Virus record (IMG/VR): IMGVR_UViG_3300030090_005581
Coordinates: 1-45,660 of that record
From: a virus
Strand: one strand, 5' to 3'
Length of the DNA: 45,660 nucleotides
How positions within the stretch are numbered: position 1 is the stretch's first letter; every line of letters begins with the position of its first letter. Below, one piece after another: positions 1-45,660 of this stretch. Position numbers and translations under genes: made by a program. The notes under the pieces are model-generated. The model was not told where the DNA came from, ran no database searches, and saw nothing but the letters and a program-made list of their open reading frames with translations.

Positions 1-445
1 CTGCATTAGTTTCTGAACCTATAAAAATTTTACCTCCTAATGTATGACTTACTCCACTTGCACTTATATTACCTGAAGCTGTTATGTTAGTTAAATTTAA
101 CGAAGCTTGTCCAGTTTGACCTATATCAAATATGTTTGGTGATTGTAATGCAGCAAATTTATTTCCATTAATGTCAAATCTATTAGCAGCTATAACAGAC
201 GATGTTATACCTACTGATGCTGTTATTTGAGCGAATCGAACTTTGGCAGAAGTTTCCATTCTTTGTTCTATCGTAGAAAGATAATTCCATTGAACATTAT
301 TTGCACCTAATGTTTGAAGTTCAGCCAGTTCTGTAGCATCTAATACTACACTTCCTGTACCATCATATAATATCGCACCATCTGTGTGTACAACACGTTG
401 GAACGTATCTTGTATTAGCGAACCTGATAGATTGGGTAGTGCCAT
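1..445 (-). CDS. Tail fibre / virion protein, 3' part cut by window edge
   Basis: The frame begins at ATG 443-445 (MALPNLSGSLIQDTF...) and stays open to the left edge, giving about 148 residues. The visible part is rich in Ser, Thr, Ala and Gly, with phrases such as NITASGNISASG that recur in the neighbouring fibre proteins. This low-complexity beta-rich composition is typical of trimeric phage fibres. It is the last gene in the tail-fibre cluster, 12 nt beyond the stop of the preceding gene. No catalytic motif is visible. It is probably an adhesin or fibre component; the receptor-binding end lies outside the window. Confidence 0.7.
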   Translation of the reverse strand, partial: MALPNLSGSLIQDTFQRVVHTDGAILYDGTGSVVLDATELAELQTLGANNVQWNYLSTIEQRMETSAKVRFAQITASVGITSSVIAANRFDINGNKFAALQSPNIFDIGQTGQASLNLTNITASGNISASGVSHTLGGKIFIGSETNA

Positions 446-457
446 CTATATAACCCC

Positions 458-1030
458 TTATTTTCGTTTTTCTAAAACTTTAATAACCTTTTCAATAACT
501 GGTGCTTTTTGACTTTCAGTTATTGGATTTTGTTGTATATACTCTGCAATAATATTATTCAATTTATCTTTTTTTATAGATAAATTATTTAAGTTTATAT
601 CTTCTTTAATTAACATTTTCATTAAATTTACAATATGTTCTTTTTCTGTAATTGTTGGTTGTGATAATACCTCTACCTGAGATTGAGGCGTCTTAGAGGC
701 CTCGCTGATGGAACCTCTGTTTTGAGATTTAATTTCAACAGTCACTTTCCTTGACGCCTCAACCATAAAGGTAGATTCCCATGGTGTAAAATAAGTATCA
801 TCTGCAATTATCTCCAATTTTATTGTACCTTTAGTACTTTCATCAATTAAACCTTTTAGTCTTTTAACAGGTACTTTTACAATACCTGAATTTGAAATTG
901 TACCCTTGAACATCACGTCAAAACCATCTGCTTCAACAACTAGTCTTGCTTTTGACTGTTTAAGAGATGCTCCTTCAAGTTTTATTTTTGCCTCGAAATT
1001 TTCTATTTTATCCGTGTATAATTTGTACAT
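458..1030 (-). CDS. Conserved phage protein of unknown function in the tail-fibre cluster
   Basis: A 190-residue soluble protein. The first ~95 residues look like a compact beta-rich domain (VVEADGFDVMFKGTI, VKVPVKRLKG, ADDTYFTPWES). A Ser/Gln-rich linker at about 100-125 leads into a Lys-rich helical tail. An AGGAG lies about 10 nt before the ATG, so the start is well supported. It overlaps the preceding gene by 23 nt, which suggests translational coupling. Its place among fibre genes suggests a virion or assembly role, but no known domain is recognised. Confidence 0.75.
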   Translation of the reverse strand: MYKLYTDKIENFEAKIKLEGASLKQSKARLVVEADGFDVMFKGTISNSGIVKVPVKRLKGLIDESTKGTIKLEIIADDTYFTPWESTFMVEASRKVTVEIKSQNRGSISEASKTPQSQVEVLSQPTITEKEHIVNLMKMLIKEDINLNNLSIKKDKLNNIIAEYIQQNPITESQKAPVIEKVIKVLEKRK

Positions 1031-1292
1031 TTTTCTTTAACTCCTCTGCTATTAGTTTTATATCTTCTATGTGCAGTTTTATATTTTCAATTTCTTTTTT
1101 TTCGTCATAAACTTTTATTCCTTTTCTCCACATCAAAAGTCTTACTACTTGACGACGCTTCTTTTTATCTTTATCTCGCTTTCTCCAGTTTTTACCACCA
1201 GATACGATTTCGTCTATTACTTCTACAAGATTCCAATAATGGTCGTTTGAATCCCATCTAAAATCTGCTATATCCCAATTAAGCGTTGCCAT
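1008..1292 (-). CDS. Small basic protein in the tail-fibre cluster, unknown function
   Basis: A 94-residue protein starting MATLNWDIADFRWDSNDHYW, with a very basic middle (residues ~35-55, KRDKDKKKRRQ) and a helical C-terminus. The start codon directly abuts the AT-rich element at 1291-1304, so either the leader is very short or that element is not a promoter here. The 3' end overlaps the next gene. A similar Trp-rich N-terminus is often seen in small tail-associated phage proteins, but I cannot name a family. Confidence 0.7.
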   Translation of the reverse strand: MATLNWDIADFRWDSNDHYWNLVEVIDEIVSGGKNWRKRDKDKKKRRQVVRLLMWRKGIKVYDEKKEIENIKLHIEDIKLIAEELKKNVQIIHG

Positions 1293-1304
1293 ATATAAAT
1301 ATCA
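1291..1304 (-). promoter_or_regulatory. Copy of TGATATTTATATAT element (candidate late promoter)
   Basis: On the minus strand this reads TGATATTTATATAT and fills most of the 21-nt gap between two virion genes. The same string recurs at 6533-6550, 14994-15010, 26535-26551 and 32683-32700. Here it touches the ATG of the downstream gene, so a promoter role would imply an almost leaderless transcript or a start serving the next gene. Confidence 0.4.
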
Positions 1305-1313
1305 TCCTAGTTA

Positions 1314-2564
1314 TTAAAAGGTTCCTCCATCAATGGTAAGTACACTTCCTGTAAACGTTGGTATTCCTGATGAAAATACTCCTTTTGTTGCTGTCATAGT
1401 TCCTTGTAATAATACATTACCTGAACCATCTATTTCAAAATGGTTATTTGCTGTAAACGCTGTACCTTGATGTATTGCAAATTTACTTTGGTCGCTGTCA
1501 ACTCCTACAGACCATCTTTTACCTGATGCATTATTATAAAAAGAAATTCTTCTATCGTGGTTTTGACCTGTTCTCATATTACCTATTATTAAAGGACCGT
1601 TATCAATTTGTATATATGCGCTATTTGTGACGTGAACAACACCTTCAGTCAACATAAATCCTTCACTAATTGCTCCACCAACTTCAACAGAACCTATTCC
1701 AAATCTCATAGAACCTTTAATTGCATTTCCATCAGTTTGTACACCTTCAACAACACCTCGAATTCTTAACGCTGTTGCATCTTCTCTATCAGTTATCGAT
1801 AAGTCTTCCCATGCTATAGTACCTAGTACGTCACCTGCAGACGCTGTTCTTGGAGCGTCAAATGTACCTGGTGAATATGTCATTACTATTTCAGAACCAG
1901 ACGTTTCTGCATCTGCAGCTCCTCCTGCTGAAACATTTTGATATTTCTTAGTTGTTATTTTACCTGCTGCAAATTCTAATTCTTCTGTACCTGAAGTATT
2001 TCTAAATTTAATTGTGTCTGCTTTTAAGTCAATATCATCTGTAGGGTCATCTGTACCTATACCTAGTTTACCTGAAGAAGACGCATAATAATGTACTCTA
2101 TTATTAGCTCCACCTTGAGCTGTAGATTCTCTAATAGCAAAGTCACCTAAATCTGTTACATTTATTACAGTAGAAGAAGTTAATTGATTTGGCATTCCAA
2201 AACCTTTAGTAGGTGGGAAATATAATGATGCTGTAAGTGATGATGTTCCACCTGTACCATCTGAACTACTCCACGCACCTTGATATGCCCAACTTGCCGT
2301 AAATAAAGAAGCAGAACCTATAGGTATATTTTGAGAATTAGGACCTGATTCTGTTGCTTTAATAAGACCACCTGTAAATGCACCTCCAAAAGAAGATGAA
2401 CCACTCACGGCCATTGAATATGTATAAAATTGTATCCACGAACCTGTAAAATATCCTGTACCTACAGAAGGATTACTTGAAGAATAATATGAGTGAGATA
2501 CCCGTGGCCAGCTACCTGTAAAAAATCCTATAGTACTACCTGATTGAAAATATCTATATGCCAT
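1314..2564 (-). CDS. Tail fibre protein
   Basis: A 416-residue protein rich in Ser, Gly and Thr. The N-terminus (AYRYFQSGSTIGFFTGSW...) contains repeated FTGSW-type phrases at about residues 15-20, 38-43 and 88-92. The C-terminal half (KLGIGTDDP, GTMTATKGVFSSG) resembles the shaft and head repeats of phage fibres with trimeric beta structure. Its ATG overlaps the stop of the 1318-residue fibre as TAATG, so the two are translationally coupled. There is no S74 chaperone domain, unlike its upstream neighbour. It is probably a distal fibre or a partner of that protein. Confidence 0.75.
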   Translation of the reverse strand: MAYRYFQSGSTIGFFTGSWPRVSHSYYSSSNPSVGTGYFTGSWIQFYTYSMAVSGSSSFGGAFTGGLIKATESGPNSQNIPIGSASLFTASWAYQGAWSSSDGTGGTSSLTASLYFPPTKGFGMPNQLTSSTVINVTDLGDFAIRESTAQGGANNRVHYYASSSGKLGIGTDDPTDDIDLKADTIKFRNTSGTEELEFAAGKITTKKYQNVSAGGAADAETSGSEIVMTYSPGTFDAPRTASAGDVLGTIAWEDLSITDREDATALRIRGVVEGVQTDGNAIKGSMRFGIGSVEVGGAISEGFMLTEGVVHVTNSAYIQIDNGPLIIGNMRTGQNHDRRISFYNNASGKRWSVGVDSDQSKFAIHQGTAFTANNHFEIDGSGNVLLQGTMTATKGVFSSGIPTFTGSVLTIDGGTF

Positions 2565-5500
2565 TATTTATTCTCCAACTTTTCAATTCTTTTGTTTAAC
2601 TTGTCTATTGTTTTTTGCTGGTCTTGTACAGACTGTATAAGTAATGGTACCAAATCATCATAAGATATTGTCATAGGGTTTTCGTCAACATCTCCATAAC
2701 CATCTCCACCTACAGCTTGAGGGTAAACTTCTTCCAGTTCCTGTGCTATAAGTCCTGTTCTCTTTCTAGTTCTTCTTTCTATAGGTGTTCTTTTATAATA
2801 AAAATCTCTTACACGTATTTTTAATAATTCTGAAATACCTAGTTTTGTAGGTGTTATTTCTTCTTTCAGTCTTTTGTCTGATGTGACTTCATATACAACT
2901 GCGTTTGCAAAATCCGTACAGTCTTTTCTTATACCACCTGCATAATATCCAAGACTGGCTGCGTCGTCATATACTCCTGCATTACAAACTGCTTCGAAGT
3001 GATAAAATGATAGATAAAACGCATTAGGTAAACCTCCAGCATTATTTCCAGCTATAGGTCTAAGTCCAGTACCTACTGTACATGAGTAAAAACCACCACC
3101 ACCTTTTTGATGTATAAAAGTTTGTACAGGTTTTGTTGATGTTTGTATTTTAACACCGTGACCTGCTCTATTCCATAATTCGTCAGAACAACATTGAGCA
3201 TCACCAGGCTGTTCTGATGGCGGGCCTGTAGTATTAAATATTGCAGCATAAGGAACACCTTGCTCCATTGAAGAAATTGGTCCTGCCCAATTATTAACTT
3301 GTAGCCAACATGCTTCAGCATATCTACTTTTGTATGGTGCTGTTTGGTATTCTGCATTCATAGAAGGTTTTGTAAATCCGTATGTTACAGGACAGCCTTG
3401 TATTTCGTGTGTGCTTATATGATAGTCATGACCATGACACATTGCAAACACATTTGCATCAGCCGACATAGGCCTACAAGTACTACAGCAGCTACCACCA
3501 GACCCACCGCCTCCAACAACATCGAATGTTATTGTATCAGCTGATACATCATTTGTAATATTCATATTTGAACCAGCAACAAGTGTAAGATTGTCTTTAC
3601 AATTACCTGGGTCTGCATAAATTGGGTCTGAGCCATCTACAGAAAATGTTGCAAATCCAGGACAAGGTATCGTATGGATTGTTACTGTATCATTGGTAAC
3701 ATCACTCTCCATTCTTATACCTGTACCTTCTTTTAATACTAAAGTATCTGCAGAGGATGCTGACAATACTGTATTTCCTGTTGCAGGTCCAACTGTAGCG
3801 CCAGATGAAGATGCTGCAATTACAAATGAATATGCTTCATCTACACCACCTCCAGTACCAGCCTGCGTTGAGGATATCGTTACTGTATTACCTGCACGTG
3901 AAGTTGTTATATTTGCACCACCTGCAATTACTACAGTTTCACCATGAGATATATCTGTTGGAGAACCACTGCCATCATCTATTTTCCAAATCGTTAATTG
4001 ATTTGTATTTGTGTCAGTTGCATTAAATGTTACAGTGTCTGTACCTGCATTGGTTGTAATTGACATATTAGAACCAGCTGCAAAAGTTAATGTATCTGTT
4101 GTTGTGTCTGCAACCACATTTGATTGACCTGCAACAGCTATTGTTTCAAATAAATTTTGGTCAGCACCGCCTCCGCCTCCATGCATTGCTGCTGATGATG
4201 TTACTTTTAACTGGCCTGTTACTGGGTCCCAATTAACAAGTTTTGATTGAGACGCTTCAGGTAAACAAGGAAAGTATATTGAACCAGACGTTATCCAAGA
4301 GTCAGTACAAAGCTGGCCAAACAAACCTGGACCTGACATAGTTATAGGACCACCTGCAACTACTGGACCAGAAAATGATACTGCGTTACTCATTGTAAGA
4401 GGACCAAATATATTTGTCGTACTTATATTACCAAATGAGCCAGAGCTACCGCTAACAGTATTTGCTACAACATTTGTAAATGTTGCTGTAAGCTCATTTT
4501 TCCACGGTACTTTATCTATTACTGCAGTATAATTTGATATCATTCCATAATCATTATAGAATTCAAACTTAAAGTCTAATGAGTCGTATGCTGCAACATT
4601 ACATTTTATTGTAGGAAATATTACATCGAATGTTCCTGGTGTATATCCTTTTCTATCCCAAGGTTTTATTGATATATTCCAAAAGTGCCATACACCTGAA
4701 TCTATTTTGAATTTAGGCAGGCCGTGTTCTGTACCATCTGCCTTGAATATAAATTTATATCCTTTTTCCTTAAAATTATCTTTATCGTCTAATTCTATAT
4801 GCTTTTTTCTTACTGCAGTGTCTTCTATCATTCCAATGAACTTACCATAATCATCTCCTCCATCAGTAAAGGCTGAGCCTGACATGTATATTGTACATTT
4901 AGGTTCTACTATAGGTGCAGGGTCTGGTATTGGTGTCCATGTAGGTAGTTGTGTTTTAACAGATACAGCTTTGAACGATAATTCATACCACTGGTCTTGG
5001 AAAAACGATGCTGATTCCTTAGATTCTAACCACCAATATTGAGTACCATCTAAAGCAAGTGCTTGTTGGTTATCACCAATTCTTAAATTATCCTCAACAG
5101 GAGGATTTTCTCCCGACGACTGCTGTTGATATAGTGACATCGAAGGTGTAGTACCTCCTACACAGCTTGTTGTCCAATATGTCATTAAAGTATTTATACC
5201 ACCAAATGCAACACCCCATTTAGAAAAATCACCTATAGGTGCTCTATATTTTTGAAAGTCTTTTCTATATAAAAGTTCTTGTGGAATTATATTGTTATCT
5301 GACGCCAATACCCAATCAAAAGGAGCTTGATGATTTTTCATATAACATTTTACTCTTGTAACGTCACCTGTTAAAGGCTCTAAATTATTAAATGTTACAT
5401 GAGCATAAGATGTATTTAGAGGCTCGCCACTTGAACCTGTTGGTGATGCACTATAACTCTGAGGTGTTTCTGACCATATCAATTCAAAATTAGAGTTTTC

Positions 5501-6520
5501 AAATTCATAGTGCTCAAACTCTTGATATTGTGCAGCTGTATTACCTTGAAATGTTGTATGAGGCGTATTTGTTCTTGCTTCAAACGGAGACAGTACTTCT
5601 GTTATTGTTGTAAGATAAGCACCTGTTACGTATGCTCCAACATTATTTGTAAGTCCTGATTTTTCAAAAAGGCCATCACCTTGTTCTGTTTCTGCATATT
5701 GAGGAGGAGCATTATATCCAGCTATTGAAGAAGGTCGTGGATTTGAAGGTTGTCTTACTATAAGAATACCACCTTCCATATCTTTTGTAAACCCTCCAAA
5801 ATCTATTAAATTTGTATTAGGTTGAGCAAGTGTTACGTATGTTCTATCTGCAGCTTTTTTATATGATACTTGAGCTAGTGTATTAACAGACGAAGAAAGT
5901 GTATAGCTTGAAGTTTTATTTTGATATTCGGAAGCAGTAGGCCACCCTATAGATGAAGAAAGTTCAGGGTTATAGCTTAGTTTATAAAAAGGTTTTAACA
6001 CCTCTTTTATTTCAATAACAGGTTTGCTAAATTGGTTATATATAATTTTTGAACTATTTGGAGACATAGGCTGTGCAGTAAACTGTCTTGTCCATCTAAA
6101 GTTTACTATACCTGCCCAATCAGGAGGTATTGCTGCACCATTAGGTGCTCTTGTTGCGACACCCATTAACGTAACAATAACCTCACCAGGTGGAGTTTCA
6201 GGTGTTATATCTATTGCAATTACTCTATTATGAGCATCGTCATTTAAGTCATATACCTGAGTTTTTATTAAATTACCTTGCGAGTCTAATGCTTCAATTA
6301 GTATTTGAGAGTTTATTTCCATAGTATCAGAATTACCTCTAATACCAATTAGGTTTTTACCTCCGTGTAATATAAATGATGGGTCATAGCTCAATCTAAA
6401 ATAATTAGAAGACCTATCGTCAAAGTCATCAAAGTACGCGTCTCTAGTAACGAGGTCTTGAAAAAACTCTTGACCTCTCAATGTTTCTACTTGTAGACGT
6501 TCTATTCTATTCTGTGCCAT
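2564..6520 (-). CDS. Large tail fibre with C-terminal S74 intramolecular chaperone
   Basis: A 1318-residue protein. The first ~700 residues are a mixed beta-rich region; the rest is Ser/Gly/Thr-rich with imperfect repeats (AGSNMSITTNAGTDTVTF, AGSNMNITNDVSADTITF) and Gly runs near residues 790 and 1020. From about residue 1214 there is a peptidase S74 domain: SDKRLKEEI, GLIAQELEEVYPQAV and a terminal coiled coil. In endosialidase-type proteins this domain assists trimer folding and then cleaves itself off at the Ser of the SD.RLK motif, so Ser1214 is the predicted cleavage site. The long length and Cys-containing knob (SCCSTCR) suggest a host-receptor fibre. Confidence 0.88.
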   Translation of the reverse strand: MAQNRIERLQVETLRGQEFFQDLVTRDAYFDDFDDRSSNYFRLSYDPSFILHGGKNLIGIRGNSDTMEINSQILIEALDSQGNLIKTQVYDLNDDAHNRVIAIDITPETPPGEVIVTLMGVATRAPNGAAIPPDWAGIVNFRWTRQFTAQPMSPNSSKIIYNQFSKPVIEIKEVLKPFYKLSYNPELSSSIGWPTASEYQNKTSSYTLSSSVNTLAQVSYKKAADRTYVTLAQPNTNLIDFGGFTKDMEGGILIVRQPSNPRPSSIAGYNAPPQYAETEQGDGLFEKSGLTNNVGAYVTGAYLTTITEVLSPFEARTNTPHTTFQGNTAAQYQEFEHYEFENSNFELIWSETPQSYSASPTGSSGEPLNTSYAHVTFNNLEPLTGDVTRVKCYMKNHQAPFDWVLASDNNIIPQELLYRKDFQKYRAPIGDFSKWGVAFGGINTLMTYWTTSCVGGTTPSMSLYQQQSSGENPPVEDNLRIGDNQQALALDGTQYWWLESKESASFFQDQWYELSFKAVSVKTQLPTWTPIPDPAPIVEPKCTIYMSGSAFTDGGDDYGKFIGMIEDTAVRKKHIELDDKDNFKEKGYKFIFKADGTEHGLPKFKIDSGVWHFWNISIKPWDRKGYTPGTFDVIFPTIKCNVAAYDSLDFKFEFYNDYGMISNYTAVIDKVPWKNELTATFTNVVANTVSGSSGSFGNISTTNIFGPLTMSNAVSFSGPVVAGGPITMSGPGLFGQLCTDSWITSGSIYFPCLPEASQSKLVNWDPVTGQLKVTSSAAMHGGGGGADQNLFETIAVAGQSNVVADTTTDTLTFAAGSNMSITTNAGTDTVTFNATDTNTNQLTIWKIDDGSGSPTDISHGETVVIAGGANITTSRAGNTVTISSTQAGTGGGVDEAYSFVIAASSSGATVGPATGNTVLSASSADTLVLKEGTGIRMESDVTNDTVTIHTIPCPGFATFSVDGSDPIYADPGNCKDNLTLVAGSNMNITNDVSADTITFDVVGGGGSGGSCCSTCRPMSADANVFAMCHGHDYHISTHEIQGCPVTYGFTKPSMNAEYQTAPYKSRYAEACWLQVNNWAGPISSMEQGVPYAAIFNTTGPPSEQPGDAQCCSDELWNRAGHGVKIQTSTKPVQTFIHQKGGGGFYSCTVGTGLRPIAGNNAGGLPNAFYLSFYHFEAVCNAGVYDDAASLGYYAGGIRKDCTDFANAVVYEVTSDKRLKEEITPTKLGISELLKIRVRDFYYKRTPIERRTRKRTGLIAQELEEVYPQAVGGDGYGDVDENPMTISYDDLVPLLIQSVQDQQKTIDKLNKRIEKLENK

Positions 6521-6532
6521 TCGAAATTCCCA

Positions 6533-6550
6533 TTATATATAAATATCATA
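6533..6550 (-). promoter_or_regulatory. Copy of TGATATTTATATATAA element (candidate late promoter)
   Basis: The minus strand reads TATGATATTTATATATAATG in the 32-nt gap between the Mre11-Rad50 gene and the large fibre gene, about 15-30 nt before the fibre ATG. It fits a late promoter for the fibre genes. Confidence 0.5.
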
Positions 6551-6552
6551 CA

Positions 6553-9500
6553 CTACACAATAACTTTACTATAGCCGCGGCTTTGATTTATTTCTATTAA
6601 ACCGTCGACCATATCTTTCATTATATCTATATGGGAAATTATCATTACAAAGTCAAACTCTGTTTTTAGGTAGTCAAAAAGCATTGATAGCGAATTAAGA
6701 TTTTCTAAATCTAAATTTCCAAACCCTTCGTCTATTGCAAGGAAGCTAGGTCTTGGAAGATTTGATATTTTTATAAGAGCGACTCTAATTGCTAAAGAAC
6801 TAATAAATTTTTCCATACCACTTGTAAGTTCTAATGGCCATTTGTCGTCATCTCCATATTTTATATTTGTCAATATGTTTTTACCATCAACATCAAACTC
6901 TATTTCGTAGTCAACAATTTGAGAAAGAGTATTGTTTATCTCTTCCTCTAAATAAGGTAATGTTTCTGCAATTATTTCATAAGGTATACCATCTCGTCTT
7001 ATAGCATCTAGATAGTATTCGTATGATTTGAGTTTTAATTCTAGTTCGTGAGCATCTTTAATTGTATTTTCAATATGAGAAATATTTTGTTTTGTTATAG
7101 AAACATTACTATATGCCTTTTGTATTTTTGAAGACAACTCATCTAATTCTAGTTTTATACTTGACTTTTCTATTTCAAGACTTTCAATAATTTTATTTAT
7201 TTTTTCATTTGCCTTTATAGTTTCCTTGTTTTTATAGTATTTTTCTATATCCTTTTCCACGCCTCTTAAATCAGTCTTAAATGCACGTAAGTCGGACTTT
7301 CTCTGTTCTGACTTAATAATAATTTCTGAATTATATTGGCTTATTTGCAGTTTTTCGGCGTTTAATGTATTATATGTGTTAATTAACTTTTCAACCTCTA
7401 TTTTCTCTAATAATATATTATCTGATATGCCTTTGTCGTGTAAAAGTTTTTTAACAATAATTTTATCTTCTTCTAACTCTACTTTAGCTTTGTCTGCAGC
7501 TTTAACAAACTCATTGTTACAACAATATTTACAATTAGGGTCATATTCGTGTGTATCTAATTTAGATATAAGGTCAAGCTTATTTCTTACACTAACCTTT
7601 TTTACTTCTATTTCTCTAACAAGTCTAGAGTTATTTTCTTTTTCAGAATCTAATACAGATTTTTTAGCATTTAATTCATCTATATTTATTTTTGATATTT
7701 TAGAAACAACATCAGACATTTTAACTTTATTGGCTTTTTTATAGTTTTTATATTTTTCTAATTTCTGATTATTAAATTCTATTTCTCGTATACGCCTATG
7801 CTTTCTTGATTCAAGTGCATCAATATCATTTTCTACAGTTATATTTTTAAGCTCTTTTACTTTATTGTGTATTTGCTCTTCTTTCTTAGAATATTTTTTC
7901 TGTATTTGTTTTTTATTATTATTAAGCTCTTTATATATAGCCTCATATTCTAAAAGTTTATCCTCTTCATCTATTAACTGCTGTGAATAATCTGTTTTGC
8001 CAAAATTACGAAGTAATATTTGTACCTCTTTTATCTCTTCATTTGCAAGCTGATATAATTCTTCAAATACAGTTATATCTAAAAACTGAGAAAGTAAATC
8101 TTTCTTTTCAACCTGTGTTTTATCAATGAATCCTGTATTGTTATTTTGAACTGACATTGAAGTTAGAACAAAGTCATTGTATAACCCAAGATAACCTCTT
8201 ATATTTTTATCAGTTTGAGTTCGCTGCTCTCCATTAAGAGATATAGGATTGTCATCTTCACCAATCATCCAAAAATCTACATCAACACGAACATGACCTG
8301 ACTTTTCTTTTTTACCTCTACGTTCTATAAAATAATCTACACCATCTATTTCAAAATTTAATTTAGAATAAAAATTACCTTTTTTATTATTTAACACATC
8401 AGACGCAGATTTTGTTCTAGAACATTTATGAAATATATTAAACATAACTGCATCTAATATTGCAGATTTACCTGCGTGGTTAGGTGCGAATATTCCTATT
8501 ACATCTCTAAGTTTTGAAAAATCTATAATATTGTTTTCACCATAACTAAACATGTTTGAAAACTCAAATGTTTTAGGTTTCCACCTAACACCTCTTGACA
8601 CCTCTATTGTAGAAAGATTTTTATTTAATTCAGTATTTATATTTTTAATTCTTCTTATTGTTTCATCGTCGGCAGGATGGTTTGTACCTATATATTCTTC
8701 CAATAATTCATTTTGATATTGTACATCTCTAATATCTCTTGTTATAGACCTCGTTGTTTTATTTTGAGCATTTAATTTATCATTTTTTATTATAATAATA
8801 TCTTTTGTTTTACATTTGCTTTTTATTTTCTTTATTATATCTTTTAATTGTGCTTGTGTAGTACTTTCTGTTTTTATTCTAACTCTAGGATATTTAGGTA
8901 TACTACTTATATCTGGAAGTATTCCATCTTTTACATCTATTGTATAAAAACCATGTTGGTTTTCAAAGTTAACAAATTCAGCTTTTCTTTTATCTATATC
9001 CCAAATAGCACAACCGTGATTATCAAAAGCTTCACCAAAATTTTGTTGTATTAGTGAACCTACCTGCAATATTGTTTCGTTCTTATTATAAAATTGTCTT
9101 TTATGTATATCACCTAACATTACCATATCGTATCCATCAAACATAGATATTTTAAGGTCATCGCTTTCTACTTTATACCCAGCATCTGTATATGACATAT
9201 CAAGTGCACCGTGAAACAAAGCTACCTTTGTATCAGCATCAAATGATTTTGCACGTATAAAAGTTTCAGGGTCGTCAAATATACTAAATACTACAAAATG
9301 AGTACCAGCAATTTCATGTATAGCAGAATCTTTAAGATAATGTAATTGTGGATGTGCTAAAGAATCCACCATAGGTGAAAGTGAGTCTAACCTTGATGAG
9401 TTATTTAGATTAGCATCGTGATTACCTGTAATTATTATTGTGTGTCTTCTATCTGCTAGATTTTTTAAGAATTCTGTTGTAAGCTTTATTAACTCAGGTG

Positions 9501-9699
9501 ATATATCTGTTTTACTATGTACTATATCTCCACCAACATATACTATAGAATTTTTTGGCAACGCATCTACTTGCTTGTATAATTGTCTAAATACTTTTCT
9601 ATATTCTTTGTGTCTTTGATAGTTTCTAATGTGTATATCTGCAACGTGTAATACTTTTTCTAATTTATCAAATCCTACATCTATTTTGTTAAAGTCCAA
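6553..9699 (-). CDS. Fused Mre11-Rad50 (gp47-gp46 / SbcD-SbcC) recombination nuclease
   Basis: A 1048-residue protein joining both subunits of the DNA-end-processing complex. Residues ~15-200 are a calcineurin-type phosphoesterase with DIH (21-23), GDIVH (57-61), GNHD (92-95), FHG (162-164) and GDIH (196-199), all typical of Mre11. From ~375 a Rad50 ATPase follows: Walker A APNHAGKS (405-412), long coiled coils, a zinc hook CKYC (723-726), ABC signature LTSGME (958-963) and Walker B FLAIDEG (986-992). T4 encodes these parts as separate gp47 and gp46. The start is TTG at 9697-9699, preceded by GGAG and overlapping the primase end by 11 nt; no ATG lies before the first motif. Confidence 0.93.
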   Translation of the reverse strand: MDFNKIDVGFDKLEKVLHVADIHIRNYQRHKEYRKVFRQLYKQVDALPKNSIVYVGGDIVHSKTDISPELIKLTTEFLKNLADRRHTIIITGNHDANLNNSSRLDSLSPMVDSLAHPQLHYLKDSAIHEIAGTHFVVFSIFDDPETFIRAKSFDADTKVALFHGALDMSYTDAGYKVESDDLKISMFDGYDMVMLGDIHKRQFYNKNETILQVGSLIQQNFGEAFDNHGCAIWDIDKRKAEFVNFENQHGFYTIDVKDGILPDISSIPKYPRVRIKTESTTQAQLKDIIKKIKSKCKTKDIIIIKNDKLNAQNKTTRSITRDIRDVQYQNELLEEYIGTNHPADDETIRRIKNINTELNKNLSTIEVSRGVRWKPKTFEFSNMFSYGENNIIDFSKLRDVIGIFAPNHAGKSAILDAVMFNIFHKCSRTKSASDVLNNKKGNFYSKLNFEIDGVDYFIERRGKKEKSGHVRVDVDFWMIGEDDNPISLNGEQRTQTDKNIRGYLGLYNDFVLTSMSVQNNNTGFIDKTQVEKKDLLSQFLDITVFEELYQLANEEIKEVQILLRNFGKTDYSQQLIDEEDKLLEYEAIYKELNNNKKQIQKKYSKKEEQIHNKVKELKNITVENDIDALESRKHRRIREIEFNNQKLEKYKNYKKANKVKMSDVVSKISKINIDELNAKKSVLDSEKENNSRLVREIEVKKVSVRNKLDLISKLDTHEYDPNCKYCCNNEFVKAADKAKVELEEDKIIVKKLLHDKGISDNILLEKIEVEKLINTYNTLNAEKLQISQYNSEIIIKSEQRKSDLRAFKTDLRGVEKDIEKYYKNKETIKANEKINKIIESLEIEKSSIKLELDELSSKIQKAYSNVSITKQNISHIENTIKDAHELELKLKSYEYYLDAIRRDGIPYEIIAETLPYLEEEINNTLSQIVDYEIEFDVDGKNILTNIKYGDDDKWPLELTSGMEKFISSLAIRVALIKISNLPRPSFLAIDEGFGNLDLENLNSLSMLFDYLKTEFDFVMIISHIDIMKDMVDGLIEINQSRGYSKVIV

Positions 9700-10597
9700 A
9701 CTTCATCTCCACTATTTTTCTAAAATCCAACGATGGTGTATTTTCAATTAAATTTTTTATTTTTTCTCTACCCATTTCGTTAGGGTCAGAATCTTCTGGT
9801 ATGTCTACCATTCTAACATCTATATCTTCAGCCATTAAATATTCACATAATTCTATGGCTTCTTTTCTTGCGTCGTTATCTAAAACGATATTTACTTTTT
9901 TAACTTTCTTTTCTTTTATTTTAGCTTTTAACTTTTTAGGTAAGAACTTACCAAATATAGGAATGGAATTTTCACCTATTGTTATAGCATCAAATACTCC
10001 TTCGCATATGTTTATTGATTTGTTCCAATTTACCAAAAGTTCAAGGCCTATAACATCCTTTGACACTTTAGGGTTTTTATGCTTAAAATCTGTATTGTAA
10101 TATGACCTACCTACAAAATAATTTAATATACCTTCTTCGTCATAACTAGGTATAATAACCATGCCTGAGTACGGTCCTGATTCACAATAACCTATATTAT
10201 ATCTTAATACATCTATTTTTGTTAGACCTCTACTCTTAATATATCTTGCTGCATTTCTAAATTCAGGGCTTGAAGGTGAGCCATTTACAAGAGGTATAAA
10301 TTCAATAGGTAAAGAAACATGTTCATTTTTTTCTTTACTCTTTGTTGTTATTTTTATTTTAGATATATTTTTTAATTTTGATATTTTATCAAAAGCACCT
10401 AGTTTCTTAAATATTCTTTCTACACCTATACCTTTTACACCACAAACCCAACAATGCCATTTTTCTGTAACAGTATTTATTACCAATTTCTTTTTATGGT
10501 GATTGCAATACGGACAACTAAATGTAGATTCATTACCACTTGTTTTTGACGAACCTAAAATGCTTTCCAATAGGTTTATAAGTTGTCTATTTTTCAT
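9689..10597 (-). CDS. DNA primase (DnaG/gp61-like)
   Basis: A 302-residue primase that would make RNA primers for lagging-strand synthesis. The N-terminal zinc-binding domain has C28xxC31 and C49xxC52. The TOPRIM domain shows the catalytic acid in ICEGVFDA (Glu199) and the metal-binding DND (240-242). The length is close to that of T4 gp61. It overlaps the Mre11-Rad50 gene, forming a two-gene replication/recombination unit. There is no Shine-Dalgarno: the ATG follows a TATATTAG box by only 5 nt, so the message may be leaderless or nearly so. Confidence 0.9.
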   Translation of the reverse strand: MKNRQLINLLESILGSSKTSGNESTFSCPYCNHHKKKLVINTVTEKWHCWVCGVKGIGVERIFKKLGAFDKISKLKNISKIKITTKSKEKNEHVSLPIEFIPLVNGSPSSPEFRNAARYIKSRGLTKIDVLRYNIGYCESGPYSGMVIIPSYDEEGILNYFVGRSYYNTDFKHKNPKVSKDVIGLELLVNWNKSINICEGVFDAITIGENSIPIFGKFLPKKLKAKIKEKKVKKVNIVLDNDARKEAIELCEYLMAEDIDVRMVDIPEDSDPNEMGREKIKNLIENTPSLDFRKIVEMKFGL

Positions 10598-10625
10598 ATA
10601 TCTAATATAACAAAAATATGTGACA
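10597..10625 (-). promoter_or_regulatory. Short copy of the early-type promoter element before primase
   Basis: The minus strand reads TATGTCACA, then about 8 nt, then TTATATTAG, with the primase ATG a few bases later. The order and spacing match the longer copies at 29985, 35731, 37591, 39851, 41521 and 41751. It would allow the primase and Mre11-Rad50 genes to be transcribed independently of the virion genes on either side. Confidence 0.5.
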
Positions 10626-10627
10626 TA

Positions 10628-11068
10628 TTATAATTTTATTTCATTTATTTGGCTTTCTATATTGTCAGTAAATTTTACATTTGCAAACCTTCTAGGACCT
10701 ATACAATCATTATAAAAACTATCCTTTGATGATACATGAAAACGATGATGTAAGTTTTCTTCTAAATAGTTAACCTGACCTTTTGTTTTTCCTAAAATCA
10801 ATATTTCAAAAATAAAATTATTTTTACCTAACTTTAATATATCTGAATTAAGTTCTTTTGACGAACCAGTATATTCTTTCCAATTAGAATCTTTTCTTAT
10901 AACCTTTCTTCTCTTCTTGCCTTTTACCTTGACACGTCTGGTTGTACCAAAATATTTTCTACCAATATATTTCTTTCCTGTTTTTTTATTAGTGATTAAA
11001 TAAACAAAACCAAAAAATTCATTAGGCGACTCTAAAAGCGTTTCGCCTTTATATAACCAATGGCTCAT
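10628..11068 (-). CDS. GIY-YIG homing endonuclease (Seg-like)
   Basis: A 146-residue protein with a GIY-YIG nuclease core: FVYLITN (21-27) and KKYIGRKYF (32-40) supply the two beta strands and the catalytic Arg37. EYTGSSKELN (65-74) and the later YLEEN (Glu as metal ligand) complete the family pattern. Such enzymes act as free-standing homing endonucleases in T4-like phages. It sits between the last of the paralogous virion genes and the primase, a typical insertion point. An AGGAG lies close to the ATG, which supports the start. Confidence 0.8.
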   Translation of the reverse strand: MSHWLYKGETLLESPNEFFGFVYLITNKKTGKKYIGRKYFGTTRRVKVKGKKRRKVIRKDSNWKEYTGSSKELNSDILKLGKNNFIFEILILGKTKGQVNYLEENLHHRFHVSSKDSFYNDCIGPRRFANVKFTDNIESQINEIKL

Positions 11069-11080
11069 AAGCCTCTCCTT

Positions 11081-13039
11081 TTATGTATCGAATCTTACAA
11101 TATATGTAGTATCATAATCTGAAGATTTCTTTATAGGTCTAGAAAATTTACCTATTGCTAACAATTGAGCTTGGTCATTATACAATCCTATTGTTGTTAC
11201 ATAAGGCGACCATGCTGAAGTTGTTACAAAAGGTTTTAGCGTACCTTCTTTATGATTTTTAACTATTGTATGATTCATCGTATATAAATACTCTCTTTCT
11301 TTTATATGGCAAGAGTGTTCATGTTCAAATATTTCGTGGCAATTCTTAAATGATAGTGTACATTCAGAAAACATAGCACCTGAATTAACTTGTGTAGAAC
11401 TTGAATATCTTGTATCTAAAGAAGTCAATGTTATTAAACCGTGGTTATAAAATACATTACCTACCAAATTCATGAACTCGTTTTTTGTTGTATGACCATA
11501 AGCAATTTCTGAAGGTGTTAATGCTTTGTTAAACATCATCATATTACTAAGGCCTCCCTTAAAGTTTCTATAATATTCTATTTGAGGTCTTGTTTTTCTA
11601 GCATAAGATGCACTTGGATTAACTTTTTCATACTTACCTTTCCATGCAGTAGTTGCTCCAACAATTATATTACCATTATTATATATTTCTCTACTACCAG
11701 TTAGCGATGACGATGCCTGAAATTCAGCGTTAACCCATAATTGTATACTAGAACCTGTTTTTACAAATGCTATATCAAAAAATTCATTCGAACCTGTTAT
11801 ACTACCTGTACTGTTAACTGTTGTTTCGTATACTCCATCACTTACCGCAACTTGTATACCACCTCGCTTACCTTGTGTTGTATTATTTGAATTTTCATTA
11901 CATAGTCTTATAGAAAACGGAAAGCTTCCTTTGAAAGCATTATCAAGTTTAGACATTATAAATGTATGTGCACCACCATTATCTATAGAATTTTTTGACG
12001 GTTGGTCTTGAGATGCTGATATTCTCATAGTTATAGAATAATCATCTTCTCTTCTAAAGTCAAGGTGAGGAGCTCGTTTTTCACCTGCAGGTATTATCAT
12101 CATACTATGATTTCTAGCAATTGTTCTTGATTCTGAAGCTTGTGGTGTTGCGGTAGAATCATTTGGTGTTATACCATCGAATGTTATTACAGTACCTTCA
12201 GAAGTACTTGCTGTACTAGGAGTTATATTAAAAGCTTTTACATCATTTGAATAAACAGATCGTTCAAAAAATCTTGTTTTGTTTTTTATATCAAATTCAT
12301 ATCCACCATCTTTCAATGTATAATGAGAATCTCTTTTCATTACAGCGTTATCGTTTATTGCTCGAGCATTTAATTTTTGAGATGCCTGATTATGCATGTC
12401 ATTAAAGTTGAAAGCTAGTAAACTTTGAGAAACATAACTAATAGACGCACTTGTTGCTAAAGCTCCACTAACACTACCTGTTAATTGATTATCATACAGA
12501 TTACCAAATCCATCATCATATAATGTTATTCTGTTTGCACCACTACCAGACTGTATCATTACACTACCTTTTTTTATACAATCTCCAAACATTCTTTGAG
12601 GTACAGATAATATCTGACATTTATTGTTAAGTACTCTAAATTCTTTTTCATATCCACTATTATCTAATGTATAACATGGGTCATCAGGGTTTGTATAATA
12701 CATCCCTTGTAAAGAATCATGTATTGCTCTTTTATACCAAAGATTAGTTGTTTTGGGGTGCATTGAAGAAGAAAGCAAACCTCCATACTTTCCATATTGG
12801 CTATCAAAAAAGTCAGTACCATCATATTCTGATTCATAGCAAAATACAGAAAGTGAGACTTCTCCTATCCATGTATTTGCAGATGATGTTATAACGTGGT
12901 CCCTAACTCGAAACTGCTCATAATTAACTTCATAATAGCTACCTGTATGGTTGCTCATGTACACCAAGTATTCTTTGTGAGCTGTATATGGAGTAATTGT
13001 AATATCAGCTGGTCTAAATTTCTTGAATATTCCAGACAT
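11081..13039 (-). CDS. Virion structural protein with LamG-like domain
   Basis: A 652-residue protein. Residues ~320-520 look like a concanavalin/LamG fold (SFPFSIRLCNEN, IQLWVNAEFQASSSL, GGLSNMMMFNKALTPSEIAYG), a common carbohydrate-binding or structural module of tails. The last ~40 residues (TTIGLYNDQAQLLAIGKFSRPI...) match the C-terminus of the next gene, and their N-terminal halves also align in order, so the two are paralogues. It lies in a tightly packed tail/baseplate cluster with a GGAG-type ribosome site. It is probably a baseplate-peripheral or tail-collar protein. Confidence 0.75.
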   Translation of the reverse strand: MSGIFKKFRPADITITPYTAHKEYLVYMSNHTGSYYEVNYEQFRVRDHVITSSANTWIGEVSLSVFCYESEYDGTDFFDSQYGKYGGLLSSSMHPKTTNLWYKRAIHDSLQGMYYTNPDDPCYTLDNSGYEKEFRVLNNKCQILSVPQRMFGDCIKKGSVMIQSGSGANRITLYDDGFGNLYDNQLTGSVSGALATSASISYVSQSLLAFNFNDMHNQASQKLNARAINDNAVMKRDSHYTLKDGGYEFDIKNKTRFFERSVYSNDVKAFNITPSTASTSEGTVITFDGITPNDSTATPQASESRTIARNHSMMIIPAGEKRAPHLDFRREDDYSITMRISASQDQPSKNSIDNGGAHTFIMSKLDNAFKGSFPFSIRLCNENSNNTTQGKRGGIQVAVSDGVYETTVNSTGSITGSNEFFDIAFVKTGSSIQLWVNAEFQASSSLTGSREIYNNGNIIVGATTAWKGKYEKVNPSASYARKTRPQIEYYRNFKGGLSNMMMFNKALTPSEIAYGHTTKNEFMNLVGNVFYNHGLITLTSLDTRYSSSTQVNSGAMFSECTLSFKNCHEIFEHEHSCHIKEREYLYTMNHTIVKNHKEGTLKPFVTTSAWSPYVTTIGLYNDQAQLLAIGKFSRPIKKSSDYDTTYIVRFDT

Positions 13040-13052
13040 TATTTACTCCGTT

Positions 13053-14282
13053 TTAGAATTCTAATTTAACTCGTATTAACGCCTCTCTTGTAAAAGATTT
13101 TAATAAAGGTTTACTTAATTTTGCAATTGCTAATAACTCATTTTTATTGTTATATAAACCTACAGTCGTTACATAAACTTTAGGGTCTTTATACATCGAA
13201 GGGTGTGAAAACGCTCCTTGAGAACCACTAGTAAATGAAGGATTATTTGAAAAATTATATTCAGCATTTTTTAATCTTATAAAATAATGAGTAGAATATA
13301 TTTTTTCAGAACTTCTAGCTTGGAATGAAGCTGAAGGTTGGTTAATAGGTACAGGAGATACAGAACCTGTAAATGCACCTATTATATCCTTAACTTGTAC
13401 GTTATTATTTGTTGTCCCTATATTATATCCTGTTACAACGTTAGATAAACCAGGACACCAACAGAAGTTTGTTGCTTTTGCCATTCCTAGCATTCTTGCA
13501 GATAACATTATCACACCTAAATCTGGATATAACCATCCATATTGAGTTGCTGATGCATCTGTGGTTCCCATAGAACCTGTTATTACTTTATATAAAGCAC
13601 CACTGTCTCCTAACGTAGGACTGTTAATTGCGCTGTCATCTGTTAATGTAAAGCTATTTCCATTATGTCCACCTGAACCTAAGTTAATTGAGAACTTTGA
13701 AGAAGAAAAATGCAATTCCCAATTACCTGGGTCTATTCTTTCCTTAAATCTTTGTCGATTAATGTTGAGGAAAATTGATGCAGTTTCATTAAATACATTA
13801 CCACTTGAATCTGTTATTGTAAATAAATCATCTCCTGGTGCCAAACAAAGATTTCTATATTGTTGATAGATAGCTTTTGTTGGAGTCATACCTTCAGAAG
13901 CATATTCTGATACTGGAGCAGAACCTGAGCCATGTGAATTACCATAAGCTACTGCAAACTGTGGTTCTGCAGAAGCTGTTAACTGTGGATTGTCTCTATA
14001 TATTTCACCATAATATAAACCTGATGCTGCCATTTGTACAGATGAAGTATAAAGTTCTGTTTGTGCTAATTTAAGCTCGCCATCATTATTCGACCACATA
14101 GCAGCAGTAATTGTATCTGCCTGTGCATTAACTACAATGTCACCTGGAGCAAATTTTGTATATAATGGTGTTACGTATCTTTTAGTAGGTCTTACTGGAG
14201 ATACCATTTCTCTATTACGACCACCGACACGCGTTGAATAATTTCTTGATAGTGCATTATCTCTATTAAATCTTGTTGCCAT
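13053..14282 (-). CDS. Virion structural protein, paralogue of the preceding gene product
   Basis: A 409-residue protein. Near the N-terminus KFAPGDIVVNAQ parallels KFRPADITITPY of the 652-residue protein. In the middle, a segment ending FTLTDDS parallels ITLYDDG. The C-terminus VTTVGLYNNKNELLAIAKL parallels VTTIGLYNDQAQLLAIGKF. It lacks the inserted LamG-like region, so it looks like the shorter version of the same fold. Gaps of 13 nt on both sides suggest one operon. Confidence 0.75.
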   Translation of the reverse strand: MATRFNRDNALSRNYSTRVGGRNREMVSPVRPTKRYVTPLYTKFAPGDIVVNAQADTITAAMWSNNDGELKLAQTELYTSSVQMAASGLYYGEIYRDNPQLTASAEPQFAVAYGNSHGSGSAPVSEYASEGMTPTKAIYQQYRNLCLAPGDDLFTITDSSGNVFNETASIFLNINRQRFKERIDPGNWELHFSSSKFSINLGSGGHNGNSFTLTDDSAINSPTLGDSGALYKVITGSMGTTDASATQYGWLYPDLGVIMLSARMLGMAKATNFCWCPGLSNVVTGYNIGTTNNNVQVKDIIGAFTGSVSPVPINQPSASFQARSSEKIYSTHYFIRLKNAEYNFSNNPSFTSGSQGAFSHPSMYKDPKVYVTTVGLYNNKNELLAIAKLSKPLLKSFTREALIRVKLEF

Positions 14283-14295
14283 GTTTTATTCCCTA

Positions 14296-14973
14296 TTATT
14301 TCTCGTAGTAATAATCTTCAACTAAGTTAGTTGCAGTACTTTCTTTATTAACCGTTACGTTAATTGTTACATAACCTCCTGTTTCATTACCAATTATTGT
14401 AAGAGTAGTTGACTTAGCTTCAATTGGTTGTGGCTTAGCAACAATTTCAAATCTTGTACCTACTAAAGATACAGAGTTTCCTGTATCTCCTATAAAATCT
14501 GCAACGGTTGGATTATATGCAGCATTAATCTTTCCTCCTTGAGCTACATTAAGATAACAAACATCTGAATCTGCTAATATTGCAGTATATCCATAAGTAG
14601 CATTACCATTGGCGAAGTTTGCTGTATTTGGAGTAATTGGAGCTTTATCACCACCATGCTGTAATGTTATAGATGTTACACCTACTGTAACAGTTGGCAT
14701 TCTAGAAATATTTTTTGGTAGAGTTACCAATTTATGTTTCATAGTATACGTTTCATTAGGAACAGCTTCTACTAAAGGCATAGCTTCAATAGCTTGTCCA
14801 TAATAATTTGTACCTAATTGATGGTTTACATCCCAAAGACCATAATCTATTTCGTCGTCAGAAAGTGCAAACTGTGTTATGTTAAACATTTCGGAACCTT
14901 TTGCTAATAGTTCTCTTCCTTTTTTGGTAAGAATTGCATCTACCGTTATCGTTGTTTTATCTAAATAGCCCAT
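14296..14973 (-). CDS. Conserved virion protein, unknown role
   Basis: A 225-residue protein beginning MGYLDKTTITVDAILTKKGRELLAKG, a phrase I associate with a conserved structural protein of marine T4-like phages. The C-terminal ~70 residues (FEIVAKPQPIEAKSTTLTIIGNETGGYVTINVTV) look like a small Ig-like beta domain. The start is supported by GGAG 8 nt upstream. It sits between the 1458-residue protein and the two paralogous tail proteins, with a candidate late promoter directly upstream. The function is unproven; a tail or baseplate location is inferred from context. Confidence 0.75.
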   Translation of the reverse strand: MGYLDKTTITVDAILTKKGRELLAKGSEMFNITQFALSDDEIDYGLWDVNHQLGTNYYGQAIEAMPLVEAVPNETYTMKHKLVTLPKNISRMPTVTVGVTSITLQHGGDKAPITPNTANFANGNATYGYTAILADSDVCYLNVAQGGKINAAYNPTVADFIGDTGNSVSLVGTRFEIVAKPQPIEAKSTTLTIIGNETGGYVTINVTVNKESTATNLVEDYYYEK

Positions 14974-14993
14974 AATTTACTCCATTGATTTAT

Positions 14994-15010
14994 TTATATA
15001 TAAATATATC
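14994..15010 (-). promoter_or_regulatory. Copy of GATATATTTATATATAA element (candidate late promoter)
   Basis: The minus strand reads GATATATTTATATATAAATA about 20 nt before the GGAG and ATG of the 225-residue virion gene, in a 51-nt gap. This copy also holds a TATAAATA octamer, the T4 late-promoter consensus, in the correct direction. Confidence 0.5.
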
Positions 15011-15024
15011 TTTAATTTGTTTTT

Positions 15025-18000
15025 TTACAATGCACGTGTCATTGTTTCTCCTGTTGCTGATATGTCACCTCCTGCAGCTGTTCTTCCTGTAATAGTTAGC
15101 TGATTAGGATTTGTATCAACTATTTCTACAACAGGTCCACCATCTACCGTTGCAAGAACAGGCATGTTAAAATCAGAACCTACCAATTTACAACCTCCAT
15201 GAAATAAATTACTCATTGCTGTAGGTCTAAAATCTTGTACTTCAGCTCTTTGATAACTACTACTTACAGGTCTTATACCTGACCTATAAAATCCATTTGC
15301 TAATTCTGCAGGTGACCATCCACTCATACTTACTGCTGGTTGGTGATGACCTCCTGTACTTCCACTATTTCTCATATTATTCTTTGGTGACAAATACCAA
15401 TATTTTTTTGTATAATATATTCTAGACATTCTTTGATGATGATAATTTTTTATATTACCAAAATCTGTAAATTTAACTCTTTGTCTTTTTTCTTGAGACA
15501 TAAATGATGAATCATGTCTTCCATTGAATCTAGGTACGTTATTAAGAGCAAGCCTATTATGACTTCCTTTGAATGCGATTGAAGGATTTATTGTACCTCC
15601 ATTTGGTCCAGTACCTACCGACTGAGTTGCAAATATGTTTTGGAACCCGTGAAATTTCTGTGCTCCATTACCATCCCAGTCACCTGCTAAAAATTCCATA
15701 GCGTTTTCGTATGAAGCTCCTCCTTGTTGGAACCAAGCATCGTCTGTAAAATACCAATTACCTTTTACATATGAACCACTTGATGGGTGTGTCCACTTCC
15801 ATTGGTGCATGTTTCTCCAAATATATCTTGCTCCTGCGTCTTCTAAATTATGACCTCCATAAGTCATTCTTGTGTCGATTTCTGCTACGACAGCACCTTC
15901 AGACTGGTCAGTAACAAATGTTGTATCAACACCTGCACCTGATTTACTTACATAAGTTTGAAAACCTGTATGAGCCTGTAAAGCGTCTAACTCCTCATTT
16001 AATCCTTCTGGTGTCTTCCATCTTTCTGTATTTCGTTCACCTCTATAATAAGGTCCGCCTAATGTAGTTGTTGTTGCTCTAATTTTTACAATGCTAGTAT
16101 CAATTGTTCCTTCGTAATGATTCTCGTCTTTATTTGCAAACATCTGCTTTACTTTAGGTCTTTCAAGCATATTAGGTTTTACAAGAAGTCCTACTTGAGC
16201 ATTACATCTTGCTGGTATTAGCATTTCGATTTGTCTAAATAAAGTATGGTCTAAATGTTTTAGAATTTTTAAGTATTCATGAAAATCATATGGGTTGTCA
16301 TGTTTATACCAATAATGATTTCTTAGCATTCTCAATCTTTTATACTCATCGTCTCTAACATCTAAAGGATTACCTACATAATTGTCAAATGAAGCACCTC
16401 CTAATTCTCGTGCTATATCTAAATCTATTTCAAAGTGCGGAGCATAATATACACCTACTCTATTAGAATCTAATGGTGCTTTATCAAATTGGCTTCTTTC
16501 TACTTTTGTTCTATTATCAAGCCTTCCTATAAGTTCTGCACTTTCTATTCTTGTTTTATCAGATATTTCTCTTGTACCAATTAAGTCTGGCATTGCAGTA
16601 TAAAATCTTTCTTCTTCAGTAGGCCAGTCTGTTGTTATGCTTCCTGAAAATAAAGAAGCAGAAGCTACTGTAGAAGTAAATGTTGTTGTTGACCAAGGGT
16701 TTAGTAATTTTTTAGAGCTTGGTGCGCTACTTGATATATTTGTATTTGCAGCCCACGAACTACTATATCTATTTAAGTCTGCACCCATTGAGTATCTTTG
16801 TACAACCTGAGCATATGAACCGGTAGCTCCATAACCTTCTATCGATAAAGGGTCTCTAGCATGATTATAAAAAGGACCTAGTTCATTCCATCTGTCTAAT
16901 GCAAATTGGTCTCCATAAGGAAGAGCCCATGTTCTAAATTCTTGCATTGAACCTGAAAAATATTCATCGTCACCTGCTTGTGCACTTGATGTACCTTGAC
17001 CTAATAAAAAGTAATTATCTCTATTCCAAGTATTGTCTTCATCAGCTAACACAATTTTAACACTTGATGTATGTGTCATTCTTGCATTTGAATGGTCTGC
17101 AGATTTAGCTACGCTAAGCTTAAGTGTTTGTGCACCTCCGTAAGAAGCAGTAGTTCTTGACACCATTACGTTCCACCAATCGTTATCATAAATAGGCATA
17201 TAATCTGTTGATGCCGATGCAAAAGTACCTGCACCTTTATCTGAAATTACTAATTTTCCAAAATTATATTTACCTGATGTTTTAGTACTAGCAAGCGGAT
17301 GAGGTTTTAACATTACAGACATTCTTGGAGTTCCACCTATCTCAGTTCCAGCCATTATACAAAGAGATTGTGTTTCTGCAGTCCATGTATTAAATCTTAC
17401 CTCCCAAGCATCTGGAGTTCTTGCAGTAGAACCTCCGTTAGGATGTGACGCTGCATTTATTTTACCCCACGGTATTTGTACGTGGCTATTTATTCCATCG
17501 AACTCTAATGAATAACTAAATTTATCATATTTAACATATGAATCTGTTTTTCTTACTTTTCTAGGACCTCCGTATTCAAATACTCTTAAAAGAGTTGGAG
17601 GTAAACCGTATGTTGTTATAAGTGCTTTAATACCTCTTTCACTTCCTTTTGTTTTTAATAAATAAGGAAGGTTATTCAACATTCGTTTCCATGTTTCTTT
17701 TGATACATCATCTCTTGTATAAATTGCCTGTCTTTGTTGAGGGGTTGCGTATCTTGTATGAACTTGGCTTTCAGATGTTGCAATCCATCCACCACCAGCG
17801 ATACTTCTAGAAACATTTACAAGAGTATTAGAGCTAGTTGTTTGACCGTATATACCATCTGCATTTACACCTAAAGCGTATTCCCATAAATCTGTAAAAT
17901 GAAAACCTTGATATGATTCCCAACCAAAAGAAGCAAGTACATTATATACTATATCTTTTGATAAACCTTCATAGAGAGGATTGACACGAGAAGTTATCTG

Positions 18001-19401
18001 AAGTGATTTAGATGCGTATGTATATACATCATCAAAGTGTTCAGATACCATATTAACAAATAATAGATAGTTTGAATTGTCTTCGTCTTCTCTTACGTGA
18101 AAAGGTATTGTATTTTCTAAATTATTAGGATTTTTTACATCATAATCTAATGCAACGTTTGATTGAGACGCAAACCATGCAACAGCTTCAGTTGAACCTA
18201 CTGTTGATTGTGTATAAGGCTGTATAGCATTTGTTTTTGGCCATGTTGTTTGGTGTACTATACCTGTAGAACTTGTATAATAAGATGAAGATGCGTAATA
18301 TAAATGTTTTTCGTATCCACTAAATCCATTTTTTACTTCATTTATTTTTGTTCTAAAATTTTGTATATTGTTATTTGAATAAGTTGTCTGTTGACCAGGG
18401 CTTATATCTTCTAATGTTGCAATTGATGAACTGTAGTGTTCTAATAATTGCATTTTGTATTTGAAGTTTTTTAATCTTTCTAAAGCGCTACTAAAATGTA
18501 CAAAGTCAAAGTAATTACCATAATCTATATTTAACTCTGCAGAGTCTAATGAGCTTGATACAAATTTATTTAATAAATCTTGTTTGTTTGTAGAATTAGT
18601 TCCTAATATATCATCCCAAGATTGAAAATCTGTTTCGCCAATATCTCCACCTTGTATTTGTACCTCAAAGTTTGGTCCTCGTATTTCACCACCTACTGCT
18701 TCTACTACTTGTTTGATTAACCTTATCTTAAATTCGATAGGTTCAATCATCTTTCTTACAACCCAACAACTATCTCTTTGAGCAATATTTTTAGGTAGTG
18801 GCTTGTATAACTTTAACGCAACACCTTTTGAATGAGTACGCCAGCCTTTAATTATTACAAATCTGTTGTCTTGTAAATTCAGCATAGCATCTGGGAAGAA
18901 TTGTGATGATGCTCCTACCTCGTGAAAAGATTGTCTACCGAATAACTTTGCTTTATCTCTTTCTTCATCAATTGATGTAGTTATAACTATTTCTTCTCGA
19001 GAAGGTGAGATTGCGTGTATATAAAACTTTTTGTCGCTACCACCTAATATATTTCTATAGAAATTATACTGTAAATTAAATTCACCGTTTATATATCCTA
19101 GCTCTCTTATATCCTCGTGTATATCAAGTTTTATATGAGGCTCAGGACAATTAGGATGGAAATTTTGGAACCATGTATTAACAGCGTAGTCTGAATCTAT
19201 TAATGTTTTTCCACCATATACGTGCATTTCAACTTGGTCAAAATCACTTCTACCAAAGTTTGTATATATCTTTTTTTGATTACCTTGATTAGCATCGATT
19301 TGGTCAAACGCCTGCATCATTATCGTCTGCTCAAGAGGTGACTTTTTCATTCCATTTGCTTTACCTCTTTTAGAAGTTTGATTTTCACCGTACATTGCCA
19401 T
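15025..19401 (-). CDS. Giant tail/baseplate protein with internal LamG domain
   Basis: A 1458-residue protein. The N-terminal ~600 residues form a conserved tail-associated region ending in TWKRMLNNLPYLLKTKGSERG (residues ~570-590). A LamG/concanavalin domain then starts at SLEFDGINSHVQIPWG (~631) and runs to about 850, ending GSMQEFRTWALPYGD. The remaining ~600 residues are mixed and aromatic-rich. It starts 3 nt after the Ig-domain gene and is the largest product here. LamG modules on tails often bind surface glycans. It is probably a baseplate-peripheral or fibre-anchoring protein, but no T4 counterpart is clear. Confidence 0.8.
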   Translation of the reverse strand: MAMYGENQTSKRGKANGMKKSPLEQTIMMQAFDQIDANQGNQKKIYTNFGRSDFDQVEMHVYGGKTLIDSDYAVNTWFQNFHPNCPEPHIKLDIHEDIRELGYINGEFNLQYNFYRNILGGSDKKFYIHAISPSREEIVITTSIDEERDKAKLFGRQSFHEVGASSQFFPDAMLNLQDNRFVIIKGWRTHSKGVALKLYKPLPKNIAQRDSCWVVRKMIEPIEFKIRLIKQVVEAVGGEIRGPNFEVQIQGGDIGETDFQSWDDILGTNSTNKQDLLNKFVSSSLDSAELNIDYGNYFDFVHFSSALERLKNFKYKMQLLEHYSSSIATLEDISPGQQTTYSNNNIQNFRTKINEVKNGFSGYEKHLYYASSSYYTSSTGIVHQTTWPKTNAIQPYTQSTVGSTEAVAWFASQSNVALDYDVKNPNNLENTIPFHVREDEDNSNYLLFVNMVSEHFDDVYTYASKSLQITSRVNPLYEGLSKDIVYNVLASFGWESYQGFHFTDLWEYALGVNADGIYGQTTSSNTLVNVSRSIAGGGWIATSESQVHTRYATPQQRQAIYTRDDVSKETWKRMLNNLPYLLKTKGSERGIKALITTYGLPPTLLRVFEYGGPRKVRKTDSYVKYDKFSYSLEFDGINSHVQIPWGKINAASHPNGGSTARTPDAWEVRFNTWTAETQSLCIMAGTEIGGTPRMSVMLKPHPLASTKTSGKYNFGKLVISDKGAGTFASASTDYMPIYDNDWWNVMVSRTTASYGGAQTLKLSVAKSADHSNARMTHTSSVKIVLADEDNTWNRDNYFLLGQGTSSAQAGDDEYFSGSMQEFRTWALPYGDQFALDRWNELGPFYNHARDPLSIEGYGATGSYAQVVQRYSMGADLNRYSSSWAANTNISSSAPSSKKLLNPWSTTTFTSTVASASLFSGSITTDWPTEEERFYTAMPDLIGTREISDKTRIESAELIGRLDNRTKVERSQFDKAPLDSNRVGVYYAPHFEIDLDIARELGGASFDNYVGNPLDVRDDEYKRLRMLRNHYWYKHDNPYDFHEYLKILKHLDHTLFRQIEMLIPARCNAQVGLLVKPNMLERPKVKQMFANKDENHYEGTIDTSIVKIRATTTTLGGPYYRGERNTERWKTPEGLNEELDALQAHTGFQTYVSKSGAGVDTTFVTDQSEGAVVAEIDTRMTYGGHNLEDAGARYIWRNMHQWKWTHPSSGSYVKGNWYFTDDAWFQQGGASYENAMEFLAGDWDGNGAQKFHGFQNIFATQSVGTGPNGGTINPSIAFKGSHNRLALNNVPRFNGRHDSSFMSQEKRQRVKFTDFGNIKNYHHQRMSRIYYTKKYWYLSPKNNMRNSGSTGGHHQPAVSMSGWSPAELANGFYRSGIRPVSSSYQRAEVQDFRPTAMSNLFHGGCKLVGSDFNMPVLATVDGGPVVEIVDTNPNQLTITGRTAAGGDISATGETMTRAL

Positions 19402-19403
19402 TT

Positions 19404-20525
19404 TTATTCCTCAGTATCTTCGTCGCTTTCCCAAACAGTACCTTCTGTAGTAGGATAAAGTTCAGAGTCAAAGATAAAGTTTTCATTAGTAGTTTCTTGT
19501 TTCCACCATGCAGAGGTTTCATCCCAATAACATTTTATCCATACAGAATCACCTGAATTATCAGGTCCCCATAGCCACTTGTCATCATACATTGTAAATA
19601 ACTCATCGTGTTGAGAAGAATTATCATTTGCAACCCAAGTATATTGACCTGTCATTACCTCTTGTCCATCTCCCATTACAAGTTTTTGTTCTTTTACTTC
19701 ACCAGGTCTATTAACATGTACCATAACTGTCCATGATTTAACTTTTCCATATTCATTTGATACGTGACATGTATATCTTCCTATATTTGCTCGTTGTATA
19801 TCTTCTATTTGTAGTAGTGGCTTGGTACTAACAATTTTTTCAATAACATTTACATCATAGTTTTCTTCACCTGATGAAAATCTCCATTCCCACTTTATAT
19901 TTTCTCTATTTGTAATAGAAGCATCTTTTCCTAATGGGTCGTCATCCATATAATTATATGCGTCAACATACATATGTAAATGATGATTAGCTTCTATATA
20001 GTATATCATCTCTTCGCCAAGTCTTTTTGCAACATCGCTTTGAGATTTAGATAACCACTTACCGTTTCTTGCAATGATACCATTCTGACCTAAACTTTCG
20101 TTTATAGTTGGTGGAACTTGAACTTCAGCATCTTCTTCAAAATCAATTTCTGAAAAATCATCTTGTTGTCCAAATATTTCTATACCAGCCTGTCTCATAA
20201 AAACACCTTCTCGTGAAGAATAAACTAACATACCTGGTAGTGGAAGTAAATCTTCTTCTGATATATAAGTTTCTGCTTCAGTTAAAGTATTTTGGTCTTC
20301 TGGTAGTAGTTTATCTTGTGGTATGATTCCTATTTTTGCATCATAACTTTTGCCTTCAACTATGTTCATCATTGTGTATATAGTTTCTTCAACAAGCTCA
20401 GGTACTAATTCTTTTGTACCGTCTTGTTTTATCTCTCTATATCTGATTCCTTTTACGCTTTCTTCTGCTTGAGTAAGATTCAGGTCTCTACGTCTTTTTG
20501 GAATATTTGAAATATTTTTTTTCAT
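19404..20525 (-). CDS. Virion protein with immunoglobulin-like domain
   Basis: A 373-residue protein. Residues ~205-271 show an I-set immunoglobulin pattern: a Trp-rich strand (KWEWRF, 211-216), then IEDIQRANIGRYTCHVSNEYG (240-260) with Tyr251 and Cys253 in the canonical D.G.Y.C position, then a closing strand WTVMVHV. Ig-like domains on phage virions are usually surface-exposed and thought to bind carbohydrate weakly. The N-terminal 200 residues are acidic and the C-terminus is Trp- and Asp/Glu-rich. It lies 2 nt from each neighbour, inside the tail operon. Confidence 0.8.
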   Translation of the reverse strand: MKKNISNIPKRRRDLNLTQAEESVKGIRYREIKQDGTKELVPELVEETIYTMMNIVEGKSYDAKIGIIPQDKLLPEDQNTLTEAETYISEEDLLPLPGMLVYSSREGVFMRQAGIEIFGQQDDFSEIDFEEDAEVQVPPTINESLGQNGIIARNGKWLSKSQSDVAKRLGEEMIYYIEANHHLHMYVDAYNYMDDDPLGKDASITNRENIKWEWRFSSGEENYDVNVIEKIVSTKPLLQIEDIQRANIGRYTCHVSNEYGKVKSWTVMVHVNRPGEVKEQKLVMGDGQEVMTGQYTWVANDNSSQHDELFTMYDDKWLWGPDNSGDSVWIKCYWDETSAWWKQETTNENFIFDSELYPTTEGTVWESDEDTEE

Positions 20526-20527
20526 AT

Positions 20528-21706
20528 CTATCTAACAACCTTAAATGTATCTTTTATATCATAATATGTATAATCTGTAGAGTTTTCTGACGGTCTGTAT
20601 CTTAATTGTATTTTGTATTCTCTTTCTTCCATTAAGCTATCTGAATATATTTCAAAATAATTTCCTTTTGAATTTGCAGATATTCTTGTAAAGAAATGGT
20701 CATAAGGTATTATAGTTTCGTTAGTTCTTACATCTATTATAGAATAATTTAATAAAGAACTTGATATAGTTTTTATAGCTAATTCTGCAGAAGTTGTTCC
20801 ATAGGTTTTTACAGGATATTTTTCTCTACCATAAGTCCAAAATCTTATTTTGCCTCCTCGTTTATAAGAACCTCTATTATTTTTTAGATAAAAGAATACT
20901 GCTCCAGTATCTGACATATCTAGGTCTTCTAAAGAATCTGTTCCTGTATGAGTTTCGTCTTTCCAACATATTTCTAATCTTGGAGGATATACTGTATGTG
21001 TATTTTCTGCAAAAAACTTTAATGTTCCATAATTTAATTCGTCAGCTTCTGCTTTATATGCACCTTGCGAGCCGCTTCTCTTTACTATAAATCCATTATT
21101 AGGATAATATGAAGAACTCCAATCTAAACCTATATCCGTTACATCAAATCGTAAATCTGTATTTTCGTGGTTAAATACTAGGTCTGAAAAAGATTTTGTA
21201 TACCAATTACCTCCTCCTGTTACAGTTGGACCATTTGAGCCTGTACCTTTTGCGCCTGGCCAAGGGTTAGGAAGACCAGCACTTGCAGTCATCCACAATA
21301 CTCCATTTGTACCATCACCATATCTATTTTTCCAACTTACTCCATCCAAAGTTTTTGGTCTGTGTCCTTTTCTTCCTATTCCCATACTCCAAGATTGAGA
21401 TACAGGATGTACTACAAGTGAATATGAATAAGGTATCTGATTAACTTCTGTTGTAAAGTAATTGAGATATATTCTATTGTGCGCAGCTTTTGATGCAGAG
21501 CCTGCGTTTATCTTTGTCCAGTCAATATCAAAGTGAGTAAGTATTCTAGAATTATAAGTGTTTGCAGTTGTTGATGATGATACCAATTTTTGTATTTCAA
21601 GTATCTCGTCAATACCAGTATTTTGATAAAAAGTATCTATATCTGCTGCAGCTCCTGTACCTTCATATATTGTCGCATCTTTTTTAGAGTATATAGTATA
21701 TATCAT
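20528..21706 (-). CDS. Tail/baseplate structural protein, unknown family
   Basis: A 392-residue beta-rich protein (MIYTIYSKKDATIYEG...). Its N-terminus resembles the DNRN-type start of marine phage baseplate proteins that begin with a short beta strand and describe 'ATIYEG...NTGIDEILEI'. No enzyme motif is visible. It follows the gp6 homologue by 2 nt, the place where T4 carries gp7/gp8, so a baseplate-wedge role is plausible from position only. Confidence 0.65.
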   Translation of the reverse strand: MIYTIYSKKDATIYEGTGAAADIDTFYQNTGIDEILEIQKLVSSSTTANTYNSRILTHFDIDWTKINAGSASKAAHNRIYLNYFTTEVNQIPYSYSLVVHPVSQSWSMGIGRKGHRPKTLDGVSWKNRYGDGTNGVLWMTASAGLPNPWPGAKGTGSNGPTVTGGGNWYTKSFSDLVFNHENTDLRFDVTDIGLDWSSSYYPNNGFIVKRSGSQGAYKAEADELNYGTLKFFAENTHTVYPPRLEICWKDETHTGTDSLEDLDMSDTGAVFFYLKNNRGSYKRGGKIRFWTYGREKYPVKTYGTTSAELAIKTISSSLLNYSIIDVRTNETIIPYDHFFTRISANSKGNYFEIYSDSLMEEREYKIQLRYRPSENSTDYTYYDIKDTFKVVR

Positions 21707-21708
21707 TT

Positions 21709-23625
21709 TTAATATCCCACAATTCTACCTTTGATGTCGTCATCTAGATATTTTACTTCAAATATAGAAGGGTCCATAGATGGATAAACAACTGCGTTTC
21801 TTGTAGCTCCTTTTATATCGTATATATTTCCAGAATATCCTAAGTTTTCATCAAATAAATTATAAATTCTTAAACTTTTAACTGTTTGCACTCCTTCAAC
21901 CTTATCTAATTCTGTAGCTATCTTAGGTAATATTATAGGTTCGTTTATTGACCAGTTATCGATGTCAAATATACATTTTAACTTTGTTATACATTTCAAT
22001 AAAACTTCTTGGTTATGAAAACCAGGTCTAGGTAATATACTAAAATCTACACCTATGTTTATTATATGAGCATCTTTAATATTTATAGCATCTGTTAACA
22101 TTCTATATTGAGATAGATACGTTTGAAGATTTTGCTTTGCCAAAGGAGTTAAATTAGTTAAGTTTTTACTACCATCATATGTTTTTGTATATAAATTTAT
22201 AGCAAGAGGATTTTTTACCTCGTGTGTACCTACAGTCTGAACCCAATATTGTTCGTCTTTATCTAAATAAGCTTTTGTTACAGAACCGTATTTAGGTGGC
22301 ATTGCATATACTCTTGCAATATAGTCTTCTCTTGTAACTGCTCTATTTTGAGATGAGTAATGAGCTAGTGCATTTTGCTTTATATCATCTAATGTTTCTG
22401 CTGACCTACCACCAACTGCAGGGTCCATATTTATTACAGCAACTGAATTTTTTACTATTTTTACTTCACCTACATCTAACCCGTCTTCGTCTAACCATAT
22501 TTTTTTATCTACAACTTCATCAATTCTTTTAGCTGCAACGTTTGAAGCAACACCTCCACCTTCCATATATCTAACTGTTAATGTGACATCGGATGGAGCT
22601 AGACCATACGCTCTTGTAAACATTGTGTTTGCAGGGTCAAAAGCAACATCAACGTATGTTGAACCGTTCATAAAATTATTAGCAGTATTACCATAAGGTA
22701 ATTGCATACCTATGTTTTCCGGATTTGGAACTATAACTTCGTCAGGCTGCATTGATATACCTGCACCAAAATGTATTTCTGTATAATTATCAGCTCTAAC
22801 ATGAGTAGTAAATCTTTTCGATGTTCTTCTTAGCTTAAGAATATAAGGAGCATCATAATTATATGCAGACATTGAAGGGTCTGATGCCCAGTTGTTTATT
22901 ACGTCTTCGAATATATTATCCTGAGCTAAATAAGGTACTTCGTACCATTTATTTCCAGCTTCATCTTTTACATCTAATATAGAAACAACAGCTGTTGAAT
23001 CTAATTTTATTTTATCGAATTTTTTTGGTTCGTCAAAGTCAAATGATTCTGTTTTAACCTCACCTGATAAAGCAGTAACTTCTTTTTTTAATAAAAAGTA
23101 TCTAGGGTCACCTGATGAATCTAATTTATATACAGTAGTTGTTCTTGGTTCTTTTAATGTGTCTGTCTTAAAATCAACTGCATCTTGTGTCATAAAAATT
23201 ACACCGTCAGTACTTTTACATTCCATACCTGCAGATATTTCTAGTGCATAGGTTAAATCAGGTTGGCCTGTTGATACATCTACAGGAACAACTTGATAAA
23301 CACATAGTTTTACAATTGAAGGACATGAAGCTTTTGTTTTATATCCTAAAGCTTTGGCTATATCAACAACATTGCTTCTTTCCTCAGCATGTAATAACAA
23401 ACTTTCTTTTAATTGTTGGTCTGTATAAAAAGACATTACATCACCAACATAAGCTGCCATTTCTATAAACATCATCCCTGGAGATGATTCATTAAAGTCA
23501 TTGTATATATCAGGAAAATAGTTTTTAGCATAGTTAATTAGCTTTTCTCTAAATCCTTGAAAATCTGTGTTGAGATATTTAAGGTCTCTTACCTGTTTTT
23601 TATCAAGATTACATTCGTTTGCCAT
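21709..23625 (-). CDS. Baseplate wedge protein, gp6 / baseplate J family
   Basis: A 638-residue protein close in length to T4 gp6. The N-terminus (FPDIYNDFNESSPGMMFIEMAAYVGDVMSFYTDQQLKE, ~38-75) and the middle segment GGRSAETLDDIKQNALAHYSSQNRAVTREDY (~400-430) are characteristic of gp6/baseplate J proteins, which form the wedge ring that couples baseplate change to sheath contraction. It is directly downstream of gp25 with overlapping stop and start, as expected for the conserved gp25-gp6 pair. Confidence 0.92.
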   Translation of the reverse strand: MANECNLDKKQVRDLKYLNTDFQGFREKLINYAKNYFPDIYNDFNESSPGMMFIEMAAYVGDVMSFYTDQQLKESLLLHAEERSNVVDIAKALGYKTKASCPSIVKLCVYQVVPVDVSTGQPDLTYALEISAGMECKSTDGVIFMTQDAVDFKTDTLKEPRTTTVYKLDSSGDPRYFLLKKEVTALSGEVKTESFDFDEPKKFDKIKLDSTAVVSILDVKDEAGNKWYEVPYLAQDNIFEDVINNWASDPSMSAYNYDAPYILKLRRTSKRFTTHVRADNYTEIHFGAGISMQPDEVIVPNPENIGMQLPYGNTANNFMNGSTYVDVAFDPANTMFTRAYGLAPSDVTLTVRYMEGGGVASNVAAKRIDEVVDKKIWLDEDGLDVGEVKIVKNSVAVINMDPAVGGRSAETLDDIKQNALAHYSSQNRAVTREDYIARVYAMPPKYGSVTKAYLDKDEQYWVQTVGTHEVKNPLAINLYTKTYDGSKNLTNLTPLAKQNLQTYLSQYRMLTDAINIKDAHIINIGVDFSILPRPGFHNQEVLLKCITKLKCIFDIDNWSINEPIILPKIATELDKVEGVQTVKSLRIYNLFDENLGYSGNIYDIKGATRNAVVYPSMDPSIFEVKYLDDDIKGRIVGY

Positions 23626-24188
23626 TATTGATTCCCCACTTCTATTACTACCGTTTCTTTATCCATATAATTTCCATATTGTGCCCAGTCGATAGCTATA
23701 TTTAATTGATTAGGAGTACCTCCTGTTTGTGTATCATTATGTTTTATTCTAACATCGATTAAATTTACATAAGGAAGCCATATTGATACCTGCTTTTCTA
23801 TTCTCTTTTTCATACTCTTAATGATATTAGGTGTTATGTTGTCGAAAAGAGAAGCCCATATATCACAACCGAATTCAGGGTGCATTACTCTTTCACCTCT
23901 GTTTGTTAGTACTAGATTTCTTAAGTTAGAAAATGTTTGTTCTTTTGTTGTATATGAAAGATGAAAATCTCCTTGAGTGCTAGATTTCTGCTTGTCTTTT
24001 GTAGGGTCATTTTGTACAGACGTTACAGCAACTCCAGCAGCCGTTGCATTAAGACCTTTACCAGCACCATTGTCAGGTAAATATTTTTCGGCTATAGACA
24101 TATCATTTGTAAGAGGTAGAGTTAAGCCTATAGCTACATCTACTTCAAAATCTAATGGATTATATCTAAACTCTTGTCTTTTTCTCAT
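23625..24188 (-). CDS. Baseplate wedge protein gp25 (GPW/gp25 family)
   Basis: A 187-residue protein. The family core lies in the C-terminal two thirds: FSNLRNLVLTNRGERVMHPEFGCDIWASLFDN (~80-115), including the conserved RGE.....FG. .... LF pattern, and a final beta strand. T4 gp25 is about 130 residues, so there is an extra N-terminal ~55 residues here. gp25 sits at the start of the sheath and is essential for contractile tail assembly. The genes on both sides overlap it. Confidence 0.92.
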   Translation of the reverse strand: MRKRQEFRYNPLDFEVDVAIGLTLPLTNDMSIAEKYLPDNGAGKGLNATAAGVAVTSVQNDPTKDKQKSSTQGDFHLSYTTKEQTFSNLRNLVLTNRGERVMHPEFGCDIWASLFDNITPNIIKSMKKRIEKQVSIWLPYVNLIDVRIKHNDTQTGGTPNQLNIAIDWAQYGNYMDKETVVIEVGNQ

Positions 24189-24559
24189 TACTTAAATCTT
24201 TTTACTAACTCTGAATAATCTCTTGTTAATGCTTTACTTAATGTAGGGTCGAGGTTGCTAGTGTTTACAGGTCTATTATTTATATCTGTTTGCGGTATAG
24301 CGTTATCTTGCATTCCCATAAACTTAGCTCTTAAAGATTCAGCCCCTATTGTAGGCCAAGCTTCATCAGTATTTGAGTTTGCAGTCTCGTTCAATATACT
24401 ATTAAGTGTTGTATTTGAAGTAAACTCTTTTTTCTCTTTTACTTTACTGTTACTGTTTTCCATTTCTGTTAACACTTCGTTAATTTGTTGCTTAACAACA
24501 GATTTCATTTCTCGTTTTACAACCTCTCTGATAATTTTTATCAAATCTTTTTTTGTCAT
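24188..24559 (-). CDS. Small helical protein next to gp25, unknown function
   Basis: A 123-residue protein. The N-terminal ~35 residues are a strongly helical Lys/Glu/Val segment (LIKIIREVVKREMKSVVKQQINEVL), followed by a disordered Asn/Ser-rich linker and a C-terminal helix ending in SELVKRFK. AGGAG lies about 11 nt before the ATG. Its position between the spike and gp25 suggests a tail-assembly role, but no family is recognised. Confidence 0.7.
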   Translation of the reverse strand: MTKKDLIKIIREVVKREMKSVVKQQINEVLTEMENSNSKVKEKKEFTSNTTLNSILNETANSNTDEAWPTIGAESLRAKFMGMQDNAIPQTDINNRPVNTSNLDPTLSKALTRDYSELVKRFK

Positions 24560-24575
24560 CTCAATACTCCTTTAC

Positions 24576-24596
24576 TTATATATAATATAAATATAA
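24576..24596 (-). promoter_or_regulatory. Imperfect copy of the late-type AT element
   Basis: The minus strand reads TATATTTATATTATATATAA, 20 nt before the AGGAG of the helical gp25-neighbour gene. It is less conserved than the other copies (the leading TGA is missing). Confidence 0.3.
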
Positions 24597-24608
24597 CAAG
24601 AAACAATT

Positions 24609-25133
24609 TTAGAGCCAAGTGAGTACAGGCCCATTTGGTAAATAATTTTGCATTCCTGTCATATACCAACTATTTAACATATTTCCACATGCGTTTAACC
24701 ACGGCGTCCAGGTTGTTGAACCCATACCTATTCCATCCAAAGCATCAAAGTTAGGTTCTCCTGATGGAGGTGTTGCAGCTGACGCAGGTAAAAATCCTGG
24801 AATTATTGCAAGTGCTTGTGCTACAAAGCTAGCTTTTAATACTTGATGTTTTGGCGTTGCAGATTTAGAACCTAAAAGTACAGCATATTGAGCTGCCCAA
24901 CCTACTTTTAACATTGCGTTTGCAGGTATTAAACCTGCACATCCTAACTCGGTTGCATCAGCCCATGTTCTTGCCCATTTTTCTGGAGGAAGAGGTGGTC
25001 CTTGTTTAGCTAACTCACCTGGAACAACGATAGGTTCTGCATTATCTCCTTCAGCACCTCCTACATATCCAGATGAATCAATATCCAATATTGTTTGTAA
25101 TTTCATAACGAATGGTTGTACTAAAAACGGCAT
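24609..25133 (-). CDS. Tail/baseplate-associated protein, unknown
   Basis: A 174-residue protein rich in Ala, Pro and Gly (GELAKQGPPLPPEKW at ~38-52). Hydrophobic Ala-rich helices at ~75-135 could be amphipathic or membrane-interacting. The start MPFLVQPFVMKLQ lies 1 nt from the stop of the spike gene. In this place T4-like phages keep hub and spike-tip components; that assignment here is only positional. Confidence 0.6.
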   Translation of the reverse strand: MPFLVQPFVMKLQTILDIDSSGYVGGAEGDNAEPIVVPGELAKQGPPLPPEKWARTWADATELGCAGLIPANAMLKVGWAAQYAVLLGSKSATPKHQVLKASFVAQALAIIPGFLPASAATPPSGEPNFDALDGIGMGSTTWTPWLNACGNMLNSWYMTGMQNYLPNGPVLTWL

Positions 25134-25134
25134 G

Positions 25135-26187
25135 TTATTGTTTCATTTGCTCTAATTGAGCTTTTAGCATATTATATACAGCTGCATTAATTGGAGGTCC
25201 TGTTGGTCCACAAGGTGTTGGATGCATTTCCATAGTCAATTGATTTAACATTTCTAATACTATATCTGCAAGAGCTGTTACATTAACTTTCCACTTTGAA
25301 GTTGATAAACTTATATCTTTTTTAGCAGATATAATAACATTGTCTTCTCTTGCATTAAATATTAACCTATCAGAATTTATTATTACCTGAGGTTTCTTTT
25401 TGTACATATTTGTAGGTAACATAGGTATAACAGGTCCTGTCGGAATTGTTACTGTTTGTGGAGCTTCTTTATTTGCAACCTTAAAATCTATTGTCTGTGT
25501 ACTTGTCATCATTATAGTTGAGTTATCATCGTTTATCTCACCTACTTTATCTTGGTCTACATCAAAGCCATTTGTAAATATCATTATTGGGTCACCGTTA
25601 TCACTTCCTATAGACCAAGAGTTTGCCAAACCTCCTCCATTAACAGTTGAACCTAGTCTTATACTGTTATCCCATCTGCTCTGTATTAAAGTGTCACCTT
25701 CGAATGACTGAACTTGGTCCATTGGTCTATCTTCAAATGTTTCTCCTAAAACATCATTTGTATAAGAATCTTCTTCTGATACCGCTTCATTAGAGTCAGC
25801 AACAAAAGAAGCGTTAGGCATAGAGTTCTCATTTTTCTCTGCAAAACAACTTACTGTTTCTAAATAATATAAAAACTTTTGAGAAGGTTTTACTTGTGCA
25901 TGTGGAGTTGGTGCGGCTATAGCAACAACAAGCTCTCCTTTAAGTGGCCATGTATGTACGTGCCTTTGTAAAGGACGTATCCATTGAGCAGATTGTTTAC
26001 CTCCTCCTACAACAGGCGTTCCTGATTCCATAGGATTGAAAAGTATTCTACCTAAATCTGTATCTTTTTGATATTCTGGATGACCTGAATTTGTAATTAT
26101 ATCTAATACCTCTCCTGATACAACTAATGGAGCTTGATTTCTAGTATTACTATATTTCGACCTATTAACTCTATTTCTTCCAAACAT
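25135..26187 (-). CDS. Baseplate hub spike protein (gp5-like, no lysozyme domain)
   Basis: A 350-residue protein. The N-terminus (residues ~20-110, VVSGEVLDIITNSGHPEY ... LKGELVVAIAAPTP) resembles the OB-fold of gp5/gpV-type spikes. It is followed by short repeats suited to a trimeric beta-helix (DRLIFNAREDNVIISAKKDISLSTSKWKVNV, ~275-305). T4 gp5 carries a lysozyme domain between these parts, but here none is visible. The C-terminus is Met/Pro-rich. It overlaps the preceding gene at one base and lies next to gp25, which supports a hub role. Confidence 0.75.
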   Translation of the reverse strand: MFGRNRVNRSKYSNTRNQAPLVVSGEVLDIITNSGHPEYQKDTDLGRILFNPMESGTPVVGGGKQSAQWIRPLQRHVHTWPLKGELVVAIAAPTPHAQVKPSQKFLYYLETVSCFAEKNENSMPNASFVADSNEAVSEEDSYTNDVLGETFEDRPMDQVQSFEGDTLIQSRWDNSIRLGSTVNGGGLANSWSIGSDNGDPIMIFTNGFDVDQDKVGEINDDNSTIMMTSTQTIDFKVANKEAPQTVTIPTGPVIPMLPTNMYKKKPQVIINSDRLIFNAREDNVIISAKKDISLSTSKWKVNVTALADIVLEMLNQLTMEMHPTPCGPTGPPINAAVYNMLKAQLEQMKQ

Positions 26188-26522
26188 TATCTATTATCCT
26201 CTACTTCTTCTACAGCTTCCAATAATTGTTTCTTTTCTTCTTCTGTTAATAATACACCTGACGAATCTGAGGTGTTTCTAGATGTAGCTCTTTGTACAAT
26301 TGCAGCCATCTTAATTAAATGCTCATCATTTTTTACAGCAACTTCTAAATATTCTTTTATTATAGGTACTAATATTGTTGCATCTCCCATATTCTTAATC
26401 ATAGGTTGAAGTTGTTTTATTAAATCATTTATTTGAGCTTCTTTCTTGGCAGAGTTGTTATATATATCTTCCATTAGGCCTGAAAATGTTTTACCCTTAA
26501 AAATTTCTTCATTGTTTTCCAT
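26187..26522 (-). CDS. Small helical tail-cluster protein, unknown
   Basis: Starting at the ATG at 26520-26522 (MENNEEIFKG) gives 111 residues; this start has AGGAG 8 nt upstream, whereas the longer in-frame start further upstream lies in AT-rich noncoding sequence. The product is almost entirely alpha-helical and acidic (KQLLEAVEEVEDNR at the end). It is the first gene after a terminator and a candidate late promoter, so it probably opens the spike-gp25-gp6 transcript. Confidence 0.7.
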   Translation of the reverse strand: MENNEEIFKGKTFSGLMEDIYNNSAKKEAQINDLIKQLQPMIKNMGDATILVPIIKEYLEVAVKNDEHLIKMAAIVQRATSRNTSDSSGVLLTEEEKKQLLEAVEEVEDNR

Positions 26523-26534
26523 AAAGTTTCTCCT

Positions 26535-26551
26535 ATTATATATAAATATCA
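26535..26551 (-). promoter_or_regulatory. Copy of TGATATTTATATATAA element (candidate late promoter)
   Basis: The minus strand reads TTTGATATTTATATATAATA, just downstream of the terminator hairpin at 26570-26595 and just upstream of the AGGAG of the first baseplate-cluster gene. Being placed directly after a terminator makes this the clearest promoter context among the copies. Confidence 0.55.
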
Positions 26552-26560
26552 AACATATAT

Positions 26561-26596
26561 AAAACAAAAGACCTGGAGTAATTAAACCCCAGGTCC
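26561..26596 (-). terminator. Rho-independent terminator after the holin-like gene
   Basis: Seven-base stem: GACCTGG (minus strand) pairs with CCAGGTC across a 12-nt loop (plus-strand arms 26570-26576 and 26589-26595), followed on the minus strand by TTTTGTTTT. It ends transcripts arriving from the gp55/outer-membrane-protein side. Confidence 0.8.
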
Positions 26597-26617
26597 TTTC
26601 TATTTATAAAACTTTTA

Positions 26618-26842
26618 TTACTTCTTAATAAAGAATGACATCACAATTAGTAATACTACTAAACCTGTGAATCCGCCTTGACCGAAGTCGTTCACTAATG
26701 TCGTAAGATTAGCGATAACGTCCATTCCAAATACTGAACCGCCTGTTAAAACAGTCCATAGAATTGTTACTGGTAAAACAGCTAATAAAACTGCTGCTAA
26801 ACCACTAAAAAATCCTGATACGTACTTAATTACTGAATCCAT
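26618..26842 (-). CDS. Two-helix small membrane protein, possible holin
   Basis: A 74-residue protein with two hydrophobic segments (residues ~12-34 and ~54-72) and a Lys-Lys C-terminus, separated by a short Asn/Asp/Gly loop. CGGAG lies 7 nt before the ATG. Size and two-helix layout fit a small holin. A lytic transglycosylase is encoded about 2.3 kb upstream in the same direction, but they are not adjacent. It could equally be another inner-membrane phage protein. Confidence 0.6.
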   Translation of the reverse strand: MDSVIKYVSGFFSGLAAVLLAVLPVTILWTVLTGGSVFGMDVIANLTTLVNDFGQGGFTGLVVLLIVMSFFIKK

Positions 26843-26918
26843 TGTTTATCTCCGTTTTCTGTAATACTTGTTTTGTGGCAAAATTGCCGACCTATTAGCG
26901 CGATGTACAATACAATTA

Positions 26919-27332
26919 TTAGAATTTAAGACCGAACCCTAAAGTAAGATTCGTAGTCTTCTCTCCTGAATTGTATACAATTTTTGGGTCAACATACAAG
27001 TTGTTGTTCCACAACGTAAACATTTTACCTACACCATAGCTAATGCCATCAGTGCTTAAACCACTTGTTGCTACATAAGCAAAATATCCATTCATAAAAT
27101 ATCTTGCGTGAAAATCATAATCCATATCGACCGTTGAATCAGCTTGAGCAACCGAAACACCGACCATTAGATTATCCATAACACCGTAACCAACGGTAGG
27201 GCTTACTGCCCATTCTGTCCATGCGATATTTGCAACATCACCAGTACCAACATACCAATCACCTCTTTCCTGTGCTTGTGTAGAAAATACCATAGCAATT
27301 GCTAACATCATTGTTAAAATCAATTTTTTCAT
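26919..27332 (-). CDS. Predicted outer-membrane beta-barrel protein with Bacteroidota-type signal peptide
   Basis: From ATG 27330-27332 (MKKLILTMMLAIAM...) the product is 137 residues. AGAGGAA precedes this ATG; an earlier in-frame ATG would add an implausible Asn-rich leader before the signal peptide. The signal peptide ends STQAQ, the form common in Bacteroidota, with cleavage probably before Gln or Glu. The mature part shows alternating polar/hydrophobic strands with Trp, Tyr and Gly and ends GLKF, the aromatic C-terminus of outer-membrane barrels. About 115 residues suits an 8-strand barrel. A phage-coded barrel might block superinfection or change permeability; this is inference. Confidence 0.75.
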   Translation of the reverse strand: MKKLILTMMLAIAMVFSTQAQERGDWYVGTGDVANIAWTEWAVSPTVGYGVMDNLMVGVSVAQADSTVDMDYDFHARYFMNGYFAYVATSGLSTDGISYGVGKMFTLWNNNLYVDPKIVYNSGEKTTNLTLGFGLKF

Positions 27333-27379
27333 ATTATTTCCTCTTTTTTTATTATTATTGTTATTTGGTATTATTACCA

Positions 27380-28162
27380 TCATCGCGCTCTACTATTGAC
27401 CAAATTATTATAGTCAAAGTATTTTTTTTCAAATTCTTTTTTAATTATATTTACTACCTTAGAAATATCTTGAGTTTTTTCATTTGTCATTTCTCTAATT
27501 AGTACATATAATGCTTTTTTGTTATATTTTTCTATATTGTCTCGTCTTCTAAATAATTCTAATACTGCATAAGCTATTTTCTTATCACACTGCTTTGAAA
27601 ATCTTTTTTCTACCTCATCTTCGTATCTTTCTACAAATAAATCTGTAAAATCTTTTAATGAGTCTCTTCTTTCTCTATGATACTGTTCGTTTGCAATATC
27701 TCTTTGATTATCTACAGCTAATAAACTTGTTTTTTGTTTTAACATTTTATAAGCTTTATTATTTGTCTGTATACAGTAATTTTTTGCAACTATACTAAAA
27801 TAAGAAAATGCTCTTCCTTTTCCTTGTGTATATTTAGGTAGTTTCTGTAGTATAAAAGATATTACTTCATATTGCTTGTCCTCTGTAGCTCCATCCATAT
27901 ACGGGAACTTAAATCTATTTATTATATTCTGAGATAATTTCCATATAGGATAATGTATATGTTCAGAATATATTTTGTTTCTTTTTGAACCACTTTTTTC
28001 TTTATTATATGCAACGATAGCCTTTTCTGTTATAGGAGTGAAGTACATTTTATTTTTTCTCTTTCTACCCCTCCTAACAATATTAGGATTTAACAATTCC
28101 TCTAGTTCTTTTTGATATTTTGGTAAATTTACATAAAACTTATCAACAGGACTAGTCTTCAT
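27380..28162 (-). CDS. Late-transcription sigma factor, gp55-like
   Basis: A 260-residue protein. The central part KGRAFSYFSIVAKNYCIQTNNKAYK (~112-136) matches the sigma region-2 segment that defines T4-type gp55, which directs host RNA polymerase to late promoters. A helical, basic C-terminus follows. gp55 normally recognises TATAAATA with the sliding clamp as activator; here the repeated TGATATTTATATATAA element is the best candidate target. AGGAG lies close to the ATG, and its first bases overlap the end of the membrane-anchored coiled-coil gene. Confidence 0.85.
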   Translation of the reverse strand: MKTSPVDKFYVNLPKYQKELEELLNPNIVRRGRKRKNKMYFTPITEKAIVAYNKEKSGSKRNKIYSEHIHYPIWKLSQNIINRFKFPYMDGATEDKQYEVISFILQKLPKYTQGKGRAFSYFSIVAKNYCIQTNNKAYKMLKQKTSLLAVDNQRDIANEQYHRERRDSLKDFTDLFVERYEDEVEKRFSKQCDKKIAYAVLELFRRRDNIEKYNKKALYVLIREMTNEKTQDISKVVNIIKKEFEKKYFDYNNLVNSRAR

Positions 28163-28421
28163 TCTTTTCTCCTAGCTTTTCTACAATTGATAATAAAGAA
28201 GAGAATATATCTCCTACCTCATCATCTTTTTCAAAAGCCTGTTTGCTATCTATTTCTCTCATATTACTTATTGCAGTTCTTATTTTTTGCTGTATATCAA
28301 AGTACTCTAAATCCTGTTCTTCTATAATTTCTTCTAGCTCCTCAACCTTTTTCATCATATTTATTGTTGAATAAATAAACATAGCTGTTGTACAAATACA
28401 AATATATCCTATTATTTCCAT
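28152..28421 (-). CDS. Small membrane-anchored coiled-coil protein
   Basis: An 89-residue protein: N-terminal membrane segment (~3-22), then an acidic coiled coil (KKVEELEEIIEEQDLEYFDI, ~24-43) and a second helix. It overlaps gp55 by 11 nt and abuts the HD-hydrolase gene. Topology suggests a single-pass inner-membrane protein; it could be spanin-like, but no outer-membrane partner is evident. Confidence 0.65.
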   Translation of the reverse strand: MEIIGYICICTTAMFIYSTINMMKKVEELEEIIEEQDLEYFDIQQKIRTAISNMREIDSKQAFEKDDEVGDIFSSLLSIVEKLGEKNED

Positions 28422-29182
28422 TATTTTTTCTCCTTATCACCAAAAAGACCTGCAAATATATCATCAACAGATTTGTTTGCCGTTGCAGTGTCTAAAGATT
28501 TCTTTTTATGTGTTGTTTTTGAAGCTTTCTTAATCTCAGACTGTACTTTATTTATTTCACCTTCTATTTTAGATGCCATTAAGTCTGCCTGATGCAATAC
28601 CAAAGGTAAATTAGTTTTGAAGTTTCTATCAGAATTATAATGTTTGAAATATTGAGTATTTGCATCATCATATAATCCATCATGTACCATAATCGCTATC
28701 ATTTCATTTTCAGAAAACTCAATACCAAATTTTTGTAACAACCATAAACTTCTATGTTGTACAGGCATCCAATTTATTTCTGGATTAAGATTCCAAAGCG
28801 AGCCTTGATTTTTTCTATGCCATTCACTTGGATTTGGTACATATAAATCTTTATCAAGGTCGCCATACTTACCTAAGTCGTGGTTAAGTGCACAAAACAT
28901 TAATTCTTCTAATGTATAACCTTCCATATTCGAACCCATATGTTTCCAAAGGTCATATGTATGTTTAGCTGCTTTACAAACTCGTAATACATGTTCAACA
29001 TAACCACCTACAAAAGCATTGTGGTAGTTTATATTCCCTGATGCTGGTGTAAACATCATTCTGTCTTGAAATGATTTATACATAGCACTTAATTTTTCTT
29101 TTCTATCACCATCAAAATTTTCTTCAATGATATTCATTAAGTCATTCCAATTTTGTAGTAATTGTTCTTCTGTTAAATTCAT
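28421..29182 (-). CDS. HD-domain metal-dependent phosphohydrolase
   Basis: A 253-residue protein with the full HD pattern: H54 and H64 (GGYVEHVLRV), NHDLGK (100-105), VHDGLY (166-171) and HQAD (197-200). Such enzymes hydrolyse nucleotides, cyclic nucleotides or RNA ends; the substrate here is not predictable. The C-terminal ~45 residues are Lys-rich and probably flexible. It overlaps its upstream neighbour by 4 nt and its downstream neighbour by 1 nt, so it is part of a tight operon with the transglycosylase and gp55. Confidence 0.85.
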   Translation of the reverse strand: MNLTEEQLLQNWNDLMNIIEENFDGDRKEKLSAMYKSFQDRMMFTPASGNINYHNAFVGGYVEHVLRVCKAAKHTYDLWKHMGSNMEGYTLEELMFCALNHDLGKYGDLDKDLYVPNPSEWHRKNQGSLWNLNPEINWMPVQHRSLWLLQKFGIEFSENEMIAIMVHDGLYDDANTQYFKHYNSDRNFKTNLPLVLHQADLMASKIEGEINKVQSEIKKASKTTHKKKSLDTATANKSVDDIFAGLFGDKEKK

Positions 29183-29742
29183 GAATTTACCTCTATTCTA
29201 TTTTTTACCTTGTTCCAATAACCTACTGTAGCTGGATTGTTTATACCTCTTGGTCCTCCATTCCAGCACCTTGCCATTTCTTCAGCAGTTGTTAGTCCAT
29301 AATAGTCACAAAAGATATTAAACATTTCAATTGATTTTATCCTACTCCATCTATCTTCATATGTATATCTTTTTATACTACCTTTTCTTTTTAATATTCT
29401 ATTTATATCATTAACCATAGTTTGTCTTATTTGTAAACAGCCAACTGCGTCTTCACTTGCATTGTATGCAGAATCATTATAACTAGATTCTACAAACATT
29501 ATAGAAGATAGTAAACTCTTACCGTTAATTTTTATATTAAAATCAAATATTTGTTTGTCCCATTCTAAAGTATCTATTTCTTTTCTTAAGCTATCAATAA
29601 TATTACACAGACTATCATTTGACTCAATATTATATTTTAATTCTTTGTTTATATCTTCGATTTCATTTTCATAATCTAATGATATAATCAAAAAAGCTGT
29701 CACAGTTGCGACAAGCATAATGTAGGGTATGTATGTTTTCAT
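29179..29742 (-). CDS. Membrane-anchored lytic transglycosylase
   Basis: A 187-residue protein. Residues ~5-22 form an uncleaved signal anchor, ~25-60 a coiled stalk, and ~75-185 an SLT/lysozyme-like domain with candidate catalytic Glu85 in MFVESSYN, GCLQI (101-105) and CWNGGP (159-164). It would cleave glycan strands of peptidoglycan in the periplasm, either at lysis or at tail entry. The membrane anchor favours a lysis role as a signal-anchor endolysin. It starts 1 nt after the preceding gene. Confidence 0.8.
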   Translation of the reverse strand: MKTYIPYIMLVATVTAFLIISLDYENEIEDINKELKYNIESNDSLCNIIDSLRKEIDTLEWDKQIFDFNIKINGKSLLSSIMFVESSYNDSAYNASEDAVGCLQIRQTMVNDINRILKRKGSIKRYTYEDRWSRIKSIEMFNIFCDYYGLTTAEEMARCWNGGPRGINNPATVGYWNKVKNRIEVNS

Positions 29743-29743
29743 T

Positions 29744-29977
29744 TTAATCGAATAAGAGTTTTAATTGAGCTGGATTTCCTTTTTCTTTATCTTTACCAAA
29801 GTTTTCTTCGATACTGCTATTGGAATATCCTAGTGCATGAGCAAGTCTTTTGCAAGTTCTTTTATATTCTTGTATTGATAAATCAGACGGTATACTAAAC
29901 TCTATTATTTGAGGTTCTTTTGATTTGATACCGCGAGTATATTTTATTTTATCTAATGTCATTTCATATTTCTCCAT
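29744..29977 (-). CDS. Small protein of unknown function
   Basis: A 77-residue soluble protein (MEKYEMTLDKIKYTRG...) with one possible small alpha/beta domain: PQIIEFSIPSD then a helix DLSIQEYKRTCKRLAHALG. It is the first gene after an early-type promoter element at 29985-30025 and lies directly before the lytic transglycosylase. Confidence 0.65.
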   Translation of the reverse strand: MEKYEMTLDKIKYTRGIKSKEPQIIEFSIPSDLSIQEYKRTCKRLAHALGYSNSSIEENFGKDKEKGNPAQLKLLFD

Positions 29978-29984
29978 GATTTGA

Positions 29985-30026
29985 TTATATACTATAATAT
30001 AACAAATTTTTCTTACATATAAAAAT
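29985..30026 (-). promoter_or_regulatory. Copy of the early-type promoter element
   Basis: On the minus strand TATATGTAAGAAAAATTTG is followed by TTATATTATAGTATATAAT. It matches the family box order (TATGTC-like, A-run, TATATT, TAGTATA) and stands in the 51-nt gap before the transglycosylase operon. Confidence 0.5.
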
Positions 30027-30028
30027 AA

Positions 30029-30535
30029 CTAGCTGAAAAGTTTTGTAACTAAATTTTCTGTAACCTTACCATTCATTATTTTAGAATAGTTTTTAATTTT
30101 TTGCATAACAACCTTTTTATCTTTTTTCCATCTAAGGCCTTTTAATTCTTTTTTGAGTATATTAACTTGTACTGCAGCTTTCTGCATATAGTCTTGTTTT
30201 TCTTTCTTTGTATATCTTACTTTCTTTTCTATTATTGTTGGAGGTTTAGTACCTTTCAGCTTAGGTTGTTCTACACCTCTAAAGTATACATTTCCTTGTT
30301 TGTCTACAAATTCTTTCATAAAATGCCAACCTGAAGGTCGACCTAAATTTCTTCTTGTTTTTATTTCTGGTGCATCGCACATTTCCATTACACATTCATG
30401 ACATGTAACTGCAGTTGTATCTTCTGATACATTTTCAAACTGACCGCATATCTTACATTCCATATATCTATATGTTCTGTTTTTATCTTGGTTCCATCTG
30501 AATCCTTTTCTATATTCTACTGCATATTGTGTCAT
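30029..30535 (-). CDS. Zinc-ribbon protein of unknown function
   Basis: A 168-residue basic protein. Cys27, Cys30, Cys45 and Cys48 (MECKICGQFENV, VTCHECVMEMC) form a four-Cys zinc ribbon. The following segment PSGWHFMKEFVDKQGNVYFRGVEQP may be a small beta domain, and the last 70 residues are Lys-rich helices. Possible nucleic-acid or RNA-polymerase binding is suggested only by composition. It overlaps the four-helix membrane protein by 4 nt. Confidence 0.7.
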   Translation of the reverse strand: MTQYAVEYRKGFRWNQDKNRTYRYMECKICGQFENVSEDTTAVTCHECVMEMCDAPEIKTRRNLGRPSGWHFMKEFVDKQGNVYFRGVEQPKLKGTKPPTIIEKKVRYTKKEKQDYMQKAAVQVNILKKELKGLRWKKDKKVVMQKIKNYSKIMNGKVTENLVTKLFS

Positions 30536-31512
30536 TGTTTTTTGCCTTTTACTTTGTTTCTTATATTATTAAGTATATTCGAGGTAGAGTTTATTTTGCT
30601 CTCAAAGTCCTTAATTTTACGTAAACCGTTGGCTACCTCACTGTTAAGTGTCTCAACTTTTTCTAACCTGTTCATTCCAGATAAATCTAAACCTAAATCT
30701 TCCATTTCATTTTTAGTTTTTATCGTACTAAATGCGAAATTAGCGGCTACAACTAAGGCTATTGCTAGTGGGTCAAATACAAATATTATAAGTAATAAAA
30801 ACCAATTTACAACCTGCCCCATATCTTTACCTGTTGTTTCTGCTAAATATTTTAATGGCCCTAGTTCTCTTTCAGCTTCGTTGTTTATCTCTTTATCTAA
30901 CAAAGCAATGTCTGTTTTATTTATAGAATCCAATACAGCTTCTAATTTTATGTTTATATTATCTCTATCATTAATTGTATTTTCCAACTCTGATTGCAAA
31001 GCTCTTCTTGCAGAACTAGATGTGGATGTGATTACTTTCTCAGCCTCTTTGTCGTACCACGATACTTGAGCTGGGTTAGATAGTGATATTCTTAAATCAG
31101 ATATTGATTTGTTTAATTGTGTTTTTTCAATTATTAAATCGTCTTTAGTTTCTTGGAAACGAATTTGTTTTTGATTTAATATCGCAAGTGATTTATCTAA
31201 TAACTCTGATTTAGTTGCAGTTTCTTGATATGCTCCAGATAAAAATCCGTATATACCACCGCTAGTAATTATCATTAAAACAAATACTGCAATTGATAAG
31301 TAATATTTAAGCCATTTGTTTATTGTATTCCAATATTGATATAATAAAGAAGCACATACCAACTTTGCAAATTCTAACGAACCAGCCATTATAATTACCT
31401 CTAATGAAGCTCCTGCAAATAGATGGCTTAATCCAAAAACTGAATAAAATGCTGCAGAGCCAGATACAGCTAATGCAGATAGTGCTATAATTGTAGGAAA
31501 AAGTTTTTTCAT
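30532..31512 (-). CDS. Multi-pass membrane protein with central coiled coil
   Basis: A 326-residue protein with about four transmembrane segments: ~5-27, ~38-60, ~70-92 and ~240-262. Between the third and fourth is a ~140-residue helical, coiled-coil-like segment (~100-235). The C-terminal ~60 residues are cytoplasmic-type helix with basic end. Its ATG overlaps the preceding stop as TAATG. Similar proteins are common in large marine phages, without a known function; membrane remodelling or lysis control would be speculation. Confidence 0.7.
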   Translation of the reverse strand: MKKLFPTIIALSALAVSGSAAFYSVFGLSHLFAGASLEVIIMAGSLEFAKLVCASLLYQYWNTINKWLKYYLSIAVFVLMIITSGGIYGFLSGAYQETATKSELLDKSLAILNQKQIRFQETKDDLIIEKTQLNKSISDLRISLSNPAQVSWYDKEAEKVITSTSSSARRALQSELENTINDRDNINIKLEAVLDSINKTDIALLDKEINNEAERELGPLKYLAETTGKDMGQVVNWFLLLIIFVFDPLAIALVVAANFAFSTIKTKNEMEDLGLDLSGMNRLEKVETLNSEVANGLRKIKDFESKINSTSNILNNIRNKVKGKKQ

Positions 31513-32435
31513 TAGTTCCAGTCAAGCTTATTTATATTTTGCTGGCTGTCGTATACTAATGTATACAATGTTTTTTTACCTATTTTCTTTTTTCGTATTT
31601 CTGTTTCCAATATACCAAAACTAAGTAATTGAAATTTTATTCTATGTATTTTTGATAAATCATAATTACTTATACAAGTTAAATTATCTATAAAACTTAT
31701 TACAACCTTATTTTCATAATCGGTTTCATCGTCATCTTCAAACGCGTCGTCAAAACTTATATCTTTATTTTCCGTTGGCCATATACTACCATCAGTAGGG
31801 TCTGATTTATATCCATCGAATGGAGGTATCAAAGGCTTTCCAGAAATTACTCTTTCAATATAATAATTTTTTAATTTATCATCTATTTTTTTAATCCAGC
31901 TAGCAAATATTTCTAATTCGTTACTAAATATTATTTTATCGTCTTCAGAAAGAATAGTCCAAAATTCTTCTGCAGTTATATCACCGTTTTTCTTTTTATA
32001 TGGTTTTTTGGATGTATCACTTGTCCAAGTTCCGGGTTTATCAAATTTTTTCTTTTCAGAGTTAGAAAAATATTTCAATATATCTATCATTCTATCTATT
32101 GAATTAGGATTCTTACCCATTGTATATTTTGGCTGAGGTAAAACATCTTCTTCCTTGTATGTTATTTTAGGTATAAGAGTTTTTAGATTAGAATTTAATA
32201 ACTCTTTTATTTCTTGGCACTTTTCATATTCTTCTGTTTCTATGTAATGCTCTATAATATCTTCAAGAATTATTTTTAATTCAGACTCTTCTACATGAAG
32301 CGGGTCATATAACATAAATATCTCCCTACCAGTACCTCCTAAATTTTCCAACTTAAGTTTACCAGTAACGACTAAATATGTCGTTTCAAATGCTTGACTT
32401 AACCCTTTGTCATCTTCTGCCATAATTTTTTCCAT
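31512..32435 (-). CDS. Acidic protein of unknown function downstream of the tmRNA
   Basis: From ATG 32433-32435 (MEKIMAEDDKG) the product is 307 residues; a second ATG lies four codons later. The frame stays open upstream to a GTG at 32492, but that would read through the 3' part of the tmRNA and has no ribosome site. A segment at ~85-110 (IETEEYEKCQEIKELL) resembles a UVR-type helical hairpin. The middle (NSIDRMIDILKYFSNSEKKKFDKPG, GDITAEEFWTILSEDDK) is acidic and helical. No family is assigned. Confidence 0.65.
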   Translation of the reverse strand: MEKIMAEDDKGLSQAFETTYLVVTGKLKLENLGGTGREIFMLYDPLHVEESELKIILEDIIEHYIETEEYEKCQEIKELLNSNLKTLIPKITYKEEDVLPQPKYTMGKNPNSIDRMIDILKYFSNSEKKKFDKPGTWTSDTSKKPYKKKNGDITAEEFWTILSEDDKIIFSNELEIFASWIKKIDDKLKNYYIERVISGKPLIPPFDGYKSDPTDGSIWPTENKDISFDDAFEDDDETDYENKVVISFIDNLTCISNYDLSKIHRIKFQLLSFGILETEIRKKKIGKKTLYTLVYDSQQNINKLDWN

Positions 32436-32499
32436 TTGTTTATTTTTTAATCCTCCAACCTCCGAAGCTTTTACGACATGGCTTCTTTTCACCGTTGGG

Positions 32500-32681
32500 T
32501 CAAGGTGCTTAATTAAGCAGCCATCGCCATTTCAACTTGTTCGCCAGTTAATTGCGTTTGAACTTCCTCATATCCTTATCTCTCTGTCAAATCCAGTCAG
32601 CCCCATATTGTCAATAAAATTTAGTGGAGCTGGTGGGTTTCGAACCCACGTCCAAAAGAGTAGCTAATATAAGTAATAGCG
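32500..32681 (-). ncRNA. ssrA: Circularly permuted (two-piece type) tmRNA
   Basis: In transcription order: CUUAUAUUAGCUACUCUUUU (32654-32673, P2 3' strand), a T arm GUGGG-UUCGAAA-CCCAC (32633-32649), acceptor 3' strand CAGCUCC (32626-32632) plus discriminator A, a ~20-nt spacer, acceptor 5' strand GGGGCUG (32598-32604), the conserved CUGGAUUUGACAG, then the tag frame. The acceptor forms 7 bp including G3-U70, the alanine identity pair. P2 can form: AGAGAG with CUCUUU and AUAUGAG with CUUAUAU. The order is reversed relative to one-piece tmRNA and matches permuted genes processed into acceptor and coding pieces. CCA is not encoded (CTA instead). The outer ends are approximate. The RNA would rescue stalled ribosomes with SmpB. 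Confidence 0.9.
32513..32548 (-). other. tmRNA proteolysis-tag reading frame
   Basis: The minimal frame encodes TGEQVEMAMAA followed by TAA (32513-32515). The hydrophobic ...AMAA end matches the ALAA/LAA degradation signals read by ClpXP-type proteases. The stop codon lies inside a perfect 12-nt palindrome, GCTTAATTAAGC (32507-32518), as expected for the hairpin that carries the tag stop in other tmRNAs. The frame is open further upstream (TQL before TGE), so the resume codon is not certain; an A at position -4 favours the ACT codon at 32546-32548. Confidence 0.7.
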
Positions 32682-32682
32682 T

Positions 32683-32702
32683 TCAAATATAAATATCATA
32701 TA
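32683..32702 (-). promoter_or_regulatory. Candidate tmRNA promoter, late-type element
   Basis: The minus strand reads ATGATATTTATATTTGAACG right before the tmRNA acceptor piece. It holds both the family string TGATATTTATAT and TATATTTG, which fits the Bacteroidota -7 consensus TAnnTTTG, so either a phage or a host sigma could read it. Confidence 0.5.
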
Positions 32703-32704
32703 TA

Positions 32705-32929
32705 TTATGCTTTTGTTGCTTTTGAAACTCTCTTCTTATAAGAATTTCTTCTGTAATATTTCTTAGATTTTTTTGCTTGATTTTCTTTTATCTGCTCTTT
32801 TAGTAGATTGTTAACAAACAATTTGTCATCTAATAAATTACTAATACCTTGATATCTGTTGACTAAATAAACAGTAGCTATAATAGCTCCTATTAAAAGT
32901 CCTAATAAAAAACTCAATACTGATGTCAT
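32705..32929 (-). CDS. Small single-pass membrane protein with basic tail
   Basis: A 74-residue protein: one membrane segment (~4-24), a short helix, and a strongly basic Lys/Arg tail (KKSKKYYRRNSYKKR, ~52-66). The tail would be cytoplasmic and might bind nucleic acid or acidic lipids. It lies directly upstream of the tmRNA. No family is recognised. Confidence 0.65.
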   Translation of the reverse strand: MTSVLSFLLGLLIGAIIATVYLVNRYQGISNLLDDKLFVNNLLKEQIKENQAKKSKKYYRRNSYKKRVSKATKA

Positions 32930-32941
32930 ATTATTCTCCTT

Positions 32942-33265
32942 TTATCTATATGTACCTGAAGTAGAATCTAGCATACCAATTCTAACAGCTTTTCTATATG
33001 TAGATTGAGCATCATATAACTCTTCAATAAGTCTGTTAGTTTCTGAATGTGTTAATTCAAATCTTTTACCATCTATTTTTAGAGTACAAATAATTGGTTG
33101 GTTAGCATCTCCTTGAGGATTTTTTGCTTTAGGTCCTTTCATAAGTTCTGTACTTATTGTTGACCAAACTTTTCCATACTTATTTGGATTAAAAGCTTTT
33201 TTCTGATTGTGTTTAATTGGTAATTGATTACCAGGTCCGGTTCTTTCTCTAAATGTCTTTGCCAT
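32942..33265 (-). CDS. Small protein of unknown function
   Basis: A 107-residue protein with a basic, flexible N-terminus (MAKTFRERTGPGNQLP...) and a small alpha/beta C-terminal part (ICTLKIDGKRFELTHSETNRLIEELYDA, ~59-86). It is preceded by a ~138-nt AT-rich gap carrying an early-type element. The start has no Shine-Dalgarno; the leader is T- and A-rich. Confidence 0.65.
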   Translation of the reverse strand: MAKTFRERTGPGNQLPIKHNQKKAFNPNKYGKVWSTISTELMKGPKAKNPQGDANQPIICTLKIDGKRFELTHSETNRLIEELYDAQSTYRKAVRIGMLDSTSGTYR

Positions 33266-33350
33266 TTTTGTTTAATTTAATTTAAGTTAATAATTATTTT
33301 AATTTTAATTTTATTATTTAATATATTATTAGTAATACTAATATTATTAG

Positions 33351-33400
33351 TTTTAGTACTAATATATTAAAAATTTCTGACAAATAAAAATATTTTAGTA
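33351..33400 (-). promoter_or_regulatory. Copy of the early-type promoter element
   Basis: On the minus strand TTTTTATTTGTCAGAAATTT is followed by TAATATATTAGTACTAAAA. The downstream leader to the 107-residue gene is ~85 nt of nearly pure A/T with small AT palindromes (33266-33350). Confidence 0.5.
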
Positions 33401-33403
33401 CTT

Positions 33404-33643
33404 TTATTTGAATTTATATAAACCTTCTAATAATTGTGTCATATATACATTTATTAGATTTTGTTTGTATTCTATAGTCTCATCTTTAGACATTATTTTA
33501 TCAATATAATGACATACAGGGCTATCTGCTGGCATGAAAATAGCATCAGCTTTATAATATAAATCAGTTATACCTTTAGCGCCATTATACTTAAATGCAG
33601 ATATTATTCTTTCTTTATCTATATGTCTTTTATTAAATCCCAT
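33404..33643 (-). CDS. Small protein of unknown function
   Basis: A 79-residue soluble helical protein (MGFNKRHIDKERIISAFKYNGAKG...). It overlaps the GIY-YIG-like gene by 11 nt. No motif is recognised. Confidence 0.6.
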   Translation of the reverse strand: MGFNKRHIDKERIISAFKYNGAKGITDLYYKADAIFMPADSPVCHYIDKIMSKDETIEYKQNLINVYMTQLLEGLYKFK

Positions 33644-34379
33644 TTTTCTGTTTCTCTAATTGTTTTATAAAGTATCGTTCATGTCTTTTTTCTGGTGTAT
33701 AAAGATATATACAAGAAGCTTGTGAGTTTCTAGCAATGCCAGACAATACAGCTCCATTATATATTGACGACATCACCTTTTTACCTTTTGGTATATGACC
33801 ACCTTCACCATCTTCTTTCCAAGTAACGTTTTCGTAATGAGCCATTATTTTACCTTTGCATCTTATTAGTATTTCAGTAGCCATTGTTTTATAGTCTTTA
33901 TTTGAATATCCTTTTGCATAATCAATCCAATCGGTATCTCCATAAGGGTCTTCGTTAGTTGACTGTCTTACATTTAGTACAACAACTTTTCTATTATTTT
34001 TTATAAAATCTTTTTTAAGCTCAAGTAAATCTATATTGATACCTGTACTTAACTCTTCTTCAAGTCTATCAAATTTTACAAAAAAGTCTTTACCACCGTG
34101 GCCTCTTTTTATATTTAACAATCCTTCAGGTATACATATTTGTGGAAATTTCCAGCAATTCTCAATCATCATTGTTTCTGCATTTTCTGCATCCTCACGT
34201 GACTTAAATCTTCCAAGAAGTCTAAATTTGAATTCGTTTTTCTTTAGCCATTCGCCTTTTTTACTAAGGTCGTTTTCATTTATATGATTAGTTACCCTAT
34301 CTTTCTGTCCTACACCAACATAAGCATATAAATCTTTTTTATTAAAGTAACCGTATACGTAATACTTATAACTCTTCAT
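33633..34379 (-). CDS. GIY-YIG-like nuclease domain protein
   Basis: A 248-residue protein. The N-terminus YYVYGYFNKKDLYAYVGVGQKDRV (5-28) fits a GIY-YIG variant of the LEM-3 type (Y-V-Y-G-Y ... Y-V-G-x-G). Glu67/Glu69 in the AENAETMMIE segment could be the metal ligand. The C-terminal ~120 residues (KVVVLNVRQST, KGKKVMSSIYNGAVLSGIARNSQA) may be a target-recognition part with a NUMOD-like helix (SIYNGAVLSGIARNSQASCIY). A homing-type endonuclease is the most likely role, but catalytic residues are not fully assured. Confidence 0.6.
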   Translation of the reverse strand: MKSYKYYVYGYFNKKDLYAYVGVGQKDRVTNHINENDLSKKGEWLKKNEFKFRLLGRFKSREDAENAETMMIENCWKFPQICIPEGLLNIKRGHGGKDFFVKFDRLEEELSTGINIDLLELKKDFIKNNRKVVVLNVRQSTNEDPYGDTDWIDYAKGYSNKDYKTMATEILIRCKGKIMAHYENVTWKEDGEGGHIPKGKKVMSSIYNGAVLSGIARNSQASCIYLYTPEKRHERYFIKQLEKQKNGI

Positions 34380-34560
34380 ATTCTATTGATTTAATGTGAT
34401 TGCAAAAATATAATAAATTTTCATTTCTTAATACTGTATCGCAATGAAAAAATTGTTTTAATATACCCATATCTGGATTTTTCAGTTGTTGTTCAGGTAT
34501 TGTTCTTACCAAGATATACATCTCACCATTTTTAGTGTATATTATTTCTCCACGTTTCAT
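34366..34560 (-). CDS. Small protein of unknown function
   Basis: A 64-residue protein (MKRGEIIYTKNGEMYILVRTIPEQQ...), probably a small beta-barrel. It overlaps its upstream neighbour by 29 nt and its downstream neighbour by 14 nt, so all three appear translationally coupled. Confidence 0.55.
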   Translation of the reverse strand: MKRGEIIYTKNGEMYILVRTIPEQQLKNPDMGILKQFFHCDTVLRNENLLYFCNHIKSIEYEEL

Positions 34561-34753
34561 ATATCTTTTTTATAATTTCGTCAAATAAAACATAGCCAAC
34601 AACAGCACTAGCTACTCCTATCATAATAGGCCACCACCACCAAATAGGTAACGTAACTATCCACCAACTCCAGTTAATAATTCCAAGAATTTTTAATATT
34701 ATTAAAAGAATTGCAATAGTATAATATGGGTAGTCTTTTATAAATTTAATCAT
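34532..34753 (-). CDS. Small two-helix membrane protein
   Basis: A 73-residue protein with two membrane segments (~10-30 and ~38-60) joined by a Trp-rich turn (IWWWWP, ~37-42). The C-terminus is basic. The function is unknown. Confidence 0.6.
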   Translation of the reverse strand: MIKFIKDYPYYTIAILLIILKILGIINWSWWIVTLPIWWWWPIMIGVASAVVGYVLFDEIIKKIYETWRNNIH

Positions 34754-35094
34754 TTCAAACTTCCATTTAGAAAATCCTTTTGAGAGTTTATTGCTTTATC
34801 TAAATCAGATTCTCTTATTACTTTATTACCTTGTGACTTCTCCTGTTTCTTTTGTTCTTTCTGTATAGCGTTAACAATACTCAAAGCAGATTTATTTCTT
34901 TTTATTATTCTAGAATCTGTCATACATGGGTATATTGTAAAACCTCTACTATCTTCTACTCTTATTTTATAATCAGGTGTACCGTCATCTTTATTTGTAC
35001 ATTCAGTTATTTTTCCTGTTAATATATCTCCTGTTAAAAACTTAAATGTTACAATGTCTCCAACGTTATATTTGTGTGATTTCTTTTTACTCAT
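34750..35094 (-). CDS. Small SH3-like barrel protein, unknown role
   Basis: A 114-residue protein. Residues ~8-65 (YNVGDIVTFKFLTGDILTGKITE ... YKIRVED) have the look of a KOW/SH3-type beta-barrel, followed by a Lys/Gln-rich helical tail. It might bind nucleic acid or protein. The 4-nt overlap with the next gene indicates coupling. Confidence 0.65.
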   Translation of the reverse strand: MSKKKSHKYNVGDIVTFKFLTGDILTGKITECTNKDDGTPDYKIRVEDSRGFTIYPCMTDSRIIKRNKSALSIVNAIQKEQKKQEKSQGNKVIRESDLDKAINSQKDFLNGSLK

Positions 35095-35096
35095 AA

Positions 35097-35546
35097 TTAT
35101 TTATTTTTACTTAATTTTAATAAATCAGTTGTTACTTGAATTGAGTTAACTACCATATCCCAATCGTAATGTTTTCCAAAATGCATCCAAGTACCGTGGA
35201 AGTTTTCTTGACCTCGTGTGTTTGTATCGTCAACTAAAATATCTCCAATTAACATATCTTTTCTATGTGTTAAAAACATTTTTCTAGATAATTCAGGTAA
35301 ATGTTCTACAATCCAATTTCTTTTTTGACCCCAAGAATCAGGATGGTTCCACGGAGGTGTTGTCGCTATGAATACATCATGACCCATGTCAATTATTTTA
35401 CGTACAGATTCTATTGCATTAGGCATAGGTTCAAATTTTGAAAAGTCTAATACCTCATCTGGTCTTTTTACATCTGGAATCTCAGCAGCTGCTTTTGCAA
35501 AATTCGCTAGTACTCCATCCATATCTATAAATATAGTTAATCTCAT
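35097..35546 (-). CDS. 5'(3')-deoxyribonucleotidase, HAD superfamily (NT5C type)
   Basis: A 149-residue enzyme with the HAD motif I DMDGVLANF (8-16), where Asp8 is the nucleophile and Asp10 the acid/base. A motif II Thr lies in FIATTPPW and a motif III/IV acidic cluster in LIGDILVDDT. It would dephosphorylate dNMPs to adjust nucleotide pools during phage DNA synthesis. The ATG overlaps the stop of the 56-residue gene before it. The length is short but normal for phage NT5C proteins. Confidence 0.85.
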   Translation of the reverse strand: MRLTIFIDMDGVLANFAKAAAEIPDVKRPDEVLDFSKFEPMPNAIESVRKIIDMGHDVFIATTPPWNHPDSWGQKRNWIVEHLPELSRKMFLTHRKDMLIGDILVDDTNTRGQENFHGTWMHFGKHYDWDMVVNSIQVTTDLLKLSKNK

Positions 35547-35713
35547 GATTTATTTTGTTTTTTGATTATTTGTTCGCATACAGAGTTGAATGCAGAACCG
35601 GTATCGTGTGCAGGGACAGTTTTACCAAAGACTAATTCGTTGTTTTTATAAATTGTTAGCAAATTCTGATTTGCGTCTAATTTAACTTTATAGCTACCAA
35701 TAGTTTTTTGCAT
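35543..35713 (-). CDS. Short protein upstream of the nucleotidase
   Basis: A 56-residue product, MQKTIGSYKVKLDANQNLL... The ATG (35711-35713) follows an A-rich leader without Shine-Dalgarno, directly downstream of the early-type promoter element. The stop overlaps the nucleotidase ATG as ATGA. The sequence suggests a small beta-rich domain; no family is recognised. Confidence 0.6.
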   Translation of the reverse strand: MQKTIGSYKVKLDANQNLLTIYKNNELVFGKTVPAHDTGSAFNSVCEQIIKKQNKS

Positions 35714-35730
35714 GTTTATTTGTTATTTGT

Positions 35731-35807
35731 TAATATAGTACTAATATAATAAATTTTTCCGACATATAAAAGGATTTTACAGCTTTTTTTGAAAAGTTAT
35801 TAACAAT
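35731..35807 (-). promoter_or_regulatory. Early-type promoter element, full copy with GTTAATAAC
   Basis: The minus strand starts at the end of the ligase gene with TTGTTAATAACTTTTC, then CCTTTTATATGTCGGAAAAA, then TTATATTAGTACTATATTAA. The ligase ends with Cys and TAA, both encoded by the repeat. Downstream are the 56-residue gene and the nucleotidase, with the A-rich leader AACAAATAACAAATAAAC. Confidence 0.65.
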
Positions 35808-37086
35808 CTCTTTCACCTTCGTATATGTGTTTAAGTACCGGGAATCTTAATGACCATTCTCCGTCTTTGTTTTGGCTCTCCTCAAAGTATTGTACTGTTA
35901 CAGTTTTTCCAAGAATCTTATTATGGTCTTCATAGAATTCTTTTCGCTGGTCTATACTAAATCCAGAACCAACACCTACTTTGTTACCTTTGTGTATAAT
36001 TGTTATGTTACTAAGACAATTTATAGTTTTTTCTCTACCATCTTCAACTACTCGTATATCTCCATTTGTAGCACCAACAACTTTGTATTCTGCATCGTGA
36101 AACTTTTTTACTTTTAGAATATCCTTCGAACGCTTACCTTTATATCCTGAGTTTTTACGAATCATAATACCTTCATGACCGGCAGCTGTAGCCTCATCAT
36201 TTAGTTTATTAAAATATTCTACATTAGGTATAATATCCTGACCAAGTACTTCGATAATATTTTCATTACAGCCAGCTACATGCAATGCGCTAATGGAATT
36301 TTCATATCTTATACGTAATGGTATCTCACCTTTTTGTTCGTCAAATTCCTGAAGTGTTAACATATCGAACACAAACATCTTGAGGTTATCAATGGTGTGG
36401 TTTTTACGTCTTATTTGTTTCATAATATCTTGGAAGTTTTCATTTCCATTTTCATCGACAATACAAACCTCGCCATCCAAAACAAAATCACCTTCTATTT
36501 TGCTAACCTCGTCCAATAACTTACCTAGCGTTTCGAATTCTTTACCACTTCTTGAATGAGCTGATATCTCATCTTGTTCTTTACGTATAATACATCTTAC
36601 ACCATCAAGTTTTCTAGAACCAAACCACTCTTCGTTTTCAAAGTCTGGCATTTTGTCTATAGCTTCTGCCAATGCAACTTTGAATTGTGGTATTAGTCCA
36701 GGTATACCTTTGTTGATAATACTTGCAGCTGTACGAGTTTTTAGGTCCTTGTCTAATATATTATATATAAGTTGTTCATGTTCTTTATTTGCAAGTATAA
36801 AAGCATTGACTGCACCAACTGCAGCGTGACCTGTAAGATGTCTATTACTTAGGTCATCGAGTAAATCGAATAATTCGTAAGCATCATCGCTATCACAAAT
36901 ATGAGATAATTTTTTACAGTTTTTAGAACCTACGCCAAATTGTACATAAGGACTATACACTCTGACAAGAATTTCTTTTATATTATCCATTTCAGAGTAT
37001 TGTTCAAATACTTTGATTTTTGCATTAGTACTAGTAGAATGATTTAGGTCATTAACTAGTATACTCAGGGTTTTTAAGGTGTTCAT
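35800..37086 (-). CDS. ATP-dependent DNA ligase
   Basis: A 428-residue ligase. Motif I is SRKLDGVR (157-164) with adenylated Lys159. GDFVLDGEV supplies motif III-like acidic residues, EGIMIRKN motif IV, and DILKVKKF motif V. An OB-fold C-terminus follows (~330-428, KVGVGSGFSIDQRKEFYE). The N-terminal ~145 residues are a DNA-binding helical region. It would seal nicks in replication and recombination. It follows the small gene at 37088-37264 with 1 nt between them, and its stop lies inside a promoter repeat. Confidence 0.93.
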   Translation of the reverse strand: MNTLKTLSILVNDLNHSTSTNAKIKVFEQYSEMDNIKEILVRVYSPYVQFGVGSKNCKKLSHICDSDDAYELFDLLDDLSNRHLTGHAAVGAVNAFILANKEHEQLIYNILDKDLKTRTAASIINKGIPGLIPQFKVALAEAIDKMPDFENEEWFGSRKLDGVRCIIRKEQDEISAHSRSGKEFETLGKLLDEVSKIEGDFVLDGEVCIVDENGNENFQDIMKQIRRKNHTIDNLKMFVFDMLTLQEFDEQKGEIPLRIRYENSISALHVAGCNENIIEVLGQDIIPNVEYFNKLNDEATAAGHEGIMIRKNSGYKGKRSKDILKVKKFHDAEYKVVGATNGDIRVVEDGREKTINCLSNITIIHKGNKVGVGSGFSIDQRKEFYEDHNKILGKTVTVQYFEESQNKDGEWSLRFPVLKHIYEGERDC

Positions 37087-37087
37087 A

Positions 37088-37264
37088 TTAAATTATATTT
37101 TCTGATTCTCTAGCCCACTCTAAATCCTGTTCTAAGGAGCATGGCACTTCTATCTCTTCCTCCTTAACAGAGTACGTAGCTCTAACTCTATCAGTTATTT
37201 TTTTATCTATTTCTTTTAATTTAGCAATCTCTGCTTTTAGTTCTAAAAATCTTTCTTTTGTCAT
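37088..37264 (-). CDS. Short helical protein upstream of DNA ligase
   Basis: A 58-residue product, MTKERFLELKAEIAKLKEID..., a single Lys/Glu-rich helix followed by an acidic tail. It sits between the 100-residue gene (gap 7 nt) and ligase, all in one transcript. The function is unknown. Confidence 0.6.
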   Translation of the reverse strand: MTKERFLELKAEIAKLKEIDKKITDRVRATYSVKEEEIEVPCSLEQDLEWARESENII

Positions 37265-37271
37265 TTTTTTA

Positions 37272-37574
37272 TTATTTAATTTTTACTGAATATATTTTTC
37301 TAATTATTGGTCTACCATAATCATCGTCACCATCGTCGTCCTCGTATAAATCAACAAAGGATTTTATACCTTTTTCGGCTAGCTTACTAACTAATAATGT
37401 AGCGTGATTTTGATTGTAGCATTTTAGATAAGGTTCTTTCCAACGATTCCCATCTTGGTCACTGCATCTAGTCCATCTTAATAGACTTCCAGCTATTTCT
37501 TTGATAATTTCTAATTTAATGTTTGAGATAGGCTTCATAAAAGCGCCGTGGATAGTAGTTTCGATATTGTTCAT
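37272..37574 (-). CDS. Small protein of unknown function
   Basis: A 100-residue protein. It has a helical middle (SNIKLEIIKEIAGSLLRW), a possible alpha/beta fold similar to SPOR-like or phosphodiesterase-like small domains (NHATLLVSKLAEKGIKSFVDLYE), and an Asp-rich loop (EDDDGDDDYG, ~78-87). The start follows the A-rich leader of the promoter element at 37591-37680, with no Shine-Dalgarno. Confidence 0.65.
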   Translation of the reverse strand: MNNIETTIHGAFMKPISNIKLEIIKEIAGSLLRWTRCSDQDGNRWKEPYLKCYNQNHATLLVSKLAEKGIKSFVDLYEDDDGDDDYGRPIIRKIYSVKIK

Positions 37575-37590
37575 TTATTAGTTATTTGTT

Positions 37591-37680
37591 ATTTATACTA
37601 TAAATATACGCAAAATTTCCGAGATATAAAAACTTTTAGCGGGTTATTTTCAATAAATTTTGAAAAGTTATTAACAATTA
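37591..37680 (-). promoter_or_regulatory. Early-type promoter element, full copy with GTTAATAAC
   Basis: The minus strand has TTGTTAATAACTTTTCAAAA, about 30 nt, TTTTTATATCTCGGAAATTT, then GTATATTTATAGTATAAATA. It precedes the 100-residue gene, the 58-residue gene and ligase. Confidence 0.6.
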
Positions 37681-37755
37681 TAATGTACCTAGATAGAATA
37701 CTACTATCATCATAAGTACATATATTGCTGGAGTTATGTCTATTTTGTTTTCCAC
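37678..37755 (-). CDS. Possible 25-residue membrane peptide
   Basis: A short frame with GTG start (37753-37755) encoding VENKIDITPAIYVLMMIVVF and ending TAA in the promoter repeat. Most of it is one membrane segment. No Shine-Dalgarno is visible. Many tiny membrane proteins occur nearby, which makes it plausible, but the frame could be chance. Confidence 0.3.
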   Translation of the reverse strand: MENKIDITPAIYVLMMIVVFYLGTL

Positions 37756-37821
37756 GTATATAAATATTTTTAGTTTAACTGGAGATTGTTAACTTAATGT
37801 TAACTGATTGTTAAATTATAG

Positions 37822-37893
37822 TACCCCGACGGAGAATCGAACTCCGGTTACCAGGATGAAAACCTGGCGTCCTAACCACTAGACGACCGGGGC
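37822..37893 (-). tRNA. tRNA-Glu (anticodon UUC)
   Basis: A 72-nt cloverleaf: acceptor GCCCCGG with UCGGGGU (G1-U72 and G7-U66 wobbles), anticodon stem CCAGG/CCUGG around UUUUCAU giving anticodon UUC, and T arm CGGAG-UUCGAUU-CUCCG. Discriminator A is present and CCA is not encoded (CTA follows, as for the tmRNA). It reads GAA, a frequent codon in this AT-rich genome. Confidence 0.95.
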
Positions 37894-37895
37894 AA

Positions 37896-37978
37896 ATAAT
37901 TAAGGAGGCATTAAGCTACCGCTAGGAAACTACATGTGTCAGAACTAGTTTAAGCTACCTATTCTCAGCCTCCTTAAT
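37896..37978 (-). ncRNA. Structured element flanked by a 12-bp inverted repeat
   Basis: AATTAAGGAGGC and GCCTCCTTAATT form a perfect 12-bp outer stem around ~60 nt. Inside are AAACTA/TAGTTT, a 6-bp hairpin, and two direct copies of GGTAGCTTAA. It starts right after the stop of the KYKW-repeat gene and ends 2-3 nt from the tRNA. It could be a long terminator or a small structured RNA processed with the tRNA; it lacks a T loop, so it is not a normal tRNA. Confidence 0.5.
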
Positions 37979-38320
37979 TTAATCGTAAAACTCTATACCA
38001 TTACCACCTATCCATTTTTTATGTTCATCACTAACCTGCCATTTATATTTAGTAATATACCAAATCTCATCAGCCTGCCATTTGTACTTAACAAAGAAAA
38101 CTTTGTACTCCGCTTCCCACTTATATTTACACCAATATACTACATTGGCACTTAAGCTAGACTTCTGACTACTATAATATTTAAGATAAGTAGCTTGAGA
38201 TTTAGTTGAGGTAATATAAACAAGAATATCAGCATCCCATTTATGTTTAGTTTCAAAACAAGTTTGACCATTAGACAGAAATGGAGATATAGCTAGTAGT
38301 AATGTAATTATTCTAATCAT
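37979..38320 (-). CDS. Exported KYKW-repeat protein (DUF6150-like)
   Basis: From ATG 38318-38320 (MIRIITLLLAISPFLSNGQ) the product is 113 residues. A signal peptide ends LSNGQ, the Bacteroidota style. The mature part contains about four imperfect repeats with KHKWDAD, KYKWEAE, KYKWQAD and KYKWQVS, spaced 13-18 residues, with alternating beta character. This matches what I know of DUF6150, found in Bacteroidota proteins of unknown function. The start overlaps the stop of the upstream membrane-protein gene. A periplasmic or surface location is inferred. Confidence 0.7.
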   Translation of the reverse strand: MIRIITLLLAISPFLSNGQTCFETKHKWDADILVYITSTKSQATYLKYYSSQKSSLSANVVYWCKYKWEAEYKVFFVKYKWQADEIWYITKYKWQVSDEHKKWIGGNGIEFYD

Positions 38321-38525
38321 CTTTTTCACTGTTAATAAAAGCAATAATAAAACTATATAAAAATATCAGGAATCCTATAGGCCATATAAGAATACTAATT
38401 ATTTTGTCATAATCATCTAGACTGTGTTTCTTTTCAACTATAAACTTTCTGTCTATAAAATCATACATGACTTGAAAACAAGCACCTATAAAAAGATATA
38501 GTGATATATAATAAAGCAACGTCAT
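38313..38525 (-). CDS. Small two-helix membrane protein
   Basis: A 70-residue protein with membrane segments at ~4-22 and ~45-65 and an acidic C-terminus (NSEKDD). The start overlaps the stop of the gene before it as ATGA. The function is unknown. Confidence 0.6.
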   Translation of the reverse strand: MTLLYYISLYLFIGACFQVMYDFIDRKFIVEKKHSLDDYDKIISILIWPIGFLIFLYSFIIAFINSEKDD

Positions 38526-38686
38526 TTCAATTTACTCAATAAAAAATCTAACTTAGATTCTATTATGTTAACTCTTTCTAATATATTATTCAAGCGCGCA
38601 ACTTTCTCATTCCCATTTTCGCCCGGCGGCTCGGGTACAAATTTTTTCCCATTCGGGGCGCGGTGTTTATTATTTTTTTCGTTCAT
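38522..38686 (-). CDS. Short coiled-coil protein with GC-rich middle
   Basis: A 54-residue product, MNEKNNKHRAPNGKKFVPEP..., with a Pro/Gly-rich stretch and a C-terminal heptad helix (LNNILERVNIIESKLDFLL). Its first half is encoded by clearly GC-richer DNA (about 38590-38665) than the surroundings. It overlaps the genes on both sides. Confidence 0.55.
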   Translation of the reverse strand: MNEKNNKHRAPNGKKFVPEPPGENGNEKVARLNNILERVNIIESKLDFLLSKLK

Positions 38687-38828
38687 CGTCTTTTCCGTGT
38701 TTGTCTAAGTTTTTCATAAATTCTTTGTGACGTGTATTGCTATCGATGTGTTCCATTATTTGTGAAGATACATACAATCCGATTATCACACCGACGCCTA
38801 ACACTACAACAAGTGAAAATGTGTCCAT
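38670..38828 (-). CDS. Tiny single-pass membrane protein
   Basis: A 52-residue product, MDTFSLVVVLGVGVIIGLYV..., with one N-terminal membrane segment and a charged His/Lys/Asp tail. It overlaps the next gene by 17 nt and begins 1 nt after the previous one. Confidence 0.55.
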   Translation of the reverse strand: MDTFSLVVVLGVGVIIGLYVSSQIMEHIDSNTRHKEFMKNLDKHGKDDERKK

Positions 38829-38829
38829 A

Positions 38830-38958
38830 TTATTTCCTTTTTAATTTTTTAATTTTATCCGAATAAGTTTCATATATAGCTTGTATAATAGTACATACGA
38901 TACACGTTATACATATAAATACAAATATAAATCCAAAGTATTGCATAGCTGTTTCCAT
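38830..38958 (-). CDS. Tiny single-pass membrane protein
   Basis: A 42-residue product, METAMQYFGFIFVFICITCI..., with one Cys-rich hydrophobic segment and a basic tail. It starts 1 nt after the stop of the 76-residue gene. The leader has no clear Shine-Dalgarno. Confidence 0.5.
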   Translation of the reverse strand: METAMQYFGFIFVFICITCIVCTIIQAIYETYSDKIKKLKRK

Positions 38959-38959
38959 A

Positions 38960-39190
38960 TTATCTTAGTATGTTAAATTTTTTCCAATACATATTACATT
39001 TAATTAACTCGCCATTAGGTATTGTCCAATCAATATCATTAATACATTGTTCTATTAAATAATGTACTTCTCTTTTACAATCAACAAACGTGTCATATTC
39101 TGCTGCAGAAACTGAAGGTCCTGCTTGTTCCCATATATCCATTCTCTTTATCAACTCGTTAAGTTTTGGTAAATGTTTGTGTTGCTTCAT
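38960..39190 (-). CDS. Small protein of unknown function
   Basis: A 76-residue helical, Trp-containing soluble protein (MKQHKHLPKLNELIKRMDIWEQ...). Its start overlaps the stop of the 41-residue membrane protein. No family is recognised. Confidence 0.6.
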   Translation of the reverse strand: MKQHKHLPKLNELIKRMDIWEQAGPSVSAAEYDTFVDCKREVHYLIEQCINDIDWTIPNGELIKCNMYWKKFNILR

Positions 39191-39312
39191 TTTAATTTAT
39201 CTTTAATAACTGTATATGCATAGCCTACAACTGGTGTAGACATTATTAACCATAATAAGCTTGGATGTGGTTCTCCACATAATCCTAGTGCGTGTCTTAA
39301 AAATTCTATCAT
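39187..39312 (-). CDS. Tiny membrane protein
   Basis: A 41-residue product, MIEFLRHALGLCGEPHPSLL..., with one hydrophobic segment (~19-36) and a basic end. ATGA overlap with the stop of the zinc-finger gene supports real translation. Confidence 0.5.
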   Translation of the reverse strand: MIEFLRHALGLCGEPHPSLLWLIMSTPVVGYAYTVIKDKLK

Positions 39313-39833
39313 GAGTGTTTCCAATTTCTAAATGCATAAGTAATTTCTTCGTCCACTTCATAATTATCAGTATTACTAATAGGTTGCTGAGGTATAGGTA
39401 ATAAGGTATTGATAATGGTACGTAGATTAAATACATGGGTAGAACTAATAACATGACTAGTATATAGGGATTCAATCCAATCGATACACCAAGTACGGCC
39501 GCGGTCAAGATTGTGTTCCAATTGCTTTAGGGTACGCATATAATCGTCTTCAGTAGGCATGCGAAATGTTGCAACGCTACCGGTAAGACGTGTATTAGAC
39601 TTAGGAGATTTACCACCACGTAGACCTCGCATAATACCATAACCTGCACGCTGCGCTAGTTTGTTAACCTTTGCTGCTGTAGCTTTGTCCATAACCTGAA
39701 TAGTATTACCTGTTTTGTGGTATGTAATATCTACACAAGATACAGCTTCGACTGTACTACAATCTATACATTCTTTATAGCCTAAATTTATTCTACCTTC
39801 TGGTATCATAGTTCCACATTTACATTTATTCAT
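39309..39833 (-). CDS. Zinc-finger protein of unknown function
   Basis: A 174-residue protein. Cys4, Cys6, Cys22 and Cys25 (NKCKCGTMIPEG, YKECIDCST) form a likely zinc site of the DksA/TraR-like kind. The middle is basic (GLRGGKSPKSNTRL). The start follows an A-rich leader of an early-type promoter element without Shine-Dalgarno. A role in transcription is possible but unproven. Confidence 0.7.
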   Translation of the reverse strand: MNKCKCGTMIPEGRINLGYKECIDCSTVEAVSCVDITYHKTGNTIQVMDKATAAKVNKLAQRAGYGIMRGLRGGKSPKSNTRLTGSVATFRMPTEDDYMRTLKQLEHNLDRGRTWCIDWIESLYTSHVISSTHVFNLRTIINTLLPIPQQPISNTDNYEVDEEITYAFRNWKHS

Positions 39834-39850
39834 ATATATGTTGTTTAATT

Positions 39851-39916
39851 TTATACTACTAATATAACAATTTTTTTTGATATATAAAAGGATTTTGCAT
39901 AAAAGTTATTAACAAT
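39851..39916 (-). promoter_or_regulatory. Early-type promoter element, full copy with GTTAATAAC
   Basis: The minus strand reads AATTGTTAATAACTTTTATG, CCTTTTATATATCAAAAAAA, then TTATATTAGTAGTATAAAAT. The upstream gene (39909-40145) ends with Cys-TAA encoded by the repeat. The zinc-finger gene follows. Confidence 0.6.
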
Positions 39917-40145
39917 TTTCTCTCATTATACATTCATTCCATATTTCATTGCACTGTAACTTTTCGTCTTTGCTTATGTCGTAGTCCATAGGCTTGTCGT
40001 GAATCTCTAAGATTAACGAATTGACAAAATCTATACTTGAATCCATAGGCATAGTTAATTTTCCTGGTTTACTGGTAAAGGGTGCTATTCTTTTTCTTAG
40101 CTTCCTTAATAACCTTAATGCTCTATTTTTATTTGTTTCTTTCAT
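39909..40145 (-). CDS. Small protein of unknown function
   Basis: A 78-residue protein: basic N-terminus (NKNRALRLLRKLRKRI, ~5-20), then a helical acidic part. It ends in Cys encoded by the downstream promoter repeat. A small hairpin (GATGG-TACA-CCATC) lies 13-25 nt before its ATG and might affect translation. Confidence 0.6.
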   Translation of the reverse strand: MKETNKNRALRLLRKLRKRIAPFTSKPGKLTMPMDSSIDFVNSLILEIHDKPMDYDISKDEKLQCNEIWNECIMRENC

Positions 40146-40322
40146 ATATGTTGCTGATGGTGTACCATCATGTCTTAAACAGTTGTTGCTAGGGCAAAAA
40201 ATTCAGCCCCGATGTGAGAGCAGCCTAAAGCTCCAGAAAAGAAACTTTTTGTTTGCTGCTTACAAGTAATTAGGCCAGGTATGACATTTTGTCATTTCCT
40301 AGCCAATTACCACCTAACAACA
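40146..40322 (-). ncRNA. Structured noncoding region with a long hairpin
   Basis: 177 nt without a convincing gene. On the minus strand the first element (40266-40310) is a 45-nt hairpin: GTAATT pairs with AATTAC, GGCTAGG with CCTGGCC, ATGACA with TGTCAT, with one bulge and a small loop. One pair is G-U only when read from the minus strand and a mismatch on the plus strand. Next is AGCAGC...GCTGCT, then GGGC...GCCC, then the short hairpin before the next gene. There is no U-run, so it is not a standard terminator. A small RNA or 5' leader is likely. Confidence 0.55.
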
Positions 40323-41498
40323 TTATTCGTCTTCTACGTTAAATAATTCTTCATTTGATGCGTCTACCGTGTCTTTGTCATAAGACCACTTTTGTACAAG
40401 TTGTTTAACGAAGGTTCTTTCGCTATCTATACCTCCACTAGCATCATATTGTGGATAGATACAAACCTCTGCTGCCTCCTCTAGTGTAAAGCCATCATAA
40501 AGTAAGCTAGCCATCTCTACCGAATTCCTAGTAGATATAGCCGTTGATATACGTGGTGTTTCTGTAGTTATTTCTATTCTTGTACCACCTACTATATCCG
40601 CTATAGCCTCTATCCTATTAGTATCTACCTGTGGGAATAAGTATGATAATAGTTCTTGTTCTTCATGTGATTTTAATACATCCATTTCTACTATTATGAA
40701 TCTATCTAATAATGCTCTATCCATAACTCTTGTTGCTGTATATTCATTACCTATATTAGCAGTAGCTATAAATGTAACTCCTTTTGCTACTTCTATAGTT
40801 GGCGAACCGTCAGCTTCATCCAGCCTTAAGTACCTTTGGCCTTCATCTAATACAGTCATTAAGATATTATGAGCATCGGGATGAGCTCTGGATAATTCGT
40901 CTAATAAGATAACCGCATTTGGTGTCTGTATAGCTTTAACGAAAAGAGCTTGTGAAAAGAAGGTACCTTTTTCTTTGTCAAAGTGCGTATTACCAATTAA
41001 TGTAGAACGTGGGTCTTGTGTTGCCCCTAGATTGAAATAGAAGTCTGGCCTATCTAGTGCTTTTACAACAGATTTGGCTGCCATTGTCTTACCACAACCA
41101 GCAGGACCAGTCATCATAATGTTCTTACCCCTTACTGCAGAACGCATAAGGTATTTCCATTTTAACGTATCCATTTTTAATAAATCAGGTTTAAGCTCAT
41201 CCGATGTCTTAATAAATTGCATCAACTCTACTTGTTCCTTAGGTAGATTTGGATTGTCTACCTTTTTCTTATTAAGCTTAGTCTGCGCTAGCTCATTATT
41301 AAAATCTGTAATATTACCAGAAGAAGCAGTACCATAAGTAGCATCCTCACCAGCTAGTTTAACAGATAATAGTATATTGTTTTTGTACGAATATTTACAT
41401 TTCTCTGCCGCCTTCGTATTAGCCTTAGCAGTATAGACGTCACCTTGCTTATTACTAAACTTGTTAGTGTCTATAGGTTGAAAAAATAATTTTTGCAT
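40323..41498 (-). CDS. MoxR/CobS-like AAA+ ATPase
   Basis: A 391-residue protein. Walker A is GPAGCGKT (131-138), Walker B VILLDE (196-201), sensor-1 TANIGN (247-251), and arginine-finger candidates are Arg261 and Arg266 (MDRALLDRF). The N-terminal ~110 residues form a separate region. MoxR/CobS-type ATPases work with VWA-domain partners as chaperones or metal-insertion machines; a VWA protein is encoded about 4 kb upstream (45382-45660). The leader has an early-type promoter and no Shine-Dalgarno. Its exact phage function is unknown. Confidence 0.85.
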   Translation of the reverse strand: MQKLFFQPIDTNKFSNKQGDVYTAKANTKAAEKCKYSYKNNILLSVKLAGEDATYGTASSGNITDFNNELAQTKLNKKKVDNPNLPKEQVELMQFIKTSDELKPDLLKMDTLKWKYLMRSAVRGKNIMMTGPAGCGKTMAAKSVVKALDRPDFYFNLGATQDPRSTLIGNTHFDKEKGTFFSQALFVKAIQTPNAVILLDELSRAHPDAHNILMTVLDEGQRYLRLDEADGSPTIEVAKGVTFIATANIGNEYTATRVMDRALLDRFIIVEMDVLKSHEEQELLSYLFPQVDTNRIEAIADIVGGTRIEITTETPRISTAISTRNSVEMASLLYDGFTLEEAAEVCIYPQYDASGGIDSERTFVKQLVQKWSYDKDTVDASNEELFNVEDE

Positions 41499-41520
41499 AA
41501 TGTTAGGTTTTAATGTTTAT

Positions 41521-41600
41521 GATTTATACTATAAATCTACGCAATTTTTGTGACATATGAAAGGAAATTGCAGCCTTTTTTATAAAAGTTATTAACAATT
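41521..41600 (-). promoter_or_regulatory. Early-type promoter element, full copy with GTTAATAAC
   Basis: The minus strand has AATTGTTAATAACTTTTATA, CCTTTCATATGTCACAAAAA, then GTAGATTTATAGTATAAATC, followed by a leader to the AAA+ ATPase ATG about 25 nt further on. Confidence 0.6.
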
Positions 41601-41733
41601 ATAGTAGTACGTATCCAGGATATAGAGACAAAGCTAGTTTTTTTGCTTCCATAAGGTTAATAGATTCAACTACTGATTTACGTACCTTACCAGGGAATGC
41701 CGGGCATGTTAGGTATACTGTGTACTTTTCCAT
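41599..41733 (-). CDS. Short protein between two promoter elements
   Basis: A 44-residue product, MEKYTVYLTCPAFPGKVRKS.... It has its own early-type element upstream (41751-41830) and another immediately downstream that overlaps its stop codon. It may form a small beta-alpha-beta unit. The leader lacks Shine-Dalgarno. Confidence 0.55.
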   Translation of the reverse strand: MEKYTVYLTCPAFPGKVRKSVVESINLMEAKKLALSLYPGYVLL

Positions 41734-42105
41734 GATGTTATGTATTTATGATTTATACTATAAATATAGGCAATCTTTCCGACATAAAAAAATATTTTCA
41801 ATGACAATTTGGCAAAAGTTTATGACAATGTGACATCGCTTTAGATGTGTCATACAGTACATCTAAGACACCCTGTTCTACGCTAGCCAACAGTGTTAGA
41901 GACATACGTAATACCCCATCTAGACTCTACGTAATAACATTCACCCTACCTCAGAAATACTCTCTAGCCGTAGGAAAATGCGACTACGACGCGTGTGTGC
42001 AAGGTCAAATTGGATTTCTGATATATCTTAGATGCCATATATAGGTATATATCCATAGTTATCCTGTACGTACTTAGTATATGAGAGCTCTTGATACATG
42101 TGAAC
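41734..42105 (-). other. Intergenic region of ~370 nt with hairpin and direct repeats
   Basis: It contains a promoter element (41751-41830) and about 270 nt with no convincing gene. TTAGATGT/ACATCTAA form an 8-bp stem with a 10-nt loop (41840-41865). TATTACGTA occurs twice (41909-41942 area), and several CTAG and CGTA words are clustered. Base composition is visibly less AT-rich than the neighbours. Short frames (23-30 codons) exist but none has supporting context. It could hold a small RNA or a regulatory or replication site. Confidence 0.45.
41751..41830 (-). promoter_or_regulatory. Early-type promoter element, divergent copy
   Basis: The minus strand has TTGTCATAAACTTTTGCCAA (a degenerate form of the GTTAATAAC part), TTTTTATGTCGGAAAGATTG, then CTATATTTATAGTATAAATC. 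It precedes the 44-residue gene. Confidence 0.55.
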
Positions 42106-42279
42106 TTATTTACGTTTAGATGCTCTCTGTTTGCGTGCTAGTTGTAAAGCATAGTCATATCTATCACGAGGTTCCCTACCATCCATAATACCTTTCTTTT
42201 GCATATCGTTTAGTATTTTGAATACTTCTTCTCTTAAGCCTTCATAATACGCTTCATACATTATATCTTCTACACTCAT
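42106..42279 (-). CDS. Small basic helical protein
   Basis: From the ATG at 42277-42279 (MSVEDIMYEAYYEGLREEVF) the product is 57 residues. This start overlaps the previous stop as TAATG and is preferred over an in-frame ATG 33 nt upstream. The end is basic (LARKQRASKRK). Unknown function. Confidence 0.6.
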   Translation of the reverse strand: MSVEDIMYEAYYEGLREEVFKILNDMQKKGIMDGREPRDRYDYALQLARKQRASKRK

Positions 42280-42584
42280 TATTCGTTTCTCTTTGTTATT
42301 GATTTGAACCATTTAATTAATGTTACTGCACATATTATAGTATCGTATATACTATCTATTCCATCTACCCAACACCATATATGTAATATTAACCACATAA
42401 CAGGCTTTGATTTTCTAAACCATCTTTTCCTTGTTCTCTTTCTTTTTGCTCTACTTTCTTTAGTATCACAACTACTACATTCTACCTTATTACGTAACTT
42501 ATCTCGAGTCTTTCTTAATCCTGTAGATATACCTGCTCCACCTCTTGCTATAGGCTTTCCATATTTCTTAAATACTTTTTTCAT
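42279..42584 (-). CDS. Small basic protein with hydrophobic C-terminal segment
   Basis: A 101-residue protein. The N-terminal 58 residues are highly basic with a Cys pair (ECSSCDTKESRAKRKRTRKRW, ~35-55). A hydrophobic, Trp/Ile-rich stretch (~62-90) may be one or two membrane segments. The function is unknown; a membrane-tethered nucleic-acid binder would be speculation. Confidence 0.55.
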   Translation of the reverse strand: MKKVFKKYGKPIARGGAGISTGLRKTRDKLRNKVECSSCDTKESRAKRKRTRKRWFRKSKPVMWLILHIWCWVDGIDSIYDTIICAVTLIKWFKSITKRNE

Positions 42585-42593
42585 ATCACACTC

Positions 42594-43109
42594 TTAACTA
42601 ATTGGGTCAGGTTTAAGGTTAATCATATCTTGACTTTCAAATCCATAATCCCATAAGATTTCTTCGTCTTTATCTATATCTTTACATGCTGTACCAACCA
42701 TCAATCTTTTTGCTTTGTTCAATGACCATTTCAGATTTGGTTTTAATGGTATATTTCCATCACCTATTCCTTGCCAACTACTGCAATTAACAACACAAGC
42801 TTTACCTAAAGGTATAAAGTCTTCTTCATATGAATCTTCACCTGGTTCTCGCCAAGCGAACTTGTATCCTCTCATCTGATACGTGTTTTTCACAAACAAT
42901 TCATAAGGTATCACACATTCCATGATTACCTCACCGTCTTTAATCTGTTCATCGGCGAATACTCCATATCCATCCAATTCACTCTCTTTAACATAACATC
43001 TATCTATTAACTTACTCATATCTGTTCTCCTTTTATACGGACAATTCTTACAACCATTATTACAACAAAAACCTCTTTTTAATAAAAATTCTCTGCTTAA
43101 AGGTTTCAT
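42594..43109 (-). CDS. SET-domain protein with N-terminal Cys cluster
   Basis: A 171-residue protein. Residues ~8-26 (FLLKRGFCCNNGCKNCPYKR, Cys15, Cys16, Cys20, Cys23) match the CCxxGCxxCPY signature of the bacterial DUF5522 family, usually a stand-alone protein. From ~37 a SET domain follows: GYGVFADEQIKDGEVI (47-62), the NCS (108-110) where NHS is usual, and EILWDYG (150-156). SET proteins transfer methyl groups from SAM to protein lysines. An internal Met31 could serve as a second start giving the SET domain alone. The target is unknown. Confidence 0.75.
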   Translation of the reverse strand: MKPLSREFLLKRGFCCNNGCKNCPYKRRTDMSKLIDRCYVKESELDGYGVFADEQIKDGEVIMECVIPYELFVKNTYQMRGYKFAWREPGEDSYEEDFIPLGKACVVNCSSWQGIGDGNIPLKPNLKWSLNKAKRLMVGTACKDIDKDEEILWDYGFESQDMINLKPDPIS

Positions 43110-43276
43110 TACATTTGCGGTTCATCGTATGTCTCATCTTTATATTCTGTCATACGTCTTTCATGTTTCCATTCATCATTATCATAATCATAATCGTCTG
43201 GATATAGTGGAGCTTTCCACCATTCATATATACCCCATATCCAAATGACTGTAAATATTATTAGTATTATTTCCAT
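43109..43276 (-). CDS. Tiny single-pass membrane protein
   Basis: From the ATG at 43274-43276 (MEIILIIFTVIWIWGIYEWW) with GGAG 7 nt upstream the product is 55 residues. One N-terminal membrane segment leads into an acidic Tyr/Asp-rich tail (LYPDDYDYDNDEW). Its stop overlaps the SET gene start. Confidence 0.6.
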   Translation of the reverse strand: MEIILIIFTVIWIWGIYEWWKAPLYPDDYDYDNDEWKHERRMTEYKDETYDEPQM

Positions 43277-43299
43277 AATTTCTCCTTTTTTCTTTATTT

Positions 43300-43327
43300 C
43301 CAACACGTGTTCTTTTCACGCTGTTGG
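43300..43327 (-). other. Strong stem-loop in the gap between two membrane genes
   Basis: The minus strand reads CCAACA-g-CGTG-AAAAGAA-CACG-TGTTGG: a 10-bp stem with a single bulged G and a 7-nt loop. The following bases are AAATAAAG rather than a U-run, so it is not a standard terminator. It could be a processing or stability element before the next ribosome site. Confidence 0.5.
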
Positions 43328-43352
43328 ATGGACCACGCGCCCCCAATGGGAT

Positions 43353-43469
43353 TTAGAGTGAACCCCCGCACCAATTGTATATAGCCGCCGCCAACATTGT
43401 TAAAAATAGTCCTAATGCTGCAATGCAGAAGAACATCATACTGTCTCTATATTGTTTATCTGTTTTCAT
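43353..43469 (-). CDS. Tiny single-pass membrane protein
   Basis: A 38-residue product, MKTDKQYRDSMMFFCIAALG..., with one membrane segment (~12-31). ATGA overlap with the stop of the ParB-like gene supports translation. Confidence 0.5.
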   Translation of the reverse strand: MKTDKQYRDSMMFFCIAALGLFLTMLAAAIYNWCGGSL

Positions 43470-43900
43470 ATTTTTTTATTTTTTGTCTTAAATTCTATAG
43501 GATTTTGAGTTCTTGTTCTATAACCTCTATTATCTGGTTTTAATATCATAATTTTTCCTAAACTTAAAACTCTTATTATTAAATGTAATATTATTGCAAA
43601 GAAAAGTATTACGTACATAAATATCATAATCTTTCTACTAACTAATAAAATATCTATTTCATCTTCTTCATTGTTATATGATTTAAGTACCTCAGCTCTA
43701 TGATTTCCATCCATTAAAATATATCTGTCTTTATGAAAAAATGATTTACGACCTTTGATATAACCATATTTTTCAGATGCCAATCCTTCTTTTTTTAAGC
43801 TAGTTTTTAATTTTTCCCAATCATAACCTTTACTATCTATATCAAATTTACTACTTAAATGTTTTAACTTAACCTTATGTATTTTATAAAATTTAATCAT
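43466..43900 (-). CDS. Membrane-anchored ParB-like domain protein
   Basis: A 144-residue protein. Residues ~1-88 resemble a ParB/sulfiredoxin-type fold: KHLSSKFD, then WEKLKTSLKKEGL, then the signature YILMDGNHRAEVLKS (60-74), where DGNHR is the nucleotide-binding motif. A membrane helix (~92-112) and a basic tail follow. ParB-like domains act as CTPases, nucleases or kinase-like enzymes; the membrane anchor is unusual. It overlaps the HNH-like gene by 8 nt. Confidence 0.65.
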   Translation of the reverse strand: MIKFYKIHKVKLKHLSSKFDIDSKGYDWEKLKTSLKKEGLASEKYGYIKGRKSFFHKDRYILMDGNHRAEVLKSYNNEEDEIDILLVSRKIMIFMYVILFFAIILHLIIRVLSLGKIMILKPDNRGYRTRTQNPIEFKTKNKKI

Positions 43901-44684
43901 TATCTTTATACTTTAGATAATGTTTTTTCTTGTCTTCCTCTATCTCTCTTTGCTTGACTTCTTCTATTATATCTTGATACGTAAGACTTGTACCACCTGT
44001 AGGTAATTTTACATCATCAGCTACATCATCTGGATTTAACTCTATATTATCAAGGTCTTTTAGATTTACAGGATATCCATCATCATCTAATTCTATACCT
44101 TCATATCCTTTACCTAATTTTTTAAGCCAGTCTTTTGGCATTCTTTTATCTCTACCAAATACATTACCAGATATTAGATAATAGCAATTGTAGCAAAGTA
44201 TTTCCAAATTATCAATATCGTAATTTTCTCTGTTACCATCTTTCTGTGATAGTAATATAGGCATTTGACCATCTATCACTCTAACCTCATTAAAACCACA
44301 TGATTCACACTGCATAGGTTTTAAGTTGGCATTAATCAGTCTTTGTTTCAAATGATTTAATGGATATTTTTTATGTTTATTATTTAATATCTCATCAAGA
44401 GGTATCTTGTGTTTTCCTTTTGTTTTCTTTCTTGATTTTCCTCTTGGTATATAAGTCTTAATAGTATTAGTTTCATAATCCCAAGCAGAATGTAATTCCA
44501 ATAAAGTTTTACCTGTTTCACTATCAATATAAGATTCTGCCCATTTTTTATATGTATTATATGATATGCCTAAGTATTTTGCTGCCTGTAAATTAGAACG
44601 TGTCACTCTCATAGCATCTCGAATATCTGATTCAAGTATGATATAACCTTTCTTTGTTCTTTTTACTTTAGGCGTAATTCTCAT
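43893..44684 (-). CDS. HTH + degenerate HNH protein
   Basis: From the ATG at 44682-44684 (MRITPKVKRTKKGY...), overlapping the previous stop as TAATG, the product is 263 residues; a TTG 9 nt upstream is in frame. Residues ~20-50 form a helix-turn-helix (SNLQAAKYLGISYNTYKKW). Further on, CESCG ... LSQKDGN ... CYNC has the zinc-binding Cys pairs and the DGN of HNH nucleases, but the catalytic His pair (LHH.DGN) is replaced by Ser-Gln and the final His by Tyr. It may be a DNA-binding protein derived from a homing nuclease. Confidence 0.65.
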   Translation of the reverse strand: MRITPKVKRTKKGYIILESDIRDAMRVTRSNLQAAKYLGISYNTYKKWAESYIDSETGKTLLELHSAWDYETNTIKTYIPRGKSRKKTKGKHKIPLDEILNNKHKKYPLNHLKQRLINANLKPMQCESCGFNEVRVIDGQMPILLSQKDGNRENYDIDNLEILCYNCYYLISGNVFGRDKRMPKDWLKKLGKGYEGIELDDDGYPVNLKDLDNIELNPDDVADDVKLPTGGTSLTYQDIIEEVKQREIEEDKKKHYLKYKDND

Positions 44685-45076
44685 TATCCCCAATCCTCCA
44701 TTCTGTCAATTGAATAATCTTCTGCCTCAAAAACCTCTTCATTTTTTGTTATCTTTTCTCTTTTAAGAGGAATGTCTATAGTATTTTTTGGCATGTTACT
44801 ATCATTACCTACCATATTAACAATAGATGCTTTAACCTTTTTTGGTTTTTTATCTAATTGTCTAGTCCAGTGTTCTGATGTAAAAGCATTTTTATATGCA
44901 TCATATACACTGTTAGCATGTTGCAGCTCAGGCCATTCTTGATTGACAACGTTTTTACCTTTTGCTTGTATATAAAATCTACCATCTGATGTAGTTTTTA
45001 ATTCTGCACCTTTGAATTTTCTATGAACCACCTTTTTCATTTTTTGGAATTCATGTCTGCGTTTTTCTATATTCAT
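44684..45076 (-). CDS. Small protein of unknown function
   Basis: From the ATG at 45074-45076 (MNIEKRRHEFQKMKKVVHRK) the product is 130 residues; an in-frame ATG at 45095-45097 would overlap the previous gene by 20 nt and is also possible. A small alpha/beta part (FKGAELKTTSDGRFYIQAKG, ~22-40) resembles phage single-strand-binding or structural fragments only vaguely. Unknown function. Confidence 0.6.
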   Translation of the reverse strand: MNIEKRRHEFQKMKKVVHRKFKGAELKTTSDGRFYIQAKGKNVVNQEWPELQHANSVYDAYKNAFTSEHWTRQLDKKPKKVKASIVNMVGNDSNMPKNTIDIPLKREKITKNEEVFEAEDYSIDRMEDWG

Positions 45077-45077
45077 A

Positions 45078-45374
45078 TTATAATCTTTTATTTTCATGAG
45101 TGTGATGTAACATTTTATCAAATATCGCTTTTCTTATTGGACTAAGTCCTTCAATCCAATTTTCAAAATCACCTGCCTTGACGTGTTTGAATTCAGGAAA
45201 TTCATCAAATAATGTATGTTTATTTTCTGTTTCTTTATCTTCAAGTACAGCAAACTCATCTGTTGTTATTATTACTCCAACATAATCATTTGATTTTTTA
45301 TATGTTGAATATCTTTCAGGATTTATTATTCCTGCTACTGCATCCTTTTTGGGGATATAAATTTGTATTTTCAT
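45078..45374 (-). CDS. Small protein of unknown function
   Basis: From the ATG at 45372-45374 (MKIQIYIPKKDAVAGIINPE) the product is 98 residues; a longer frame would start inside the VWA gene. Beta-rich first half, helical second half (DFENWIEGLSPIRKAIFDKMLHH). It begins 7 nt after the VWA stop, so it is probably co-transcribed with it. Confidence 0.6.
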   Translation of the reverse strand: MKIQIYIPKKDAVAGIINPERYSTYKKSNDYVGVIITTDEFAVLEDKETENKHTLFDEFPEFKHVKAGDFENWIEGLSPIRKAIFDKMLHHTHENKRL

Positions 45375-45381
45375 ATTTTTA

Positions 45382-45660
45382 TTATTTAGTTGCAAATGTT
45401 TTATTTATTGTTCTTGCCAAATCAATTAGTTTTGTTACGTTAACATTTTCAGCATCTTTTCCATACATTTTTTTGAAGTTAGCTATATCGCTAGAGTATT
45501 TACCTGAAATAAAATAGCTAAGTACCTTGATACCTCTTGCTCTCATGTTTTGTACTTGTTTTTTTGTATGATTATAAGCCGCTAAACCATAGTAGTTTAT
45601 ATCTTTATTTTCAAAGTATGGTTCACCGTCAGAAAAATTAATGAAATAACTGTCAACTCC
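45382..45660 (-). CDS. VWA-domain protein, C-terminal part (5' end beyond window)
   Basis: The last 92 residues before TAA. The visible part (VDSYFINFSDGEPYFENKDI..., then TKKQVQNMRARGIKVLSYFI) is the second half of a von Willebrand A domain, with SDGEP matching a metal-site loop and a Rossmann-type strand-helix pattern. VWA proteins of the CobT/YehP kind pair with MoxR/CobS-like AAA+ ATPases, and one is encoded about 4 kb downstream. The N-terminal MIDAS motif lies outside the window. Confidence 0.7.
   Translation of the reverse strand, partial: GVDSYFINFSDGEPYFENKDINYYGLAAYNHTKKQVQNMRARGIKVLSYFISGKYSSDIANFKKMYGKDAENVNVTKLIDLARTINKTFATK

Follow-up and report, generated by a model that had tools for sequence, protein, structure and literature searches.

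The steps through which a two-piece tmRNA passes, namely processing, charging, association with SmpB and tagging, are well known. The literature to which we had access, which did not extend to supplementary tables or subscription papers, recognises three main two-piece clades and contains no Bacteroidota-type lineage. RF04321, the Rfam model for permuted tmRNA (tmRNA_permuted), has a seed of alphaproteobacterial, betaproteobacterial and cyanobacterial sequences only (PMC11915505). Two-piece tmRNAs on phages are already on record: in those parts of one source that were available, 53 of 133 phage tmRNA structures were called two-piece, 50 marine or aquatic, and the same parts do not describe a Bacteroidota-type two-piece lineage (PMC9004378). 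The Methylophilales phage Melnitz, as presented there, resembles the phage studied here in being a marine myophage with a permuted tmRNA, but its tmRNA is of the alphaproteobacterial type and is accompanied by a glutamine riboswitch (PMC9004378). What appears to be new in the present case is the Bacteroidota-type lineage rather than the presence of a two-piece tmRNA on a phage. Another close counterpart is the one-piece tmRNA of Bacteroidia (tags GENNYALAA, GESNYAMAA and similar), which shares a near-identical TLD and P2 and a Gly-Glu tag start with the phage gene, but is unpermuted, its gene beginning with the acceptor 5′ strand and reaching the T arm only after about 350 nt.

The stretch of DNA analysed (the window) is a linear fragment of 45,660 bases with 32% G+C from an IMG/VR virus record. 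Its baseplate, tail-fibre, SbcCD-like and primase genes indicate a large tailed phage, and we regard it as a large myophage for which Bacteroidota is the most likely host group. The minus strand of the window encodes a circularly permuted tmRNA from 32685 to 32450. RF04321 matched 32674-32513 on the minus strand with 68.5 bits (E 3e-11 for the whole window) against a curated cut-off of 47 bits, and ARAGORN called a permuted tmRNA at 32716-32422 with the tag GEQVEMAMAA. Both results confirm a first-pass annotation of the sequence, which had proposed a permuted tmRNA on a phage and had named an Rfam model search as a check. That annotation had placed the gene at 32500-32681; the locus was correct and the extent too short, since a 5′ segment begins at about 32685 and a 3′ pseudoknot reaches down to 32464. 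The order that characterises RF04321 is met, with the acceptor 3′ half and T arm first, an intervening sequence next, and the acceptor 5′ half and tag last. The one-piece order is not, the arrangement in the window being reversed, and the one-piece model RF00023 gave no match above its cut-off anywhere in the window. The best full-length match of the clan at the locus was RF01850 (betaproteobacterial two-piece tmRNA) rather than RF01849 (alphaproteobacterial) or RF01851 (cyanobacterial), and it reached only 44.8 bits, covering the TLD alone, against a cut-off of 84 bits. The gene thus resembles RF04321 in gene order, TLD, G3-U70, a tag frame in the second half and a score above cut-off, but departs from it in the D loop, the start of the tag and the 3′ pseudoknot, and in sequence type its TLD and P2 satisfy what defines the Bacteroidia one-piece genes.

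The acceptor piece, which is the 3′ half of the molecule, is encoded first (32625..32685, minus strand, as are all features below). It is supported by RF04321, ARAGORN and covariation, its ends being inferred, and consists of a 5′ segment complementary to part of the coding piece, the T arm, the acceptor 3′ strand and the discriminator A at 32625, which was read directly. The T arm, GUGGG-UUCGAAA-CCCAC (32633..32649), is 100% paired in 40 sequences and includes two double-change pairs, and the acceptor 3′ strand CAGCUCC (32626..32632) forms 7 bp with 32604-32598. An intervening sequence of 20 nt (32605..32624), also read directly, follows and is expected to be removed; CCA is not encoded. Direct reading thus bears out the first-pass description of a T arm and CAGCUCC encoded about 20 nt ahead of GGGGCUG, the D-loop analogue and the tag. 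Among relatives the intervening sequence differs in both sequence and length, and in one case (L091 / L010, genome G005) an imperfect duplication, ACTATATTCATTTAGATATAATA ... ACTATATTCATTAGGATATAATA, has made it longer.

The coding piece, the 5′ half, is encoded second (32450..32604, 3′ end inferred) and carries the acceptor 5′ strand, D loop, P2 strands, tag, stop-codon hairpin and pseudoknot. The acceptor 5′ strand GGGGCUG (32604-32598) and the D-loop analogue ACUGGAUUUGAC together occupy 32586..32604; read on the minus strand the analogue is CUGGAUUUGAC. The tag reading frame assigned by ARAGORN, GEQVEMAMAA followed by the stop UAA, lies at 32513..32545. Its resume codon, GGC, is held in the loop of a hairpin, AACU-GGCGAACA-AGUU (32534..32549), whose 4 bp are 99.4% paired and whose stem AACU/AGUU is replaced by AACA/UGUU in four sequences. 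A second hairpin, UGCUUAAUUAAGCA (32506..32519), contains the stop codon, and one of its pairs alternates among U-A, C-G and G-C. Downstream, an H-type pseudoknot (32464..32494) is formed by CGGU/GUCG with GAAGC/GCUUC, the second stem covarying as GAAGC/GCUUC, GAGGU/ACCUC, GGGAC/GUCCC and GAGAC/GUCUC. P2, which had been described at first pass as a helix of two segments, was found to have three: CUCUU..UG with CA.GAGAG, CUUAUAU with AUAUGAG, and UGAAC with GUUCA.

The fold was examined in an alignment of 40 distinct core sequences, most of them obtained by a pattern scan of IMG/VR. RNAalifold, supplied with no structure, recovered the acceptor, the T stem and two P2 helices between the pieces. 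When the structure described above was imposed, 95.3% of cells were paired, and this figure fell to 38.7-47.1% once the 3′ partners were displaced by 1-3 columns, which places the fold far above chance. Double-sided changes were seen in 22 pairs (shuffled mean 14.8; none of 500 shuffles as high) and in 192 cells (shuffled mean 54.9), so that the pairing is both conserved and covarying in relatives, the absence of which would have counted against the original proposal. The 7-bp acceptor with G3-U70, also part of that proposal, is present in all 40 relatives. Co-folding of the two window pieces, another check put forward at first pass, gave the acceptor, T and P2 helices at −45.7 kcal/mol, and cognate pieces outbound swapped pieces in 315 of 410 tests.

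All 41 core tags are variants of G-E-Q-V-E-M-A-M-A-A. The AMAA end is invariant (41/41) while the alanine codons differ at their third positions, and the Ala-Ala tag end expected under RF04321 is accordingly present throughout. For several core members the printed frames begin before the resume codon is reached; the frame of 10 residues is that given by ARAGORN. A first-position glycine is common to the core phage genes and to most of the Bacteroidia examined. Much longer tags, of about 37 residues (e.g. GKQVNTTIASIFASLSAIRSLSQETIVAKEQVFAMAA), occur in the relatives L237, L238, L265, L300, L305 and L306 and retain the AMAA end. A divergent permuted tmRNA with the short tag GNFLQKAA, for which ARAGORN made no call, lies at 4916-5121 of L005, a phage with a tRNA cluster.

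The permuted gene is not unique to the window phage but belongs to a widespread phage lineage, with dozens of carriers among related marine phages and others among the crAss-like phages of the human gut. Close relatives as judged by gp6 (71-78% identity) have it, and gp6 of the window is encoded on 37 of 50 contigs chosen for the permuted gene. More distant members of the window's phage group have a one-piece tmRNA. A gp6 tree (quick method, midpoint root) requires only two changes between permuted and one-piece carriers, so that the permuted form has long been present in the group. Most of the core relatives came from the IMG/VR scan, which required TTTGAC, so the uniformity of their D loops is partly a product of selection. 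The scan also returned false positives, four of them unrelated (L246, L249, L285, L295) and two, L283 and L300, in which a tRNA arm precedes the D arm of a tmRNA, and "about sixty" is therefore a safer count than 96. Outside the core, the permuted order was found in Chryseobacterium phage MA9V-3, isolated on Chryseobacterium (64.7 bits), and, according to ARAGORN and for some of them also Rfam, in several crAss-like phages, among them cr60_1, cr52_1 and cr114_1; a search of related phages for the same order had been among the checks proposed. The records of MA9V-3 and the crAss-like phages say at most "transfer-messenger RNA, SsrA", without stating the permutation, and the paper on MA9V-3 does not mention it.

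The 3′ motif ACGG...CGUNAAA, which corresponds to the pseudoknot, is present at 40 of 41 core, 7 of 7 long-tag and 8 of 8 crAss loci, and thereby links the crAss type to that of the window. All 29 Bacteroidota one-piece genes and both controls are without the motif, and it is likewise missing from MA9V-3, the G282 prophage described below, L293/L307 and some other phage genes. In the crAss-like phages L441-L447, the permuted tmRNA is preceded at short distance by RAGATH-9 or RAGATH-20 RNAs. The intervening sequence of one crAss permuted gene, in L445 (cr114_1), contains a tRNA-His (471-543), and that of two others, L442 and L443 (cr113_1 and cr56_1, 431-1012), holds most of an endonuclease gene on the opposite strand.

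Just upstream of the tmRNA lies a promoter-like element, GATATTTATAT (32687..32697), whose promoter function is inferred. The coding strand has four copies of it, each lying between genes (p 2.5e-5; minus-strand positions 1303, 6547, 26550 and 32697), and TATTTATA is intergenic in 10 of its 12 copies (p 1.7e-10), intergenic DNA making up 7% of the window. In 26 of 41 core relatives the element is positioned 51 ± 1 nt before TTCGA. GATATTTATAT is likely a late-promoter element of the window's phage group, and expression of the tmRNA was read as late on the grounds that related copies of GATATTTATA precede structural genes. The Bacteroidota promoter pair TTTG/TAnnTTTG was absent from the intergenic regions of the window.

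From these features a course of events may be proposed. Transcription would start just after GATATTTATA, assuming that the inferred promoter is used, probably late, and would yield one precursor. Host RNase P is predicted to cleave before G32604, and the acceptor piece would be completed after A32625 by 3′ processing and addition of CCA, the two pieces being held together by the acceptor stem and the three-segment P2 helix. Host alanyl-tRNA synthetase (AlaRS) could then charge the RNA through G3-U70, and host SmpB could deliver it to stalled ribosomes, where the tag GEQVEMAMAA would be added. Each of the processing, charging, SmpB and tagging steps is established for two-piece tmRNA (PMC11915505); for the present RNA all are inferred. 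The presumed benefit to the phage is that trans-translation would be kept running during infection, beside the host one-piece tmRNA or in its place, and control of ribosome rescue or tagging by the phage, as the first-pass annotation had suggested, remains an inference. The RNA might instead act as a decoy or modulator that diverts SmpB, AlaRS or RNase P from the host tmRNA. The TLD-only tmRNA of mycobacteriophage DS6A does inhibit host tmRNA (PMC11915505), and SmpB was found in none of the phage records searched. A decoy, however, needs none of the conserved tag end, resume-codon hairpin, stop hairpin and 3′ pseudoknot, and we consider this role unlikely.

Evidence on the host comes largely from relatives of the phage and from Bacteroidota genomes. 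More than 120 genome contigs contain the D-arm pattern GGGGCTGA-N-GGATTTGACAG, and the matches listed come almost entirely from Bacteroidota. The one-piece model scored above its cut-off in 29 of 30 Bacteroidota genomes and the permuted model in one of 395, G282, which agrees with the earlier statement that Bacteroidota carry the one-piece form, the sole permuted copy being borne by a prophage. That copy adjoins tRNAs and is part of a prophage, recognisable by genes for integrase, DNA polymerase, primase and RIIA, on a chromosome contig that also holds SusC/SusD genes. G282, which belongs to the same order as the Flavobacteriales genome G039, encodes a one-piece tmRNA of its own (160 bits) as well as SmpB. 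The genome sequence thus shows that a permuted copy in a prophage can stand beside the one-piece tmRNA of the host.

For the window itself a Bacteroidota host is only inferred, while its relatives do point to this phylum, as had been suspected. Bacteroides intestinalis has served as the culture host of a crAss phage (PMC6235969). The nearest isolates, Flavobacterium phage immuto and Mel-JY01 (reported from Microcystis), are both without a tmRNA; the first fits a Bacteroidota host and the second does not. On the gp6 tree immuto is nested, on a long branch, among carriers of the permuted gene. The ribosome-binding sites of the window are mixed and do not decide the matter, and a scan of genome contigs with its outer-membrane-like protein (26919-27383) identified no relatives.

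The permutation could have arisen in a Bacteroidota bacterium that has yet to be sampled and have been picked up by phages later. The genome samples, 395 phylum-wide, 398 from Flavobacteriales and 395 class-wide, overlap, were searched with Infernal's stricter filters and cover only part of Bacteroidota diversity, which leaves room for such a bacterium. Against it, the prophage-borne gene of G282 is the only permuted copy in these samples, the lineage model R1 revealing no further one in the 398 Flavobacteriales-order and 395 class-wide genomes. The permuted-model host matches below cut-off (31 of 32) and the R1 matches were one-piece wherever ARAGORN called them, a few being uncalled. A bacterial source of this kind seems quite unlikely.

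The remaining question is from which gene the permuted form was derived. A 30-nt segment of T arm and acceptor, GGACGTGGGTTCGAAACCCACCAGCTCCAC, is identical in the window and in a one-piece Flavobacteriales tmRNA (L369), and when the T arm, the D arm and the neighbouring part of P2 are compared, the closest match for 37 of 41 core genes is a Bacteroidia one-piece gene, although this TLD comparison spans only 66 nt and is weak phylogenetic evidence. The D loop GGATTTGACAG (UUUGAC) is of the Bacteroidia type, whereas permuted Rfam models have UGGUUUCGAC (consensus UUCGAC). We consider it probable that the window represents a Bacteroidota-infecting myophage with a functional permuted ssrA, and that this gene belongs to a phage-borne lineage in which a Bacteroidia-type one-piece gene was permuted independently of the alphaproteobacterial, betaproteobacterial and cyanobacterial forms. 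Gene order, fold, covariation, conservation of the tag and affinity of the lineage are demonstrated by sequence. The first-pass annotation had left open an independent permutation or a transfer across phyla, and the L369 identity and the 37 of 41 nearest Bacteroidia genes favour the former.

Under a transfer, a permuted tmRNA taken from an alphaproteobacterium, betaproteobacterium or cyanobacterium, or from their phages, would later have drifted towards Bacteroidota features. RF04321, built from these three groups, does match the locus, and alphaproteobacterial-type two-piece tmRNAs are known on marine phages. The D loop, P2, T arm and Gly-first tag are nonetheless all of the Bacteroidia type, which makes permutation of a Bacteroidia-type gene the likelier event; the cyanophage control has the UGGUUUCGAC D loop (UUCGAC) and an ANNIV-type tag in frame, and the full betaproteobacterial model fell short of its cut-off. 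On these grounds a donor from another phylum was judged less likely and is, in our estimate, very improbable. That the locus is a degenerate relic, or resembles a tmRNA by chance through a tRNA-like element, could be entertained only for want of expression evidence and can be dismissed, since compensatory changes throughout rule it out and the tag is conserved and the distribution wide.

The preferred reading, an independent permutation of a Bacteroidia-type gene, looks like a separate and so far undescribed virus-borne origin of the two-piece form. Whether it happened once is less clear. A single permutation inside a Bacteroidota phage, followed by spread to marine myophages, to the crAss-like phages of the gut and to temperate phages, is a reading that stays possible and on which we are evenly divided. 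Infected cells would then contain two tmRNA architectures at once, and the lineage-specific parts would be the hairpin-held resume codon, the 3′ pseudoknot and tags of up to about 37 residues, as well as intervening sequences housing a tRNA or homing endonuclease. The R1 scores of MA9V-3, the G282 prophage and other genes without the 3′ motif (55-89 bits) come near those of the betaproteobacterial and cyanobacterial controls (53.6 and 55.9), from which the model fails to set several of them apart. With the motif missing as well, more than one permutation is possible, and a single origin is unproven.

A lineage of this kind, borne by phages while the bacteria of the phylum they belong to retain one-piece tmRNA, offers a natural experiment on how an RNA gene becomes split, and it bears on why phages carry a ribosome-rescue RNA at all. 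The cultured relative MA9V-3, whose tmRNA gene is permuted as well, makes the lineage testable at the bench, and annotations in which these genes are labelled as plain tmRNA or missed can be corrected.

Three other genes of the window were noted in passing. SbcD-like and SbcC-like subunits are fused in one protein of 1048 aa (6553-9699), a signal-peptide protein contains DUF6150 (37979-38344), and a further phage protein combines a SET domain with a DUF5522 stretch (42594-43109).
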